A DNA stretch of 64,000 bases. Origin: Litoreibacter arenae DSM 19593 (lineage in GTDB: Bacteria > Pseudomonadota > Alphaproteobacteria > Rhodobacterales > Rhodobacteraceae). Below are positions 1 to 64,000 of the stretch, piece by piece. The translations under genes were made by a program, and so were the position numbers. The notes beneath the pieces are model-generated. The model saw only the letters and a list, made by a program, of their open reading frames with translations. It did not search any database and was not told where the DNA came from. Position 1 is the stretch's first letter; the number at the start of each line of letters is the position of its first letter. Where the stretch lies: contig NZ_KE557314.1 of the NCBI RefSeq assembly GCF_000442275.2, positions 775,085-839,084 of the forward strand, in the 5' to 3' direction.

Positions 1-683
1 AGGTGGTGCAGGGCGACGCAACCAGCGACAAGACCGCGAAACGCCTCGCCGCGTTTTGCGGCCAGATCGGGAAGCTGCCCGCAAAGGTCGGGGACTATCC
101 AGGCTTCGTCGTCAATCGTGCGCTGACCCCGTATCTGATGGAGGCGATGGTTTTGATGGATGAAGGCGTCCCGAAAGAGGTGATCGACACCGCCGCCCTG
201 CGCTTCGGGATGCCGATGGGGCCAGTCACGCTGGCCGATCAGGTTGGCTTGGACATCGGGCTGCATGTCGCGGAATCCCTGCGCGACAATCTGGAAAAGC
301 CCATGGCTGACATCTCCCAAACGCTGCGCGACAAGGTCGAAGCTGGCGATCTGGGCAAGAAAACCGGCGATGGCTTCTACGTATGGTCCGACGGAACACC
401 GCATCCGGATAGCGATCGGGAGGCGCCCGACGACTTGACCGACCGGCTTATCCTGCCGATGCTGGACGCCTGTGTGGAGGTGCTGCGCCTTGGCGTGGCT
501 GAAAGTGAGGATCAGGTGGACGGAGCAATGATATTCGCGACGGGCTGGGCACCGTTTCGTGGTGGTCCGATGCACTATGCGCGTGCCCGCGGCGTTCAGG
601 AAATCGTGGAAAAACTGAAAGAGCTTGAGAAAGCCCACGGGCCACGTTTCACCCCTGATGAGGGCTGGCAAACTCTTGGCTAG
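1..683 (+). CDS. fadJ: 3-hydroxyacyl-CoA dehydrogenase of beta-oxidation, C-terminal part (5' end outside window)
   Basis: The reading frame is open from the window edge and stops with TAG at 681-683, so only about the last 226 residues are visible. They match the C-terminal half of FadB/FadJ multifunctional fatty-acid oxidation proteins: the segment GFVVNRALTPYLMEAM opens the 3-hydroxyacyl-CoA dehydrogenase C-terminal domain, and a second copy of that fold follows, with the GPVTLADQVGLD and ATGWAPFRGGP motifs. The enoyl-CoA hydratase and NAD-binding parts must lie upstream. The full protein would hydrate enoyl-CoA and oxidise 3-hydroxyacyl-CoA in the cytoplasm. The 3' end overlaps the next gene, a CoA hydrolase/transferase, which fits an acyl-CoA catabolic operon. 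fadJ versus fadB cannot be decided from this part. Confidence 0.85.
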   Translation, partial: VVQGDATSDKTAKRLAAFCGQIGKLPAKVGDYPGFVVNRALTPYLMEAMVLMDEGVPKEVIDTAALRFGMPMGPVTLADQVGLDIGLHVAESLRDNLEKPMADISQTLRDKVEAGDLGKKTGDGFYVWSDGTPHPDSDREAPDDLTDRLILPMLDACVEVLRLGVAESEDQVDGAMIFATGWAPFRGGPMHYARARGVQEIVEKLKELEKAHGPRFTPDEGWQTLG

Positions 684-2535
684 TACGCCCGAGCAGTTCG
701 ATGACGCGGACGCGATGGCGCAGGCCATCTTTCGCCAGACCGGCGGCGAGGTGCGATTGGCTCTGCCCTTGGGTTTGGGCAAACCCGTCACACTGGTCAA
801 CGCGCTGACGCGGGCGGCTGTCGCCGATCCCGCACTTAAACTGTCGATCTTCACCGCGCTCACCTTGCAACGCCCACAATCCGAGTCTGACATCGAGAAG
901 CGGTTTCTGGAACCAGCGATGGACCGGTTGTTCGGGGCCTACCCGTCATTGCTTTACGCTAACATGATCCACGGCCATGGGCTGCCAGACAATATCAAGG
1001 TGTCGGAGTTCTTCTTTCAGGCGGGCACCTGGCTTGGCAACAAATACGCCCAGCGGCACTACATCTCGGCCAATTACACACATGCCCGCGACGTGCTGAT
1101 TGCGCAAAAACCCAATGTGCTGTCGCAACTGGTAGCGCAGGACGGTGAGCGGTTCAGCCTTTCGTGCAATACCGACATTTCCGCTGACCTGTTCACCGCA
1201 CGCCGCGCGCGCCGGATGGACTTCATCGCGGTCGGTGAGGTTAACAATGCGTTACCGTTCATGGAGGGTGCGGACGCCGTGGTGGGCGCGGACGAGTTCC
1301 AGATGATGCTGACGCCGCCTGAACAGTTCGACCTGTTCTCGGCGGTGCGCAGACCCGTATCTGACGCCCAGCACGCTATCGGGCTGCATGTCTCGCGCTT
1401 GGTCAAAGATGGCGGCACCTTGCAGATCGGCATAGGTGCGATCGGCGACGCGGTGGCGAATGCGCTGCTGCTCCGTGACCGCTCCGCACTGGGGCCGGTA
1501 TGGGAATCCGCCCCGTTCCCGATGAAGGGCGACGGAGTCGCGCCCTTCGAGACCGGCCTATACGGCGTCACCGAAATGCTTGTCGGCGGGTTGCTTGCGC
1601 TGTTCGAAGGGGGTGTCATCCGCCGCGAGGTAGACGGCGCGGCGATCCACGCCGGCTTCTTCGTCGAGGCGCGGGATATGTATCAGAAGCTGCGCGATAT
1701 GGACCCTGCCAAACGCGCGAAAATCGCGATGAAGCCGGTGAGCTATACCAACCAGCTTTACGGCGACGAAGATGCCAAACGAGCCGCCCGCATTCATGCG
1801 CGCTTCGTCAACGGCGCGATGCAGGTTAGCTTGCTGGGCGACGCCATGTCGGATTCCGCGAAGCCCGGACAGGTTGTCAGCGGGGTCGGCGGTCAGGTGA
1901 ACTTCGTCGAACAGGCGCTGACTTTGAAAGACGGGCGGGTCATCCTGACGCTGCCCGCAACCCGAACCAGCGGCGGCAAGGTCACGTCGAACATCGTCTG
2001 GCAGTTGGCCGTCACCACGGTGCCGCGACACATGCGCGATATCGTGGTGACGGAATACGGCACCGCAGACCTGCGCGGGCAGACAGACGAAGAGGTCATC
2101 AAACGCCTGATCGCCATCGCGGACAGCCGGTTTCAAGAAGGGCTTTTGCAAACCGCGAAAGACGCGGGCAAGGTCTCACCGGACGCCGAAGTGCCGCAGG
2201 ACCGCCGTAACAATACGCCAGACGCACTTGCAACCTGGCTCGCGCCCTATCGCGACACGCTGCTGCCGGACTTTCCGCTGGGCACCGATTTCGACGCCAT
2301 CGAGCAAGTGCTGCTACCCGCCCTGTCGCTGCTTGGTGATGCTTCGGGCAGCAAACGCGAGCTGATGGCGCTGATCTGGACCTCTCTAGTCTTGGATAAG
2401 CACCCACAGGAAGCAGAAGCTATGAGCCGCATGGGCTTTGATGAAAAACCCAGCCTGACAGAAGCGCCCCAAGCACGTGCTTTGCGTGGCGCATTGCGGC
2501 AGGTTGCGAAGGACCGCGCTGCGCCCAGTTGTTGA
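658..2535 (+). CDS. acetyl-CoA hydrolase/transferase family protein
   Basis: A 625-residue protein resembling the acetyl-CoA hydrolase/transferase (ACH1/Cat1) family, in which a conserved Glu carries the CoA thioester. Near the C-terminal third it has a GVGGQVNFV segment and the family-like VTEYGTADLRG motif. It is longer than the usual 430-500 residues, with extra sequence at both ends. I prefer the ATG at 658, which overlaps the upstream gene by 26 nt; a TTG at 625 would add 11 residues. Neither has a strong Shine-Dalgarno sequence. Coupling to a beta-oxidation gene suggests it handles short acyl-CoA or CoA transfer to an organic acid, but the substrate cannot be read from sequence. Confidence 0.75.
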   Translation: MRAGKLLASTPEQFDDADAMAQAIFRQTGGEVRLALPLGLGKPVTLVNALTRAAVADPALKLSIFTALTLQRPQSESDIEKRFLEPAMDRLFGAYPSLLYANMIHGHGLPDNIKVSEFFFQAGTWLGNKYAQRHYISANYTHARDVLIAQKPNVLSQLVAQDGERFSLSCNTDISADLFTARRARRMDFIAVGEVNNALPFMEGADAVVGADEFQMMLTPPEQFDLFSAVRRPVSDAQHAIGLHVSRLVKDGGTLQIGIGAIGDAVANALLLRDRSALGPVWESAPFPMKGDGVAPFETGLYGVTEMLVGGLLALFEGGVIRREVDGAAIHAGFFVEARDMYQKLRDMDPAKRAKIAMKPVSYTNQLYGDEDAKRAARIHARFVNGAMQVSLLGDAMSDSAKPGQVVSGVGGQVNFVEQALTLKDGRVILTLPATRTSGGKVTSNIVWQLAVTTVPRHMRDIVVTEYGTADLRGQTDEEVIKRLIAIADSRFQEGLLQTAKDAGKVSPDAEVPQDRRNNTPDALATWLAPYRDTLLPDFPLGTDFDAIEQVLLPALSLLGDASGSKRELMALIWTSLVLDKHPQEAEAMSRMGFDEKPSLTEAPQARALRGALRQVAKDRAAPSC

Positions 2536-2589
2536 ATATCAATCACAAAGCGCCTATTGCGCAAAGGAAACCTGAAAGGAGCCTCTCGC

Positions 2590-3201
2590 GTGGCGAATTT
2601 TCTGCATCAGGGCGACTTGCCTGACGACCTTGACCTTGGCGACGTGGTTGCCATCGACTGCGAAACCATGGGCCTGAACCCGCATCGCGACCGGCTTTGC
2701 GTCGTGCAGCTATCCGGCGGGGACGGCAACGCGCATCTTGTGCAGGTCGGGATCGGCCAGACCGAGGCACCGAACCTTTGCCGCCTGCTCGAAGACCCGA
2801 ACGTGCTAAAGCTGTTCCACTTCGGACGTTTCGATATCGCCGCGATGTATAACGCGTTCGGGGCGCTGACCGCGCCGGTCTATTGCACCAAGATCGCCTC
2901 CAAGCTGGTGCGGACCTATACGGATCGGCACGGGTTGAAGAACCTGTTGCAGGAATTGTTGAACATTGACGTGTCCAAGCAGCAGCAATCCAGCGACTGG
3001 GGCGCGCCGGAGTTGACAAAGGCGCAGCACGACTACGCCGCCTCCGATGTTTTGCACCTGCACGAGCTAAGATCGGAGCTGAACCGGATGCTGGAACGCG
3101 AAGGCCGGATGGAGTTGGCGCAAAGCTGTTTCGACTTCCTGCCGACCCGTGCGCGGCTGGATTTGGCCGGGTGGCCTGAAATCGACATCTTCGCGCACTA
3201 G
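2590..3201 (+). CDS. rnd: ribonuclease D, short form
   Basis: A 203-residue 3'-5' exoribonuclease of the DEDD superfamily, used for trimming stable RNA 3' ends. The Exo I motif DCETMGL holds the first Asp and Glu, LFHFGRFD is Exo II, and YAASDVLHL is Exo III of the DEDDy type. The HRDC domains of E. coli RNase D are absent, as is usual for the short alphaproteobacterial form. The start is GTG at 2590, chosen because AAGGA at 2576-2580 sits nine bases upstream; a longer frame upstream lacks this signal. It lies ten bases before kdsD and is probably cotranscribed with the Kdo/Lpt genes. Confidence 0.88.
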   Translation: MANFLHQGDLPDDLDLGDVVAIDCETMGLNPHRDRLCVVQLSGGDGNAHLVQVGIGQTEAPNLCRLLEDPNVLKLFHFGRFDIAAMYNAFGALTAPVYCTKIASKLVRTYTDRHGLKNLLQELLNIDVSKQQQSSDWGAPELTKAQHDYAASDVLHLHELRSELNRMLEREGRMELAQSCFDFLPTRARLDLAGWPEIDIFAH

Positions 3202-3210
3202 ATAGAGCAG

Positions 3211-4188
3211 ATGGACAACCAAACCTCATCCGACACGTTTCTGAAAATCGGCCGCCGCGTCATCACCCGCGAAGCCGCGGCGCTTGAGCTGCTGGCCGAC
3301 AGCCTGAACGAAAATTTCGCTCAGGCGGTCAACGTTTTGCTGGGCGCAACAGGGCGGGTCATCGTCTGCGGCATGGGCAAATCCGGCCATGTCGCCCGCA
3401 AGATCGCAGCGACCTTGGCATCCACTGGCACGCCTGCGTATTTCGTCCACCCCGCCGAGGCCAGCCATGGCGATCTTGGCATGATGGCGCAAGGGGATGT
3501 GGCGCTGATCCTGTCCAACTCCGGCGAGACACCGGAACTTGCGGACGTGATCGCCTACACCCGCCGTTTCAGCATTCCGATGATCGGCGTCGCCGGCCGC
3601 GCGGGCAGCACCTTGCTCAAGCAAAGCGACGTCGCCCTGCTCTTGCCGAAAGCAGAGGAAGCCTGTGACACCGGCGTGGTGCCCACAACCTCGACCACGA
3701 TGACGCTGGCCTTGGGCGACGCACTGGCCATTGCCCTGATGGAGCACCGAAAGTTCACGCCGGAAAACTTCCGCGAATTCCACCCCGGCGGCAAGCTGGG
3801 CGCGCGCCTGTCGAAGGTGTCCGACCTGATGCATTCCGGCGCGGAGCTTCCCGTCATTGCCATGGACACGCCGATGTCAGAGGGGCTCATCACGATCAGT
3901 CAGAAAGGCTTCGGCGTGGTCGGGGTTACTAACGACGAAGGCCATCTTGCGGGCATCATCACGGATGGTGACTTGCGGCGTCACATGAACGGGCTGCTCG
4001 ATATGAGTGCTGCCGAAGTGATGACGGCAAACCCGAAGACGATTGCACCGGACGCACTTGCCGAGCAGGCGGTGGCGATCATGAATGACCGCAAGATCAC
4101 CTGTCTGTTCGTGACCGAGGCGGGCAACGGCGGCACCCCGCTTGGCATCTTGCATATCCATGACTGCCTTCGCGCCGGCGTCGCGTGA
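3211..4188 (+). CDS. kdsD: arabinose-5-phosphate isomerase (KpsF/GutQ family)
   Basis: A 325-residue protein converting ribulose-5-phosphate to arabinose-5-phosphate, the first step of Kdo synthesis. An N-terminal SIS domain carries GMGKSGH (residues 54-60) and ASHGDLG, and two CBS domains fill roughly residues 200-325 (LMHSGAELP and VMTANPKTI mark their starts). The length is normal for KdsD. It stands directly before lptC-lptA-lptB, with only three bases to lptC, so Kdo supply and LPS export look cotranscribed. kdsB, which activates Kdo, is at 15021-15821. KpsF-type paralogues serve capsule synthesis; this copy may supply both LPS and the polysaccharide locus downstream. Confidence 0.93.
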   Translation: MDNQTSSDTFLKIGRRVITREAAALELLADSLNENFAQAVNVLLGATGRVIVCGMGKSGHVARKIAATLASTGTPAYFVHPAEASHGDLGMMAQGDVALILSNSGETPELADVIAYTRRFSIPMIGVAGRAGSTLLKQSDVALLLPKAEEACDTGVVPTTSTTMTLALGDALAIALMEHRKFTPENFREFHPGGKLGARLSKVSDLMHSGAELPVIAMDTPMSEGLITISQKGFGVVGVTNDEGHLAGIITDGDLRRHMNGLLDMSAAEVMTANPKTIAPDALAEQAVAIMNDRKITCLFVTEAGNGGTPLGILHIHDCLRAGVA

Positions 4189-4191
4189 GCT

Positions 4192-4791
4192 ATGCCAAGC
4201 AAGGACAACAGATATTCGCGCTTCGTCCAATGGGCGAAGATCATCTTTCCCTTGGTCGCGCTTGGGCTGTTGTCGACCATGTTCCTGTTTTCGCGAAACC
4301 TTGACCCCTCGGAAGCGATCCCGTTTGCCGAGATAGACGTAGAGAAAATCGCGCGTGAGCAGCAGCTGACGGCCCCCCGCTTTTCAGGCACGACCGACGA
4401 TGGCTCTGCCATCACCGTGGAGGCCAAGAGCGCTGTTCCGGACCTGACCGACCTGCGCCGCCTGACAATCAACACGGTGGTGGCTCGAATCCACTCCCTT
4501 GACGGGCCATCCTACGGGGTAGTGGCCGACACCGCATTTTATGACGGTGTTGCCAACAAGTTGGAAATGAAAGGCGGCGTGCGTCTGTCCACGTCGACCG
4601 GTTACCGGATCGAGACGGAAGAGTTGGTGACCGACCTAGCGGCGACGGGGCTTTCCGCACCCGGCGCGGTTTCCGGGCGTGCACCGGCGGGCAGGCTGGA
4701 GGCAGGCTCGATGGTGCTGACGAGTGACGGCGATACACAGGTTCTTGTTTTCAAGAACGGCGTTAAGCTGGTATACGATCCGAAAGAGTAG
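4192..4791 (+). CDS. lptC: LPS export protein LptC
   Basis: A 199-residue bitopic inner-membrane protein of the Lpt bridge, receiving LPS from LptB2FG and passing it to LptA. One N-terminal membrane segment (about residues 16-34, after a basic RFVQWAK stretch) is followed by a periplasmic beta-jellyroll-type region with DGSAITVEAKSA and GYRIETEEL strands. The sequence is weakly conserved as usual, and identification rests largely on topology and on its place between kdsD and lptA. Ten bases separate its stop from the lptA start. The lptF and lptG permease genes are not in the window. Confidence 0.85.
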   Translation: MPSKDNRYSRFVQWAKIIFPLVALGLLSTMFLFSRNLDPSEAIPFAEIDVEKIAREQQLTAPRFSGTTDDGSAITVEAKSAVPDLTDLRRLTINTVVARIHSLDGPSYGVVADTAFYDGVANKLEMKGGVRLSTSTGYRIETEELVTDLAATGLSAPGAVSGRAPAGRLEAGSMVLTSDGDTQVLVFKNGVKLVYDPKE

Positions 4792-4800
4792 AGGGTAATC

Positions 4801-5310
4801 ATGACGGTCATTTCACGAATTGCTGCCGCAGCAGCTTTTGCCCTGCTCATGATATCCGGAACGGCTTTTGCGCAAGGTGCGTCGGTCGCATTTGGCGGGC
4901 TGAAACACGATGCCTCGCTTCCGGTTGAGATCACGGCGGACGAGCTGAACGTGGATCAAGCGACAGGGAGCGCGGTGTTCACCGGCAATGTCGTCGCGGG
5001 CCAGGGCGAAATGCGCCTGAGCGCAGGCCGCGTTCAAGTCCAGTATGCAACGGAAAACGGACAGGTCACGGGCCGGATTGATAAACTGATCGCAACCGGC
5101 GGAGTGACCCTCGTGAATGGCGGCGAAGCTGCGGAGGCCCAGAAGGCCGTATACTCCGTCAGCGGGGCAGATATCGTCATGACCGGCGATGTAATCCTGA
5201 CGCAGGGCGCAAATGCGCTTTCCGGCGAAAAACTGACCGTCGATCTGACATCCGGCAGTGGCCGCATGGAAGGGCGCGTGCGGACGATTTTCCAGACTGG
5301 CGGCAACTGA
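4801..5310 (+). CDS. lptA: LPS transport periplasmic protein LptA
   Basis: A 169-residue periplasmic OstA-domain protein forming the bridge that carries LPS across the periplasm. Residues 1-24 are a Sec signal peptide with likely cleavage after AFA. The mature part starts with the family pattern PVEITADELNVDQATGSAVFTGNV, here spread over residues 41-64, and contains repeated beta-strand segments. A GAGGG-like ribosome site precedes the ATG by about four bases. Its stop codon TGA is immediately followed by the lptB ATG with no gap, so translation of the two is probably coupled. Confidence 0.92.
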   Translation: MTVISRIAAAAAFALLMISGTAFAQGASVAFGGLKHDASLPVEITADELNVDQATGSAVFTGNVVAGQGEMRLSAGRVQVQYATENGQVTGRIDKLIATGGVTLVNGGEAAEAQKAVYSVSGADIVMTGDVILTQGANALSGEKLTVDLTSGSGRMEGRVRTIFQTGGN

Positions 5311-6072
5311 ATGGCCGCTTCGCCCGATCTTAGTGTGCAAGACGGCTCGTCCGGGCTCAAGGTCATCGGGCTGCGCAAGAACTACAAGCGCCGCCCCGTG
5401 ATCCGCGACGTTTCACTGGATCTGGCCCGTGGCGAGGTCGTGGCACTGCTTGGCCCGAACGGGTCCGGCAAGACCACGTGCTTCTACTCCATCGCCGGAC
5501 TGGTGACGCCGGAGGCCGGGACCGTCACCATAGACGGGCGCGACGTGACGCTGTTGCCGATGTATAGACGCGCCAAGTTGGGCATCGGATATTTGCCACA
5601 GGAGATGTCGATCTTCCGCGGTCTGAGCGTCGAGGACAACATTCTGGCGATTCTGGAGATCGCCGAGCGGGATCGCACCAAGCGCCGCGAGCGGCTGGAA
5701 GAGTTGCTTAACGAATTCTCCATCGGCCACCTGCGCCGCGCGCCTGCCCTGTCGCTGTCGGGCGGGGAGCGCAGACGGGCGGAAATCGCTCGCTGTCTGG
5801 CCGCCGACCCGAAATACCTGCTACTGGATGAGCCTTTTGCAGGCGTCGACCCCATCGCTGTCGGAGAGATTCGCGGTTTGGTTGCCGATTTGAAAAAGCG
5901 CGGAATCGGCGTTCTGATCACCGACCATAACGTGCGTGAAACGCTTGAAATTGTGGACCGCGCCTACATCCTTCATGACGGCCATGTCCTGATGAGCGGC
6001 ACCACCGACGAAGTGGTCAAGGACGAAAACGTGCGCCGCGTTTATCTGGGCCAGAATTTCCGCATCAACTGA
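5311..6072 (+). CDS. lptB: LPS export ABC transporter ATP-binding protein LptB
   Basis: A 253-residue cytoplasmic ATPase that powers LPS extraction through LptFG. The Walker A motif GPNGSGKTT is at residues 48-56, the signature LSGGERRR follows, Walker B is LLLDEPFAGVDP, and the switch His lies in ITDHNVRETL. The FAGVDP and DHNVRETL variants are characteristic of LptB rather than LivG-like ATPases. It closes the kdsD-lptC-lptA-lptB cluster. In many proteobacteria rpoN follows lptB; here it is missing and hpf comes next after a 237-base gap. Confidence 0.95.
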   Translation: MAASPDLSVQDGSSGLKVIGLRKNYKRRPVIRDVSLDLARGEVVALLGPNGSGKTTCFYSIAGLVTPEAGTVTIDGRDVTLLPMYRRAKLGIGYLPQEMSIFRGLSVEDNILAILEIAERDRTKRRERLEELLNEFSIGHLRRAPALSLSGGERRRAEIARCLAADPKYLLLDEPFAGVDPIAVGEIRGLVADLKKRGIGVLITDHNVRETLEIVDRAYILHDGHVLMSGTTDEVVKDENVRRVYLGQNFRIN

Positions 6073-6309
6073 CTGTATCCGGCATGAAAACGCTGGGTTC
6101 TCAATCTCTCTAGTTGACAGCGACCCCCTGCTCGTCGCCAAATAGGGGTGATGAGTATTCGGCAGCCCCAGGCGTTGGTCTTGCCACGAACAGACCTCCA
6201 GATCGGCACGTCCCGCACCCTCGGGCGCTACAAAGCACTCAATCAAAATCCGGCCTTAACAATAAGTTACCGGGCCGGTAGTTCCCACCTCAATACTTAA
6301 GGAGACGCC
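6073..6309 (+). promoter_or_regulatory. lptB-hpf intergenic region with possible hpf promoter and a 49-codon ORF
   Basis: This 237-base gap separates lptB from hpf. A TTGACA hexamer at 6114-6119 could be a -35 element, but I see no good -10 at 16-18 bases. An ORF of 49 codons runs from ATG 6151 to TAA 6300, ending nine bases before hpf; its upstream AGGGG is only two to three bases from the ATG, too close for a normal ribosome site. The hpf ribosome site AAGGAG is clear at 6299-6304. I treat the ORF as unproven. Confidence 0.3.
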
Positions 6310-6882
6310 ATGCGGTACCAGATTACGGGCAAGCAAATTGACATTGGTGAAGCGCTTCAGACTCACGTCAGAACGGAGCTTGGCGAGATCCTTGCAAAGT
6401 ATGCAGGTCGGCCGACCAACGCCACGGTAGTCTTCTCGAAAAACGCCCACGAGTTTGTATGTGAAGCGATCGTTCACCTTAGCACCGGCCTGACGACGCA
6501 GGCACGCGGGCATGCGACGGAAATCTACGCGGCCTTCGATCAATGCGGCGAGAAGATGGACAAACAGTTGCGCCGCTACAAGCGCCGTTTGAAGGACCAC
6601 CACAAGGAGCGTTCACAACCAGTTGAACTCTCGGGTGCATCCTCTTATATCCTTGCCGCAAGCGGGGACTCGGAAGAGTTGGAGCCCGATAATCTGCAAC
6701 CCATCATCGTTGCGGAGATGGAGACAAACATTCCTGCGCTATCGGTCGGGGAAGCCGTGATGCAAATGGAAATTGCCGGAGCGCCTGTGCTGGTCTTCCG
6801 CAACGAAGGTAATAAGAACGTCAACGTCGTGTATCAGCGCGAGGATGGCAATATAGGCTGGATTGACCCCGCAAGCAGCTAA
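6310..6882 (+). CDS. hpf: ribosome hibernation promoting factor, long form
   Basis: A 190-residue protein that inactivates and dimerises 70S ribosomes in stationary phase. The N-terminal HPF/YfiA domain spans about residues 1-105 (MRYQITGKQIDIGEAL start, basic KQLRRYKRRLKDHH helix end). A linker leads to the C-terminal dimerisation domain at about 133-190 with the VGEAVMQMEIAGAPVLVFRN pattern typical of long HPF. A strong AAGGAG site precedes the ATG. The hpf-ptsN pairing is the classical neighbourhood of these genes around lptB/rpoN, though rpoN itself is absent here. Confidence 0.94.
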   Translation: MRYQITGKQIDIGEALQTHVRTELGEILAKYAGRPTNATVVFSKNAHEFVCEAIVHLSTGLTTQARGHATEIYAAFDQCGEKMDKQLRRYKRRLKDHHKERSQPVELSGASSYILAASGDSEELEPDNLQPIIVAEMETNIPALSVGEAVMQMEIAGAPVLVFRNEGNKNVNVVYQREDGNIGWIDPASS

Positions 6883-6917
6883 ATGGGCCGTAACAGGCCA
6901 CGTTCAGAGAGCAGGCC

Positions 6918-7382
6918 ATGCATATCTCGGAAATCCTGACACAGTCCGCTGTGAAAACAGTTTCGTCTGTAAGCAGCAAGAAACGGCTCTTTCACGAGAT
7001 TGCCGAGATAGCGCATACCGCTCACGGCATCCCCGTCGATTTGGCGCTGGAAGCGCTGCTTGAACGCGAATCCCTTGGCCCAACTGGTGTGGGCCATGGG
7101 GTTGCTCTGCCTCATGCACGGGTCAAAGACCTTGATCGCGTGGTCGCCGTCTTCCTGCGGGTGGAAAAGCCGCTGGACTTCGATTCCGCCGACCGTCAGC
7201 CTGTTGATCTGTTCTTCGCGCTATTCGCGCCGGAGTCCGCAGGCGTCAATCACCTGAAGGCCCTTGCCTTGGCATCAAGAACGATGCGCAATGATGACGT
7301 TTGCACCAAGCTCCGCGCCAATACCAAACCAGCGTCCTTGCACGCTATATTGACCGAGGCCGAAGAGTCGAAGGCGGCCTAA
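6918..7382 (+). CDS. ptsN: nitrogen-regulatory PTS enzyme IIA
   Basis: A 154-residue EIIA-Ntr protein, the phosphoryl acceptor at the end of the regulatory nitrogen PTS (PtsP-NPr-PtsN). The phosphorylated His is H66 in GVALPHARV, and the domain fills the whole protein. It does not transport sugar; in other bacteria it regulates potassium transport and stress responses. It follows hpf by 35 bases and is probably in the same transcript. Its stop codon overlaps the stop codon of the converging sulfotransferase gene (bases 7379-7382), leaving no room for a terminator between them. Confidence 0.94.
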   Translation: MHISEILTQSAVKTVSSVSSKKRLFHEIAEIAHTAHGIPVDLALEALLERESLGPTGVGHGVALPHARVKDLDRVVAVFLRVEKPLDFDSADRQPVDLFFALFAPESAGVNHLKALALASRTMRNDDVCTKLRANTKPASLHAILTEAEESKAA

Positions 7383-8809
7383 CTCTCACCCCAGCGCCCA
7401 AATCCGAAGTTGATGTAATCCTTGCGGTAAGCGGCCATTGCCAGCTTTTCCAGTTCATCGTCGTAGATCTCGGCAAGGCTAAATGGCCCGGTTTCTGGCT
7501 CGAGCTCAACCTCCCCGGCCTGTAACCCCAACGACGACGCAAGCGTTTCCAGCCCCCCCGATATCTCATCTTCGCGCAGGATCGTATCCGGCAAAACGAC
7601 CGCCGCTGCGCCTTGCAGGAGGGCTGACTGCGTGGCCCAGACGGCGTCAATCCTGATGCTGGTCTGCCCGGCCAAGTTGCCTTTCACGAATTTCAGGAAA
7701 TTGGCAAAGGCCGCACGGTGTTCAATTTTGGTGTAGTCAGCCAGATCGCCTTGGTTTGGCACCGCGACACCGTATTTGTTGCGCATCACTTTGCGGGGAT
7801 CGGCGAAGTTGTCGTCGCGTTTGGGAACGATGTATTCGCAGAAAACCCGATGCGCACGATCCAGCGGGTGGCGGATCACTGTAAAGCTGCGATGCCCCGG
7901 ATTGCCACGTTTCCATTGACGCAGGGACTTTTGCGAGAGGTTGGTCGACAGGTCTGCGACCCCCACTTGATCCAGCGAGGCGAGCCATTCCAGCACCGAC
8001 ACCTTCGGGGCAGCAGCAACGGGAATAAACAGAAGCGGCGCGTGTGCGGCCAGATAAAAGCCCGGCACACCCGGGCCACGGCGAGGCTCGAAGTTTGGCG
8101 TGTTCGACAGAGCGAAATGATCAATGCTGGCAAGGTCTTTGACCATCTGGTCGTAATTCGTGACCTTGTCTTCCAACTCGCTGGGGTTTTGCTTTTTGAC
8201 AGAGTTCGGCGTGGCGTTGATCTGTTCGGCCGACCCGATAAACCGCGCCATGCCGTTGAGCACGTCGACATCACCGATATCTTCATAGGCAACGTAGAAA
8301 CCAGTTTGGCCAGAGATCTGCATGCCTTTTAGGAGTTCCAGCTGGAAAGCCTGTTTTGCCGCCAGATGGGCCAAGAACTCCTCGCGGTCAAAGCTGATCG
8401 TGGCAGAGCGTCGCTGCTTCATGTCCGACAGCTTCCACTGTCCCGTCTGGGCGGCGATTTTTAGCGAGACGTAGCTGTCCAACGGGTTACGTGTCAGGAT
8501 GATTTTTGCGCATTTAGGGTCTTCGAGCACATGCGCCATCACGCGTGGATCATGATCGTTAAAGAAGCGAAAGCCCGGCAAGCCGTCGGTGTTCTCTTTC
8601 ATACGCTCAATCAACGACAGGGGGGATAATTCGCGCTGCGCCAGATCGACGCCAAAAAGCGCGTCCTTGTTGTGATGTCCGACGAAGTGGGGATTGTAGG
8701 CCTCGCCATAGCAGTGAATGTCGGCAAATTCGTTCAGGCTGGCCTCAAGAAAATTGGACCCGGTGCGCATTTCCGCAAAGACGACAAAATACTCGAAGCG
8801 GCTGTTCAT
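7379..8809 (-). CDS. two-domain sulfotransferase-like protein (NodH family)
   Basis: A 476-residue protein whose N-terminal half is a sulfotransferase: the 5'-phosphosulfate-binding motif AEMRTGSNF is at residues 12-20 and the 3'-phosphate-binding motif LTRNPLDSYVS at 105-115. It would move sulfate from PAPS to a carbohydrate. The C-terminal half, about 250-476, looks like a second, worn sulfotransferase domain: LLFIPVAAAP (259-268) sits where the 5' motif should be but lacks its Lys/Arg and Ser/Thr, while VIRHPLDR (311-318) keeps the 3' motif. It lies four bases downstream of a GT14 gene in the same direction, so sulfation of the glycan made by these enzymes is likely. The acceptor is unknown. 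Confidence 0.78.
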   Translation of the reverse strand: MNSRFEYFVVFAEMRTGSNFLEASLNEFADIHCYGEAYNPHFVGHHNKDALFGVDLAQRELSPLSLIERMKENTDGLPGFRFFNDHDPRVMAHVLEDPKCAKIILTRNPLDSYVSLKIAAQTGQWKLSDMKQRRSATISFDREEFLAHLAAKQAFQLELLKGMQISGQTGFYVAYEDIGDVDVLNGMARFIGSAEQINATPNSVKKQNPSELEDKVTNYDQMVKDLASIDHFALSNTPNFEPRRGPGVPGFYLAAHAPLLFIPVAAAPKVSVLEWLASLDQVGVADLSTNLSQKSLRQWKRGNPGHRSFTVIRHPLDRAHRVFCEYIVPKRDDNFADPRKVMRNKYGVAVPNQGDLADYTKIEHRAAFANFLKFVKGNLAGQTSIRIDAVWATQSALLQGAAAVVLPDTILREDEISGGLETLASSLGLQAGEVELEPETGPFSLAEIYDDELEKLAMAAYRKDYINFGFGRWGES

Positions 8810-8812
8810 GGT

Positions 8813-10507
8813 CTATTTCACCAGACGTGGGCGGCTGCCCTTGGGTTTCTCGGACGTGTCTTCGATCACCGGGAAATCACCCATCAAATGCGGGCTCATG
8901 CCTTGGTTCTTCAGGTTCTGCAAAAACTGCCCGAACCCGCTGAGGTCGGCCATCATCGGCACCTCTGTCAACCGACGCTGCCCGATACCGCCGATCTCAT
9001 CAAGAATGGTTTGCAGGTTTTCCATCGGGTTCTCAATAAACTCCGCCAAGCTCCATATCCGCACCCGCGCCTTGGTCTTGCCCATGCGAAGCAGATCCAA
9101 ATGCGCAGCCTCTATGCGCTGAAGCTGTGCGGCCACTTTACGCAGGTCTGCGAAGTTCTGGTTGGAATGGAACAGCGGAATTGCCCATGCGCCGGAAATC
9201 ACCGAAATATGCGCGTTCCGGTCAGTCGCCATGAACTCTGTGATTTTCTGGTCGTCGGCAGGGCCAAACTGAAAACACTGATGTTCGCCACGCGTGTTCC
9301 ATATCAAGTTAGTCAAGAAAGCGCCGGGATTGTAGTCCCGCAGGACTGCGCTGTCAGAGATAGCGCCGTTATAAACCGAGTCTCCACCCGCGAAATAGAC
9401 CCTATCCTTGGCGAACAGATTGCCATGGACACGGTTACCGGTGCGACGCGCGATCCAGGCCTCGAAGTCCGCGAATAGATCGGTAAAGCCCTCGAAGACC
9501 GAATAGCGGCCACTGGTCTTGCCATTTTCCCAACCTTCATTCGGAAACCTGCCCTGCATATAGAGACCCGCGCGACCGCGTGTACGCCGCTCCGTTGCGC
9601 GACCGAACAGGCGGTCAATCTTCAATGGATTGGGCTCGGCCATGGTCAAAGCGCGCGCTTCCGGCGCTAAGAAGTCACGGTAGAGACGTTCTGCCTTGGG
9701 CCAGATTTTTCGGGCTACAAAGCAATCTGATCGCCGGAGCAACTGTAGGTGGTCGTCATAGAAGACATGCGGTTTGCCCTGAAAGTCGAACTTCGACAAC
9801 GTCAGGGACCGGCTTTCGATTTTGGTCGAATACAGCCGTGATAGGGTCTGAAAATAGCTCTCGTCGGGGATCCATACGCGCTTGAAGTATCGGTCAAACT
9901 CCTCGCGGCGCGGGTCTTGCAGGATGGCCGACAGCGTTCGCCGCGTCAGGCACCACCACTGCGAGCCCAGATGCGGTGTCAATCCGTCGGGAATCCGCCG
10001 TGTCAGTTTTAGCCGCCTTTGGAGATCGACATAACGGTCGAACAAGCGACGCTGCTTTTTCCACGAGAACGGAAAGCGCAGGGTGAAGCGTTCCTGATCC
10101 AGCCCGCCGACAGTCCAGTCCACCTCGTCAGTGGTCACGGATTCGATGAAGTCGGTCCGGGGGCGTTTATCGAGATAGGTTTGCAGCTCCTGAATCGGAC
10201 GCAATGGCATGCAGGAGCCGCTGGCAAGGTAAACATGACCCACCTCCGGGAAGCTGTCGAGCATGAGCTCGCAAGCGGACTGCGTGGCGGCGACAATTGA
10301 CCAGTTACCCCACTCACAAGCATGGCGCTCGGAGAACCTGACATTGCCCAGATCGTTTAACTTTCCTTTGAAATACTCGAAGGTCGGCCCGTCGACACGC
10401 TTGTCGACATGGATCACCACAGGCTTTCCGTGCTCGGCCCAATGCCGTGCCACTTGGGCGGCGCGGTCCAGCGCTTCATGGACCAGCATGACAAACCCGA
10501 CACTCAT
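8813..10507 (-). CDS. GT14-type (core-2/I-branching family) glycosyltransferase
   Basis: A 564-residue enzyme with the beta-1,6-N-acetylglucosaminyltransferase-like (Branch) fold over about residues 1-290: MLVHEALDRA start, VIHVDKRVDG, the YLASGSCMPLRP segment and a W-x-P-DESYFQT motif. The remainder has no motif I can name beyond resembling C-terminal extensions of Rhodobacteraceae GT14 proteins. The start is ATG 10507: it overlaps the upstream stop in an ATGA and has AAGGGA upstream, whereas the open frame runs 26 codons further without such support. It is translationally coupled to the preceding GT2 gene and followed by the sulfotransferase. The sugar donor cannot be told from sequence. 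Confidence 0.78.
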   Translation of the reverse strand: MSVGFVMLVHEALDRAAQVARHWAEHGKPVVIHVDKRVDGPTFEYFKGKLNDLGNVRFSERHACEWGNWSIVAATQSACELMLDSFPEVGHVYLASGSCMPLRPIQELQTYLDKRPRTDFIESVTTDEVDWTVGGLDQERFTLRFPFSWKKQRRLFDRYVDLQRRLKLTRRIPDGLTPHLGSQWWCLTRRTLSAILQDPRREEFDRYFKRVWIPDESYFQTLSRLYSTKIESRSLTLSKFDFQGKPHVFYDDHLQLLRRSDCFVARKIWPKAERLYRDFLAPEARALTMAEPNPLKIDRLFGRATERRTRGRAGLYMQGRFPNEGWENGKTSGRYSVFEGFTDLFADFEAWIARRTGNRVHGNLFAKDRVYFAGGDSVYNGAISDSAVLRDYNPGAFLTNLIWNTRGEHQCFQFGPADDQKITEFMATDRNAHISVISGAWAIPLFHSNQNFADLRKVAAQLQRIEAAHLDLLRMGKTKARVRIWSLAEFIENPMENLQTILDEIGGIGQRRLTEVPMMADLSGFGQFLQNLKNQGMSPHLMGDFPVIEDTSEKPKGSRPRLVK

Positions 10508-11595
10508 GCCCAGTTCCCTTTGGACATCAGGCCCAGAATCTCGAGTTGCCGCCAGTTGATGTATTTCTCCGACCACTTGCACCAAAGGTCAGGATCCTCG
10601 GAGAGACCGCTGTGATAAGCCTTGTATTCGTGGCTGTTGGCAAAGTGCTCGTTACGCTTCAACTCTTCAGAGGACTTTTGCTCAATCGTCGATAGAAATT
10701 TGGCGTGCAAAAGGCAACCCGAGGTCTTTTCCCCGCCCAGCTGATCGTACACCAAGTTCAAACCACGCGGCAGCAGCATATGGGTCGAACTGACATAGGC
10801 ATAACGTCGATCCCATTTCACCAGCGGGATTTTATTTAGTGCCGGAGCCCTTTTGGGGTCTTCGGCAAAGAAGTGCCGGGCACGTGGGCCGCCTTGTATC
10901 CAAAGATTCCAGTAGTAGTTGTTGCGCTCGATCATGTAATTGCCACTGTCGAACCAGCCCGCAATTTTCAAAGGATCTTCGCCCTCGCAATAGACGGCGC
11001 TGCTGATCGGGCCTTTCGGATACATGTCCAACATAATGCTGCCAAAGGACCGAACAGATGACGCATCCAGCCAATCCGTTAACGCCTTGATCGACCGGGT
11101 ATCGCAATATGGGTAAACCAGAAACTCGTCAGCATCGACGGTCAGGCACCAATGCCCATGCCCAAACCGGCGCTGCAACCATTGCAGCCAATCAACCCCA
11201 TACCGCGACCGCTTATAACTGTGCTCTGTATAGAATACTGATACGTCGGCCTGAGCTTGCAGGTATTCCGAAGTCCCGTCGTCCGAACCGTTATCGACAA
11301 AGAAGAAGTGACTGATCCCCATTTCACGATAGTATTTGATGAAATATGGAAGACGCGCCCTTTCGTTTCTCAGAGTGCAAAACAGCAAGACATCACCCGA
11401 GGTGATCTGGTCCATGCGTGAGGCAACGGGTTTCAGTTCCCGTCGCTTGCGAAGCGCACGGAGTCGGTAGCGCAAACGCTCCCGGCGTAAACTGTGTTTC
11501 TCAAACACCCTCAATTTCACCACTCGTTGCTTAGCTTTTGGTCGAGGTAACGGGCATTTATGCCAGCATTGGTTGTAACCTCTATGATGAGCCAA
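10504..11595 (-). CDS. GT2-family glycosyltransferase (Glyco_tranf_2_4 type), first copy
   Basis: A 363-residue enzyme of the GT2 group that includes PF13704. It has LFCTLRNERARLPYF, the VDNGSDDGT nucleotide-sugar motif and DADE (about residues 154-157) as metal-binding DxD. The N-terminal 55 residues are strongly basic. The start is uncertain: TTG 11595 opens the frame, while GTG at 11523 or 11520 would give a protein about 24 residues shorter. It is a paralogue of the next upstream gene, sharing layout and several blocks such as HWCLTVD and ALNKIPLVKW versus TLNKIPLVKW. Its stop overlaps the GT14 start by four bases. Likely role: addition of sugars to a surface glycan. Confidence 0.75.
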   Translation of the reverse strand: MAHHRGYNQCWHKCPLPRPKAKQRVVKLRVFEKHSLRRERLRYRLRALRKRRELKPVASRMDQITSGDVLLFCTLRNERARLPYFIKYYREMGISHFFFVDNGSDDGTSEYLQAQADVSVFYTEHSYKRSRYGVDWLQWLQRRFGHGHWCLTVDADEFLVYPYCDTRSIKALTDWLDASSVRSFGSIMLDMYPKGPISSAVYCEGEDPLKIAGWFDSGNYMIERNNYYWNLWIQGGPRARHFFAEDPKRAPALNKIPLVKWDRRYAYVSSTHMLLPRGLNLVYDQLGGEKTSGCLLHAKFLSTIEQKSSEELKRNEHFANSHEYKAYHSGLSEDPDLWCKWSEKYINWRQLEILGLMSKGNWA

Positions 11596-11661
11596 TGTGC
11601 CCTAAATATGGAGTATTGTCTCTAAAAGCGACTATTCAAGGAATTTGTTACAATCCTGTGG

Positions 11662-12741
11662 CTACCAATCTCCAGCCAAAATGAGGCCGAGGTCTTCCAG
11701 CTGCTTGGGCCCCTCGTATTCTACGGACTCCGGGTGCCACAACACCGGGTTTTCTGTCAGCGCATCATAGTATTGGTCGAAGTCAGCACTGTTTGAAAAG
11801 TGCTCTTTGCGGTGCTTCTCTTCAGCAGATTTGGTAACGACCGTGTTCAAGAACTTGGTGTGCAGCAAGACCCCGGAGGGCATTAGCCGACCTTCCATGT
11901 CGATATAGGCCGCGTTCAAGTCGCGCGGCAGCATGGAATGGGTAGAGTTCACATACGCAAAACTGCGCTGCCATTTTACCAGCGGAATTTTATTGAGAGT
12001 CGGCGATAGGCGTGGGGTCTTTTTGAAGAAGACACGCTCCCGGGCACCGCCCTGCACCCAAAGATTGCGCATCAATTCCTGACGTCGGGCACGGTAAGGC
12101 CCTGCGTCGAACCATCTGAGAGCGTCGAGCGGGTCTGCTCCTACCTGATAGGGCACATCCCCAACGGCAGAGTCCGGGTACAGATCCAGCATCAGCGCAC
12201 CAAACATCCGGTATTTCGATTTTTCAAGCCATTTGGTCAATCGATTTAGATCGACGCTATCACTTCGCGCGTAGGTAAAAATTTCGTCAACATCAACCGT
12301 CAGACACCAATGCCCGACGCCAAAGCGCGCGAGCAGATGGTTAATCCAGTCAATGCCGAAGCGGGACTCCTTGTAACTTGCATTGGTACTCCACAGCGAG
12401 CAATCCGGCTGCGCCGACACGAGGTCAGCACTTCCATCGCTACTGCCATTATCTACGAAGACGAAATGCGCTACGCCGAGCCTGCGATAATGACCAAGAA
12501 AATGCGGCAGTCTCACACTTTCATTCCGCATCACGCAGAGCAGCAGGACATCATCCGGAGAAATAGATCCTGTGTTGTCGGTAATGCGGTTAAGCTGATG
12601 TCGGCTTCGATACGCGCGCCAAAGCAGCCGTCGCCTCTTCCACCTCATCCGGTAGGCCCACCAAACAGACCTCAACAGATCTTGCTTGGGTAGTGCCGCT
12701 TCAGCGCTCGTAATGTCCCGACTGGTGCCAACGCCATGCAT
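11662..12741 (-). CDS. GT2-family glycosyltransferase (Glyco_tranf_2_4 type), second copy
   Basis: A 359-residue paralogue of the adjacent GT2 gene, with LLCVMRNESVRLPHF, VDNGSSDGS and DVDE (residues 150-153) in the same order and a basic N-terminal region. Both paralogues also share a C-terminal NKIPLVKW block and an LLHTKFL/LLHAKFL block. The ATG at 12741 makes the gene overlap the 3' end of galE by 41 bases; a TTG at 12675 would remove the overlap and cost 22 residues. A 66-base AT-richer gap separates it from the downstream paralogue. It probably acts with galE-supplied UDP-galactose or another sugar nucleotide, but the donor is not determined. Confidence 0.75.
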   Translation of the reverse strand: MHGVGTSRDITSAEAALPKQDLLRSVWWAYRMRWKRRRLLWRAYRSRHQLNRITDNTGSISPDDVLLLCVMRNESVRLPHFLGHYRRLGVAHFVFVDNGSSDGSADLVSAQPDCSLWSTNASYKESRFGIDWINHLLARFGVGHWCLTVDVDEIFTYARSDSVDLNRLTKWLEKSKYRMFGALMLDLYPDSAVGDVPYQVGADPLDALRWFDAGPYRARRQELMRNLWVQGGARERVFFKKTPRLSPTLNKIPLVKWQRSFAYVNSTHSMLPRDLNAAYIDMEGRLMPSGVLLHTKFLNTVVTKSAEEKHRKEHFSNSADFDQYYDALTENPVLWHPESVEYEGPKQLEDLGLILAGDW

Positions 12742-13684
12742 CGGTAATCATCGCCTCCAGTGTTGACCGGTTAGGCTCCCAGCCCAGCTCCGACATTGCG
12801 CGGTCACTTCCTGACACCAGCTTGGTGCAATCGCCAGCGCGGCGCGGGCCTTCGGTGATCGGCACCTCTTTGTTGGTCACGGCGCGACTGTGGTCTATGA
12901 CTTCGCGCACCGAAAAGCCGCTGCCTGTTCCAAGGTTGAAGACGCGGGGCTCATGACCGTCCAGCAGCCATTGAACACCTTTCACATGCGCCGAAACCAG
13001 ATCCATCACATGCACGTAGTCGCGAATGCAGGTTCCATCCGGCGTGTCGTAATCCGTGCCGAACACCGTCAATGCATCCCGCTTGCCGTCAATCGCATCC
13101 AGCATGAGCGGGATCAGGTGCGTCTCTGGCTGGTGGAATTCCCCCACCTCCCCGTCAGGGTCGGCGCCTGCGACGTTGAAATAGCGAAAGATCACATGGC
13201 GCAGGCCGTGGCTCTGCTCGAAGTTTTGCAGGATGTCCTCGACCGCGCGTTTCGATGCCCCATAGGCGTTGATGGGCCGTTGAGGGCTTTCTTCTGTCAA
13301 AGTCACGCCATCCTGCTCGCCGTAGGTGGCGCAGGTCGACGAGAATACGAAATTCAGGCAATCTGCTTCGACCGCCGCTTCGATCAGGTTAAGCGAGCCA
13401 CCCACATTGTTGCGCCAGTACAGGCCCGGATCGCTCATGGACTCGCCAACCTGACTGAGCGCGGCGAAGTGAACGACGGCGACAGGCTGATACTTGGCGA
13501 ACACCTCGTCAAGTCGCGGGCGGTCCAGCAGGTCACCCTGCTCGAAAGGTCCGAATTTTACGGCGTCCTGCCAGCCGGTGCAGAGATTGTCGAAGGTAAC
13601 AGGGGTGAAGCCGGCCTTGGCCAAGACCTTGCAGGCGTGCGAGCCGATATAGCCCGCCCCGCCAGTCACAAGCACGTGCGCCAT
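12701..13684 (-). CDS. galE: UDP-glucose 4-epimerase
   Basis: A 327-residue short-chain dehydrogenase/reductase that interconverts UDP-glucose and UDP-galactose in the cytoplasm. The NAD-binding GGAGYIG motif is at residues 8-14, SST at 115-117, and the catalytic pair is Y141/K145 in YGASK. Length is normal for GalE. It sits between galU and the glycosyltransferase genes, all on the minus strand, giving a route glucose-1-phosphate to UDP-glucose to UDP-galactose feeding the transferases. The gap to galU is 15 bases, so the genes are likely cotranscribed. Confidence 0.95.
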   Translation of the reverse strand: MAHVLVTGGAGYIGSHACKVLAKAGFTPVTFDNLCTGWQDAVKFGPFEQGDLLDRPRLDEVFAKYQPVAVVHFAALSQVGESMSDPGLYWRNNVGGSLNLIEAAVEADCLNFVFSSTCATYGEQDGVTLTEESPQRPINAYGASKRAVEDILQNFEQSHGLRHVIFRYFNVAGADPDGEVGEFHQPETHLIPLMLDAIDGKRDALTVFGTDYDTPDGTCIRDYVHVMDLVSAHVKGVQWLLDGHEPRVFNLGTGSGFSVREVIDHSRAVTNKEVPITEGPRRAGDCTKLVSGSDRAMSELGWEPNRSTLEAMITDAWRWHQSGHYER

Positions 13685-13699
13685 AAAACGGTCCCTAGC

Positions 13700-14593
13700 T
13701 TACTGTGCCGCGTTCCGGACAGCGTGCATCTCTTCCAGATAGCTTGCAAGCTCGTCGCGTAGTTCTTCGCGGGCCAGACCGAATGCAACGGTCGCCTGCA
13801 AATACCCAGCTTTAGAGCCGCAATCGAAACGCTGGCCGCGGAAGCGGTAGCCATACACGTCACGGCCAGCGTCGATTTCCTGCGCGATCGCATCGGTCAG
13901 CTGGATTTCGCCACCAGCGCCCTGCTTGATCTGGTTCAGGTTGTTGAGAACCTTCGGCGTCAGAATATACCGACCGATAACCGCGAGGTTAGAAGGCGCG
14001 CTGTCCAGGCTTGGTTTCTCGACCATGCCTTGCACCGAAACCATGGAGCCCATGTCTTCCTTGATATCCAGCACACCGTAGGCAGATGCCTTTTCCGGCG
14101 GAACTTCCATCGCGGCAACCATGCAGCCGCCGGTCTCTTGGTAGGCTTCGACCATCTGTTGCAGGCAAGGCTTCTCTGCCGCAATGACGTCATCCGGCAG
14201 GATAACGGCAAACGGCTCGTTCCCGATCAAGCGGCGCGCGCACCAGACAGCGTGGCCCAGCCCCAGCGCCTTGTGTTGGCGGATGTAAGCGATGGCACCG
14301 CTGTCCATGTTGGTGTTTTTCAGCGTGGAAAGAAGCTCTTTCTTTCCCTTCTTGCGCAAGGCGTTCTCAAGCTCTGGCGCGTGGTCGAAATAGTCTTCAA
14401 GCGCACCTTTGCCGCGTGAGGTTACAAAGATGAACTCCTTGATCCCTGCCGCGCGCGCCTCGTCGATGGCGTATTGAATGAGCGGCCGGTCAACCAGCGT
14501 CATGATCTCTTTGGGGATGGACTTGGTTGCAGGAAGAAACCTGGTGCCCAAACCGGCAACGGGGAATACCGCCTTCGTGACCTTGCGCTTCAT
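13700..14593 (-). CDS. galU: UTP-glucose-1-phosphate uridylyltransferase
   Basis: A 297-residue enzyme making UDP-glucose from glucose-1-phosphate and UTP. The nucleotidyltransferase signature GLGTRFLPATKSIPKE lies near the N-terminus, followed by VDRPLIQYAIDEA and the C-terminal FRGQRFDCGSKAGYLQA. I chose ATG 14593 because GAGG lies eight bases upstream and homologues start at MKRKVTKAVFP; a longer frame to 14620 has no ribosome site. It is the first gene of the minus-strand run galU-galE-GT2-GT2-GT14-sulfotransferase. Confidence 0.95.
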   Translation of the reverse strand: MKRKVTKAVFPVAGLGTRFLPATKSIPKEIMTLVDRPLIQYAIDEARAAGIKEFIFVTSRGKGALEDYFDHAPELENALRKKGKKELLSTLKNTNMDSGAIAYIRQHKALGLGHAVWCARRLIGNEPFAVILPDDVIAAEKPCLQQMVEAYQETGGCMVAAMEVPPEKASAYGVLDIKEDMGSMVSVQGMVEKPSLDSAPSNLAVIGRYILTPKVLNNLNQIKQGAGGEIQLTDAIAQEIDAGRDVYGYRFRGQRFDCGSKAGYLQATVAFGLAREELRDELASYLEEMHAVRNAAQ

Positions 14594-15020
14594 CTGACTT
14601 GCCTCATGTTTTTTCGCCATCTACTCAACAACGGGACGATTTACTACATATTGATAAACTAGTCTGTCAAAACTGTGGCGATTAGATCGCCTGGAGTTCG
14701 AATCCGGAACACCTCAAACTTCTAGCCTATCTATCGCGTCCTTTCCAGCAGCGCACGTTCCCGCTGCACGTGTGCAGACTGTCGATAACATGACTACAGC
14801 GGGTCCAAACGGGTAGACTTTCCAAAAATTCCCCCGTTTGGACCCAAAAGCCATCCGTATGAAACCATGTTCCTTGGAAGAACACTGTCGGACTGAGGGC
14901 GATGACTTCGCCGACGGCGAGCGCGACGCCGATGTTACGGGCTTTTGAGATATTCGGCTTTTACAAACCGCAGCTTTTAATCAGTCAACCGGTAAAAGCT
15001 CGGATAGCATCGTGTTGGCG
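14594..15020. other. 427-base non-coding gap between kdsB and galU
   Basis: No convincing gene is seen here. The gap holds a 13-bp perfect inverted repeat (14801-14813 and 14833-14845), a small dyad CTGCAC-GT-GTGCAG at 14764-14777, and a tRNA T-loop-like string GTTCGAATCC at 14696-14705 without the rest of a tRNA. A 29-codon ORF (14859-14948) has no ribosome site. The galU promoter should lie in the left part. Confidence 0.6.
14801..14845. repeat. 13-bp perfect inverted repeat with 19-base spacer
   Basis: GGGTCCAAACGGG at 14801-14813 is exactly complementary to CCCGTTTGGACCC at 14833-14845. The 19-base loop is AT-rich. There is no T-run after the repeat on the minus strand, in which kdsB and galU are read, so it is not a standard intrinsic terminator. 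It could be a kdsB 3'-end hairpin, a protein-binding dyad upstream of galU, or a mobile-element scar. Confidence 0.7.
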
Positions 15021-15821
15021 TCATGGATGACCCATCTCCAGCAACATCGCCTCAAGACGCGGGACGTCTTCGGGGTTGTTCAACTCCCAGAACTGGCGAC
15101 CGCGCGCTTCGACTTCGACGCACAGAACTTTGCGGCTGTTTTCCAGAAAGCGCAGCTGCTCAAGCCCTTCGAGCTTCTCCAGCGGGCCAACTGGCCACGA
15201 CGCATAGGCGCGAAGCGCATCGGGGCGATACGCATAGACCCCGACATGGTGGAATACGGGGGTTTCGGCGTTGTTAGAGTATGTATTCGAGGTGAAGGGA
15301 ATGACCTCTTTCGAAAAATACAGCGCGGACATGTCCTGTGCAAACACGGCCGTCGTACCACCTACCCGACCGTTTTTGCGGTCCTCCAGAAAGCCGTTCA
15401 AAGCCCTCCCGTCACACCGCAACACCGGAGTGGCACAGGCCGCATCGGGTGCGTTGCGAAGCCCTGCGATCAGATCTTCGACAAACCACGCAGGCGTCAA
15501 CGGCGCATCGCCTTGCAGGTTCACCACGATCTCCGGCTCTTCCCCCAGCGCGGGCAGCGCATCGGCGCAACGCTCGGTTCCGTTGAAGCAATCGGAGGAG
15601 GTCATGACGACCTCTGCGCCAAACGCTTCCGACGCGGCTTTGATGCGGTCGTCATCTGTCGCCACGACAACCCTATCCACGCCTGTCACAGATTTCGCAG
15701 CATTCCACGACCGCTCGATCAGGCTTTTGGCTTTGCCGGTCGCCCCTCTTAGCGCAACCAAGGGTTTCCCGGGATAGCGGGTCGAAGCGTAGCGGGCGGG
15801 TATGACGATTGTGACCGACAT
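15021..15821 (-). CDS. kdsB: 3-deoxy-manno-octulosonate cytidylyltransferase (CMP-Kdo synthetase)
   Basis: A 266-residue enzyme activating Kdo with CTP before its transfer to lipid A or a capsule anchor. Seen are the N-terminal IPARYASTRYPGKPL motif, VVVATDDDRI, and NLQGDAPL in the middle. Family length is about 250. Its ATG overlaps the stop of cysQ in a TGATG, so the two are translationally coupled. The group-2 capsule homologue is KpsU; proximity to an ABC-2 polysaccharide permease suggests a possible capsule role in addition to lipid A. Confidence 0.93.
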   Translation of the reverse strand: MSVTIVIPARYASTRYPGKPLVALRGATGKAKSLIERSWNAAKSVTGVDRVVVATDDDRIKAASEAFGAEVVMTSSDCFNGTERCADALPALGEEPEIVVNLQGDAPLTPAWFVEDLIAGLRNAPDAACATPVLRCDGRALNGFLEDRKNGRVGGTTAVFAQDMSALYFSKEVIPFTSNTYSNNAETPVFHHVGVYAYRPDALRAYASWPVGPLEKLEGLEQLRFLENSRKVLCVEVEARGRQFWELNNPEDVPRLEAMLLEMGHP

Positions 15822-16603
15822 CAGGCGGACTTCAGCTCAACGCCCGGGGCGTAGGCGATGAAAAACGGGTTCTCGTAGATGGGCTTGCCATAGGTCAGGT
15901 GTGTGTGGTCATCGAACCTGACCACCGCGCCACCGGCCCCGTTCAGCACGGCATGACCTGCGGCGGTGTCCCACTCCATCGTGCGGCCAAGACGGGGGTA
16001 GAGATCCGCCTCCCCCGCAGCCACAAGGCAGAACTTCAAAGAAGAGCCGGCACCGGTCATATCCGCTGTCTTGTATTTCGAGATATAGTCGTCCGTCGCC
16101 TGATCCCGATGCGACTTCGAGGCGACCACGATCAATGCATCGTTGTCAGGCGTTTTGACCTTCAGGGGCTTTGTTAGACCCTGTTTGTCGTGATCGAACG
16201 GCCCCTCCTCCTCAACAGTATTTCCATCCGCGTCAGTGTAGAACATGCGCCCCTTGGCGGGCGCGTAGACCACGCCGCGAACCGGCGTGCCATTTTCGAC
16301 ATAAGCAATGTTCACGGTGAAGTCGCCACGCCTCTTGATGAATTCTTTAGTTCCATCCAGCGGGTCGACGATCAGGAAGTTCGCGGCGCTTTCACTATGG
16401 GTGTCGGCCTGCTCTTCGGTGACCAGCAACACGTCCGGAAAGGCTTCGCGCAGCCCGGCTGAAATCAGCGCGTCCGCAGCTTCATCCGCTGCCGTCACCG
16501 GGCTTTCGTCGGATTTGGCACGCACATCGAAATCGTCAGCGTCGTAGATTTCCATGATCTTATCGCCTGCGTCCAAGGCCAGCTTGCGGAAAACCGCCGT
16601 CAT
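15821..16603 (-). CDS. cysQ: 3'(2'),5'-bisphosphate nucleotidase (PAP phosphatase)
   Basis: A 260-residue inositol-monophosphatase-fold enzyme that hydrolyses PAP, the product left when sulfotransferases use PAPS. The metal-binding motifs are VTEEQ, DPLDGTKEF and WDTAAGHAVL, in the normal order. I place the start at ATG 16603, where homologues begin (TAVFRKLALDAG); the frame continues 42 codons upstream to a TTG but that part is not family-like. No clear ribosome site precedes 16603. It is coupled to kdsB and lies within 9 kb of a sulfotransferase gene, consistent with PAP recycling for glycan sulfation, though CysQ also serves sulfate assimilation. Confidence 0.9.
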   Translation of the reverse strand: MTAVFRKLALDAGDKIMEIYDADDFDVRAKSDESPVTAADEAADALISAGLREAFPDVLLVTEEQADTHSESAANFLIVDPLDGTKEFIKRRGDFTVNIAYVENGTPVRGVVYAPAKGRMFYTDADGNTVEEEGPFDHDKQGLTKPLKVKTPDNDALIVVASKSHRDQATDDYISKYKTADMTGAGSSLKFCLVAAGEADLYPRLGRTMEWDTAAGHAVLNGAGGAVVRFDDHTHLTYGKPIYENPFFIAYAPGVELKSA

Positions 16604-16745
16604 TTTGATGTAATCCAAAACCGAGTTCCTGCCGAATAGTTGATTTAACTTGTCGCTGTTCTTATGCTCTGTCGATAACGGATCGGCAAGTTTTCTGGCG
16701 TTGAAAGACGGGGCGCCGACCGTAGCCAAAGCAGGTTAGTCAAGA

Positions 16746-17567
16746 ATGTTCAGAACCGCCGAGCGCAATACGCATTTTCGGTCAGCCATCGGGCTGGCTG
16801 ATTTGATCTATGTCGGCACGGTCCGTCACATCCGCAAATCGCATCGAAATGCGATTGTCGGGCTGGCGATGAACATGATGACCACGGTTATCATGGTTGC
16901 CGCATTTTACCTGATGTTCTCGATCCTTGGCCTGCGCGGAAGCGCCATTCGCGGCGACTTCATCCTTTACCTGCTGTCCGGCATCTTCCTGTTTCTAACG
17001 CACACAAAGGCCGTTGGTGCGATCATGGGGTCGGAGGGTCCCACCTCCGCCATGATGAAACACGCGCCGATGAACACCGCGATTGCAATCGCATCGTCTG
17101 CCTTGTCCGCGCTCTACATCCAGACGCTGTCCGCCGCGCTGATTCTGTTCATGGTGCACGTCGCCTGGCATCCGGTCGTTATTGACCAACCGATTGGCAC
17201 CATCGGCATGTTCTTGCTGTCATGGTTTTCTGGCGTTGCGGTTGGCATGGTCTTCCTTGCCATCAAGCCGTGGTTTCCCGGCTTTGCGTCCATCGCGTCG
17301 ACGGTCTACAGCCGCGCCAATATGGTTGCGTCCGGCAAGATGTTTGTTGCCAACAGCATGCCATCGGCCATGCTGGCTTTTTTCGACTGGAACCCGCTGT
17401 TTCACTGCATTGATCAGGCCCGCGGTTTCACGTTCATCAACTACAACCCGCATTTCAGCTCTATAAGCTACCCGCTGATCGTGTCGGTCACACTGATAAT
17501 GATCGGACTGATGGGCGAGTTCAAAGCACGCAAGCATGCCTCCATCAGCTGGAGCGCGGCGCGCTAG
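16746..17567 (+). CDS. ABC-2 type polysaccharide export permease
   Basis: A 273-residue membrane protein with about six hydrophobic segments (roughly residues 38-60, 70-90, 108-135, 143-170, 175-190 and 245-262), matching Wzm/KpsM/RkpT-type permeases that export lipid-linked polysaccharide or capsule. The cytoplasmic N-terminus and the FFDWNPLFHCIDQARGF stretch before the last membrane helix are family-like. No ATPase partner, periplasmic adaptor or outer-membrane exporter is next to it, so it must work with genes elsewhere. It diverges from cysQ across 142 bases. Its stop codon TAG is shared on the opposite strand with the alkB stop (17564-17567). Confidence 0.8.
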   Translation: MFRTAERNTHFRSAIGLADLIYVGTVRHIRKSHRNAIVGLAMNMMTTVIMVAAFYLMFSILGLRGSAIRGDFILYLLSGIFLFLTHTKAVGAIMGSEGPTSAMMKHAPMNTAIAIASSALSALYIQTLSAALILFMVHVAWHPVVIDQPIGTIGMFLLSWFSGVAVGMVFLAIKPWFPGFASIASTVYSRANMVASGKMFVANSMPSAMLAFFDWNPLFHCIDQARGFTFINYNPHFSSISYPLIVSVTLIMIGLMGEFKARKHASISWSAAR

Positions 17568-18190
17568 GTCACCACACGCAACGTCAGATTGATCCGGCCA
17601 CCATTTGGCAGCAGCATACTGGTGCCTGCCTTGATCCTGTCGACGCCGTGATACGTCAACCGCGCGTCACCGCCCATCACGACAACGTCGCCAGAGCGCA
17701 GCCAGACGCTTTCAGTTTTTCCGCCGCGTGTCAGGTTTCCAATCCGGAACAGTGCGTCGTCGCCCAATGAGACCGAAACCACGGGCCACGAAAAATCTGC
17801 CTCGTCGCGGTCCTGATGCAGGCCCATGCGCGCATCCTTGTCGTAGAAATTGATCAGGCAGCAATCCGGCAACCTGTCCGCGGGGCCAACCGCCCGCCAA
17901 ATATCCAGCACCGGGTCAGGTATCGCAGGCCATGGCATTCCTCGCGGATGCGTGGCCTCGTATCTGTAGCCCTTGGCGTCCGAGACCCAGCCAAGCCGCC
18001 CCGCCGAGGTCATTCTCACCGACATTTCCTTACCGCGACTGGTTGTCGGCGCAAACAGAGGTGCAGCGGCCGCAACGCTCCTCACGTCGCCGAGCAATGC
18101 GGACTGATGTGCATCGTCTAAAAAGCCTTCGAAAATTTGGAACCCACGGACCACTAAATCTGGTGTCCGGCGCGGCGGATTATCATTCAT
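17564..18190 (-). CDS. alkB: DNA oxidative demethylase AlkB
   Basis: A 208-residue Fe(II)/2-oxoglutarate dioxygenase that reverses 1-methyladenine and 3-methylcytosine in nucleic acid. The iron ligands are H125 and D127 in HQDRDE and H181 in YHGVDR; R199 and R205 in GRINLTLR bind 2-oxoglutarate and shape the site. Length is close to E. coli AlkB (216). It is a single gene facing away from dnaK, with the stop overlapping that of the export permease. No Ada-type regulator is in sight. Confidence 0.93.
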
Positions 18191-18256
18191 CTTCGCATCT
18201 CCGGTCCTTTATCCCACGTTTCTCACGTTTTTGAGAGATTCAGTCCGCACTGCGCC

Positions 18257-18284
18257 TTGCAGCACCATAGGGCCAGCCTTATAT
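18257..18284 (+). promoter_or_regulatory. possible heat-shock-type promoter of dnaK
   Basis: CTTGCAG (with TTGCAG at 18257-18262) is followed after 16 bases by TTATAT at 18279-18284, resembling the CTTG... / ...TATAT pattern of alphaproteobacterial RpoH promoters. It lies about 110 bases upstream of the dnaK ATG. The leader between can fold: CCGAT 18297-18301 pairs with ATCGG 18330-18334, with a GGGGC-TAC-GCCCC hairpin inside. No CIRCE element is seen. Confidence 0.45.
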
Positions 18285-18395
18285 ACCTTTCGAATTCCGA
18301 TGGGGCTACGCCCCCGGTTCAAATTTGGGATCGGAGCGCAAGCGCCAAAGTGGGCTTGTCTCCTCAACATCGCCGCGAAGAAAGGACCTACGCTA

Positions 18396-20324
18396 ATGGC
18401 TAAAGTCATCGGTATCGACCTTGGTACGACAAACTCCTGCGTTGCCATCATGGATGGCTCTCAACCTCGCGTTATCGAAAACGCCGAGGGTGCGCGCACA
18501 ACCCCCTCCATTGTTGCCTTCACAGACGACGAGCGTCTGGTCGGTCAGGCCGCCAAACGGCAGGCCGTGACCAACCCTGACAACACGATCTTCGGCGTGA
18601 AACGCCTGATCGGTCGCCGTTTTGACGACAAGGATCTTGCGAAAGACAAGAAGAACCTGCCCTTCGACGTGATCGACGGCGGCAACGGTGACGCTTGGGT
18701 TCTCGCGAAGGGTGAAAAATACAGCCCGTCGCAAATCTCTGCGTTCATCCTGCAAAAGATGAAAGAAACCGCCGAAAGCTATCTTGGTGAAGAAGTGACG
18801 CAAGCCGTCATCACCGTGCCTGCATATTTCAACGACGCCCAACGTCAGGCCACCAAGGACGCCGGCAAGATCGCGGGCCTCGAAGTGCTGCGCATCATCA
18901 ACGAGCCGACGGCCGCTGCGCTGGCGTATGGTCTCGACAAGAAAGAGACCAAGACCATTGCTGTTTATGACCTTGGCGGCGGTACGTTTGACGTAACCTT
19001 GCTGGAAATCGACGACGGTCTTTTCGAAGTGAAATCCACCAACGGTGACACGTTCCTTGGTGGTGAAGACTTTGACATGCGCATCGTCAACTATCTGGCC
19101 GACGAGTTCAAAAAAGAGAACGGCGTCGACCTGACCAAAGACAAGATGGCGCTGCAACGTCTGAAGGAAGCTGCCGAGAAAGCGAAGATCGAACTGTCGT
19201 CCTCGCAGCAGACCGAGATCAACCAGCCGTTTATCTCGATGGACCCCAAGGGCGGCCAGCCGCTGCACATGGTCATGAAACTGACTCGTGCCAAGCTGGA
19301 AAGCCTTGTTGGCGACCTGATCAAATCGTCGATCAAGCCGTGCCAAGCCGCGCTGAAAGACGCAGGCCTGTCGACTTCCGACATCGACGAGGTCGTGTTG
19401 GTTGGCGGTATGACCCGTATGCCAAAGGTCATCGAAGAGGTGTCCAAGTTCTTCGGTCGTGAGCCGAACAAGGGCGTGAACCCTGACGAAGTGGTCGCCA
19501 TGGGTGCCGCCGTTCAGGCTGGCGTCTTGCAAGGTGACGTGAAGGACGTGGTTCTTCTGGACGTGACCCCGCTGTCGCTGGGGATCGAAACCCTCGGCGG
19601 TGTGTTCACCCGCCTGATCGACCGAAACACCACGATCCCGACCAAGAAGTCGCAAATCTTCTCGACCGCCGAGGATAACCAGAACGCAGTGACCCTGCGG
19701 GTGTTCCAGGGCGAGCGCGAAATGGCCGCCGACAACAAGATCCTTGGTCAGTTCAACCTTGAGAACATTCCGCCCGCTCCGCGCGGACTGCCCCAGATCG
19801 AGGTGACCTTCGACATCGACGCCAACGGCATCGTTGAAGTTGGCGCCAAGGACAAAGGCACCGGCAAAGAGCAGAAGATCACGATCCAGGCTTCCGGCGG
19901 TCTGTCCGACGAGGACATCGAACAAATGGTCAAGGACGCAGAGGCCAACGCCGATGCGGACGCCGAACGCCGCGAGTTGGTCGAAGCCACGAACCAGGCT
20001 GAAAGCCTGATCCACGGTACCAAGAAGTCGCTGGAAGAGCATGGTGACAAGGTCGACGGCTCCACGGTCGAGGCCATTGAACTAGCGATCAAGGCATTGG
20101 AAGAGACGATGGACTCGAAAGATGCCGGCAAGATCAAAGGCGGTATCCAGAACCTGACCGATGCTGCGATGAAGCTGGGCGAAGCGATCTACAAGTCGCA
20201 GCAAGACGAAGCTGCCGCCTCCGCGCCTTCCGAGGACGAAGAGGCGGACGACGGTCCGCGTAGCGTTGACGAGGATATCGTGGACGCCGACTTCGAAGAT
20301 CTGGACGACGACAAGCGCGCCTGA
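18396..20324 (+). CDS. dnaK: chaperone DnaK (Hsp70)
   Basis: A 642-residue Hsp70 that binds unfolded proteins with DnaJ and GrpE. The ATPase domain starts [13 protein letters not shown] and carries [11 protein letters not shown] and [10 protein letters not shown]; the substrate domain follows the [14 protein letters not shown] linker region, and the acidic tail contains [21 protein letters not shown] split over the last 30 residues. ATG 18396 has AAAGGA upstream; the longer frame from 18231 is not Hsp70-like. dnaJ follows after 87 bases, and grpE and hrcA are 7 kb away, so all of the Hsp70 machine is in this window. Confidence 0.98.
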
Positions 20325-20346
20325 TGGCGCCACGTCCTGAAATCAG

Positions 20347-20374
20347 AGACCGGCCCGATTATTTGGGCCGGTCT
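20347..20374 (+). terminator. dnaK-dnaJ intergenic hairpin
   Basis: A 10-bp perfect stem, AGACCGGCCC (20347-20356) with GGGCCGGTCT (20365-20374), and an eight-base loop. Only a short GTTT follows, not a T-run, so it is a weak terminator or an RNA 3'-end stabiliser that could lower dnaJ relative to dnaK. Confidence 0.6.
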
Positions 20375-20411
20375 GAATGTTTCAGGGATCGAGTTTTTGG
20401 AAGGTTGATCC

Positions 20412-21554
20412 ATGGCAAAACGTGACTATTACGAGGTTCTGGGCGTCGCGCGCGGGGCTTCGGCGGACGAGTTGAAAAAAGCCTATCGCACCAAGGCAAA
20501 AGAACTGCACCCCGACCGCAATTCCGACAACCCGAATGCGGAAGCGCAGTTCAAAGAGGCCAACGAGGCCTACGAAGTTCTGAAGGATGCCGACAAGAAG
20601 GCGGCCTATGACCGCTACGGCCACGCCGCGTTCGAGAACGGCATGGGTGGCGGTGGCCAGCGCCATGGTGGCAACGGCGATTTCTCCTCTGCATTTTCCG
20701 ATGTGTTCGAAGACCTGTTCGGCGATTTCATGGGCGGCGGCGGTCAGCGTGGCGGACGCCAACGGGCGACGCGCGGCTCTGATCTTCGCTACAACTTGCG
20801 CATCTCGCTCGAAGACGCATTTGCCGGGATGCAGAAATCCATCACCGTGCCGACTTCCGTGTCGTGCACCGGCTGTGACGGCTCCGGCGCAGAGGGTGGC
20901 GCAGAGCCGCAAACCTGCCCAACCTGTTCCGGCATGGGCAAGGTCCGCGCGCAGCAAGGTTTCTTCACTGTTGAGCGCACCTGCCCGACCTGTTCGGGTA
21001 TCGGCCAGATCATCAAGAACCCCTGCCGCACTTGCGGCGGCTCAGGCCGTCAGGAGAAAGAGCGCTCGTTGAGCGTCAATATTCCCGCTGGCGTCGAGAC
21101 CGGCACCCGCATCCGCCTTGCCGGCGAAGGCGAGGCAGGTTTGCGCGGCGGGCCAGCCGGTGACCTGTACATCTTCATCGACGTCAAGGACCACGATCTA
21201 TTCCAGCGCGAAGGCCTCGACCTATTCTGCCGCGTACCGGTGTCCATGACGACCGCCGCAATCGGCGGCGATGTCGAGGTGCCGACCATAGACGGTGGCC
21301 GGTCGCGCGTTAAAGTGCCTGCCGGTAGCCAGTCCGGCCGACAAATGCGCCTGCGCTCCAAGGGTATGCCCGCACTGCGCGGCGCTGGAACGGGTGACAT
21401 GTTCATCGAGCTGGCAGTCGAAACCCCGGTCAATCTGACCAGCAAGCAGAAAGAGCTGCTTCGGGAGTTCGAGAAACTAAGCGAGGAAAACAACCCTCAC
21501 CTTTCCAGCTTCTTCACCAAGGTCAAATCCTTCTGGGAAGATATGAAAAGCTAA
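20412..21554 (+). CDS. dnaJ: chaperone DnaJ (Hsp40, type I)
   Basis: A 380-residue co-chaperone that delivers substrates to DnaK and stimulates its ATPase. The J domain (residues 1-70) has the HPDRNSD motif, then a Gly/Phe-rich linker, then a zinc domain with four CxxCxGxG repeats ([32 protein letters not shown]) and the C-terminal peptide-binding region. All type I parts are intact. A GGAAGG ribosome site precedes the ATG. A strong hairpin directly follows the stop. Confidence 0.98.
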
Positions 21555-21556
21555 AT

Positions 21557-21579
21557 GAGGTGGGCAACTTGCCCACCTC
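21557..21579. terminator. hairpin after dnaJ, shared with the converging small gene
   Basis: GAGGTGGGCAA (21557-21567) is exactly complementary to TTGCCCACCTC (21569-21579), overlapping the bases just after the dnaJ stop. On the plus strand it is followed by TAGTTTTA, a short T-run, so it can end the dnaKJ transcript. On the minus strand it lies just after the stop of the small gene at 21585-21734. Confidence 0.75.
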
Positions 21580-21584
21580 TAGTT

Positions 21585-21734
21585 TTAGCCAAGGCGCTTA
21601 CATTCAGAACACTTTGCTTTGCCGCCAGTACCGGAACGCAAATTTTCACGCTCAATGTTGTTGCCGGTGTTGCAGTTAGTGTCGTCGTGGTAGACAGGCG
21701 CTTTGACGGAGTGCCATGGACTCTTCTTGGCCAT
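21585..21734 (-). CDS. small conserved-looking protein with Cys-x-x-Cys end (49 aa)
   Basis: A 49-residue ORF. ATG 21734 has a strong AAAGGA ribosome site about seven bases upstream. The protein starts MAKKSPWHSVKAP, has an N-x-C-N-T-G-N-N-I-E-x-E-N core with C21, then SGTGGK and C42-x-x-C45 near the end. Three Cys plus H16 could bind zinc or an Fe-S cluster. I recall similar short 'CNTGNNIExEN...GTGGKxxCxxC' proteins in related bacteria but cannot verify this here. It converges on dnaJ and shares the hairpin at 21557-21579. Function unknown. Confidence 0.72.
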   Translation of the reverse strand: MAKKSPWHSVKAPVYHDDTNCNTGNNIERENLRSGTGGKAKCSECKRLG

Positions 21735-21992
21735 CGGTCATCCTTTCTCCAGCTTTGCTGGATCTAAAAAGGAACCGCCCTTGACAGCTGTCTAAATTTG
21801 GATTCTCATCCAAACACTTCATAGCCCCTGTTGACGGTTCCGTTACAGGTGAAGAAGCAGACGCTGTCTCGGGTCGAATCTTGGCAGCGTCTTTTCTTTG
21901 TCCTGCACAGTGTGGAATCCAAAATTACTTCGAGTCAAGCATATCGTTGCCATGATCGAATTATCTACAACATGTAGAGGCTGCCCATAAAG
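21735..21992. other. 258-base gap upstream of the small Cys protein gene and downstream of maeB
   Basis: On the minus strand it must hold the promoter of the small gene. A hairpin (TCCAGC 21748-21753 with GCTGGA 21757-21762) lies just before its ribosome site. A palindrome GACAGCTGTC is at 21783-21792 and a 7-bp dyad TTTGGAT-TCTC-ATCCAAA at 21797-21814, both operator-like. On the plus strand AGACGCTG 21859-21866 pairs with CAGCGTCT 21885-21892 and is followed by TTTCTTTG, like an intrinsic terminator with no known gene before it. Confidence 0.5.
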
Positions 21993-24251
21993 CTATCCCA
22001 CGTTACATGCCGCCATCACCGCCATGTTCAGAATGTCGTTGGCCGTCGATGTCGTCGAACAAATCTGAACCGGATGATCCACACCGCTCAGGATCGGGCC
22101 TATCACGGTCGCGCCGCCCATTTCCTGCATCAGCTTGACCGAGATCGACGCCGAATGTCGCGCGGGGACGACCAGAACGTTGGCTGGGCCTGACAAACGA
22201 CAGAACGGGTAATGCGCCATCACGTTGGTATTCATTGCGACATCCACGGTCATTTCGCCGTCATACTCAAAATCCACCCCGCGCTCGTCCAACACCTTTG
22301 TGGCGATATGCATCTTCTCGGCGCGCTCGCTGACGGGATATCCGAAGGTCGAAAAACTGACGAAGGCGACGCGCGGCTCCAAGCCCAGCGACCGCGCGGT
22401 CGCCGCGCCGCGTTCCGCGATATCGGCCAGGGTCTGCTCGCTTGGCCATTCGTGCACCAGCGTATCCGCTATCAAGACAATACGTCCGTTTCGTAACAGC
22501 GCGGTCACGCCCACGGCTCCGTCCTGGGGGGACACATCAAGTGCATGGTTCAAAAGCTCCAGCACATGCGCGGATTTTCGGGTTGCCCCCGTAATCAGCC
22601 CGTCGCCGTGACCATGCGCCAGCATCAGCGCCGAAAACACATGCCTGTCGCGCGCCGCAAGCCGGTGAACGTCTTGCGCGTCATACCCCTTGCGTTGAAG
22701 TCGCTTGTAGAGGAAGGCGCGGTAGGTATCCAAATGCTCGGTGTTGCGGGCGTTCACGATGGTCAACTCGCGGTATGCGTCCTCTAACCCGGCCGCCGTT
22801 AGCTTTTCCTTAACGTCCTCCTCCCGCCCGACAACCAGCGCCTGCCCAAGGCCCGAGCGTTGATAGGACACCGCAGCACGAAGCACGCGCACGTCGTCGC
22901 CCTCCGCAAAAATCATACGAGCGTTCTTTGTCCTCGCACGGTTGTGCAAGCCTTCGAGCATCGACGCAGTCGGGTCCATGCGCGACCGCAAGGTCACGGT
23001 GTAGGCGTCAAAGTCGACGATTGGTTTGCGCGCCACGGCGCTGTCCATACCAGCTTGCGCGACCGCTGGGGGAATTGTGTGGATCAGTCGCGGATCGAAT
23101 GGCGTCGGAATAATATAGTCCCGCCCGAATGTCAGCTTGCTGCCATAGGCGACGGCCACCTCGTCCGGCACGTCCTCCCGCGCCAGCTTCGCAAGCGCCT
23201 CGGCGCAGGCGATCTTCATCGCGTCATTGATCGTGCGCGCCTGAATGTCGAGCGCCCCGCGGAACAGATACGGAAAGCACAGCACGTTGTTGACCTGATT
23301 GGGGTAGTCCGAGCGCCCCGTCGCCACGATAGCATCCGGCCGGACTTCGTGGGCATCTTCCGGCGTGATTTCGGGGTCTGGGTTGGCCATCGCGAAAATC
23401 ACCGGATTGTCCGCCATGGACTTCACCATGTCTTGCGTCACCGCCCCTTTTGCCGACACGCCAAGAAACACGTCGGCTCCGGTCATGGCTTCCTCAAGGC
23501 TGCGATCGGAGGTCTTCGCCGCGTGGGCAGACTTCCATTGGTTCATCCCCTCGGTTCGGCCCTGAAAGATGACGCCCTTGGTGTCGCAAACGATGCAGTT
23601 GTCGTGCTTCGCGCCCATCGCCTTGATAAGCTCGATGCAGGCAATCCCCGCCGCGCCCGCGCCGTTGAGGACGATTTTGCAGTCCTCGATTTTCTTGCCG
23701 GTCAGATGAAGCGCGTTCAAAAGCCCCGCCGCGCAAATCACCGCGGTGCCGTGCTGGTCATCATGGAACACCGGAATGTCCATCTCCTCACGCAGCCGCT
23801 GCTCGATCATGAAGCATTCAGGTGCCTTGATATCTTCCAGATTGATGCCCCCGAAGCTGGGGCCCATGAGGCGCACCGCGTTTATGAATTCCTCCGGGTC
23901 TTCGGTGTCCAGCTCAAGGTCAATCGAGTTGACATCTGCGAACCGCTTGAACAGCACCGCCTTGCCTTCCATCACCGGCTTGGATGCCAGCGCCCCCAAA
24001 TTGCCCATGCCCAGAATGGCCGTGCCGTTGGAGATCACCGCGACCATGTTGCCCTTGGTCGTATAGTCATACGCCGCCGCCGGATTGTCCGCGATCGCTT
24101 GCACCGGCACTGCGACGCCGGGGGAATATGCCAGGCTCAAGTCACGCTGCGTCGCCATGGGGGTTGAGGCCGTAACCTTCAATTTCCCCGGTGTAGGCTC
24201 CAGATGATACGAGAGCGCTTCTTCGTCGGTGACGCGATTTTTCTTGGACAT
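21993..24251 (-). CDS. maeB: NADP-dependent malic enzyme with phosphotransacetylase-like domain
   Basis: A 752-residue two-domain protein. The N-terminal part, about residues 1-430, is the malic enzyme that decarboxylates malate to pyruvate with NADP (SLAYSPGVAVP start, FHDDQHGTA and NGAGAAG motifs). The C-terminal part, about 440-752, resembles phosphate acetyltransferase but in MaeB proteins acts as a regulatory acetyl-CoA-binding domain, not an enzyme. Length and layout are normal. It is a single gene that diverges from mutS across 133 bases. Confidence 0.95.
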   Translation of the reverse strand: MSKKNRVTDEEALSYHLEPTPGKLKVTASTPMATQRDLSLAYSPGVAVPVQAIADNPAAAYDYTTKGNMVAVISNGTAILGMGNLGALASKPVMEGKAVLFKRFADVNSIDLELDTEDPEEFINAVRLMGPSFGGINLEDIKAPECFMIEQRLREEMDIPVFHDDQHGTAVICAAGLLNALHLTGKKIEDCKIVLNGAGAAGIACIELIKAMGAKHDNCIVCDTKGVIFQGRTEGMNQWKSAHAAKTSDRSLEEAMTGADVFLGVSAKGAVTQDMVKSMADNPVIFAMANPDPEITPEDAHEVRPDAIVATGRSDYPNQVNNVLCFPYLFRGALDIQARTINDAMKIACAEALAKLAREDVPDEVAVAYGSKLTFGRDYIIPTPFDPRLIHTIPPAVAQAGMDSAVARKPIVDFDAYTVTLRSRMDPTASMLEGLHNRARTKNARMIFAEGDDVRVLRAAVSYQRSGLGQALVVGREEDVKEKLTAAGLEDAYRELTIVNARNTEHLDTYRAFLYKRLQRKGYDAQDVHRLAARDRHVFSALMLAHGHGDGLITGATRKSAHVLELLNHALDVSPQDGAVGVTALLRNGRIVLIADTLVHEWPSEQTLADIAERGAATARSLGLEPRVAFVSFSTFGYPVSERAEKMHIATKVLDERGVDFEYDGEMTVDVAMNTNVMAHYPFCRLSGPANVLVVPARHSASISVKLMQEMGGATVIGPILSGVDHPVQICSTTSTANDILNMAVMAACNVG

Positions 24252-24384
24252 AGGGGTTCCTTTGGTTGAGCCGGACCCAATTGTTACCCGCCTTACCCTC
24301 GCGCGACAACATCCCTCGGAATTCGGGGTTTCGCCGCCCCGCTTCGACCTTTAGAATCAAGGCGACACCACGGGGGGTGAATTC

Positions 24385-27033
24385 TTGAACGTCGCCAATG
24401 CATCTGTGACGCCAATGATGGCGCAATATCTGGAGATCAAAGCCCAGTATTCCGACGCGCTGCTGTTCTATCGCATGGGCGACTTCTACGAGTTGTTCTT
24501 CGACGACGCCGTTGCCGCTTCCGAAGCCTTGGACATCGCCCTGACCAAACGCGGCAAGCATCTGGGCAACGATATTCCGATGTGCGGTGTTCCTGTTCAT
24601 GCAGCCGAAAACTACCTGCTGACCCTGATCCGCAAAGGGTTCCGCGTGGCCGTGGGCGAGCAGTTGGAAAGCCCTGCCGAGGCGAAAAAGCGCGGCTCGA
24701 AATCCGTCGTCAAACGAGATGTGGTGCGCCTTGTCACTCCCGGCACCCTGACCGAGGACAGCCTGCTAGAGCCGCGCCGCCACAACTTTCTTGCCGCCTA
24801 TTGCGAAATTCGCGGCGATGGCGCGATGGCTTGGGTCGATATCTCAACCGGAGAAATGCGCGTCGCCTCCTGTTCGCGGATGCGCCTGTCACCTGAACTT
24901 GCGCGGCTGGCACCAAGCGAGGTGTTGGTGTCAGACACGGAATTCGACGACCTGCGCGAGATTGTGGAGGAAACCGGATCGGCGCTAACGCCGCTGAGCA
25001 AAGGAGGTTTCGACAGCACTTCCGCAGAAAAGCGCCTTGTTAGTCTCTATTCTGTCAGTTCTCTGGACGCGTTCGGAACCTTTGCCCGTGCCGAGGTTTC
25101 GGCTTTAGGCGCGCTGGTCGATTACCTCGACATAACGCAAAAGGGCAAGCTGCCCTTACTGCGCCCGCCAGTCCGCGAAGCGGCAAACAGGACCATGCAG
25201 ATCGACGCGGCGACGCGGCGCAATCTGGAGCTGACCCAAACGCTGAACGGCACCCGTAAGGGGTCGGTCTTGGATACAATCGACAGAACCCTGACCGCAG
25301 GCGGCGCGCGGCTTCTGGATCGCAGGCTTTCCAGCCCCTCAACCGATCTGGCCGAGTTGACCGGGCGATTGGACGCGGTCGAGTGCTTTCGCAATGCATC
25401 CCGGCTGAGAACGGATTTGAGAACCGCCCTGCGTCGGGTGCCGGACATGGACCGTGCGCTGTCACGAATTGCCATGGGCCGCGGCGGGCCGCGTGATCTC
25501 GTGGCACTACGAACCGGTCTTGAACAGTGTCTAAACCTGCGGGATTTGCTGATTTCAGAGGCTTTGCCGGAGCAAATCCAAACCTGTGTCGCAGATCTGG
25601 TGGGTCATGAGGACACGTTATCGACGCTCCATAATACTCTGGTTGCGGAACCCCCACTGCTCGCCCGCGATGGCGGCTTCGTCGCCAACGGGTTCGACGC
25701 AGAACTTGATGAAATGCGCAAACTCCGTGACGAAGGCCGCAAGATCATCGCGGAATATCAAGCGGAGTATGCCAACGACACCGGCGTGTCCTCTCTGAAA
25801 ATCAAGCACAACAACGTGCTGGGATATTTCATCGAAACCACCGCGTCGCACGCTGAGAAGATGCTGAAGCCTCCATTGTCGGAACGCTTCATTCACCGAC
25901 AAACCACTGCCAACGCTATTCGCTTCACAACGCTGGAGCTATCGGAGCTGGAGACCAAGATCTTGAACGCTGGTGGTAGGGCGCTTGAGATTGAGCTGCG
26001 TATATTTAACAGCGTCTGCGAGGCGGTGCTTGAGGTGAGCGCGAGCCTTTTCGCCGCTGCCGCGGCGCTTGCCCAGCTTGATGTGTTCACCTCGCTCGCC
26101 GATCTTTCCGCGTCCGAGAATTGGGTGCGTCCGCAAATCGATGAGACACGCGCGTTCAACATTAGCGGCGGGCGTCACCCGGTTGTCGAGAAGGCGTTGA
26201 AGGATCAGGGCGCGTCTCCTTTTGTTGCCAACAGTTGCGATTTGTCCGCTGACGACGGCGCATCCAGCATCTGGCTGCTGACCGGACCCAACATGGCGGG
26301 TAAATCCACATTCCTCCGGCAGAACGCAATTATCGCCCTTTTGGCCCAAATAGGCTCTTATGTACCCGCCGATGCAGCCCATATCGGGCTTGTATCGCAG
26401 CTGTTCAGCCGTGTCGGCGCGTCGGACGATCTGGCGCGCGGCCGGTCGACATTCATGGTCGAAATGGTCGAAACGGCCGCGATCTTGAACCAAGCCGACG
26501 AGCGTGCGCTGGTGATCCTAGATGAAATTGGCCGTGGAACCGCGACCTATGACGGCCTTTCGATCGCATGGGCGACGCTGGAACACCTGCACGCGTCGAA
26601 CACCTGCCGGGCGCTGTTTGCAACGCATTACCACGAATTGACCGCGCTAGCAGGCAAGTTGCCCGGCGTCGAGAACGCGACTGTGACCGTCAAAGAATGG
26701 GAAGGCGACGTCATTTTCCTGCACGAGGTCAAACGCGGAGCGGCTGACCGGTCTTATGGTGTTCAGGTCGCGAAACTTGCGGGCCTTCCGGCTTCGGTCA
26801 TCGCCCGCGCGCGGGTCGTTTTGGAGCAATTGGAAAAAGGCGAACGCGAAGGTGGTACGCGCCAGAAAGCGCTGATTGACGATCTGCCGCTGTTCTCGGC
26901 TGCGCCCGCACCGCAACCTCAGATCAAGGCGTCGGCGGTTGAGGCCAGATTGAAGGACGTCTCGCCCGACGAGTTAACGCCGCGCGAGGCCTTGCAGCTT
27001 CTCTACGATCTGAAAGATCTAAGCCGGAGTTGA
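24385..27033 (+). CDS. mutS: DNA mismatch repair ATPase MutS
   Basis: An 882-residue mismatch sensor. Near the N-terminus are [14 protein letters not shown] and the mismatch-binding [12 protein letters not shown], whose Phe-x-Glu contacts the mispaired base; the ATPase has Walker [10 protein letters not shown] (starting at residue 634) and Walker [12 protein letters not shown]. The start is TTG 24385, supported by a GGGGGG tract six to eight bases upstream; in-frame ATGs occur from residue 11. Its last 15 bases overlap the 3' end of the converging grpE. mutL is not in the window. Confidence 0.96.
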
Positions 27034-27570
27034 CGAAACGCCGACCTGCGCAGGGCGCAACAGGCGATCGTGAAGCAAGAAGCCTTCCGACATCACCTGA
27101 ATGATATCGCCCGCTTTGGTGTCGGGCAGAGGAGCCTCGAACATGGCTTCGTGAAGTTGCGGGTCAAACTTGTCGCCCACTTCCGGCATGATAGGCTCTA
27201 TCTTGTGCTTGCCAAATACGTGGATCAGTTCGCGCAAGGTCAGCTCGACGCCCTCGAAAAACGCCTTGGAAGCGTCGCGCTGCGCTTCGTCGGCGGAGTC
27301 CAACGCGCGGCGCAGGTTGTCGTAGACCGGCAACATATCTTTCGCCAGTTTGGAGCCGCCATAGCTTTCAGCCTCACGGCGATCACGCTCCCCGCGTTTA
27401 CGTGTATTCTCGATGTCAGCCAACGCCCGCAGAAGACGGTCCTTCAGCATGTCACGCTCTTCTACAAGCGCCTGAATCTCGTCGGCCTCGTCCGTTATGT
27501 CCACGGACTCGTCGGCCATAGCCTCCAAGTGATCCGTTTGAAAGTCGTCTTCTTTGTTCATGCCAGACAT
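27019..27570 (-). CDS. grpE: nucleotide exchange factor GrpE
   Basis: A 183-residue factor that releases ADP from DnaK. An acidic N-terminal segment leads into a long coiled-coil helix (about residues 28-85, with [18 protein letters not shown]) and the beta-wing domain with HEAMFEAP and [22 protein letters not shown] lies about six bases before the ATG. It follows hrcA by eight bases in a minus-strand operon, the usual hrcA-grpE order, and its end overlaps mutS. Confidence 0.96.
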
Positions 27571-27578
27571 TTGTACCT

Positions 27579-28640
27579 CTAACCGCCGTCCGAAATCAGT
27601 TTGCCAACCATCTGCGCCGTGTAGTTCACGATGGGCACAATCCGCCCGTAATTCAATCTGGTGGGGCCAATGACCCCCACAGCGCCGATGATCTTTCGAT
27701 CAGAGTTCATATAGGGAGAGACGACCAAAGAGGAACCCGAAAGTGAAAAGAGTTTGTTCTCCGAGCCGATAAAAATGCGCACACCCTCGCCTGCGTCGGT
27801 TAATTCAAGGAATTCGGCAATATCGCGCTTGCGCTCGAGGTCGTCGAACAAGGCTCGCACGCGGTCAAGCGCCTCTACATCGTCCGAGCCTTCAATGAGA
27901 TTCGCGCGCCCACGAACGATCAACCGCTCGGTTTGCTCGCCTTCGTTTTCCCAAACCGCAAGGCCGGTTTTCACCAGATCCTGCGCCAGAACGTCCAGCT
28001 CCTGCCTGCGCGATTTGATTTCGCGGGCGATCCGGCCGCGTAACTCCGAAATAGTTAGGCCTACCGCAATCGCGTTCAGAAAGTTCGCGGCCTCGCGCAT
28101 TGAGGACGGCGTTTGACCAAGAGGCGGCGTGAACACCCGGTTTTCGACATGGCCATCTGCAAAGACGAGCACCACCAAGGCGCGGTCAGCGGCGAGGCTG
28201 ACAAACTCGATATGCTTGATCGGGGCCTCATGCTTGGGCGCTAAAACAAGGCTTGCCCCCTGCGTTAGACCCGAAAGCGCGGACCCGATGCGGTCCAGCA
28301 TCACACCCACGTCGCGGTCGTTGCTGCCCAAAGTCGCGTCAAGTTTCTCGCGGTCCTGATTGGTGACCTCATCCATTTCCAGCAGACCATCGACGAACAT
28401 GCGAAGCCCCGCTTGCGTTGGCAGGCGTCCCGCCGAGGCATGGGGGCTGTTGAGCAGGCCCAGAAACTCCAGGTCCTGCATCACGTTGCGAATGGTAGCA
28501 GCGCTGACGCTCTCGCTAAGGGTGCGCGTCAGGGTGCGCGAGCCGACGGGCTCGCCGGTCGCCAAATAGGATTCAACGATCCGCTGGAATACCTCGCGGC
28601 TGCGGTCGTTCATTTGTGACATGATGTCTTCGCGGTTCAT
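27579..28640 (-). CDS. hrcA: heat-inducible transcription repressor HrcA
   Basis: A 353-residue repressor that binds CIRCE elements, usually before groESL. A winged-helix domain at the N-terminus ([22 protein letters not shown] over residues 10-31, [13 protein letters not shown]) precedes the GAF-like and dimer domains. I start it at ATG 28640, which has AAGG upstream; a second Met is seven codons in. The open frame continues a further 262 codons but that part is antisense to rph and is rejected. No CIRCE (TTAGCACTC-N9-GAGTGCTAA) was seen in the window, so its targets lie elsewhere. Confidence 0.95.
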
Positions 28641-28678
28641 TCTGGGCCTTACTCCGGTGTCACTCGTCCCAATGTGGC

Positions 28679-28707
28679 TTGCAACCAAGCCTATCACAAG
28701 GGTATCT
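28679..28707 (+). promoter_or_regulatory. possible rph promoter
   Basis: TTGCAA (28679-28684) and GTATCT (28702-28707) are 17 bases apart in the 93-base gap between hrcA and rph, about 30 bases before the rph start. The -10 match is moderate. Confidence 0.35.
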
Positions 28708-28733
28708 GGGGCCGTTGCAACAGGAGAATTGCC

Positions 28734-29447
28734 ATGCGCCCTTCCGGCCGCCAGCTCGACGAAATGCGTTCCATCATCATCGAGACGAATGTGACCCGCT
28801 ACGCGGAGGGGTCTTGCCTGATAAAATGCGGCGAGACGCACGTGCTCTGCACCGCGTCGATCGACGAGCGCGTGCCATCGTTCTTGCGCAATTCCGGTTT
28901 GGGCTGGGTGACTGCCGAATACGGGATGCTGCCCCGCGCGACGCATACGCGGATGAACCGGGAGGCCAAGCGTGGGCAATCGGGCAGAACGCAGGAAATC
29001 CAGCGCCTGATCGGACGCGCCCTGCGTGCTGGCGTTGATCGTGTGGCCTTGGGCGAGCGGCAAATCGTGGTCGATTGCGACGTCATTCAGGCGGACGGCG
29101 GAACCCGCTGCGCTTCGATCACCGGCGGTTGGGTCGCGTTGCGGCTTGCGGTGAACGCGCTGATGAAGGCTGGAGACATCACCACAGACCCGTTGACCGA
29201 TCATGTCGCCGCCGTCAGTTGCGGAATTTATGCGGGCCAGCCCGTTCTTGACCTCGATTACCCAGAGGATAGCGACGCCGGAACAGATGCAAACTTCGTC
29301 ATGACCGGAAAGCTGGGCCTGATCGAAGTTCAAGGCTCTGCCGAAGGTGCCACATTCAGCCGCAGCGAGTTGGACAAGCTGATGGATCTGGCGGAAAAGG
29401 GCATCAACGAGCTGACTCAAGCCCAAAAAGCCGCTGTCGAAGGCTAA
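28734..29447 (+). CDS. rph: ribonuclease PH
   Basis: A 237-residue phosphorolytic 3'-5' exoribonuclease that trims tRNA 3' ends. It starts [12 protein letters not shown] and carries [20 protein letters not shown] over residues 23-42 and the SVPPFLRNSG-like [24 protein letters not shown] stretch following. AGGAG is ten bases before ATG 28734; an in-frame extension to 28674 lacks support. rdgB begins two bases after its stop and hemW overlaps rdgB, so rph-rdgB-hemW form one operon, divergent from hrcA-grpE. Confidence 0.96.
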
Positions 29448-29449
29448 TC

Positions 29450-30061
29450 ATGCGGAAGTTTACGGACGATACGCTTCTTGTGGCCACCCACAACAAGGGC
29501 AAGCTGGAAGAGATTTCCGCCTTGTTAGAGCCTTTTGGCATCAAAGTTGTGTCTGCATCGGACTATGATCTGCCGGAACCCGAAGAAACTGAAACCACCT
29601 TCGTAGGCAATGCCCGCATCAAAGCTCATGCCGCCGCGAAAGCGACCGGACTTCCAGCACTGTCAGACGATAGCGGGATCGAAGTTGACTGTTTGGACGG
29701 CGCACCCGGCGTCTATACCGCCGACTGGGCGGAAACTCCGAGCGGGAGGGACTTCGACCTAGCGATGACACGCACATACAACGCAATTCTTGACGCTGAG
29801 GCTACTCCGCCCTGGAACGCCAGATTTTGCGCCACGCTCGTGTTGGCTTGGCCCGACGGCCATGACGAGGTTTTCGCCGGAACCATGGAGGGCCAGGTCG
29901 TTTGGCCGATGCGGGGTGAGCAAGGGCACGGGTATGACCCGATCTTCCAACCGAACGGCTATGACATGACGTTTGGCGAGATGGATCGTTGGGAGAAGAA
30001 CAAGATCAGCCACCGCGCCAACGCGTTTGCCAAGCTGGTGGAAGCCTTTGAGCCCGAGTAA
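29450..30061 (+). CDS. rdgB: XTP/dITP diphosphatase (RdgB/HAM1 family)
   Basis: A 203-residue house-cleaning pyrophosphatase that removes deaminated purine nucleotides (XTP, ITP, dITP). The family signatures are VATHNKGKLEEI at the N-terminus, TFVGNARIKA, LSDDSGIEVD and the late GHGYDPIFQP and KISHRANAF. Length is normal. It sits between rph and hemW with two-base spacing and a 14-base overlap. Confidence 0.96.
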   Translation: MRKFTDDTLLVATHNKGKLEEISALLEPFGIKVVSASDYDLPEPEETETTFVGNARIKAHAAAKATGLPALSDDSGIEVDCLDGAPGVYTADWAETPSGRDFDLAMTRTYNAILDAEATPPWNARFCATLVLAWPDGHDEVFAGTMEGQVVWPMRGEQGHGYDPIFQPNGYDMTFGEMDRWEKNKISHRANAFAKLVEAFEPE

Positions 30062-31208
30062 CTGGCAACGCGCCGGCTTCGGCGTCTACGTTCACTGGCC
30101 CTTCTGTCTGGCAAAATGCCCCTACTGCGACTTCAATAGTCACGTGTCGTCCAACGTGGACCAGACCGCTTGGGCAGACGCCTACCAGTCCGAGCTTGAC
30201 CGGCTGGCCGAGATGACGCCGGACCGGATCGTCAGCACGGTCTTTTTCGGCGGCGGCACGCCCAGCCTGATGCTACCTGACACCGTTTCGGCCGTAATCG
30301 AGCAGATTCGCAAGAACTGGAGGTGTAGCAACGACATCGAGATTTCGCTGGAGGCAAACCCGACATCCGTCGAGGCGACTCGGTTCAACGGCTTCCGCGA
30401 TGCCGGGGTGAACCGCATATCCATGGGCATTCAGGCGCTTAATGATGCAGATCTACGATTGCTCGGGCGCCGGCACTCCGTCGATGAAGCGGAGCGCGCG
30501 TTCGACACAGCAAGAAGCATATTCGATCGCGTCAGCTTCGATCTGATTTACGCCCGCCAAAACCAGACCGCTAAGGACTGGGACGCCGAGCTTGCGCGGG
30601 CATTGACGATGGCTGCGGATCACCTGTCGCTCTACCAGCTAACGATTGAGGACGGCACGGCCTTTGGCGATCGCTTCGCACGCGGCGGATTGCGTGGGTT
30701 GCCCAGTGACGACCTGTCGGCTGATCTGTTCGAGATCACGCAAGATATGACTGCGGCGGCCGGCTTTCACGCTTATGAGGTTTCAAACCACGCCCAACAG
30801 GGGCAGGAATCGCGTCACAATCTAATCTATTGGCGCGGCGGAGATTATATCGGCGTGGGCCCCGGAGCGCATGGCCGCTTCGATGTGAATGATCAGCGAC
30901 TGGCGACGGAAACCTACCTGATGCCGAATAAGTGGCTAAGCACGGTACGGGAGCTTGGCACCGGAGAAAGTAAGGTAGAGGTGTTGTCGCGCGAAGAACA
31001 GGCGTTGGAGTATCTACTTATGTCGTTAAGGCTTGCCGAAGGATGCGACTTGGAAAGGCTCAACAGCTTGGATGAAGGCGCGATTTCTGATATTAAAATC
31101 AATAGCTTAGGTGACCTTGGTCACATCCGGCGCGAGGGATCGAGGTTAATTGTCCCGCCACAGTCCAAAATTCTACTCAACTCGATCCTGACCGAACTCG
31201 TGTCCTAG
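30048..31208 (+). CDS. hemW: radical SAM family heme chaperone HemW
   Basis: A 386-residue radical SAM protein. The cluster-binding motif is C20-x3-C24-x2-C27 (CLAKCPYC), preceded by VYVHWPF; FFGGGTPS, MGIQALN and SLYQLTIEDGT follow. HemW proteins resemble the coproporphyrinogen oxidase HemN but act as heme carriers. I choose TTG 30048, which overlaps rdgB by 14 bases and has GGTGGA five bases upstream; homologues start close to NWQRAGFGVYVHWPF. It converges on parB with a three-base gap. Confidence 0.92.
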   Translation: MSPSNWQRAGFGVYVHWPFCLAKCPYCDFNSHVSSNVDQTAWADAYQSELDRLAEMTPDRIVSTVFFGGGTPSLMLPDTVSAVIEQIRKNWRCSNDIEISLEANPTSVEATRFNGFRDAGVNRISMGIQALNDADLRLLGRRHSVDEAERAFDTARSIFDRVSFDLIYARQNQTAKDWDAELARALTMAADHLSLYQLTIEDGTAFGDRFARGGLRGLPSDDLSADLFEITQDMTAAAGFHAYEVSNHAQQGQESRHNLIYWRGGDYIGVGPGAHGRFDVNDQRLATETYLMPNKWLSTVRELGTGESKVEVLSREEQALEYLLMSLRLAEGCDLERLNSLDEGAISDIKINSLGDLGHIRREGSRLIVPPQSKILLNSILTELVS

Positions 31209-31211
31209 CGC

Positions 31212-32081
31212 TTAGTTGCCAGCCAACAGACGACAAAGCTCGTCCAGCTGGTCGAACGACTTGTAGGTAATGGTCAATCGACCACCCTCCGTCCCCTCAA
31301 TATGGTCAACGCTTACACCCATTTTCAGCGTTGCAGCCAGATCACCTTCCAGCGCCTTCGTGTCGGGATCTTTCTCGACAGCGGGCTTGCGCTGCTTCGG
31401 TTTGCGCGGCTCGCCGGAAGATTTCGCCAACCGCTCCGTCTCGCGCACGGACAGGCCGCCTTTGACGACACGCCGCGCCAACTCACTGGGGTTGTCGGTG
31501 GTGATGAGAGCACGAGCATGGCCGCTGGTCAGGTCACCATTTCTGAGCAGCCTGATGACGTCTTCAGGCAGGTTAAGAAGCCGCATCAGGTTTGCGATGT
31601 GACTGCGGCTTTTCCCCAAGGCGGTCGACAACTGCTCCTGAGTATGGCCGAACTTGTCTTGAAGCTGACGATAACCCATCGCTTCCTCAAGAGGGTTAAG
31701 ATCGGCACGCTGGATGTTCTCGATGATGGCGATCTCGAGAACTTCCGTATCGTCAAGCTGCCGAACCACCACGGGTACTTCGTGTATTTGGGCGATCTGG
31801 GCAGCCCGCCAGCGGCGCTCGCCGGCAACAATCTCAAACTTGCCTGAGATACTGGGATGCGGGCGGACAATCAGTGGTTGAATAATGCCCTTTACCCGAA
31901 TGGATTCGGCAAGCTCGTGAAGGTCCTCTTTAACAAAGTCCCGCCGCGGCTGATCGGGATTGGGTTCAATCCGCTCGATCGGTATCATCCGCTCACTGCC
32001 GCTTGATTTCGGCGAGTCCGGCGTTTCAATATCGGCCATCAATGCCGAAAGCCCGCGTCCCAGTCCACGTTTCTCTGCCAT
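31212..32081 (-). CDS. parB: chromosome partitioning protein ParB
   Basis: A 289-residue CTPase and parS-binding protein. Starting at ATG 32081 it reads MAEKRGLGRGLSALM, the usual ParB beginning; box I (PNPDQPR), the CTP-binding box II GERRWRAA (residues 87-94), ENIQRADLNPLEEA and the helix-turn-helix with LGKSRSHIANLMRLLNLP are all intact, and a C-terminal dimer domain follows. The frame extends 29 codons upstream, but that is inside parA's coding region and not ParB-like. parA lies one base upstream, and two parS sites are at 33460 and 35362. Confidence 0.97.
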   Translation of the reverse strand: MAEKRGLGRGLSALMADIETPDSPKSSGSERMIPIERIEPNPDQPRRDFVKEDLHELAESIRVKGIIQPLIVRPHPSISGKFEIVAGERRWRAAQIAQIHEVPVVVRQLDDTEVLEIAIIENIQRADLNPLEEAMGYRQLQDKFGHTQEQLSTALGKSRSHIANLMRLLNLPEDVIRLLRNGDLTSGHARALITTDNPSELARRVVKGGLSVRETERLAKSSGEPRKPKQRKPAVEKDPDTKALEGDLAATLKMGVSVDHIEGTEGGRLTITYKSFDQLDELCRLLAGN

Positions 32082-32082
32082 T

Positions 32083-32883
32083 CTAAGCTCTTTCCTGTTG
32101 AGAATGTCTGGCGACGATCTCCGTCGCCAACGACTTGTAGGCCACCGCACCCAGCGAGCTTGGGTCATAATTGATCACGGGCATTCCATATGATGGAGCC
32201 TCGCTCAGGCGGACGTTTCTTGGAATCATTGTTTTGAAGACCAAATCCTTCAGATTCTCCCTGACGTCCAGCTCAACCTGATGACACAAGTTGTTGCGTC
32301 TATCATACATGGTCAACACAACACCTTCCAGTCGCAAGCGGGAATTTGCAGTTTCGCGGATTTCCCGCACCGACAGCATGAGTTGTGACAGGCCTTCCAG
32401 TGCAAAGAATTCTGCCTGAAGCGGAACGAGCACGGAATCCGACGCAACCATCGCATTCAAAGTCAAAAGATTGAGGGACGGAGGGCAATCAATCAAAATG
32501 TAGTCAAGATCAAGATCTTCTGTTGCCAGCGCCCCAAGTGCGTCACTCAGCAGAAAAATTCGCCGCGCGGAAGACACCAGCTCAAGATCGGCAGAGCTCA
32601 AATCCGTTGTCGCGGGTGAAATACGCAATCCCGGAACTCCAGTTTCGCGCAAAACATCTTTCAAGGGCAGCTCGTTCAGCAATAGATCGTAAGTCGTGTC
32701 TTTGCGATCTCCATGCTCGATCCCCAAACCGGTTGAGGCGTTGCCCTGTGGGTCAAGATCAATAACCGCTACATTTAGTCCCTTTGCTGCCATTGATGCA
32801 CCTAGGTTGATGGTGGTCGTCGTTTTGCCCACACCACCCTTTTGGTTGGCGACAGAAATTATCCGCGGTGGTGCTTTGGCCAT
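32083..32883 (-). CDS. parA: chromosome partitioning ATPase ParA
   Basis: A 266-residue ATPase that segregates the ParB-parS complex. The deviant Walker A is KGGVGKTT with K15 and K20, and Walker A' and B are VIDLDPQGNAS and YILIDCPPSLN. MIPRNVRLSEAPSYG is the typical late ParA/Soj motif. It lies directly after rsmG (stop and start codons adjacent at 32883/32884), in the minus-strand chain rho to parB. The gene group rsmG-parA-parB is the usual arrangement near bacterial origins. Confidence 0.97.
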   Translation of the reverse strand: MAKAPPRIISVANQKGGVGKTTTTINLGASMAAKGLNVAVIDLDPQGNASTGLGIEHGDRKDTTYDLLLNELPLKDVLRETGVPGLRISPATTDLSSADLELVSSARRIFLLSDALGALATEDLDLDYILIDCPPSLNLLTLNAMVASDSVLVPLQAEFFALEGLSQLMLSVREIRETANSRLRLEGVVLTMYDRRNNLCHQVELDVRENLKDLVFKTMIPRNVRLSEAPSYGMPVINYDPSSLGAVAYKSLATEIVARHSQQERA

Positions 32884-33510
32884 TTAAGCTGCTCGTCTTA
32901 ATTTGGTTATTATTATCAGCGCTGACTCGTCGCTGGTCATGCTCAGGCGCTTTTCATAATTGAAATCCCACATCTCCGCTGCGGTGTCTAGCTCCTGTTG
33001 ATATCGCTCTCCCTTTAAAAACAGCGCGGTCCCACCCTTCTTTAGGTGTAAATCGGCCATGCTCATGAGGGCGACAAGTGGCGCGAGAGCGCGGGCCGTG
33101 ACGACATCCGCCGCCTGAGGGCTTAACTGCTCAACCCTTTCCGCTAGTATGTTTACGTCCAGATCCATTTCCCTCGCCGCTGCCATGAGGAAGGAGGCTT
33201 TGCGGAGGTCCGATTCAACCAAAGTCACGTTTAGATTTGGCGCTTTTTCTTTGGCAAGCGCCGCGATTACCAATCCAGGAAACCCCCCGCCGGACCCTAG
33301 ATCACACAATTTCTGCGCATCGGCTGGCACCGCCTCGAATACTTGCGCTGAATCCACGAAATGTCTGCTCCAAATCTCAGGAACTGTCGACTTGGCGATG
33401 AGATTGATTTTGGAGGTCCACTTAACCAGCAGTGTTTCATAGTGAGAAAGGCGGTCAATTGTTTCACGTGAAACAGAGAAGCGGTCAGCGAACTGCTCTT
33501 GGTCTGTCAT
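32884..33510 (-). CDS. rsmG: 16S rRNA (guanine-N7) methyltransferase RsmG
   Basis: A 208-residue methyltransferase (GidB) that methylates G527 of 16S rRNA. The SAM-binding motif is DLGSGGGFPGLVIA, preceded by the WTSKINLIAKST region. A perfect parS site overlaps its 5' coding part (33460-33475), encoding part of VSRETID near residue 13. Two bases separate it from mnmG and it abuts parA. Length and motifs are normal. Confidence 0.95.
   Translation of the reverse strand: MTDQEQFADRFSVSRETIDRLSHYETLLVKWTSKINLIAKSTVPEIWSRHFVDSAQVFEAVPADAQKLCDLGSGGGFPGLVIAALAKEKAPNLNVTLVESDLRKASFLMAAAREMDLDVNILAERVEQLSPQAADVVTARALAPLVALMSMADLHLKKGGTALFLKGERYQQELDTAAEMWDFNYEKRLSMTSDESALIIITKLRRAA
33460..33475. other. 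parS centromere site, inside rsmG
   Basis: TGTTTCACGTGAAACA, an exact match to the 16-bp palindromic parS consensus for chromosomal ParB. It lies about 1.4 kb from parB and 5.2 kb from the oriC candidate, in the 5' coding part of rsmG. Confidence 0.95.
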
Positions 33511-33512
33511 AT

Positions 33513-35378
33513 TTAACGTGCCTGCGCCTTCACGCGTCCAAGTATCAGCGTAAGAGCCGCAGGTGTTACACCATCGACCTTTGCGGCCTGAGCAAGGGTT
33601 TCAGGGCGAAGGCGCGTTAGCTTGCTTTTCATCTCGTTGGACAAGCCAGTCAGTGTTTCAAAGCTGAAATCTTCAGGGATTCGCACAGCTTCATCCCTTC
33701 GCAAAGCTTCAGCGTCCTTGTTCTGGCGCTCGATATAGCCAGCATACAAGGCATCACGCGAGATCTGTGTGGTAATCTCCTCGCTGTAATTTTCCAAGCC
33801 AGGAACGAGCGGTCGGATAGCGTCCAGCGTAACGTCCGGAAAAGACAGCAAATCAAACGCTGATCGACGCCTGCCGTCCTTATTCACCTTTAAACCAATC
33901 CGCTCTGCCTCTTGCGGCGAAACACGCACATTGACCATCTCGGCCCTTAAAGCGTTCAGATCCGCCTCTTTCCTGGCGTAGATTTCTTTTCTCACCTCGC
34001 CAACGCAGCCGGCCGCTATACCGATCGGGGTCAGCCGTTGATCAGCATTATCGGCCCGCAGCGACATTCTGAACTCTGCTCGCGAAGTGAACATTCGATA
34101 TGGCTCCTGCACACCTCGCGTAATGAGATCGTCAATCATGACGCCGATATAGGCTTCGGATCGACTGACCACGACATCATCTGTCCCTTGCGCACGCCTG
34201 GCTGCGTTCAAGCCAGCGATCAGTCCTTGAGCAGCAGCCTCTTCGTAGCCGGTTGTTCCATTGATCTGGCCCGCAAGGTAAAGGCCCGGAACCTCGCGCA
34301 GCTCCAACGTGCGCTTCAACGCTCTCGGATCAATGTAGTCGTACTCAATCGCATAGCCGGGCTGCAAAATCTCTGCGTTTTCAAGGCCCGTGATTGACCT
34401 GACGTATCGCTCCTGAACCGCAACAGGAAGCGAGGTCGATATGCCATTCGGATAAACCGAGTTACAATTGAGCCCTTCTGGTTCAAGAAACACCTGATGT
34501 GACGTCTTGTCAGCAAAACGCACCACCTTATCCTCGATAGACGGGCAGTATCGCGGGCCTACGCCGTCGATATGTCCGCCATACATCGCGGACAATTCCA
34601 GATTTCCTTTAATGATATCATGGGTCTGTTCGTTGGTGTGCGTGATGCCACAGGAGACTTGCGACGCCAATTGTTGCGCAGGCAGAAATGAGAACAGCTC
34701 CGGCTGCTCGTCTCCGGGCTGCATTTCCAAGATATCCCAGTTGATGCTATCTCTGGCCAATCTCGGCGGAGTTCCAGTCTTTAGCCGTCCCATGTCCAGG
34801 CCGAAGCTGTCGATCCTTTCGGCAAGCCGGATCACCGGTGCGTCACCGACCCGCCCGCCAGGTTGCGATTTATCCCCGATATGGATGACGCCGCGAAGAA
34901 ACGTTCCCGCAGTCAAAACCACGGCAAGGGAGGTCACGGTGGATCCGTCCGCAAGCTCAACGCCGCGTACGTGATCATCCTGTAGAATAAGGTCCGCGAC
35001 TTCGCCTTCAATCACCGTAAGATTGGGCTGTGTGTTGATGAAGTTCTGGATCGCGTTGCGGTAAAGAGACCGGTCCGCCTGTGCCCTCGGTCCTTGCACA
35101 GCAGGACCCTTCCTTCGGTTGAGCAGGCGGAACTGGATGCCCGCCGCATCGGCTGCGCGGCCCATAATGCCATCCAGCGCGTCGATCTCCCTGACGAGAT
35201 GGCCCTTTCCAAGGCCGCCAATCGCCGGATTGCATGACATCACGCCAATCGTTTCGGCTCTCTGAGTAATCAATGCAGTTCGCGCGCCGGTACGGGCGGA
35301 CGCATGCGCCGCCTCTGTGCCAGCATGGCCGCCACCAATCACTACTACGTCAAAGCTGGGATGTTTCACGTGAAACAC
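33513..35378 (-). CDS. mnmG: tRNA uridine-5-carboxymethylaminomethyl modification enzyme MnmG
   Basis: A 621-residue FAD enzyme (GidA) that with MnmE makes cmnm5U34 in tRNAs. The FAD motif [10 protein letters not shown] follows the start; [22 protein letters not shown] and a C-terminal helical part complete it. The second parS site covers its first codons (the palindrome is read as MFHVKH). mnmE is two bases upstream in the chain, so the two enzymes of this complex are cotranscribed. Length is normal. Confidence 0.96.
35362..35377. other. parS centromere site, at the start of mnmG
   Basis: A second exact TGTTTCACGTGAAACA, covering the first codons of mnmG (start at 35378). It is 1.9 kb from the first parS site and about 3.3 kb from the oriC candidate. 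Confidence 0.95.
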
Positions 35379-35380
35379 TC

Positions 35381-36661
35381 CTATTTACCTAAACAGAAAC
35401 TTGCGAAGATCTCATCCAGCACGGATTCGACATCAACGCGTCCTATCATAGTTTCCAACGCCCTGACAGCACTTCGCAGCTCCTCTGCGGCGATTTCAGC
35501 GCGATCCATGCCGTGGCTCATTTCATCTTCGCATATTGCCAGCGCAGCAGACGCCCGAACAAGCGCAACCCTGTGACGCTCTCGGATCGCGAGCCCCGCA
35601 CCCGCAACCCGCTGGCTGAGAACGGTGTGAACCCGATCCAGCAGTTCCGGCACACCTTGGCCGGTCAGCCCCGACACGCCCTCGCCGGTCTGGTCCGCTT
35701 TTCCCTGAAGCACTACATCGTCTGCCTGAATTTGAACAGGCAACCGAGTTTCTGCGTCTTCCAATAGAAAAACTCTCATATCCGCAGACGCGGCTCGCTC
35801 CACAGCGCGAGCGATGCCAATCGTCTCGACCTCGTCGGCAGTATCCCGAAGCCCGGCTGTGTCGAGAAAGCTGACGGGCAGACCTCGCAAATCCATTCTG
35901 ACTTCAATAATATCGCGGGTGGTGCCAGCAACTGATGAGGTAATCGCAGCCTCACGCCCCGCCAGTGTGTTCAACAACGTGGACTTGCCGATGTTTGGGG
36001 GGCCAACAATCGCAACCTCGAAGCCATCCCGAATCCGCTCGGCAACGCCTACTCCCGCCGCCATCTGATCAAGCTCGGCACGAACGCCTGATGTCAGAGA
36101 GCGAACTTCCGGCGATACATCAACCGGCAAATCCTCGTCGGCGAAATCTATCGTGGCCTCAAGAAGAGCGGCCGCGCGCACCAAGTCCCTCCGCCAACCC
36201 TCCGTCTTGGCACCAAGGGCACCACTGAAAACCCGGATCGCTTGACGTCGTTGGGCCTCGGTTTCCGCATCTATAAGATCAGCCAGCCCTTCGACCTGCG
36301 CAAGATCGAGCTTGCCGTTCTCCATCGCGCGACGCGTGAACTCCCCGGGCTCGGCGAGCCGCAAGTCCTCTGCATCGCCAAGAACCCTTAAAACGGCAGC
36401 GACGATGGAAGGGCTTCCGTGGAGATGAAGTTCGACCACATCCTCGCCCGTAAAGCTGGCACCGCCAGCAAAACCCAAAACCAGCGCCTTATCTATCAGA
36501 GACCCGTCATGATCCCGGATACTCGCCAACACCGGCTCGCGCGGCGGTATCGTGCGACCTGTCAGAGTTTTGGCAGCATCAAAGGATTTCGGCCCGGACA
36601 GCCGAATGATGGAAACACCCGCTTTTCCCCGCGCCGTTGCCAGCGCGAATATCGTGTCCAT
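35381..36661 (-). CDS. mnmE: tRNA modification GTPase MnmE
   Basis: A 426-residue GTPase (TrmE) partnering MnmG in wobble-uridine modification. The N-terminal tetrahydrofolate-binding domain spans about 1-115, the G1 motif GPPNIGKST is at residues 220-228, and the C-terminus ends FCLGK with the essential Cys at 423. The domains are complete. It is somewhat shorter than E. coli MnmE (454), as is common in alphaproteobacteria. It follows rho after 30 bases. Confidence 0.95.
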
Positions 36662-36691
36662 AACGTCTACCTTACTGTTTTTAAACAGAAA

Positions 36692-37963
36692 TCAGGTGTT
36701 CATTGAATCGAAGAAGTCGGCATTTGATTTGGTTTGCTTCAGCTTGCCAATCAAGAACTCGATCGCATCCGTGGTCCCCATCGGGTTTAGAATGCGACGC
36801 AGCACGAAGGTCTTTTGCAGATCGTTCTTATCGACCAACAGCTCCTCTTTCCGCGTACCGGACTTGAGAATATCCATCGCGGGGAAGACGCGTTTGTCGG
36901 CCACTTTGCGGTCCAGCACAATCTCGGAGTTACCGGTCCCTTTGAATTCCTCAAAGATGACCTCGTCCATGCGGGAGCCAGTGTCTATCAGCGCCGTTGC
37001 GATGATCGTCAGAGAGCCGCCTTCCTCGATGTTACGTGCGGCCCCGAAGAAGCGCTTGGGGCGTTGTAGGGCGTTCGCGTCGACACCACCGGTCAGAACC
37101 TTACCGGATGATGGCACCACGGTGTTAAACGCACGCCCCAAACGGGTGATGGAGTCCAGCAGGATCACAACATCACGCTTATGCTCGACCAGACGCTTGG
37201 CTTTCTCGATCACCATTTCCGCCACACCAACGTGGCGGGTCGCGGGCTCGTCAAAAGTGGAGCTGACAACTTCGCCCTTCACCGAGCGCTGCATGTCCGT
37301 CACCTCTTCAGGACGCTCGTCAATTAGCAGAACGATCAGATAGCATTCCGGATGGTTCTCTTCGATCGACTTGGCGATGTTTTGAAGCAACACGGTCTTA
37401 CCAGTGCGCGGCGGTGCCACGATCAGGGACCGCTGGCCTTTCCCGATTGGCGCGACAAGATCAATGATCCGCGCCGAGCGGTCCTTAATCGTCGGGTCTT
37501 TCAACTCCATCGTCAGCCGCTCGTCCGGATAAAGCGGCGTCAGGTTATCGAAAGAAACCTTATGGCGCGCCTTTTCCGGGTCCTCGAAATTGATCATCGT
37601 CACCGAGGTGATCGCGAAGTAGCTCTCGTTTTCACCCGGCGCGCTCATGACGCCCTCCACGGTATCGCCCGTACGCAGCGAGTGTTTGCGGATCATGTCC
37701 GGCGAGACGTAAATATCATCCGGGCCGGGAAGATAGTTCGCCTCTGGCGACCGCAAGAATCCAAACCCGTCTTGCAAAACTTCCAGCACACCGTCACCGG
37801 AGATTTCCCAGCCGTCTTCCGCCCGCTCCTTGAGGATCGAGAACATGATGTCCCCTTTCCGCATCGTGGAAGCGTTTTCGATCTCCAGCTCCTCGGCCAT
37901 AGCCACCAGATCGGCAGGGCTATTCTTTTTGAGGTCAGCGAGATTCAGCGTGTCTTCAGACAT
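36692..37963 (-). CDS. rho: transcription termination factor Rho
   Basis: A 423-residue hexameric RNA helicase that ends transcription. The RNA-binding cold-shock-like fold carries DGFGFLR (residues 65-71), Walker A is APPRTGKT (183-190), and [13 protein letters not shown] and LLDSITRL follow. The sequence is complete with no inserts. hemJ lies 124 bases upstream, a non-coding gap in which I see no clear leader hairpin; many bacteria autoregulate rho in this place. Confidence 0.97.
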
Positions 37964-38087
37964 AAGGGATCACCCAATTCAGGTGGCGGTAAGGCCAAGT
38001 CGATAATTTAACAGTCAGGGAGTCATCACAACCGGACGGCTGCTAAGGCTGCTGGGTAGCAATGAAGTCTGCGTGAGTCAATCCGCT

Positions 38088-38540
38088 TCAGATCGGCCGC
38101 GCGATCACCATCACGACGATCGCGATCATCAGCACCGTCGGGACTTCGTTCATGATCCGGTAGGTGCGGCCCGTAAGAGTATTCTCTCCCGCCACAAACC
38201 CTTTCTGCCGAGCACCGAGCCATTCGTGGAACGCTGTCATTCCCAACACCGCACCGGCCTTGATCCAGGGCCAGCCCTCAGACCAAACGACTATCCCGGG
38301 GGTGAATACCAATAACAGCCCGAAAATCCATGTGCTGATCATTGCGGGTTGCATAATCAGCTTGAACAGCTTGCGTTCCATCATCTGAAAAAGCGCATCT
38401 GTTTCGGAACCAGTCGTCACCTTTTCTGTGTGGTGGACGAACAACCTTGGCAAATAGAACAATCCTGCCATCCATGCGATAACCGAGATCACATGCAGGC
38501 TTTTTGTCCATGGGTAAATTTCTGCCAGAAAATCTGTCAT
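38088..38540 (-). CDS. hemJ: protoporphyrinogen oxidase HemJ
   Basis: A 150-residue membrane protein converting protoporphyrinogen IX to protoporphyrin IX, the penultimate step of heme synthesis. Four hydrophobic segments are visible; the conserved His lies in KSLHVISVIAWMAGLFYLPRLFVHH, residues 13-37, and K-x-G-A-V-L-G-M-T-A-F-H near the third segment. HemJ is the PPO used by most alphaproteobacteria. Its start codon marks the left edge of the oriC candidate. hemE, often next to alphaproteobacterial origins, is not present here. Confidence 0.93.
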   Translation of the reverse strand: MTDFLAEIYPWTKSLHVISVIAWMAGLFYLPRLFVHHTEKVTTGSETDALFQMMERKLFKLIMQPAMISTWIFGLLLVFTPGIVVWSEGWPWIKAGAVLGMTAFHEWLGARQKGFVAGENTLTGRTYRIMNEVPTVLMIAIVVMVIARPI

Positions 38541-38935
38541 GCGCGCCTCGCTCTCGGCCTTCCTTCTTAAATAAATAAAGAAGAAAGAAAAGATGATGTT
38601 GTTAGTAGGTACAGTGGATAGTGTGGATCAAATACTTGTCCACTGACGAAGAAATCAGCGGGGACAGTTTTGCCCAAGAATTTTAGAATGTCATATTACC
38701 TATTGAAATCAAATATCTAAGATGTTTTCAGTTGGTGGAGAATCTGTGGACAAACACTGAGCGGAATTGCCTTCAGTCGCATTACCAACACCGGTGAATC
38801 CCGCACTCCACACGGGAGAACCACGCGAACGGAATCTTTGCAATGTGGGTAAGATCGGCTCCTACGCCAAACGCGGTGGATAACCGGTCCGATGCGCAAT
38901 ATATATCCTTCAGCTTACCCTCAGAGTTATCCACA
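38541..38935. other. probable chromosomal replication origin oriC
   Basis: A 395-base non-coding stretch between divergent hemJ and maf. DnaA-box-like 9-mers (consensus TTATCCACA, either strand) are at 38622-38630 (TGTGGATCA), 38636-38644 (TTGTCCACT), 38745-38753 (TGTGGACAA), 38875-38883 (GGTGGATAA) and 38927-38935 (exact). AT-rich blocks lie at 38565-38600 and 38677-38730. Three GANTC sites (38740, 38796, 38832) could be CcrM-methylated. IHF-like matches are at 38626-38638 and 38707-38719. Leading-strand gene orientation switches here, and parAB with two parS sites lies within 7.5 kb. Confidence 0.82.
38927..38935 (+). promoter_or_regulatory. perfect DnaA box ending in the maf start codon
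   Basis: TTATCCACA matches the DnaA-box consensus exactly. Its last base is the A of the maf ATG at 38935. There is no Shine-Dalgarno sequence upstream of that ATG, so DnaA binding and maf expression may share this site, or maf may be translated from a leaderless or weakly initiated message. Confidence 0.8.
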
Positions 38936-39534
38936 TGACACGCCCCATAATCCTTGCCTCAGGTTCGGCTATTCGGCAAACGATGCTGCGTCAGGCGGGC
39001 GTTAACTTTACCTCGACAGTCGCCCGCATTGATGAAGATAGCATTAAAGCCTCTCTTTTGGGTGAAAATGCCAACCCGCGCGACATCGCAGATACGTTGG
39101 CCGAATTCAAAGCCCGCCGCGTTGCCGGAAAAAAACCGCAAGCGCTGGTAATCGGATGCGATCAGGTGCTGGAATTCGAGCGCGAGATCCTGTCGAAACC
39201 GACCTCGCCGGAAGACGCCGCCGCGCAGATCAAGCGGATGTCAGGCAAACAGCACAAACTTCTATCCGCGGCGGTCATCTACGAAGACGCCAAGCCGGTC
39301 TGGCGCACTGTTGGTCAAGTGCGGTTGACGATGCGCAGTCTTAGCCCGGATTACGTCTACAGCTATGTCGAACGCAATTGGGACGACATTCAGCATTGCG
39401 TTGGCGGCTATCAACTGGAGGCCGAAGGCGCGCGGCTTTTTGCCCGCGTGGATGGCGACTACTTTACCGTGCTGGGCCTGCCGCTACTTGAGGTGCTAGG
39501 CTATCTTACAATGTCAGGAGCAATAGACGGATGA
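38935..39534 (+). CDS. maf: Maf-family nucleoside triphosphate pyrophosphatase
   Basis: A 199-residue house-cleaning pyrophosphatase for non-canonical or modified nucleotides. The N-terminal motif reads [12 protein letters not shown] where the Maf consensus is S-x-S-P-R-R; the catalytic Asp region VIGCDQVL and KPTSPEDA are present, and Arg in SAIR is kept. It is the first gene rightward of oriC. ATG 38935 overlaps a DnaA box, with no clear ribosome site. Its stop overlaps the aroE ATG in an ATGA, starting the maf-aroE-coaE-dnaQ operon. Confidence 0.9.
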
Positions 39535-40364
39535 CCAACGACAAGATCCCGCTGGCTGGGGTGATTGGACAACCGATCACGCAAAGCAAGTCTCCGGTTG
39601 TGCATGCGCACTGGCTCAGACGCTACGGCATCCGAGGCCATTACATTCCGATGGACGTGTCCAGCGTGGACCTGCCACATGTCTTGAACAACCTGCCAAG
39701 GATGGGGTTTCGCGGTGTGAACATCACGATCCCGCACAAGGAAAGCGTGCTGGATATTGCGGATGTCATCTCCGACCGCGCGGCTTTGATCGGTGCTGCG
39801 AATACGTTGACGTTTCAAAGCGACGGAAAACTGCACGCCGACAATACCGACGGCTTGGGGTTTATCGCGAACCTCAAACAAGAAGCGCCGGGTTGGAACC
39901 CACAGGCTGGTCCGGCCCTTGTGCTGGGTGCAGGTGGGGCGTCCCGCGCTGTCGTGGCGGCATTGCTCCATGAACGGGTGCCGGAGATTATACTGACGAA
40001 CCGCACCAGAGCGCGTGCGGATGCCCTAAAGGCCCATTTTGGCGGCAAGATCAAAGTGGTAGATTGGACGCAGGCCGCAAGCCATCTGGATGAAACGGCA
40101 ACTTTGGTGAATACCACCGCATTGGGTATGACCGGCAAGGAGGAGCTGAAGCTCAACCTTGGTCGTCTGACGTCCGACACTCTGGTAACGGATATCGTCT
40201 ACAACCCGCTGACCACACCGCTATTGGCGCAGGCCGAAGCGCGCGGCTGCCAGACCGTGGACGGGTTGGGAATGTTGCTTCATCAGGCCGTGCCCGGATT
40301 CGAGCGCTGGTTTGGCCGCGCCCCGGAAGTTGACGCAGAACTGCGTAACGCTGTCCTGAGATGA
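39531..40364 (+). CDS. aroE: shikimate dehydrogenase (NADP)
   Basis: A 277-residue enzyme reducing 3-dehydroshikimate to shikimate in aromatic amino acid synthesis. It starts with [16 protein letters not shown], has NITIPHKE (Lys catalytic), NTDGLGF and the nucleotide motif [10 protein letters not shown], and the late [18 protein letters not shown]. The motifs are complete. It overlaps maf and coaE by four bases each (ATGA), so translation is coupled along the operon. Confidence 0.96.
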
Positions 40365-40960
40365 GCGGCGGCCCGTTTATTCTAGGCCTGACCGGATCTA
40401 TCGGCATGGGAAAATCGACGACCGCGCAGATGTTCCGCGATCTGGGCGTTCCGGTATGGGATGCAGATCAGGCGGTAGCGGATCTCTACGGCAAGGGCGG
40501 CTTGGCGATTTCAGGACTCGCGGACATTCATAAGGATTTCGTCAAAGATGATGTGGCGGACCGAAGCGCGATGAAAAAGGCGATTGCTGCTGATCCGAGT
40601 ATTCTAAAGAAGATCGAGACGCTCGTGCATCCGCTTGTTCGCGCCAGCCGGGAGGCATTTCTTGCGGAGCATGCTGACGACGATCTGGTCGTTCTGGACA
40701 TCCCGCTGCTCTATGAGACGAACGCGCAGGACCAGATGGACGCGGTTCTGGTCGTCTCTGCTCCCTCGGATGTGCAGCGCGCCCGCGTTCTGGAACGCGG
40801 CACCATGACACCGGAGATGTTCGAGGCGATCCTGGCCAAACAATTGCCAGACGCCGAGAAGCGCAAGCGTGCCGACTATGTTATCGAAACCTTGACCCTT
40901 GAAGGCACCAAGGCGGACGTGACATCCTTGGTTGAAGATTTGAGGGCCCGACATGCGTGA
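40361..40960 (+). CDS. coaE: dephospho-CoA kinase
   Basis: A 199-residue kinase catalysing the last step of coenzyme A synthesis. The P-loop GLTGSIGMGKSTT is near the N-terminus, followed by the conserved D in WDADQAV, HPLVRASRE and the LDIPLLYE motif. Length is normal. It overlaps aroE by four bases and dnaQ by eight. Confidence 0.96.
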   Translation: MSGGPFILGLTGSIGMGKSTTAQMFRDLGVPVWDADQAVADLYGKGGLAISGLADIHKDFVKDDVADRSAMKKAIAADPSILKKIETLVHPLVRASREAFLAEHADDDLVVLDIPLLYETNAQDQMDAVLVVSAPSDVQRARVLERGTMTPEMFEAILAKQLPDAEKRKRADYVIETLTLEGTKADVTSLVEDLRARHA

Positions 40961-41645
40961 AATCGTTCTGGATACTGAGACCACCGGATTTGAACCCGGC
41001 GAGGGCGACCGGATCGTCGAAATCGGCGCGGTGGAGCTGTATAACCACATGCCGACGGGCAAGGTGTATCACCAATATATAAACCCCGAACGCTCCATGC
41101 CGCAGGGCGCGTTCGAGGTGCATGGGTTAGGCGACGAGTTCCTGCGCGATAAACCTGTGTTCAAGAAGGTCGGTCAGGCGTTTCTGGATTTTGTCGGTGA
41201 CGCCAAGCTGGTGATCCACAATGCCGCTTTTGACATGAAGTTTCTCAACGCGGAACTTGGGTGGGGTGGCTTCCGTTTGCTGCCCGACGATCAGGCTTTG
41301 GATACGCTGGCGATTGCCCGCAAGAAATTCCCCGGCTCGCCCGCGTCTCTGGATGCGTTGTGCCGCCGGTTCGGCATCGACAACTCGGCCCGTGAAAAGC
41401 ATGGGGCGCTGCTCGACAGCGAAATACTTGCAGAGGTGTATCTGGAGCTGATCGGCGGGCGTCAGCCGGACTTGGTCCTGTCCGCTTCCAGCGGGTCAGG
41501 CGCTTCGGGTCAGGCCGTTGAAGCATGGCGTCCGATGCCGCGGCCGGAGCCGCTACCCCCGCGCATCACCGAGGAAGAACGCGCCGCCCATCAAGCCTTT
41601 GTAGACAAGTTGGGCGACGCTGCTTTGTGGAAAGCGCAGGCTTAA
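40953..41645 (+). CDS. dnaQ: DNA polymerase III epsilon subunit (3'-5' exonuclease)
   Basis: A 230-residue proofreading exonuclease. Exo I is DTETTGFEP, Exo II is VIHNAAFDMKFLN, and Exo III with the late His is KHGALLDSEILAEVY, the DEDDh set. The C-terminal tail, about residues 185-230, should carry the alpha-subunit-binding part. It overlaps coaE and its stop codon shares bases 41642-41645 with the stop of converging secB. Confidence 0.95.
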   Translation: MREIVLDTETTGFEPGEGDRIVEIGAVELYNHMPTGKVYHQYINPERSMPQGAFEVHGLGDEFLRDKPVFKKVGQAFLDFVGDAKLVIHNAAFDMKFLNAELGWGGFRLLPDDQALDTLAIARKKFPGSPASLDALCRRFGIDNSAREKHGALLDSEILAEVYLELIGGRQPDLVLSASSGSGASGQAVEAWRPMPRPEPLPPRITEEERAAHQAFVDKLGDAALWKAQA

Positions 41646-42142
41646 GCGTCTGCGGTTTTTGCTGCGGCCTCTGCCTGAGCGCGACGGGCCAGCTCGTTGC
41701 GATAAAGCGCAAGGAAATCAATGGTTTCCAAGTTCAGCGGCGGGAAGCCACCGTCGCGGGTCACGTCCGACACGATGCGGCGCAGAAACGGGAACAGCAT
41801 GCGCGGGCATTCGATCATCAGGAACGGGTGAAGCTGCTCATCCGGCACGTTCTCGATATGGAAGATGCCGGTGTATTCCAGCTCCATCAAAAAGATCGGC
41901 TTGCCTTCGCCGGTGGTCTTCGCGGTCACTTCCAGTTTGGTGGTAACCTCGAACTGGTTCTCTTCGCCGCGCTTCTTCGCGTCGAGGTTTACCTGAACCT
42001 GAATGTCAGGCGTCTGGTCGCCTTCGCCAAGACCCTTTTGGGCGGCGATGTTCTCGAAGGACATATCCTTGATGAACTGCGCCAGAACTTGCATGCGGGG
42101 GGGTGTTGGGGCGGCGGATGCCGCGCCGTTTTCTTCGGCCAT
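41642..42142 (-). CDS. secB: protein-export chaperone SecB
   Basis: A 166-residue tetrameric chaperone that keeps preproteins unfolded for SecA. QVLAQFIKDMSFENIAAQKG is seen at residues 18-37 and EYTGIFHIENVPDEQLHPFLMIECPRMLFPF further on, with LLFPFLRR-like PRMLFPFLRRIVSDVTRDGGFPPLNLE; all are typical. AAGGAG precedes the ATG. It converges on dnaQ and lies downstream of fxsA in the same direction. Confidence 0.95.
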   Translation of the reverse strand: MAEENGAASAAPTPPRMQVLAQFIKDMSFENIAAQKGLGEGDQTPDIQVQVNLDAKKRGEENQFEVTTKLEVTAKTTGEGKPIFLMELEYTGIFHIENVPDEQLHPFLMIECPRMLFPFLRRIVSDVTRDGGFPPLNLETIDFLALYRNELARRAQAEAAAKTADA

Positions 42143-42211
42143 CGGTGACGTCTCCTTAAAGCGAGAAATTAAGCTGGGGTTTGCTTAGCAGGTCACCACG
42201 CCCGCCTCAAC

Positions 42212-42700
42212 TCAATGCCGCGTCCAACCGGACGGCGGTTCATGCGTCGGGCGCGGGGCATCGTCGTCCAGTTCCGAAAACTCACCGTCGATGATGTCCT
42301 GCCCCTGAGGCGGCCGCGGCTCCTGACGGTAGCTGGTTTTCACGAAGCTTTGGACTTTCACCTTGCTGCGAATCCACTTGAACAAGCCAAGCCGGACCGG
42401 CGGAACCAACAGCGCGAAACCGACCGCGTCGGTGAAAAAACCCGGGGTCAGCAGCAGCAAACCGGACGCGAGGATCATCGCGCCATGGGCCAGCGACTCG
42501 GTCGGGTCCTGAAACTCTTGCAGATTGGAGCGAATCTGCGAAAGCGCCATGATACCCTGTGCCCGCACAAGAACCGTGCCAAGGATCGCGGTCAGGATGA
42601 CAATTGCCAAAGTGGGCCAGAGCCCAAGCCAGCCGCCGACCTGTATGAACAACGCGATCTCGACAATCGGGATCGTCACGAAGAGTAAAAATAGCCACAT
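42212..42700 (-). CDS. fxsA: FxsA family membrane protein
   Basis: A 162-residue inner-membrane protein. MWLFLLFVTIPIVEIALFIQVG (residues 1-22) forms the first of about three hydrophobic segments; the FxsA pattern WPTLAIVILTAILGTVLVRAQG and the LLLLTPGFFTDAVGFALLVPP stretch follow. The C-terminal 45 residues are polar. In E. coli FxsA modulates phage F exclusion; its cell role is unknown. I use ATG 42700, since the longer frame is not FxsA-like. It diverges from the Tim44-domain gene. Confidence 0.88.
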   Translation of the reverse strand: MWLFLLFVTIPIVEIALFIQVGGWLGLWPTLAIVILTAILGTVLVRAQGIMALSQIRSNLQEFQDPTESLAHGAMILASGLLLLTPGFFTDAVGFALLVPPVRLGLFKWIRSKVKVQSFVKTSYRQEPRPPQGQDIIDGEFSELDDDAPRPTHEPPSGWTRH

Positions 42701-42818
42701 GGCGAAAGCCTGTTTCCTGTGTATCGGGTTAGGTGGACTTGTGCCCCCCTTGCACCTACATAAGAGGCTGAGTTCCAAATTGCCAACTTCCGGCACATAG
42801 AGGCGTGTAGAGCACGAT

Positions 42819-43475
42819 ATGATCGAAATTCTTGTCTTGGCGGGCATCGCCGTCTTTCTCATTCTGAAGCTGAAATCGGTGCTGGGCACGCGGGACGGCT
42901 TCGAGAAGCCGCCATTGCCCATTCCGACCGGCGCAGATCCGGCACAAAAGGCGCGTCAGAAGTTCGAGGTGATCGACGGCGGCGCCGACCGCGACATTAC
43001 CGATCACGTTCCCGAAGACAGCGATGCGGCCAAGGCGCTGGCAGAGATGAAGCGCGTCGATCCGAACTTCAGCGTGACCGAATTCCTCGGCGGTGCGCGT
43101 GGTGCCTACGAGATGATTCTGATGGCTTTCGAACTTGGCGAGATCGACGACATCGCCCCGTTCCTGTCCGGCGACGTGCTGGAGGCGTTCGAGCAGGTGA
43201 TCGAACAGCGCGAGAAGGAAGGCCTGCTGGTTCAGGCAAACTTCGTCGGCGTGCGCGAGTTGACCTTGCTGGATGCGGAATTCGACAGGGACACCAAGGA
43301 AGGCGAGCTGAAAGTCCGTTTTATCGGTGAGTTGACTTCCGTGGTGCGCGACTCTGCTGGCGACATCGTCGAAGGCGATCCCAACGCGATCAAGCGGGTC
43401 AAGGACGTCTGGACGTTCGCCCGTATCATGGACAGCGACGATCCCAACTGGCAACTGGTCGCTACTGGGGAATGA
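42819..43475 (+). CDS. Tim44-domain protein (TimA-like)
   Basis: A 218-residue protein with one N-terminal membrane segment (residues 2-18), a charged linker, and a Tim44/MBA1-like domain over about 75-218 (LGGARGAYEMILMAFELGEIDDIAPFLS ... WTFARIMDSDDPNWQLVATGE). Bacterial Tim44-domain proteins sit at the inner membrane and are thought to relate to protein transport or lipid-associated assembly. The last four bases overlap the mltA start, and secB is close by, a setting that recurs in alphaproteobacteria. Confidence 0.85.
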   Translation: MIEILVLAGIAVFLILKLKSVLGTRDGFEKPPLPIPTGADPAQKARQKFEVIDGGADRDITDHVPEDSDAAKALAEMKRVDPNFSVTEFLGGARGAYEMILMAFELGEIDDIAPFLSGDVLEAFEQVIEQREKEGLLVQANFVGVRELTLLDAEFDRDTKEGELKVRFIGELTSVVRDSAGDIVEGDPNAIKRVKDVWTFARIMDSDDPNWQLVATGE

Positions 43476-44509
43476 GGCATGTCCGGTGGGCAGCGGCAGT
43501 TTTCGCGTTGGGGGCGGTCATGACCCTCGACACGGCAGATGCCGCACCCACCTACGAGATCCTGAAATTCGAGGACTTGAATGGTTGGGCGGATGACGAT
43601 CACGAAGCCGCCTTATCGGTCTTTCTGGACACCTGCGCCGACATCAAAGACCCCGAATGGGCCACGCTATGTGCCTTGGCAACCAGCCAACCAAACGCCC
43701 GCACTTTTTTCGAACTGTTTTTCCGGCCGGTTCTGATTAACGGCGATGAACAGGCGCTGTTTACCGGATATTTCGAGCCGGAGCTTCGCGGCTCCCGAAA
43801 TCGCGGCGGGCCATATCAATATCCCCTGCACAGCAAGCCACCAGAGGTGGAGAACGGCACCACTTGGTATTCGCGCCGTGAGATCGAGGAACAAGGCCTG
43901 CTGGAAGGTCGCGGGCTGGAGCTGGTCTGGATCGACGACCCTGTCGAGAAGTTCTTTTTGCAAATCCAAGGCTCCGGCCGCGTCAAGCTGGCCGAAGGCG
44001 GGGCGATGCGGGTCGGCTATGGCGGCAAAAACGGCCACGAATACCGCTCTATCGGGCAAGAGCTGATCCGGCGCGGCATTTACGAGCCGCATCAGGTCTC
44101 GGCTCAGGTCATCCGGCGCTGGGTTCAGCGCAACCCCGTTGAGGGGTCGGAATTGCTGCGGCACAACCCGTCTTACGTTTTCTTCCGCGAAGTCTCGGAA
44201 GTGCCCGCCGATAAGGGGCCGCTTGGGGCTATGAACCGGTCGATCACGCCGATGCGGTCAATCGCGGTGGACCCCGCGTTCACCACCTTGGGTGGGCCTG
44301 TCTGGATAGAGAAAGCCGGTGCGAAGCCGATGAATCGCTTGATGATCGCGCAAGACACGGGCTCTGCCATCAAGGGCGCGCAGCGGGCCGATATTTATTT
44401 CGGGACCGGTAACCAAGCAGGCCGCGCGGCAGGTCGTATTCGGGATCGCGGGCGGCTTGTCACGCTAATGCCGATTCAAACCGCGTACACTCTGGTCCCC
44501 GGCGGATAA
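43472..44509 (+). CDS. mltA: membrane-bound lytic murein transglycosylase A
   Basis: A 345-residue murein hydrolase forming 1,6-anhydromuropeptides. A Sec signal peptide covers residues 1-25 (cleavage likely near ADA). There is no lipobox Cys, so it is probably periplasmic rather than lipid-anchored. The MltA domain has GYFEPELRGS and WIDDPVEKFFLQIQGSGR, and the 3D domain at the end has the Asp pattern of QDTGSAIKGAQRADIYFGTG. It overlaps the Tim44 gene by four bases and precedes smr. Confidence 0.93.
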   Translation: MRHVRWAAAVFALGAVMTLDTADAAPTYEILKFEDLNGWADDDHEAALSVFLDTCADIKDPEWATLCALATSQPNARTFFELFFRPVLINGDEQALFTGYFEPELRGSRNRGGPYQYPLHSKPPEVENGTTWYSRREIEEQGLLEGRGLELVWIDDPVEKFFLQIQGSGRVKLAEGGAMRVGYGGKNGHEYRSIGQELIRRGIYEPHQVSAQVIRRWVQRNPVEGSELLRHNPSYVFFREVSEVPADKGPLGAMNRSITPMRSIAVDPAFTTLGGPVWIEKAGAKPMNRLMIAQDTGSAIKGAQRADIYFGTGNQAGRAAGRIRDRGRLVTLMPIQTAYTLVPGG

Positions 44510-44513
44510 GGCG

Positions 44514-45107
44514 ATGAGACGCCGCAAACGCAGCTTGAACCCAGAAGAGCAAGAGCTTTGGTCAAGGGTAACCGAAACAGCCATCCCCATGCCGATGCGC
44601 GGCAAGTCCGCGCCAAAAGAAAAGACGTCGCGCAAAGCGGTCCCTGATCCGATCTCGCCACGGTCGATCAAGTCCTTCAAACTGGGGGTCAAGGCGGCCC
44701 CGAAGCACGCCAAGCATAGCCTTGCACCGTCGCTCGACGACCATTTCGTTAAAGCTCCTTTGGCGATGGACAAAAAGGCGTTCACCCGCTTGAAGCAAGG
44801 CAAACTCAGCCCCGAGGCGCGGCTGGACCTGCACGGCATGACGCTGGAACAAGCGCATCCGCGATTGAACCGCTTCATTCTGGATGCCCACGCGCAGGGA
44901 AAGCGGCTGGTTCTGGTGATCACCGGCAAGGGAAAAAGCCGTGACGAGGGCGGGCCCATCCCGACGCGATTGGGGGTTCTGCGCCATCAGGTGCCGCAAT
45001 GGTTTCAACAACACCCGCTCAGGCCGCATATTCTTCAGGTCACGCAGGCCAGCCAGAAACATGGCGGCTCAGGGGCGTATTACGTCTACTTGCGGCGCGC
45101 GCGCTAG
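44514..45107 (+). CDS. Smr/MutS2 C-terminal domain protein
   Basis: A 197-residue protein with a basic, disordered N-terminal half and a stand-alone Smr domain at about residues 95-197: LDLHGMTLEQAHPRLNRFI, VITGKGKS and the C-terminal HGGSGAYYVYLRR. Smr domains nick or bind branched DNA or cleave RNA at stalled ribosomes; the role of this group is unsettled. It follows mltA by four bases. Its last 39 bases overlap the 3' end of the converging MFS gene. Confidence 0.9.
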   Translation: MRRRKRSLNPEEQELWSRVTETAIPMPMRGKSAPKEKTSRKAVPDPISPRSIKSFKLGVKAAPKHAKHSLAPSLDDHFVKAPLAMDKKAFTRLKQGKLSPEARLDLHGMTLEQAHPRLNRFILDAHAQGKRLVLVITGKGKSRDEGGPIPTRLGVLRHQVPQWFQQHPLRPHILQVTQASQKHGGSGAYYVYLRRAR

Positions 45108-46313
45108 CAGGGGCCGTGCCCGGCTAAGTGCAATCGTGGCGACGGCTGTTGCAAGCACCATGTATCCGGCGACCCACACCATTTGCCGCGAATAGTCCAC
45201 TCCCATGTCGATAATCAGGCCCGTCAGCCCCGGCCCTATTGCGGAGCCGAATACCATGATTGCGGTTGCCATCGCCTTGATGCTGCCCAGATGGCGGGTG
45301 CCGAAAAACTCGGCCCAAAATGCGGCGGGAAGCGTGGCTTGCATGCCTGAGGTCATGGCAAAGAAAGCGATGCCGATGGCTGCGACAGCTAAGCTGGCGC
45401 TTTGCGAGAAGATCACGAAGCCCACAGCCAAGGGAAGTGTATAGATCGACATCATGCGGCCCGTCCCGAAACGGTCTATGGCGAAGCCGGATGCAATCAT
45501 CGAACAGATCGCCAGCGCGGTATAAACCGGAAACAGCTGAACGAGGTCGAAATGCGTCCAGCCTTTCACCTCGGCCAGATGCACCTGAAGGAAAAAGAAC
45601 GCCGTACCGAATGCCGGCGGCCCGATCAGGACAGGCACCAGCAACCAGAACAGGGACGAGCGCAACACCTGCACCCGTGTCCAATGTTTGCCGCCCATTC
45701 CCGCCACCTGATCTTCGTTGGACGAGGATTGCGGTGTGCGTTCCTGTTTCAACAGCGAGAAAATCAGCGGAGAGATGAGCAACAACGCCCCTGCCGCGAC
45801 AAGCCATGAACTACGCCAGCCAATCACGGCCATCAGGGCTACGAAGAAAATCGGCAACAGCGCCTCGCCGATCGAGAACCCGAAACTCGCTATGGCTAAA
45901 GCCCGCCCCCGCGCGGCGATGAACCAGCGGGCCATTGCGGTACTGGCGACATGGCTCGACATACCTTGACCCATCAGCCGCAACATGAAGATCAGCACGA
46001 CCAGCATGGGAACCGAGGAAACAAACGCCATCGACACACAAGCGGCGGCCAAAGTGACAAGCACCGCCGTTCCCAACACGCGCACGCGGAAATGGTCCGT
46101 TAGAACGCCGGCCCAAACCATCGTCGCCGCAGAGGCAAGCGTGCCGATCATGTAGATGCCGCCCCACGCGGCGTGGGTCAGATCAAACTCCGTACGGATT
46201 TCGCCCGCGAAGATCGACAGAAAGAAGGTTTGCCCGAAGGAGGACGAAAAGGTCAGCAGGAATCCCGCGCTCAACCAACCGAGGTTGGCGCGGATGAATT
46301 TCCACGTCCCCAC
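45069..46313 (-). CDS. MFS transporter
   Basis: A 414-residue major facilitator with about 12 membrane helices. The loop 2-3 motif is seen as GVLTDHFRVRVLG in the N half and GFAIDRFGTGRMMS in the C half. A polar loop of about 25 residues (QERTPQSSSNEDQ...) separates the halves. The order resembles bacterial oxalate/formate or monocarboxylate-like MFS proteins, but no substrate can be stated. Its start codon shares one base with the stop of the lipoprotein hydrolase upstream, implying coupling. Confidence 0.85.
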   Translation of the reverse strand: MGTWKFIRANLGWLSAGFLLTFSSSFGQTFFLSIFAGEIRTEFDLTHAAWGGIYMIGTLASAATMVWAGVLTDHFRVRVLGTAVLVTLAAACVSMAFVSSVPMLVVLIFMLRLMGQGMSSHVASTAMARWFIAARGRALAIASFGFSIGEALLPIFFVALMAVIGWRSSWLVAAGALLLISPLIFSLLKQERTPQSSSNEDQVAGMGGKHWTRVQVLRSSLFWLLVPVLIGPPAFGTAFFFLQVHLAEVKGWTHFDLVQLFPVYTALAICSMIASGFAIDRFGTGRMMSIYTLPLAVGFVIFSQSASLAVAAIGIAFFAMTSGMQATLPAAFWAEFFGTRHLGSIKAMATAIMVFGSAIGPGLTGLIIDMGVDYSRQMVWVAGYMVLATAVATIALSRARPLLARAPQVDVIRP

Positions 46314-47407
46314 TATTGCAGGCTCGTGACCGGCGAGAGGATCAGTTCTGTGGCGTTCTGAACCGTCAACAGCGTTCCGGGCAGAAGACCGGTACGACCG
46401 CCATCACCGGACAGGGCGCTTTCCAGGCCGGGAATCTGGCCAAGAAGTTTCAGCAAGGCAGGCGACTTGGCGGCGGCGAAATGGTTTGTTCCACCCTCGC
46501 TATAGGCTGTGACGTCGATATAAGTGATGTCGTACTCGGCGATTTGCGCTACGTCTTCCAACCGTCCAAGCCGGTTGTTCTGGCCGGTGAGGCGTTCGAT
46601 CAAGCGCAAGGCGCGATCCTTCTTGGACGAGAAGATGTAGAACGGATCAGGCAGGTCGCCGATAGCGTCCGCCTGTGATTTGAACACATCAAGATCCAGA
46701 TCAGGCGACATCAATACGACCCCGCCTATGCGGTTCAGGGTGCGTGTATTGCCGGACAGGCTCAACCCCCTGAGCGTCTCCATTGTGACCATGGACCCCA
46801 GGGAGTGGGCCACCAGAATGACGTTGTTCGCGTTTGAGCGTGACACGTCCTCAAGCAGGCGATGCAGCCCGTCGCGGGCAAACAAGGCGCTGTCGCGGTC
46901 ATATGCGTAATTCAGCGGATTGCCTGCGGATGGCCATGCGTAAGTTACGACAACGCCCGGAAGATTCAGGTCATGGCCCATCTGCGCGATGCGGTAGATG
47001 CCATCACCAAACCGCGTGTTGAAGCCGTGCACAAATATGATCACGTCGCGGTTCTCAGGCTTTTTCGTAGCAAGCTCCCGGTTCAGAGCTTCACGCATGC
47101 CTCTACTGCCGTTAAAAACTTCTGTGCTTGCCAGCAGGAAGTGCTTTTGCGGATCAGGGTCGCCGTATGGCCATTCGATCTGGCCGGGCTTGTGAGTCGG
47201 CGGAATCGATACGTCCGCCAACCCGTAGATTGTGGACCGCGAACGCCGCGAGCCGAAGGGTAGCCTGTCAGTCTGACGAGTGGTTGCAAAGAAAACTGTT
47301 CGCTCAGTTGCCGCGGGCAGTTCCGCCGGAACCCGCGCGAGTCCCCCCCGATACGAGCAAGCCGCCAGTAGCAGCATGGTGACAACGAGGAGGAACTTTG
47401 CCCTCAT
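46313..47407 (-). CDS. alpha/beta-hydrolase lipoprotein (DUF900 type)
   Basis: A 364-residue secreted hydrolase. The N-terminus has a lipoprotein signal with lipobox LLAAC (lipid-anchored Cys near residue 16). The hydrolase has VIIFVHGFNTRFGDG as oxyanion segment, the nucleophile Ser in AHSLGS, and a late NHFAAAKSPALL His. FATTRQTD near the N-terminus is typical of the DUF900 family. Substrate unknown; probably an esterase or lipase-like enzyme at the envelope. It is four bases downstream of hslU and one base from the MFS gene. Confidence 0.85.
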   Translation of the reverse strand: MRAKFLLVVTMLLLAACSYRGGLARVPAELPAATERTVFFATTRQTDRLPFGSRRSRSTIYGLADVSIPPTHKPGQIEWPYGDPDPQKHFLLASTEVFNGSRGMREALNRELATKKPENRDVIIFVHGFNTRFGDGIYRIAQMGHDLNLPGVVVTYAWPSAGNPLNYAYDRDSALFARDGLHRLLEDVSRSNANNVILVAHSLGSMVTMETLRGLSLSGNTRTLNRIGGVVLMSPDLDLDVFKSQADAIGDLPDPFYIFSSKKDRALRLIERLTGQNNRLGRLEDVAQIAEYDITYIDVTAYSEGGTNHFAAAKSPALLKLLGQIPGLESALSGDGGRTGLLPGTLLTVQNATELILSPVTSLQ

Positions 47408-47411
47408 GGTG

Positions 47412-48728
47412 TCACAGAACGTAACGGCTGAGGTCGGCGGATCTGGCCAACTCGCCCAAGTGTTTCTCGACGAACTCGGCGTTTATCTCGACTTCGTCGC
47501 CAGCGCGATCGGGCGCGGTAAAGCTCAGCTCCTCGAACACGCGCTCCATGACTGTGTAGAGCCTGCGCGCGCCGATGTTTTCGACCGACTGGTTCACCTC
47601 AGCCGCGATCCGGGCCAAGGCGGCGATGCCGTTCTCGGTAAAGGATACGGTAACGTCCTCGGTGCCCATAAGTGCGGTGTATTGCAGGGTTAGCGCGTTG
47701 TCGGTTTCGGTCAGGATGCGCACGAAATCCTCCTCGGTGAGGGCGCGTAGCTCGACTCGAATGGGAAGGCGCCCTTGCAATTCTGGCAGTAAATCCGACG
47801 GCTTTGCAATATGGAAGGCGCCCGAGGCGATGAACAGCACATGGTCGGTCTTGACCGGCCCATGTTTTGTCGAAACCGTCGTGCCTTCGATCAGTGGCAG
47901 CAAGTCGCGCTGCACCCCTTCCCGGCTGACATCGGCGCCGCGCGCGTCCGAGCGGGCGCAGACTTTGTCGATCTCGTCCAGAAATACGATGCCGTTCTGC
48001 TCAACCGCTTCGATTGCGTTTTGTGTGACGGTTTCCTGATCCAGCAGCTTGTCCGCCTCGTCGGCGACCAGCACCTCGTAGGATTCAGAGACCTTCATCT
48101 TACGCTTGGTCGTCCGTCCGCCCATCGCTTTGCCGAACAGATCGCCAAGGTTCAACATGCCAGCGCCGCCCATGCCGGGCTGGCCCGGAATGTCGAGCAT
48201 CTGGAAGGGGTTGCTGCCACCCGAGTCCGCCACGTCCAGCTCGATCTCCTTATCGTCCAGCAAGCCATCACGCAGCTTTTTGCGGAACATTTCCCGGGTA
48301 CCTTCACGCGCCTCGGTTCCTGCCAGCGCGTCGATAACGCGCTCTTCAGCCGCTTCATGCGCGGCGGCTTTTACGTCCTCGCGCATATGCTCGCGGGTCA
48401 TCAGGATTGCGGCGTCCACCAGATCGCGAATGATCTGTTCCACGTCACGACCGACATAGCCCACCTCGGTGAACTTTGTGGCCTCGACCTTCAGGAACGG
48501 CGCGCGGGCCAGTTTTGCCAGACGGCGCGAGATCTCGGTTTTGCCGACGCCCGTGGGCCCGATCATCAGGATGTTCTTGGGATAGACTTCGTCGCGCAGA
48601 TCGTCGGGCAGTTGTTTGCGCCGCCAGCGGTTGCGCAAGGCCACAGCAACAGCACGTTTGGCGTCTTTCTGCCCGATGATGAAGCGATCCAGCTCGGATA
48701 CGATTTCGCGGGGGGTCAGGTCGGTCAC
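47412..48728 (-). CDS. hslU: ATP-dependent protease ATPase subunit HslU
   Basis: A 438-residue AAA+ unfoldase of the HslUV protease. The Walker A is GPTGVGKT (residues 57-64), with [15 protein letters not shown] and the Walker [11 protein letters not shown], and the I-domain between. The start is GTG 48728, with AAAGGA nine bases upstream; the frame extends 24 codons further without support. hslV is 1.6 kb away at 50350-50907 rather than adjacent, see hslV. The normal partners are therefore read from separate places, though both are on the minus strand. Confidence 0.96.
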
Positions 48729-48887
48729 AGGGGCATCCTTTTCGTTTGAAAGTGTTTTAGACCTATGGTCGGGCACCCGCAACTTGAAGGGTGCAGTCAC
48801 GGAAGCTGACGTTTGCGTGTCGGGGGCTATCCGTATGGGAATTTTCGACGAATACTCCGGTCATCACATCAATCAATGGAGGTTTCC

Positions 48888-49271
48888 ATGATCTCTCGTC
48901 GTTCAATCCTTCGTGGCGCCCTTACTGTCTCGACAGTCGCGGCGCTTCCTGCATTCGCTGGTGGCCACGGTCGCATCGGGAAATTCCAAGGCGCGAGTAA
49001 TCACAAGACCACTGGCCGGGCCGAGCTGGTCAAAAGCGGCTCTGGCGGTTCGGTGCAGTTGCTGGGCGACTTTACCTTCGACGGCGCACCTGATCCGAAA
49101 GTCGCGCTGGGTAACAACGGCTTTGACCCCAAGACCATCATGGGGTCTCTCAAATCCAACAACGGCGCGTCCAGCTACACGATTCCTGCGGGCATCAACC
49201 CTGACGACTACAACGAGGTCTGGATCTGGTGTGAGAAATTCAACGTGCCTTTGGGCGTCGCCAGGCTGTGA
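48888..49271 (+). CDS. Tat-exported DM13-domain protein
   Basis: A 127-residue protein. The N-terminus MISRRSILRGALTVSTVAAL has the twin-arginine pattern SRRSILR and a cleavage site near AFA at 22-24, so it is probably exported by Tat. The mature part is a DM13 domain: GRAELV near the start, LLGDFTFDGAPDPKVALG, and the conserved Trp-x-Trp-Cys (WIWC, C115) near the end. DM13 domains are proposed to carry redox or electron-transfer roles. GGAGG precedes ATG 48888. The gene points against its neighbours and ends with no gap before the membrane-protein stop. Confidence 0.88.
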   Translation: MISRRSILRGALTVSTVAALPAFAGGHGRIGKFQGASNHKTTGRAELVKSGSGGSVQLLGDFTFDGAPDPKVALGNNGFDPKTIMGSLKSNNGASSYTIPAGINPDDYNEVWIWCEKFNVPLGVARL

Positions 49272-50357
49272 TCACTCCGGCACCGCCAGCCCGTCCTCAT
49301 AGGGTGGCAGGCGGTGCTTGCCGGGGAAGTCCGGCAGCAGACCTAGAAGCCACGCGCGGGCTTGCGTCCAGAATGCGCCAAGCGATGTGACGAAAAGCCC
49401 AAGCAGCAGCATGGTAAGAACCGGCGCCAGCTCGGAGCCGGTTTCGTTGATCGCAGTGCCAAGCAACAGGCCCATATAGACCAGACCGGCAGTCAGGAAA
49501 CTGCGCCGGTCAATGATGACAGCCAGCAGCGTAAACAGCGCTAGAACAAAGATCGCAAGGCCGGTCCCGACGGAGCCGCCCGCCTGATAATTCGACATCA
49601 CAAGTGTGTTCACCAACGCAGGCGCAGCGAGGATGTGAAGCCAGAAGGCGGAGGCGGACTTGCGGCTGACCCTATGCGGGTCTTGCAGGTCAAACCAAAG
49701 CGCCCCGCAAAAGGCCATCACCCCGAACACCAAGGTGCCAAGCGCCAGATACGGTTGACGCCGCAGGTCGAAATAGTCGGTGACACTGGCGGTGTAGGAC
49801 GTGTTTGTCGGGAACAGCACCTCGACCACGGCAATCACCGTGATGATGCCAAATACCCCAAGCGCGAACATGGCGAACGGAAGGCGAAATACGCGGTAAT
49901 AGCCAAGCATCGCTGCGGCCCCGATCGCGCCAATCAGCAGAGCATCGTATGGCGATGCGCCCTGATAGGGCCCCACGAGAAGCGCAAACACCGTCAGCGC
50001 GACACTTCCTGCGAACGCGATGCACAGTGCGATGGACGGGAGCGACATGCGCCGCTTCTTGGTAAAATAGAAGGCAAGCAAAACCGAAATCACCACAGAC
50101 ATCGCCGGGATCAGAGCAAGGTTTCCGAAGAATGCGGACAAGCCAATAAAGCCGGAAATCAACAGGACCAGACCAACAGTCACGAATATCTCGGCAAAGC
50201 CCTTGAACAGCTCGAACGGCTCATCGTCGCCGATCATGTTGGCGCGGTAGCCTTGACGTTGATCCGACAGGATCATCAGCTTGGTGGCTTGCGCCTCATC
50301 CAAAACACCCGAGGCGACGGCGGCACGTAGGTCGTCGCGGGAAATTCCTTCAGGCAT
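49272..50357 (-). CDS. multi-pass membrane protein of unknown function
   Basis: A 361-residue protein with a soluble N-terminal part (about residues 1-55, with a short helical DEAQATKLM segment) and about ten membrane helices. No transporter or enzyme motif was found; the helix pattern resembles DUF2157-type proteins. Its start overlaps the hslV stop by eight bases, so it is cotranscribed and probably translationally coupled with hslV. No functional link to protease action can be shown. Confidence 0.75.
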
Positions 50358-50907
50358 CTATTGTTTCCACCGTCAGGTTGCCGTTGGTGTAGACGCAAAT
50401 ATCGGCGGCGATCTTCATGGCGTCCCGCGCGATGGTTTCCGCATCCTTGTCGGTGTCCATCATGGCCCGGCCGGCGGCCAAAGCGAAATTGCCGCCCGAT
50501 CCGATGGCGGTGATGTCATGTTCCGGCTCCAACACATCACCGGCGCCGGTGATGACGAACAGGTCCTTGCCGTCGGTCACGATCAGCATGGCTTCGAGGT
50601 TTTTCAGATACTTGTCTGTGCGCCAGTCTTTCGCCAACTCCACCGCCGCGCGGGCCAATTGACCGGGGGAGGCTTCCAGTTTGGTTTCAAGCCGTTCCAG
50701 CAGGGTAAATGCGTCAGCGGTCGAGCCCGCAAAGCCTGCAACCACATCCATTCCGCCCGGTGACAAGCGTCGCACCTTGCGCGCGGTGCCTTTCATCACA
50801 GTTTGACCGACGGAGACCTGTCCGTCACCCGCAATGACCACCTTGCCGCCCTTACGAACGCCAACGATGGTCGTACCGTGCCAACCCGGGAATTTGTCGT
50901 CGGACAT
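50350..50907 (-). CDS. hslV: ATP-dependent protease peptidase subunit HslV
   Basis: A 185-residue Thr protease of the HslUV complex. The N-terminus [11 protein letters not shown] is a short propeptide, after which T12 should become the N-terminal nucleophile ([12 protein letters not shown]). [11 protein letters not shown] and the [15 protein letters not shown] region follow. The start is ATG 50907, with AAGGAG seven bases upstream; an in-frame start ten codons further up is weaker. The membrane-protein gene overlaps its 3' end, and hslU lies beyond that and the opposite-facing DM13 gene, an unusual split. Confidence 0.95.
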
Positions 50908-51087
50908 ACTGCTCTCCTTCTGTGTCTTGAGCGACATATAGTCATGGAAGTGGACAGGCGCAAAGAGATGCGGCGATTTCTCAGTGCCTTACCTTCAAGT
51001 TAAGATTTGCGCGGTTTCCCCGCAAATTTGCCTTAAACTTCAGCTATATTCGAATCGCTCACGTAATGAATGGCGAGGGGCAAAGCA

Positions 51088-52284
51088 GTGCCTGATCTCT
51101 TATTGGGCGGTATTGCGATTAACGAGGTCCTCGTTGACCCCAATGGCGCAAACAATTTTGACACGGATGGAAACGGCGTCGCGCGTGGCGGCGACGAGTT
51201 TCTTGAGCTTATAAACACGTCCGGTAGCGCGATTGATATCTCGGGGCTGGAGCTTTGGGATTCCGGCCGCGATAACTGGTTTACGTTTCCTCCGGGCACA
51301 ATACTGGAGGCGGGCGCGGTTGCTGTGGTCGTCCGCAACGTCCAAAACGGTGGCAACTTACCGGCGGTCGCTGGTGACAATCTGGCATTCGACGCGAATT
51401 ATAGCAGTAATGTTTTCAACAATGGCGGCGACAATCTCGTTGTCTACGATCCAGCGAACGACGAGTTCATTCAGGCCACTTACAATGGCGACACGCTGGA
51501 TGATCCGACCAGCGGGTCCGGATATTCAGGTTTTTCCAGTACGGCGACGCGCGTCGGGTCCGGCGAAAACTTCGGCAATGACCAAGACGGGTTTTCCATC
51601 CAACGCGGTGGTGCGGGTTTCACGAACAACTCTACCCCGACGCCCGGTGCGCCTAACGTGTGTTTTGCGTCCGGAACGATGCTACAGACGCCGCACGGCT
51701 TCACCGAGATTGAGCGCTTAAGGGCGGGTGATCTGGTAAACACTCGCGACAGTGGTTTTCAACCGATCCGCAGGATTTTTGCGCGACGTGTCAGCTTTGC
51801 CGAAGTTGTGAGGGACAAGTCGCTCGTGCCTGTTTGCGTGGATTCAAAGGTCTTGGGTTTGGGCGCGGAACAACGCCCGCTTAGTGTGTCCCGCCACCAT
51901 AGGCTGCTTGTCACAGGCAAGATTGCGCAACGCATGTTCGGGCATCAGGAGCTTCTGGTTCCTGCCAAGGATTTGCTGGGTTGTGATGGCGTTACGGTCG
52001 AAACCCCTAAGACAGGCTTTTACTTCTTCCATGTTCTTCTGGAAAAACACCATGTCTTGAATGCAAACGGGATTGCAGCCGAGAGCTTGTTCTTGGGCGC
52101 TGAATCGCTAAAGGCGATATCGGATGCGGCGCGCGAGGAATTGGAAATCCTGTTTCCGGGATCGTTGAATACACCTGGGCAAACGATGCCTCACTCAGCA
52201 AGGATGCTCGCCTCGGGAGCGCGTGCGCGTCAGATGGTTCGGCGGTATGCCAAGAACGATAAAATGCCGCTCGCCATGTTCTAG
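51088..52284 (+). CDS. lamin-tail-domain and Hint-domain fusion protein
   Basis: A 398-residue protein with two parts. Residues about 8-190 look like a lamin tail domain (LTD): AINEVLVDPNGANN, EFLELINTSGSAIDISGLEL. A Hint domain starts at C192 (CFASGTMLQTPHGFTEIERL), with RHHRLLVTG (270-277) and HHVLNANG (321-328), matching the self-processing Hint fold of inteins and hedgehog proteins. There is no obvious signal peptide. The start is GTG 51088, nine bases after GAGG; an ATG at 51070 lacks a site. It could cleave or splice itself at C192, but that is inference. Confidence 0.8.
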   Translation: MPDLLLGGIAINEVLVDPNGANNFDTDGNGVARGGDEFLELINTSGSAIDISGLELWDSGRDNWFTFPPGTILEAGAVAVVVRNVQNGGNLPAVAGDNLAFDANYSSNVFNNGGDNLVVYDPANDEFIQATYNGDTLDDPTSGSGYSGFSSTATRVGSGENFGNDQDGFSIQRGGAGFTNNSTPTPGAPNVCFASGTMLQTPHGFTEIERLRAGDLVNTRDSGFQPIRRIFARRVSFAEVVRDKSLVPVCVDSKVLGLGAEQRPLSVSRHHRLLVTGKIAQRMFGHQELLVPAKDLLGCDGVTVETPKTGFYFFHVLLEKHHVLNANGIAAESLFLGAESLKAISDAAREELEILFPGSLNTPGQTMPHSARMLASGARARQMVRRYAKNDKMPLAMF

Positions 52285-52304
52285 ACTGGCGGCATCACAT
52301 AAAA

Positions 52305-52333
52305 AAGGCCCCGGCATTCCTGTGCGGGGCCTT
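52305..52333. terminator. bidirectional terminator between LTD-Hint gene and infB
   Basis: AAGGCCCCG (52305-52313) pairs with CGGGGCCTT (52325-52333), with TTTTT shortly after on the plus strand and a six-base A-run before it that becomes a T-run on the minus strand. It can end both converging transcripts, including the rimP-nusA-ylxR-infB operon. Confidence 0.85.
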
Positions 52334-52354
52334 CTGTTTTTCTGGGTATGAGCC

Positions 52355-54840
<2,486 letters not shown>

Positions 54841-54844
<4 letters not shown>

Positions 54845-55476
54845 GCGTCGTCTTTTCCTTTCGGGCGGGATTTCTTTCCGCCGCTATGTCCGCGGACACC
54901 TTTCAGCCTGATGCCCTCAGCTTTGACTTGTTTGCTGAGTCCACCACGCGTTAAGGCGCCATGTATCACACTTTCCCGACCGAAAGCCAAACCCAATTCC
55001 TGGGCAGTCAAACAGCCTATAAATACGTCTTTTCCGGGTGGCGAATGGAGCTTCGATTTGCCCCTTTCGGACCCGTCGCTGGCTTGCACCAGCAAGGTTG
55101 CGCGGTCGGTTTCCAGAAGGCTTTTGACCTTCTCGTATCCCGTCACCGCCTGCCCCGCCTTTCGCGCCAGCGAGATCAGATCGACCAACCGGCGGGCCAG
55201 TAGCTTGTCGGTCTGCTCGAACAAATCGTCGGGCACTGTGACCTGTTCCTTGGCGGAGCGCGAAAAGGCCTTCGTCTTGATCGCCTTTTGCAACGCATCC
55301 TTGTCCGCGCTTACCCAAATGCCACGGCCGGGCAACTTGTTCCGCACGTCCGGCACCGCCTGACCTTCCGGCCCGACGACGAAACGGATCATCAGGGCCG
55401 GATCGCGCAGCTCACCAGTGGCGATGCAGCGTCGCTCCAACCCGTCCCGTTCCTTTTCCTGACCGCCGCGGCTCAT
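54841..55476 (-). CDS. YlxR-type RNA-binding protein with L7Ae-like C-terminal domain
   Basis: A 211-residue protein. The N-terminal part (about 1-90) is the YlxR/DUF448 domain, with RRCIATGE and the RNA-binding [16 protein letters not shown]; the rest (about 95-190) resembles a ribosomal L7Ae-like RNA-binding domain ([22 protein letters not shown]). The tail is basic. It is found between nusA and infB in many bacteria, and I place the start at ATG 55476, with GGGGA upstream. Its role is thought to be in RNA handling; the target is unknown. Confidence 0.9.
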
Positions 55477-55501
55477 TGCGCTGGATCCCCGAGACCTGAG
55501 A

Positions 55502-57118
55502 TCAGGCCCCGGCCTCCTCGGTTGCGGCTTCGCCTTCTTCCTCGTCGTCCGAGGCCAGATCGGCGGGATCAACCCAACCAAGCTGGATGCGAGCGGTCAT
55601 GACCATATTCTGCGCTTCCTCAAGCGAGACGTCGAAAGGCTCCAGAACCCCGTCGTCTTTGGACCGTTCGCCATTCACCGTGGTCCAGCCACCGGCCAGT
55701 TCCCAGTCAGCGCAGGTTGCAAAGTCTTCCAGCGTTTTCACATCGTCCTTGGCCAGCGCTTCCACCATTTGGGGTGTCAGGCCTTCAAATTCAATGAGGC
55801 TATCTTGCGCACCCAGCTCGCGGGCTGTTTCCAGGGCTTTCTTGGCCTGTGCTTCCAGATAGTCGCGGGCACGGGCTTGCAGCTCCGACGCGGTGTCGTC
55901 GTCAACACCGTCGATGACCAGCAGCTCGTCCACTTCGACATAGGCGACTTCTTCCAGCGAGGTGAAACCTTCGGACACCAGCAGTTGTGCGAAGAATTCG
56001 TCGAGGTCCAGCGTTTCCATGAACAGCTTGGTGCGCACTTCGAATTCAGCCTGACGACGCGCGGATTCCTCTTCCTCGGTCATGATGTCGATATCGAGGC
56101 CGGTCAGTTGCGACGCAAGACGCACGTTCTGGCCGCGACGGCCAATCGCCAGCGACAGCTGCTCTTCGGGAACCACGACTTCGATACGCTCGGCTTCTTC
56201 ATCCAGAACAACCTTGGAGACTTCGGCAGGCTGAAGCGCGTTCACAAGGAAGGTCGGCTGGTCTTCGTTCCATGGGATGATGTCGATCTTCTCGCCCTGA
56301 AGCTCGTTCACGACGGCCTGAACGCGGGAGCCGCGCATACCGACGCAGGCACCGACTGGGTCGATGGAGCTATCGTGCGAAATCACGGCGATCTTGGCGC
56401 GCGAGCCCGGGTCACGAGCCACGGCCTTGATCTCGATGATGCCATCATAGATTTCCGGCACTTCCATCTTGAACAGTTCCGCCATGAACTGAGGATCGGT
56501 GCGCGACAGGAAAATCTGCGGGCCACGCACTTCGCGGCGCACATCCTTGATGTAGACGCGGATGCGGTCGTTCGGACGGTAGCTTTCGCGGCCGATCTTT
56601 TCGTTGCGGCGCAGGATCGCTTCGCCACGGCCAATGTCGACGATGACGTTGCCGTATTCCTCGCGCTTGACCTGACCGTTGATGATCGTGCCGACGCGGT
56701 CTTTGAATTCTTCGTACTGACGATCACGCTCCGCTTCGCGGACCTTTTGCAAGATAACCTGCTTGGCGGATTGCGCGGCGATGCGGCCCATTTCAACCGG
56801 GGGCACTTCGTCAACGATTGTGTCGCCAATCTTGGGATCGTCCAGATAATCCTTGGCGTCCTCGACATTCAACTCGGCGCGGTCGTTCTCAATCTCGTCG
56901 TCAGCCACAACGGTGCGCACGCGGGTAAAGGTCGCTTTACCCGTCTTGCGGTCGATGGAAACGCGGATGTCCAGCTCAGCGCCGTAGCGCGACTTGGCGG
57001 CACGGGCGAGCGATTCTTCCATCGCTTCGACAACCAGTTCCGGGTCGATCATTTTCTCGCGGGCCACGGCCTCGGCGGTTTGCAGCAGTTCCAGCTGGTT
57101 GGCTGAGGTAATTGCCAT
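55502..57118 (-). CDS. nusA: transcription termination/antitermination factor NusA
   Basis: A 538-residue RNA polymerase-associated factor. The N-terminal domain (about 1-125), S1 domain with [25 protein letters not shown] (residues about 137-161), two KH domains with [23 protein letters not shown] and the acidic C-terminal repeats with [14 protein letters not shown] are in order. The length is normal for alphaproteobacteria with two C-terminal acidic domains. It abuts rimP at 57118/57119. In E. coli NusA controls its own operon, which fits the attenuator seen upstream of rimP. Confidence 0.96.
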
Positions 57119-57694
57119 TTAGGAGTCTCCTTCACCATCGACGATTTGTTGCACTTCGTCGAATTGGGTTTCGTCAATATCGCCCGCGTCTTTGCGGTTT
57201 TTCAGAACATCGCGGATCAGCTCGTCGGTCAGCACCAGTTTGGCGTCGGTGAGCCATTCGAATTTCAGGCCGATTGTGCCTTCTTCAATCGTGATCAGAA
57301 CCTCGTCACCTTCGACACCTGCCAACTGCCCCTTGAAGCGGCGGCGGCCGTCGATCAGTTCTTCGGTTTCAATTTTCGCCTCATAGCCTTCCCACATCTC
57401 GAAATCTTTCAGACGGGTTAGCGGACGGTCGATGCCGGGGCTGGAAACCTCAAGGCTGTATTCGCCGGCAATCGGGTCTTCGACATCGAAGACCGCGGAC
57501 AAGGCAGTAGAAATCGTCGCACAGTCGTCGACCTCAATGCCGCCCTCGGGCTTTTCGGCCATAACTTGCACGGTATCGGTTTTGCCACCAAGCAGACGCA
57601 TCCGCACGAGCTCGTAGCCCAGACCCTCGATAACGGGTTGGGCAATCTCGGCCAGACGGCGGTCGATGGCGGCTTTGGCGATCAGATCAGACAT
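57119..57694 (-). CDS. rimP: ribosome maturation factor RimP
   Basis: A 191-residue factor for 30S subunit assembly. The family pattern is [33 protein letters not shown], residues about 26-58, and [19 protein letters not shown] with a C-terminal SH3-like part. I start at ATG 57694, with AAGGA seven bases upstream; the frame runs much longer (to 58189) but that part is not RimP. A terminator-like hairpin lies only about 18 bases before this start codon, see the attenuator entry. Confidence 0.93.
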
Positions 57695-57711
57695 AGTTTC
57701 CTTAGAGGCAC

Positions 57712-57735
57712 AAAAAAACGGGCGCGCGGCCCGTT
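57712..57735 (-). terminator. intrinsic terminator in the rimP leader (attenuator)
   Basis: On the minus strand AACGGGC (complement of 57729-57735) and GCCCGTT (complement of 57717-57723) form a 7-bp GC-rich stem with a five-base loop, followed by a run of T (plus-strand A-run 57712-57718). A leader segment GGCGCGC further upstream is complementary to GCGCGCC in the hairpin and could form an antiterminator. It lies between the promoter at 57789-57817 and the rimP start, which suggests premature termination control of the operon. Confidence 0.65.
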
Positions 57736-57788
57736 GATGTTTCCCGGTGGAGCGTTGGGGTGGAGACCAGCGCGCCGCTGTTGAGGGG

Positions 57789-57817
57789 GATATAGGGGAA
57801 GGCGGGTGAGTCTGCAA
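57789..57817 (-). promoter_or_regulatory. probable promoter of rimP-nusA-ylxR-infB
   Basis: On the minus strand TTGCAG (complement of 57812-57817) and TATATC (complement of 57789-57794) are 17 bases apart. The expected transcript start is near 57782, giving a leader of about 65 bases before the terminator hairpin. Confidence 0.55.
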
Positions 57818-57919
57818 GTTTTGTTTGAAGAGGGTTCTGCGAAGGGCCGTAAACCCGTCCAAAATCTGCCCCATTCCGAAATTAACCCTTTCTCCAGTCA
57901 ATTCGGAAGGAGAACGAAA

Positions 57920-58060
57920 ATGGACTTTAGTAGCCTTGGCGTAGTTGCCTCTGTCGGTGGCGGCGCGTTTCTGTGTGGCGTTGCCGTCATGTATGTCGTG
58001 ATGAACCGCACTTGGAAGAAACGCGATGCGGAGCGCACGGAGCGCGCGGCAACAGTTTAA
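57920..58060 (+). CDS. 46-residue single-pass membrane protein
   Basis: ATG 57920 has a strong GGAAGGAG site seven to ten bases upstream and the ORF ends at 58060, giving a 46-residue protein with a membrane helix at about residues 6-28 ([22 protein letters not shown]) followed by a basic, charged tail. It is followed within eight bases by a strong bidirectional terminator. It diverges from rimP. No function can be named; the frame also reads back to 57806, but that start lacks a site. Confidence 0.6.
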
Positions 58061-58067
58061 CCAACAA

Positions 58068-58098
58068 AAAACGCCCCGCCAAATGGACGGGGCGTTTT
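58068..58098. terminator. bidirectional terminator
   Basis: AAAACGCCCCG (58068-58078) pairs exactly with CGGGGCGTTTT (58088-58098) with a nine-base loop; T-runs follow on both strands. It ends the small membrane protein gene and the ABC importer operon from the other side. Confidence 0.9.
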
Positions 58099-58118
58099 CT
58101 TTTGTCAGATGGAGTCGC

Positions 58119-59663
58119 TTACGCGAACCACCAGCGTTCCGCCATGCGGGAGCCGTCCATCTGGAAGTTGTTCCCGATGTTCTCCCCATGCGCCAGCGCA
58201 GACGACGCCGCGTCCACGTAGTTGGCGTACATCGGAATGACGGTGGACCCGCGGGTCGACAGGATTTCCTGCATCTCGTGATAAATCACGCGGCGTTTGT
58301 CGCTGTCGAGTTCCTTGCGACCCGCATAAAGCAGTTCCTGGAAGCGCGGATCGTCCCAGTTGCTTTCGTTCCACGGCACACCCGCCTCATAGGCGGTTGC
58401 GAACATCCAGTCCTCCGTGGCGCGGCCCGAGTAGTAGCTGGCGCACCAAGGCTTCTTGAGCCAGACGTTCGACCAGTAGCCGTCATCGGGTTCCTGCACG
58501 ACATTGATGTTGATGCCGAGTTTCTTCGCTGACGACTGATAAAGCTGCCCCGCGTCGATCGCCCCGTTGAACGCAGCGTTCGCGATGTGAAGATCGACGT
58601 TCAATTCCCCGATACCGGACTTGTCGAGGTGGAATTTCACCTTGTCGGGATCATACTCGATCTGCGGAAGATCGGCGGCGTAGTATTGGTTTGCCGGGCC
58701 AATCGGATGGTCGTTGGCGACTGCGCCGTGGCCTTGCAAGATCTTGTCCACCAGTTCCTGACGATCAACCGCGTGTTTCAACGCCAGACGCACGTCGAGA
58801 TTATCGAACGGTGCTACATTGGACAGCATCGGCAACGTGTAGTGCTGGTTGCCCGTCACTTCGAAAATCGTGATGCGAGGGTTGGCGCGCATCAGCGGCT
58901 CGGTTTTGAAGTCGATGCGGTTCACGGCGTCGACCTGACCCGTCATCAACGCGTTCATGCGGGCAGATGTGTCGTTGATTGCGATGTATTCGATCTCGTC
59001 GAACCAACCGGCAGAGCCGTCCTTGTAGTGGCTGGCAACGCGCTTGCCGACGAAACGCACGCCGGGGTCGAAGGAGACGGCCTCATACAAGCCGGTGCCA
59101 ATACCTTTGGCGATGGCTTCGTCGACCTGGCCTGCCGGGAACATCACGATATGGTAGTCAGACAGCAGGAACGGGAAGTCGGCATTGCCTGCTTCCAAAG
59201 TCAACTCGACTTCGTGCTCGTTAATTTTTTTCATCTCGCTAATAGCCGACACGATCGGCTGTGCCGCCGATTTCGCGCCTTCGGCGGTGTGCATCGCCAG
59301 CGATTCCAGCACGTCGTCGGCGCCGAACGCTTTGCCGTTATGGAAGGTCACACCCTGGCGCAGCTTGAAGGTCCAGACTTTGGCGTCGGGGCTGGCTTCC
59401 CAGCTTTCTGCAAGCTCCCCGCGCAACTGGCCGTCGGGGCCCACTTCGGTCAGGCAGTCGAAAACGCAACCATGACAACAGTTGATCATGAAGGCGTCGG
59501 AATGGGTCCGTGCGTCCCAGCTATCAGAGGTATTGGCCCCGTTGAGGCCCATCCGCAGGCGGCCGCCCCTCTTGGCTTGGGCTCGCAGCGGCAAGCCCGT
59601 CGCCGACAGAACGCCCGCAGCAACGCCCGTCTTGAGCAGGCTGCGTCTTGAAATTTGTGACAT
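58119..59663 (-). CDS. ABC transporter substrate-binding protein, dipeptide/oligopeptide type
   Basis: A 514-residue family-5 solute-binding protein (DppA/OppA type). SRRSLLK at residues 5-11 and a hydrophobic stretch give a Tat-like signal, so export is likely by the Tat route with cleavage near residue 30. The body shows [18 protein letters not shown] and a conserved [15 protein letters not shown]. The substrate (peptide, opine or other) is not readable. It is the gene at the downstream end of a minus-strand operon coding the whole importer. Confidence 0.88.
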
Positions 59664-59738
59664 GAGTGGTCTCCCAGTTGGTTATCGTTAGTGCGGTTGA
59701 TCCGCAGTTATATCCACCTCCCCAAGAGGCGATTCGTT

Positions 59739-61385
59739 TTACATCTTATCAACAGCGGCGTCGCCGAGGTTATCAACTCCACGTTCGCGCAGAAGATTGT
59801 CCAGCCAGTCCGGGTCCATTTCCGGCACCGAAGACAGCAGAAGGTCGGTGTAGGGGTGGTGCGGCGGCGTGAACATTTCCTTCTTTGGCCCCTGTTCCAC
59901 CACTTCGCCTTCCTTCATCACGATCACCTCGTCCGCGATGGACCGCACGGTAGCCAGATCGTGGGTGATGAACATATAGCTGAGGCCCAGCTCATCCTGT
60001 AACTTTGCAAGCAAGCGCAGTATGCCTTCGGCCACCAGTTGGTCCAGCGCCGACGTCACCTCGTCGCAGATAATAAACTTAGGCTCCGCCGCCAAAGCCC
60101 GCGCGATGCCAATACGTTGCTTTTGGCCGCCAGACAGCTCGGACGGAAGCCGGTTGAAGTATTCCGTCGGCTCTAGCTCGATCTCGGCCAACAATTCCTC
60201 AACGCGCTTGCGCTTCTCGCGGCCTTTTAGTCCCATGTAGAATTCGACAGGCCGCCCGATGGTTTCCCCGATGCTCTTGCGCGGGTTCAGGGCCGTATCT
60301 GCCATCTGGTAAATCATCTGCGCCTGACGCAGCTGGTCCTTGTTGCGCTGCTTGTAGCTAAGCGGCAGCGGCGTGCCGTCAAATTCGATATGCCCGATAC
60401 GCGGCGGCAAAAGGCCGGTGATGCAGCGTGCGGTGGTCGACTTTCCGGAGCCGGACTCGCCCACAACCGCCACCGTGCGACCGGCGTGAATGTCAAAGCT
60501 GACATCGTGCAGGACATCCACGGTGCCATAAGCGGCGGTCACGTTCTGGATACTGACGACCGGGGTGGCGCTCACGTTGATCGCGGGTTTCGTGGGGCGC
60601 TCGAAGCTGCGCACGGCCCAAAGGGATTTGGTATATTCTTCCTTCGGCGCGGACAGCATGGTGCGGGTGTCCGCCTCTTCGACCTCGTCGCCTTTCAGCA
60701 GCACTTTGATCTTGTCCGCCATCTGCGCGACCACGGCCAGATCGTGCGTGATATAGATCGCGGAGGTGTTGAACTGCTCGACGATATCACGAATGGAGGC
60801 CAGCACCTCGATCTGGGTCGTCACATCCAGCGCCGTGGTCGGCTCGTCGAAGATAATCAGGTCGGGGCGGCAGGCCATTGCCATCGCCGTCATCGCCCGT
60901 TGCAGCTGCCCGCCGGAGACCTGATGCGGATACCGGAAGCCGATTTCTTCGGGGTTGGGCAGGCGCAGGCGGCGATAAAGCTCGATCCCGTCCGCCTCGC
61001 TTTCCTTGCGGCTTGCGACGCCGTGTTGAACCGGCCCTTCGGTGTGTTGATCCATCAGCTTGTGGGCGGGGTTGAAACTGGCAGCCGCCGATTGCGCGAC
61101 ATAGGCGATGCGCTTGCCCAAAAGCCCACGCTTCACCGCTGCCGACGCCCGCACCAGATCAATTCCGTCAAATTCAATCGTACCGTTACTGATCCGCACT
61201 CCGTCACGAGTATAGCCCATGGCGGCAAGGCCCACGGTGGACTTGCCCGCACCGGATTCGCCGATCATTCCAAGAACCTCGCCCTTTTTCAGGTCGAGGC
61301 TGACGCCGTTGATAATCGGGTTCCACGTCTCGTCCGAGCGGCCTTCGATCTTCAGATCGCGAATTTTCAGCAGCACGTCGCTCAT
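59739..61385 (-). CDS. double ATPase of the peptide-type ABC importer (DppD-DppF fusion)
   Basis: A 548-residue protein with two ABC ATPase domains in one chain. Domain 1 has GESGAGKST (residues 42-50), VSGGQLQ (156-162) and LIIFDEPTTALD; domain 2 has GESGSGKST (309-317), LSGGQKQ and FIICDEVTSALD. The two normally separate DppD and DppF subunits are fused, as in many alphaproteobacterial importers. I start at ATG 61385, overlapping the permease stop as ATGA. The longer frame to 61829 is not part of the protein. Confidence 0.9.
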   Translation of the reverse strand: MSDVLLKIRDLKIEGRSDETWNPIINGVSLDLKKGEVLGMIGESGAGKSTVGLAAMGYTRDGVRISNGTIEFDGIDLVRASAAVKRGLLGKRIAYVAQSAAASFNPAHKLMDQHTEGPVQHGVASRKESEADGIELYRRLRLPNPEEIGFRYPHQVSGGQLQRAMTAMAMACRPDLIIFDEPTTALDVTTQIEVLASIRDIVEQFNTSAIYITHDLAVVAQMADKIKVLLKGDEVEEADTRTMLSAPKEEYTKSLWAVRSFERPTKPAINVSATPVVSIQNVTAAYGTVDVLHDVSFDIHAGRTVAVVGESGSGKSTTARCITGLLPPRIGHIEFDGTPLPLSYKQRNKDQLRQAQMIYQMADTALNPRKSIGETIGRPVEFYMGLKGREKRKRVEELLAEIELEPTEYFNRLPSELSGGQKQRIGIARALAAEPKFIICDEVTSALDQLVAEGILRLLAKLQDELGLSYMFITHDLATVRSIADEVIVMKEGEVVEQGPKKEMFTPPHHPYTDLLLSSVPEMDPDWLDNLLRERGVDNLGDAAVDKM

Positions 61386-62581
61386 TCTTTCAACCCCGAG
61401 GATTTGTGTAGCATCCAGTCGACGACGAAGTTTACGGCGACGGTCAGCAACGCGATAGCGCCCGCCGCCAATAACGGAGTGATTGCGACGTTCGGCGCGA
61501 AGGAGGCGAAGTTGATGAATTGCGACAGGTCGCGCACCATGGTGCCCCAATCGGCTTTGGGTGGCTGGATGCCCACGCCAAGGAAGCTGAGCGACGCGAT
61601 GGTCAGGAACACAAAACAGAAGCGAAGCCCGAATTCGGCCAGCAAAGGTGCCAGCGCATTGGGCAACATTTCGCGGAAGATCAGGTAGCCGAGTCCCTCC
61701 CCGCGCAACTTTGCGGCCTCGATGTAATCCATCACCACGATGTTCTGCCCGACCGCGCGAGACAGGCGAAACACGCGGGTGCTGTCGATAAGCGCGATGA
61801 TGAGGATCATGTAGATGGTAACCAGCCACGCCTCACTGCCTGCCCACGCCGTTGCGATGGTCATCAGCAGCAGCGCAAAGATCAGTGCGGGGATGGCCAT
61901 CATGGCATCGACCATGCGCGACAGAAGCTGATCCAGCCAACCGCCCAAAGTGGCCGCAAGAAAGCCAAGCGTGCCGCCGAGCAGGAACGCCAGACAGGTG
62001 GTGATGAAGGCAATGCCAACTGTGTTCTGAGCGCCGTAGATCAAGCGGCTGAGAATGTCGCGGCCGATTTGGTCGGTGCCAAGCGGGAATTCCGGGTTGC
62101 CCCCCAGCGCCGGATCACCGCCCGCGACGATATTTGCATTCGCCAGAATCTCCTCCTGCCCGTAAGGCGCAATGAAGCCGGCGAAGATCGACACAATCGC
62201 ATAGGCAATGATGATCATGACCCCAAACGCGGCTGTCAGCGGCATGGAGCGGAACAGCTTTTTGCTGCCCTCTGTCCCGACATTGCGGAAGATCGTCCGG
62301 AACACCCACGCGGCGGCGGCAGCCATCAGCAGGCCCATCACGGCCCAGCGGAAGAAGATCACGCCAGCTTGCGGCACGCCGTCCACGTCCTTGGGTTGGA
62401 AGAAATACCATAGCGAGAATATGATCGCGGCTGTCGCCAGCACGTACCCAAACGCAACGCCAAGCGGCATGTCGCGGAAATAGGGTTTGTTGTCGGTCGC
62501 CTTCTGCGCGGCCGAACGGAAGCCCCACGCAATGGCGAGCATCACGAGCAAACCTCCGATGATCCAGATCAGGGCGGTCAT
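61382..62581 (-). CDS. ABC importer permease, DppC type, with extra N-terminal membrane region
   Basis: A 399-residue inner-membrane permease. The C-terminal 280 residues are a DppC/OppC-type permease (GTDQIGRDILSRLIYGAQNT, EAAKLRGEGLGYLIFREMLPNALAP as EAA loop). The first 110 residues are extra, with about three hydrophobic segments, and repeat the pre-helix motif of the permease proper: FRDMPLGVAFG at 35-45 and FRSMPLTAAFG at 110-120. Typical DppC is about 300 residues. It overlaps both neighbouring genes by four bases. Confidence 0.87.
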   Translation of the reverse strand: MTALIWIIGGLLVMLAIAWGFRSAAQKATDNKPYFRDMPLGVAFGYVLATAAIIFSLWYFFQPKDVDGVPQAGVIFFRWAVMGLLMAAAAAWVFRTIFRNVGTEGSKKLFRSMPLTAAFGVMIIIAYAIVSIFAGFIAPYGQEEILANANIVAGGDPALGGNPEFPLGTDQIGRDILSRLIYGAQNTVGIAFITTCLAFLLGGTLGFLAATLGGWLDQLLSRMVDAMMAIPALIFALLLMTIATAWAGSEAWLVTIYMILIIALIDSTRVFRLSRAVGQNIVVMDYIEAAKLRGEGLGYLIFREMLPNALAPLLAEFGLRFCFVFLTIASLSFLGVGIQPPKADWGTMVRDLSQFINFASFAPNVAITPLLAAGAIALLTVAVNFVVDWMLHKSSGLKE

Positions 62582-63576
62582 TTCGGATGCCTCAGGCGCG
62601 GGTTGGAGATGATCGACAGAATATCCGCCGTCAGGTTGAGCAGAATATAGACCGCCGCGAAGATCAGGCAGCAGGCTTGCACCACGGGGATGTCACGGAT
62701 CTTGACGCTGTCCACGAACAACTGGCCGATGCCGGGATAGACGAAGACCACTTCGACCACGACGACGCCGGTAACCAGATAGGCGAGGTTCAATGCAACA
62801 ACTGTGATGATCGGTGCCAGCGCATTCGGCAGGGCGTGGGTTACGATCACCCGCATGGGTGAAAGCCCCTTCAGCCGCGCCATTTCGATGTATGGCGAGG
62901 CCAGCAGATTGATGATGGCGGCGCGCGTCATCCGCATCATCTGTGCGGTAACGGCCAGCGTCAGGGTCAATGCGGGCAGCATGGTTTTGTTCAGCCGGTC
63001 GCTGAATTCCATGCCCGGAAAGATGTTGGACAGGGACGGGAACACTGGGTTCAGCACCGCGAGAAACAGGATCAGAATATAGGCCAGAAAGAACTCGGGG
63101 CTGGAGATTGCGGATAAGGTCGACACGTTCATCGCCTTGTCGAAAGCCGTATTGCGATAAAGCGCGGTCAGAATGCCGAGCGTCACGGCCAGCGGCACGG
63201 AAATCGCGGCGCTGACACCTGCGAGGAAAAGCGTATTCTTCAAACGCGGCACGATCTGGTCCACCACGGTGACCACTTCGCCGCCTGTGCTTGCGCCGGT
63301 GAATGACTGGAACAAGGCCTGCGACATCGGGATGCCGAAATCCCCACGCAACACACCGGATAGCCAGCTGAAATACCGCGAGAGCGGGCTTTCATTCAGC
63401 CCGAGCTGTTCCCTGATTGCGTTCACCGCCTCTGCGGTTGCCCCTTGTCCAAGAATGGATTCCGCAAAATCTCCGGGCAGTGCGTTAACAGCTATGAATA
63501 TGATGATTGAAACCGCAAAGAGGGTGAGTAATCCCAACAGCAGCCGTTGTAAGATAATCCGTATGAGTCCAGCCAC
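62578..63576 (-). CDS. ABC importer permease, DppB type
   Basis: A 332-residue permease with about six membrane helices (LIRIILQRLLLGLLTLFAVSIIIF first, IARLKGLSPMRVIVTHALPNALAPII as EAA loop near residue 230). It pairs with the DppC-type subunit downstream. The start is uncertain: GTG 63576 or GTG 63588 (four residues longer); both have only weak GGGA upstream. The frame continues to 63729 without family likeness. It is the first gene of the operon reading leftward. Confidence 0.88.
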   Translation of the reverse strand: MAGLIRIILQRLLLGLLTLFAVSIIIFIAVNALPGDFAESILGQGATAEAVNAIREQLGLNESPLSRYFSWLSGVLRGDFGIPMSQALFQSFTGASTGGEVVTVVDQIVPRLKNTLFLAGVSAAISVPLAVTLGILTALYRNTAFDKAMNVSTLSAISSPEFFLAYILILFLAVLNPVFPSLSNIFPGMEFSDRLNKTMLPALTLTLAVTAQMMRMTRAAIINLLASPYIEMARLKGLSPMRVIVTHALPNALAPIITVVALNLAYLVTGVVVVEVVFVYPGIGQLFVDSVKIRDIPVVQACCLIFAAVYILLNLTADILSIISNPRLRHPK

Positions 63577-63676
63577 AGGCTTGTGCACATCCCAGCAGTT
63601 TCCCAGAATGGATCGAGCGTAGCGGCTTCGCGCGATCTGTAAACCCGTAGCAGAAAAAATACGCGATTTTGGTGTC

Positions 63677-64000
63677 TTAGAGTCCCAATTCTGCGTGTCT
63701 GAATCGCATGCTGTCCATAATGCGCACAAGCTCGGCGGTTATGGAGGGCTCCGACAGCGCGTGGCCGGAGGCTTTGATCATCCGCAGATCGGCTTTTTCC
63801 CAACCATCGGCCAGCCGGTAGGCAGAGATAGGCGGACAGATCATGTCGTACCGTCCCTGCACAATTGTGGTGGGGATATGCTCGATCACATCGCGATTAG
63901 CGAGGATCTGGCCGTCGCTTTCGAGAAAGCCCTTGTTGATGAAATAGTGGTTTTCAAGCCGCGCGAAGGCCCTGGCGTAATCGGCTGGCGCGTTTCCGAC
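63677..64000 (-). CDS. pip: prolyl aminopeptidase, C-terminal part (5' end outside window)
   Basis: The minus-strand frame is open from the window edge and ends TAA at 63677-63679, showing the last 107 residues. They match proline iminopeptidases: FARLENHYFINKGF, then VQGRYDMICPP with the acid residue, and the catalytic His in ASGHALSEP. The nucleophile Ser lies outside the window. The enzyme cuts N-terminal Pro from peptides in the cytoplasm. It lies upstream of the peptide-type importer operon, 100 bases away, a fitting neighbour but not proof of shared use. Confidence 0.85.
   Translation of the reverse strand, partial: VGNAPADYARAFARLENHYFINKGFLESDGQILANRDVIEHIPTTIVQGRYDMICPPISAYRLADGWEKADLRMIKASGHALSEPSITAELVRIMDSMRFRHAELGL

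Follow-up and report, generated by a model that had tools for sequence, protein, structure and literature searches.

Sequences of the basal unwinding system (BUS) have been reported in 1755 of 2070 origins, most frequently as a tandem pair of DnaA boxes with a 13-bp spacer, and the accompanying rule for DnaA-trios asks for three or more 3'-NAN-5' trios no further than 16 bp from the box (PMC8287927). On the protein side, Asn187 of B. subtilis DnaA contacts the central adenine, where a G or T slows opening and a C does not; the residues of this pocket are not universally conserved although their properties generally are, and the authors left open that DnaA homologues may read other sequences (PMC10721633). 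For the Alphaproteobacteria, hemE and COG1806 are described as the borders of Cori (PMC1914354), a position of dnaA close to ori is conserved in three of five orders, and parAB has been recommended as the anchor for ori (PMC8116508). Ori-Finder calls of oriC exist for 101 Rhodobacteraceae (PMC6699656), so that origins in this family have already been predicted as a group.

Here we describe the intergenic gap between hemJ and maf (38541..38934; 394 bp with divergent flanks, at 813.6-814.0 kb of contig C11) in a window of 64,000 nucleotides (G000:C11:775085-839084) from a 3.68-Mb assembly of 14 contigs. The initial annotation had interpreted this gap as a replication origin, and that interpretation is supported at the sequence level by the cluster of DnaA boxes, the parS sites, a step in GC3 skew, the synteny and a family-wide footprint; we consider it almost certain that the gap is the single origin (oriC) of the main chromosome. 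The site is where a specialist would look, and the origin call is thus in itself ordinary. What we add to an ordinary oriC at the expected place is a conserved putative unwinding element that departs from the published trio rule.

The genes to the left of the gap, hemJ (38088..38540, minus strand, TIGR00701), rho, mnmE, mnmG, rsmG, parA and parB, are all on the minus strand, and those to the right, maf (38935..39534, plus strand, TIGR00172), aroE and then two ORFs that we take from their translations to be coaE and dnaQ, are all on the plus strand. The switch of gene direction pointed out earlier, from hemJ-to-parB on the left to maf-to-dnaQ on the right, is thus real. The parB and parA genes (31212..32883, minus strand) were identified by profile matches, parB above the domain cut-off and parA by model matches under the cut-offs only. 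Neither hemE nor COG1806 borders the gap, hemJ and maf standing there instead; hemE is found at C11:1093605, 280 kb from the gap, and dnaA at C11:514616, ~299 kb from it, a distance that speaks against the gap in so far as dnaA is conserved near ori in three of the five orders (PMC8116508). The earlier remark that hemJ replaces hemE is right as to position, and hemJ usually stands here, in 110 of 135 maf loci. At up to 2 mismatches the whole genome contains two parS sites only, both of them perfect copies of TGTTTCACGTGAAACA and both 3-5 kb left of the gap, one inside rsmG (33460..33475) and the other inside the first codons of mnmG (35362..35377), which places the candidate origin near parS as well as near parAB. 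As both parS sites are inside coding sequence, codons and ParB site are constrained together at these two places.

Exactly five 9-mers in the gap are within one mismatch of TTATNCACA, and one of the five is exact. Those on the minus strand are TGATCCACA (38622..38630), TTGTCCACA (38745..38753), TTACCCACA (38844..38852) and TTATCCACC (38875..38883), and the exact box TTATCCACA (38927..38935) is on the plus strand, where it overlaps the A of the maf start codon. A weak box with 2 mismatches, CTATCCACT (38613..38621, minus strand), stands in tandem with TGATCCACA, the letters of which are presumably those of the Caulobacter G-box. In dinucleotide-shuffled versions of the gap the mean count of boxes was 0.36, and five were reached in 0 of 5000 shuffles, so that the five box-like 9-mers with one exact copy that the initial annotation had listed for these 394 bp are beyond chance; one correction is that the exact box extends into the maf start codon by one base. 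The whole window contains 24 matches at up to one mismatch against 20.8 expected, and it is therefore the clustering and not the total of boxes that is unusual. In 1.17 Mb sampled from the genome, about one third, no other 400-bp stretch had more than two boxes, and the exact TTATCCACA is not enriched genome-wide (13 occurrences against 16 for the reversed pattern).

The two AT-rich blocks and the IHF-like matches described earlier for the gap could both be confirmed. The AT-rich blocks, 38561-38600 and 38691-38730, reach 80% AT in 30-bp windows, and the first of them, which is conserved and lies beside a box, contains the predicted DNA unwinding element (DUE; 38561..38591, plus strand), with 30-bp windows of 70-80% AT and conservation in both genus and family. 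An IHF-like TCARNNNNTTR is found at 38628 and WATCARNNNNTTR, with one mismatch, at 38707..38719 on the plus strand, where many relatives of the same genus have consensus-like sites; the full IHF consensus is absent from the window's own gap but present in 24 of the 100 non-redundant homologous gaps, where shuffles give 4.2. The CtrA site TTAA-N7-TTAA was not found in the window gap and occurs in 5 of the 100 homologous gaps against 1.9 in shuffles, and GANTC sites are not enriched in the same gaps (74 of 100, with 82.7 in shuffles). One site of this CcrM type, at 38740, abuts the second DnaA box (GAATCTGTGG..., 38740-38753), and this GAATC is kept in all eight closest loci (the window and seven relatives).

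We compared 135 maf loci, some of which represent the same species twice and some of which are from outside the family. A divergent hemJ is found upstream of maf in 110 of them and rho without hemJ in 13, while 12 have neither hemJ nor rho in reach or come from other groups. The hemJ-maf gap has a median length of 404 bp; 109 of the hemJ loci have a gap below 500 bp, and removal of near-duplicates left 100. As read by eye from the N-terminal residues of the translations, the gap in Caulobacter L238 and Kordiimonas L244 is bordered by hemE on one side and on the other by a COG1806-like gene, which is followed by maf. As in the window, maf and aroE are on one side in L238, L241, L243, L244, L245 and L247, over a stretch that stops short of the region beyond hemE. 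Since hemE and COG1806 form the borders in these Caulobacter and Kordiimonas loci as well as in Cori, both were probably lost from the flanks of the origin in the Rhodobacteraceae.

A block of ~65 bp within the gap is conserved, in which the AT-rich DUE is followed by GATGATG..GTAGG, 13 bp and a DnaA box. In the eight closest loci 38562-38630 is nearly invariant, and the rest of the gap has diverged save for the boxes and a few short patches. The core of the block is kept in 20 loci of the same genus, and the best conserved columns among the 100 non-redundant loci are AAARGATGATG, GTAGG and TGTGGATNA.

The middle of this block is a triplet-periodic element, GATGATG-TTGT-TAGTAGG (38592..38609, plus strand), which resembles an array of trios with its proximal 5'-TAG-3' units at 38603-38605 and 38606-38608. 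With the G of the proximal TAG (38608) taken as the anchor, 319 of the 442 G positions in the 15 bases before it are in phase 0 over the 100 loci, against at most 172 in shuffles within loci, a count that is not a probability since the loci are related. C hardly occurs over the 27 bases covered (at most 0.03). The proximal unit has a central A at a frequency of 0.86 in the 100 loci, and in the next four units T is the commonest central base (0.53-0.69, with A at 0.04-0.23); a second triplet frame has central A at 0.60-0.61 at offsets -11 and -14, in the GATGATG part. The window itself has only two contiguous 3'-NAN-5' units and thus falls short of the three trios near the box that the published rule asks for. 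The spacer, in contrast, agrees with the 10-13 bp of the BUS layout, as 13 bp separate the proximal trio from TGATCCACA, which has CTATCCACT beside it as its tandem partner. Together, the array in register, the tandem box pair and the 13-bp spacer are consistent with a DnaA-trio array.

Where B. subtilis DnaA (8btg) has Asn187, Ile190, Ile193, Arg202 and Glu228, the aligned DnaA of this genome has Tyr, Ile, Leu, Lys and Glu, and so differs from the BUS pocket of Asn187, Arg202 and Glu228 at the first two of these residues and agrees with it at the third. Among the 30 best-scoring alphaproteobacterial DnaA loci from 111 genomes with a match, the present one included, position 187 is Tyr in 29 and Phe in one, and Lys at 202 and Glu at 228 are found in 30 out of 30; in the same alignment position 187 is Asn in T. 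maritima and Gln in A. aeolicus. As the pocket residues are not universal (PMC10721633), this mismatch is a weak ground for excluding the locus from BUS. A paired change of origin element and DnaA pocket is plausible from these comparisons, in which the count is correlational, the pocket is shared by descent in the class and the elements from outside the family come from six loci read by eye. We tentatively suggest, as something that may well prove wrong, that the single-strand code of origins is altered in the Rhodobacteraceae, and perhaps in most of the Alphaproteobacteria, where 3'-GAT-GTN-NTW-GTA-GTA-5' would stand in for repeated 3'-GAT-5' and be read by a DnaA with Asn187 changed to Tyr and Arg202 to Lys. 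The second triplet frame restores central A in the distal part, and the altered code is therefore not a forced reading. If it were true, the origin element and the pocket of the initiator would have changed together, and such a paired change in DNA and protein makes it testable whether the DnaA of Alphaproteobacteria shares the single-strand code of Bacillus. The literature that we covered, which was largely open-access, contained no description of the triplet element or of the Tyr substitution in DnaA.

Alternatively, the triplet element could be bound by another protein and not by DnaA as a single strand. This would fit with the best columns of the element being at least as well conserved as the box, and with the trio rule applying in the window to the two proximal units only. 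We nevertheless regard it as unlikely and favor DnaA as the reader of the element, because the element agrees with the BUS layout as published in its place, its orientation and its 13-bp spacing (PMC8287927).

Of the 21 stretches of C11 sampled on the left of the gap, 16 have a negative GC skew; from 814 to 880 kb the skew is close to zero or slightly negative, and from 880 kb on it is positive in 12 of 12 stretches. The raw cumulative minimum of the sampled part of the contig is thus at ~880 kb, 66 kb to the right of the gap. The initial annotation had named a skew minimum elsewhere on the chromosome as grounds for abandoning the origin, and in its raw form the skew does weakly raise that objection. 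Once gene orientation is corrected for, the main step falls at the gap, across which GC3 skew goes from -0.091 to 0.000 in plus-strand genes and from +0.004 to +0.081 in minus-strand genes. This orientation-corrected step is at the gap, on small samples from a crude ORF picker (the first bin to the right contains 6.8 kb of plus-strand genes); at 840-880 kb GC3 skew is noisy, and plus-strand genes at 860-880 kb are back to -0.100 (5 kb). Gene orientation accounts for part of the flat-to-negative skew at 814-880 kb in this genome.

The motif GGGCAGGG, a variant of the KOPS GGGNAGGG of E. coli, occurs 512 times in the genome against 150 for the reversed pattern (3.4x). All 98 of the sites listed for contig C4 (15194-642125) are plus-strand sites, and a turn of polarity to minus between 840 and 860 kb probably marks the terminus. 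On the left of the gap, the first sample of C11 has 6 plus and 19 minus sites, and on the right 5 plus and 1 minus. GGG[CA]AGGG is sparse near the gap, minus sites at 9 and 43 kb to the right preceding the first plus site at 51 kb, and the polarity on C11 changes from minus to plus at ~857-865 kb, ~50 kb right of the gap. Two single-contig chromosomes, each from another genus, have their switch in skew and KOPS near the homologous element, with negative skew in 9 of 9 stretches to the left and positive skew in 7 of 10 to the right in G430, and in 9 of 10 and 7 of 9, respectively, in G190; in both, the first stretch or two right of the element are still slightly negative. The close relative G002 behaves in skew like our genome, and its nearest stretch on the right (maf) side is slightly negative.

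If the origin were instead located 20-70 kb to the right (840-880 kb of C11) and the gap were a DnaA-titrating or regulatory cluster, the raw skew minimum at ~880 kb and the KOPS change at 857-865 kb would be explained, and the similar small rightward lag in three relatives could be counted in its favor. We find this very improbable, as no second box cluster is present there (the interval was scanned except for 0.9 kb, 859,085-860,000), the orientation-corrected skew steps at the gap, the parS sites are left of the gap, and the block is conserved together with the gap across the family. The raw skew minimum thus raises a weak objection, GC3 places the step at the gap, and we retain the hemJ-maf gap as the almost certain origin.

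R1, a sequence model of the block built from 35 of the 100 non-redundant loci, gave 101 matches at E<=0.01 in 100 of 149 family genomes, some of which are the same species as training loci, with one match in each genome and two in G341. Of these matches, 96 share the strand of maf and precede it by 265-1181 bp (with a median of 318 bp and more than 1 kb in three); the other five are from G341 (two), G331 and G392, which lack a maf match, and from G437, where the match is on a contig other than that of maf. The remaining 49 of the 149 genomes had no R1 match under stricter filters. A comparison of this gap across the Rhodobacteraceae had been proposed as a check on the origin, and with R1 in 100 of 149 genomes both synteny and block prove to be conserved. 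A looser family pattern matched 55 of the 149 genomes, many of them with letters that do not resemble the origin element, and was replaced by R1; as a class-wide marker AAGATGATG-N8-22-GTGGAT was rejected, its matches in 28 of 289 genomes having inner letters that look unrelated. The compact putative unwinding element, which two thirds of the family genomes searched contain, can serve as a sequence mark of oriC in draft genomes.

An HMM of the block trained on hemJ-bearing loci only was tested on 26 loci at E<0.01. It found the block in 6 of 13 rho-adjoining loci without hemJ (L198 and L256, two of the six, look like one and the same sequence) and in 2 of 3 Kordiimonas-type loci, likewise without hemJ. 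Four further rho-only loci gave weak matches (E 0.045-0.26), the rho-only loci L063, L187 and L240 gave none, and at E<=1 no match was obtained in the Caulobacter-type L238, L241 and L243 or in Kordiimonas L245. In 1.17 Mb of the genome the window block, a training member, scored 47.7 bits and everything else at most 5.2 bits. By eye, a GTAGG is present at a similar place in L238, L241 and L243, and the Kordiimonas-type element drifts, to TTGTAGTTGTAG (L245:754-769) and TTGTTGTTGTTG (L247:720-741), with the triplet register seemingly kept. That the block serves hemJ as a promoter or leader, with the boxes a means for DnaA to regulate hemJ and maf, deserves hardly any credence, for although the block is ~100 bp or less upstream of hemJ in aligned loci, its presence beside rho in 6 of 13 hemJ-less loci and in 2 of 3 hemJ-less Kordiimonas-type loci argues against this, and the box, parS and skew evidence would be left unexplained.

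For the gap as oriC, we suggest the following course of initiation. DnaA would bind the box pair at 38613-38630 as an anchor, from where an oligomer could extend along the plus strand over the triplet element at 38592-38608 and open the AT-rich stretch at 38561-38591, with the right-hand boxes and the IHF-like bend helping assembly. Replisomes would then depart from the gap bidirectionally, and the new origins would be moved apart by ParB bound to the two parS sites. The less certain step is that DnaA may read a modified trio with periodic G and a central T for A.

With regard to the origins already predicted in the family, the site broadly fits the criteria of Ori-Finder, namely a position near the GC-disparity minimum, at a local GC minimum and near parAB, and the accessible parts of the study on Rhodobacteraceae give no anatomy of the calls at the level of elements (PMC6699656). 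Compared with the hemE-type origin, the homologous position with maf and aroE on one side is shared by the window, whereas the hemE and COG1806 borders seen by eye in L238 and L244 are not, nor are the TTAA-N7-TTAA CtrA sites. Like the window, Cori of Caulobacter crescentus has maf on one side of the origin (L238) and an IHF-like site, and the T-to-G change of its G-boxes (PMC4468827) is also that of the window box TGATCCACA. From BUS the locus differs in that the window has two contiguous trios only and the further units in the family have mostly a central T, and from B. subtilis DnaA its initiator differs in having Tyr for Asn187 and Lys for Arg202. What the window has in common with BUS of B. 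subtilis and others is the box pair, the spacer of 10-13 bp, the proximal 3'-GAT-5', the 3-nt periodicity and the AT-rich DNA (PMC8287927; PMC10721633).
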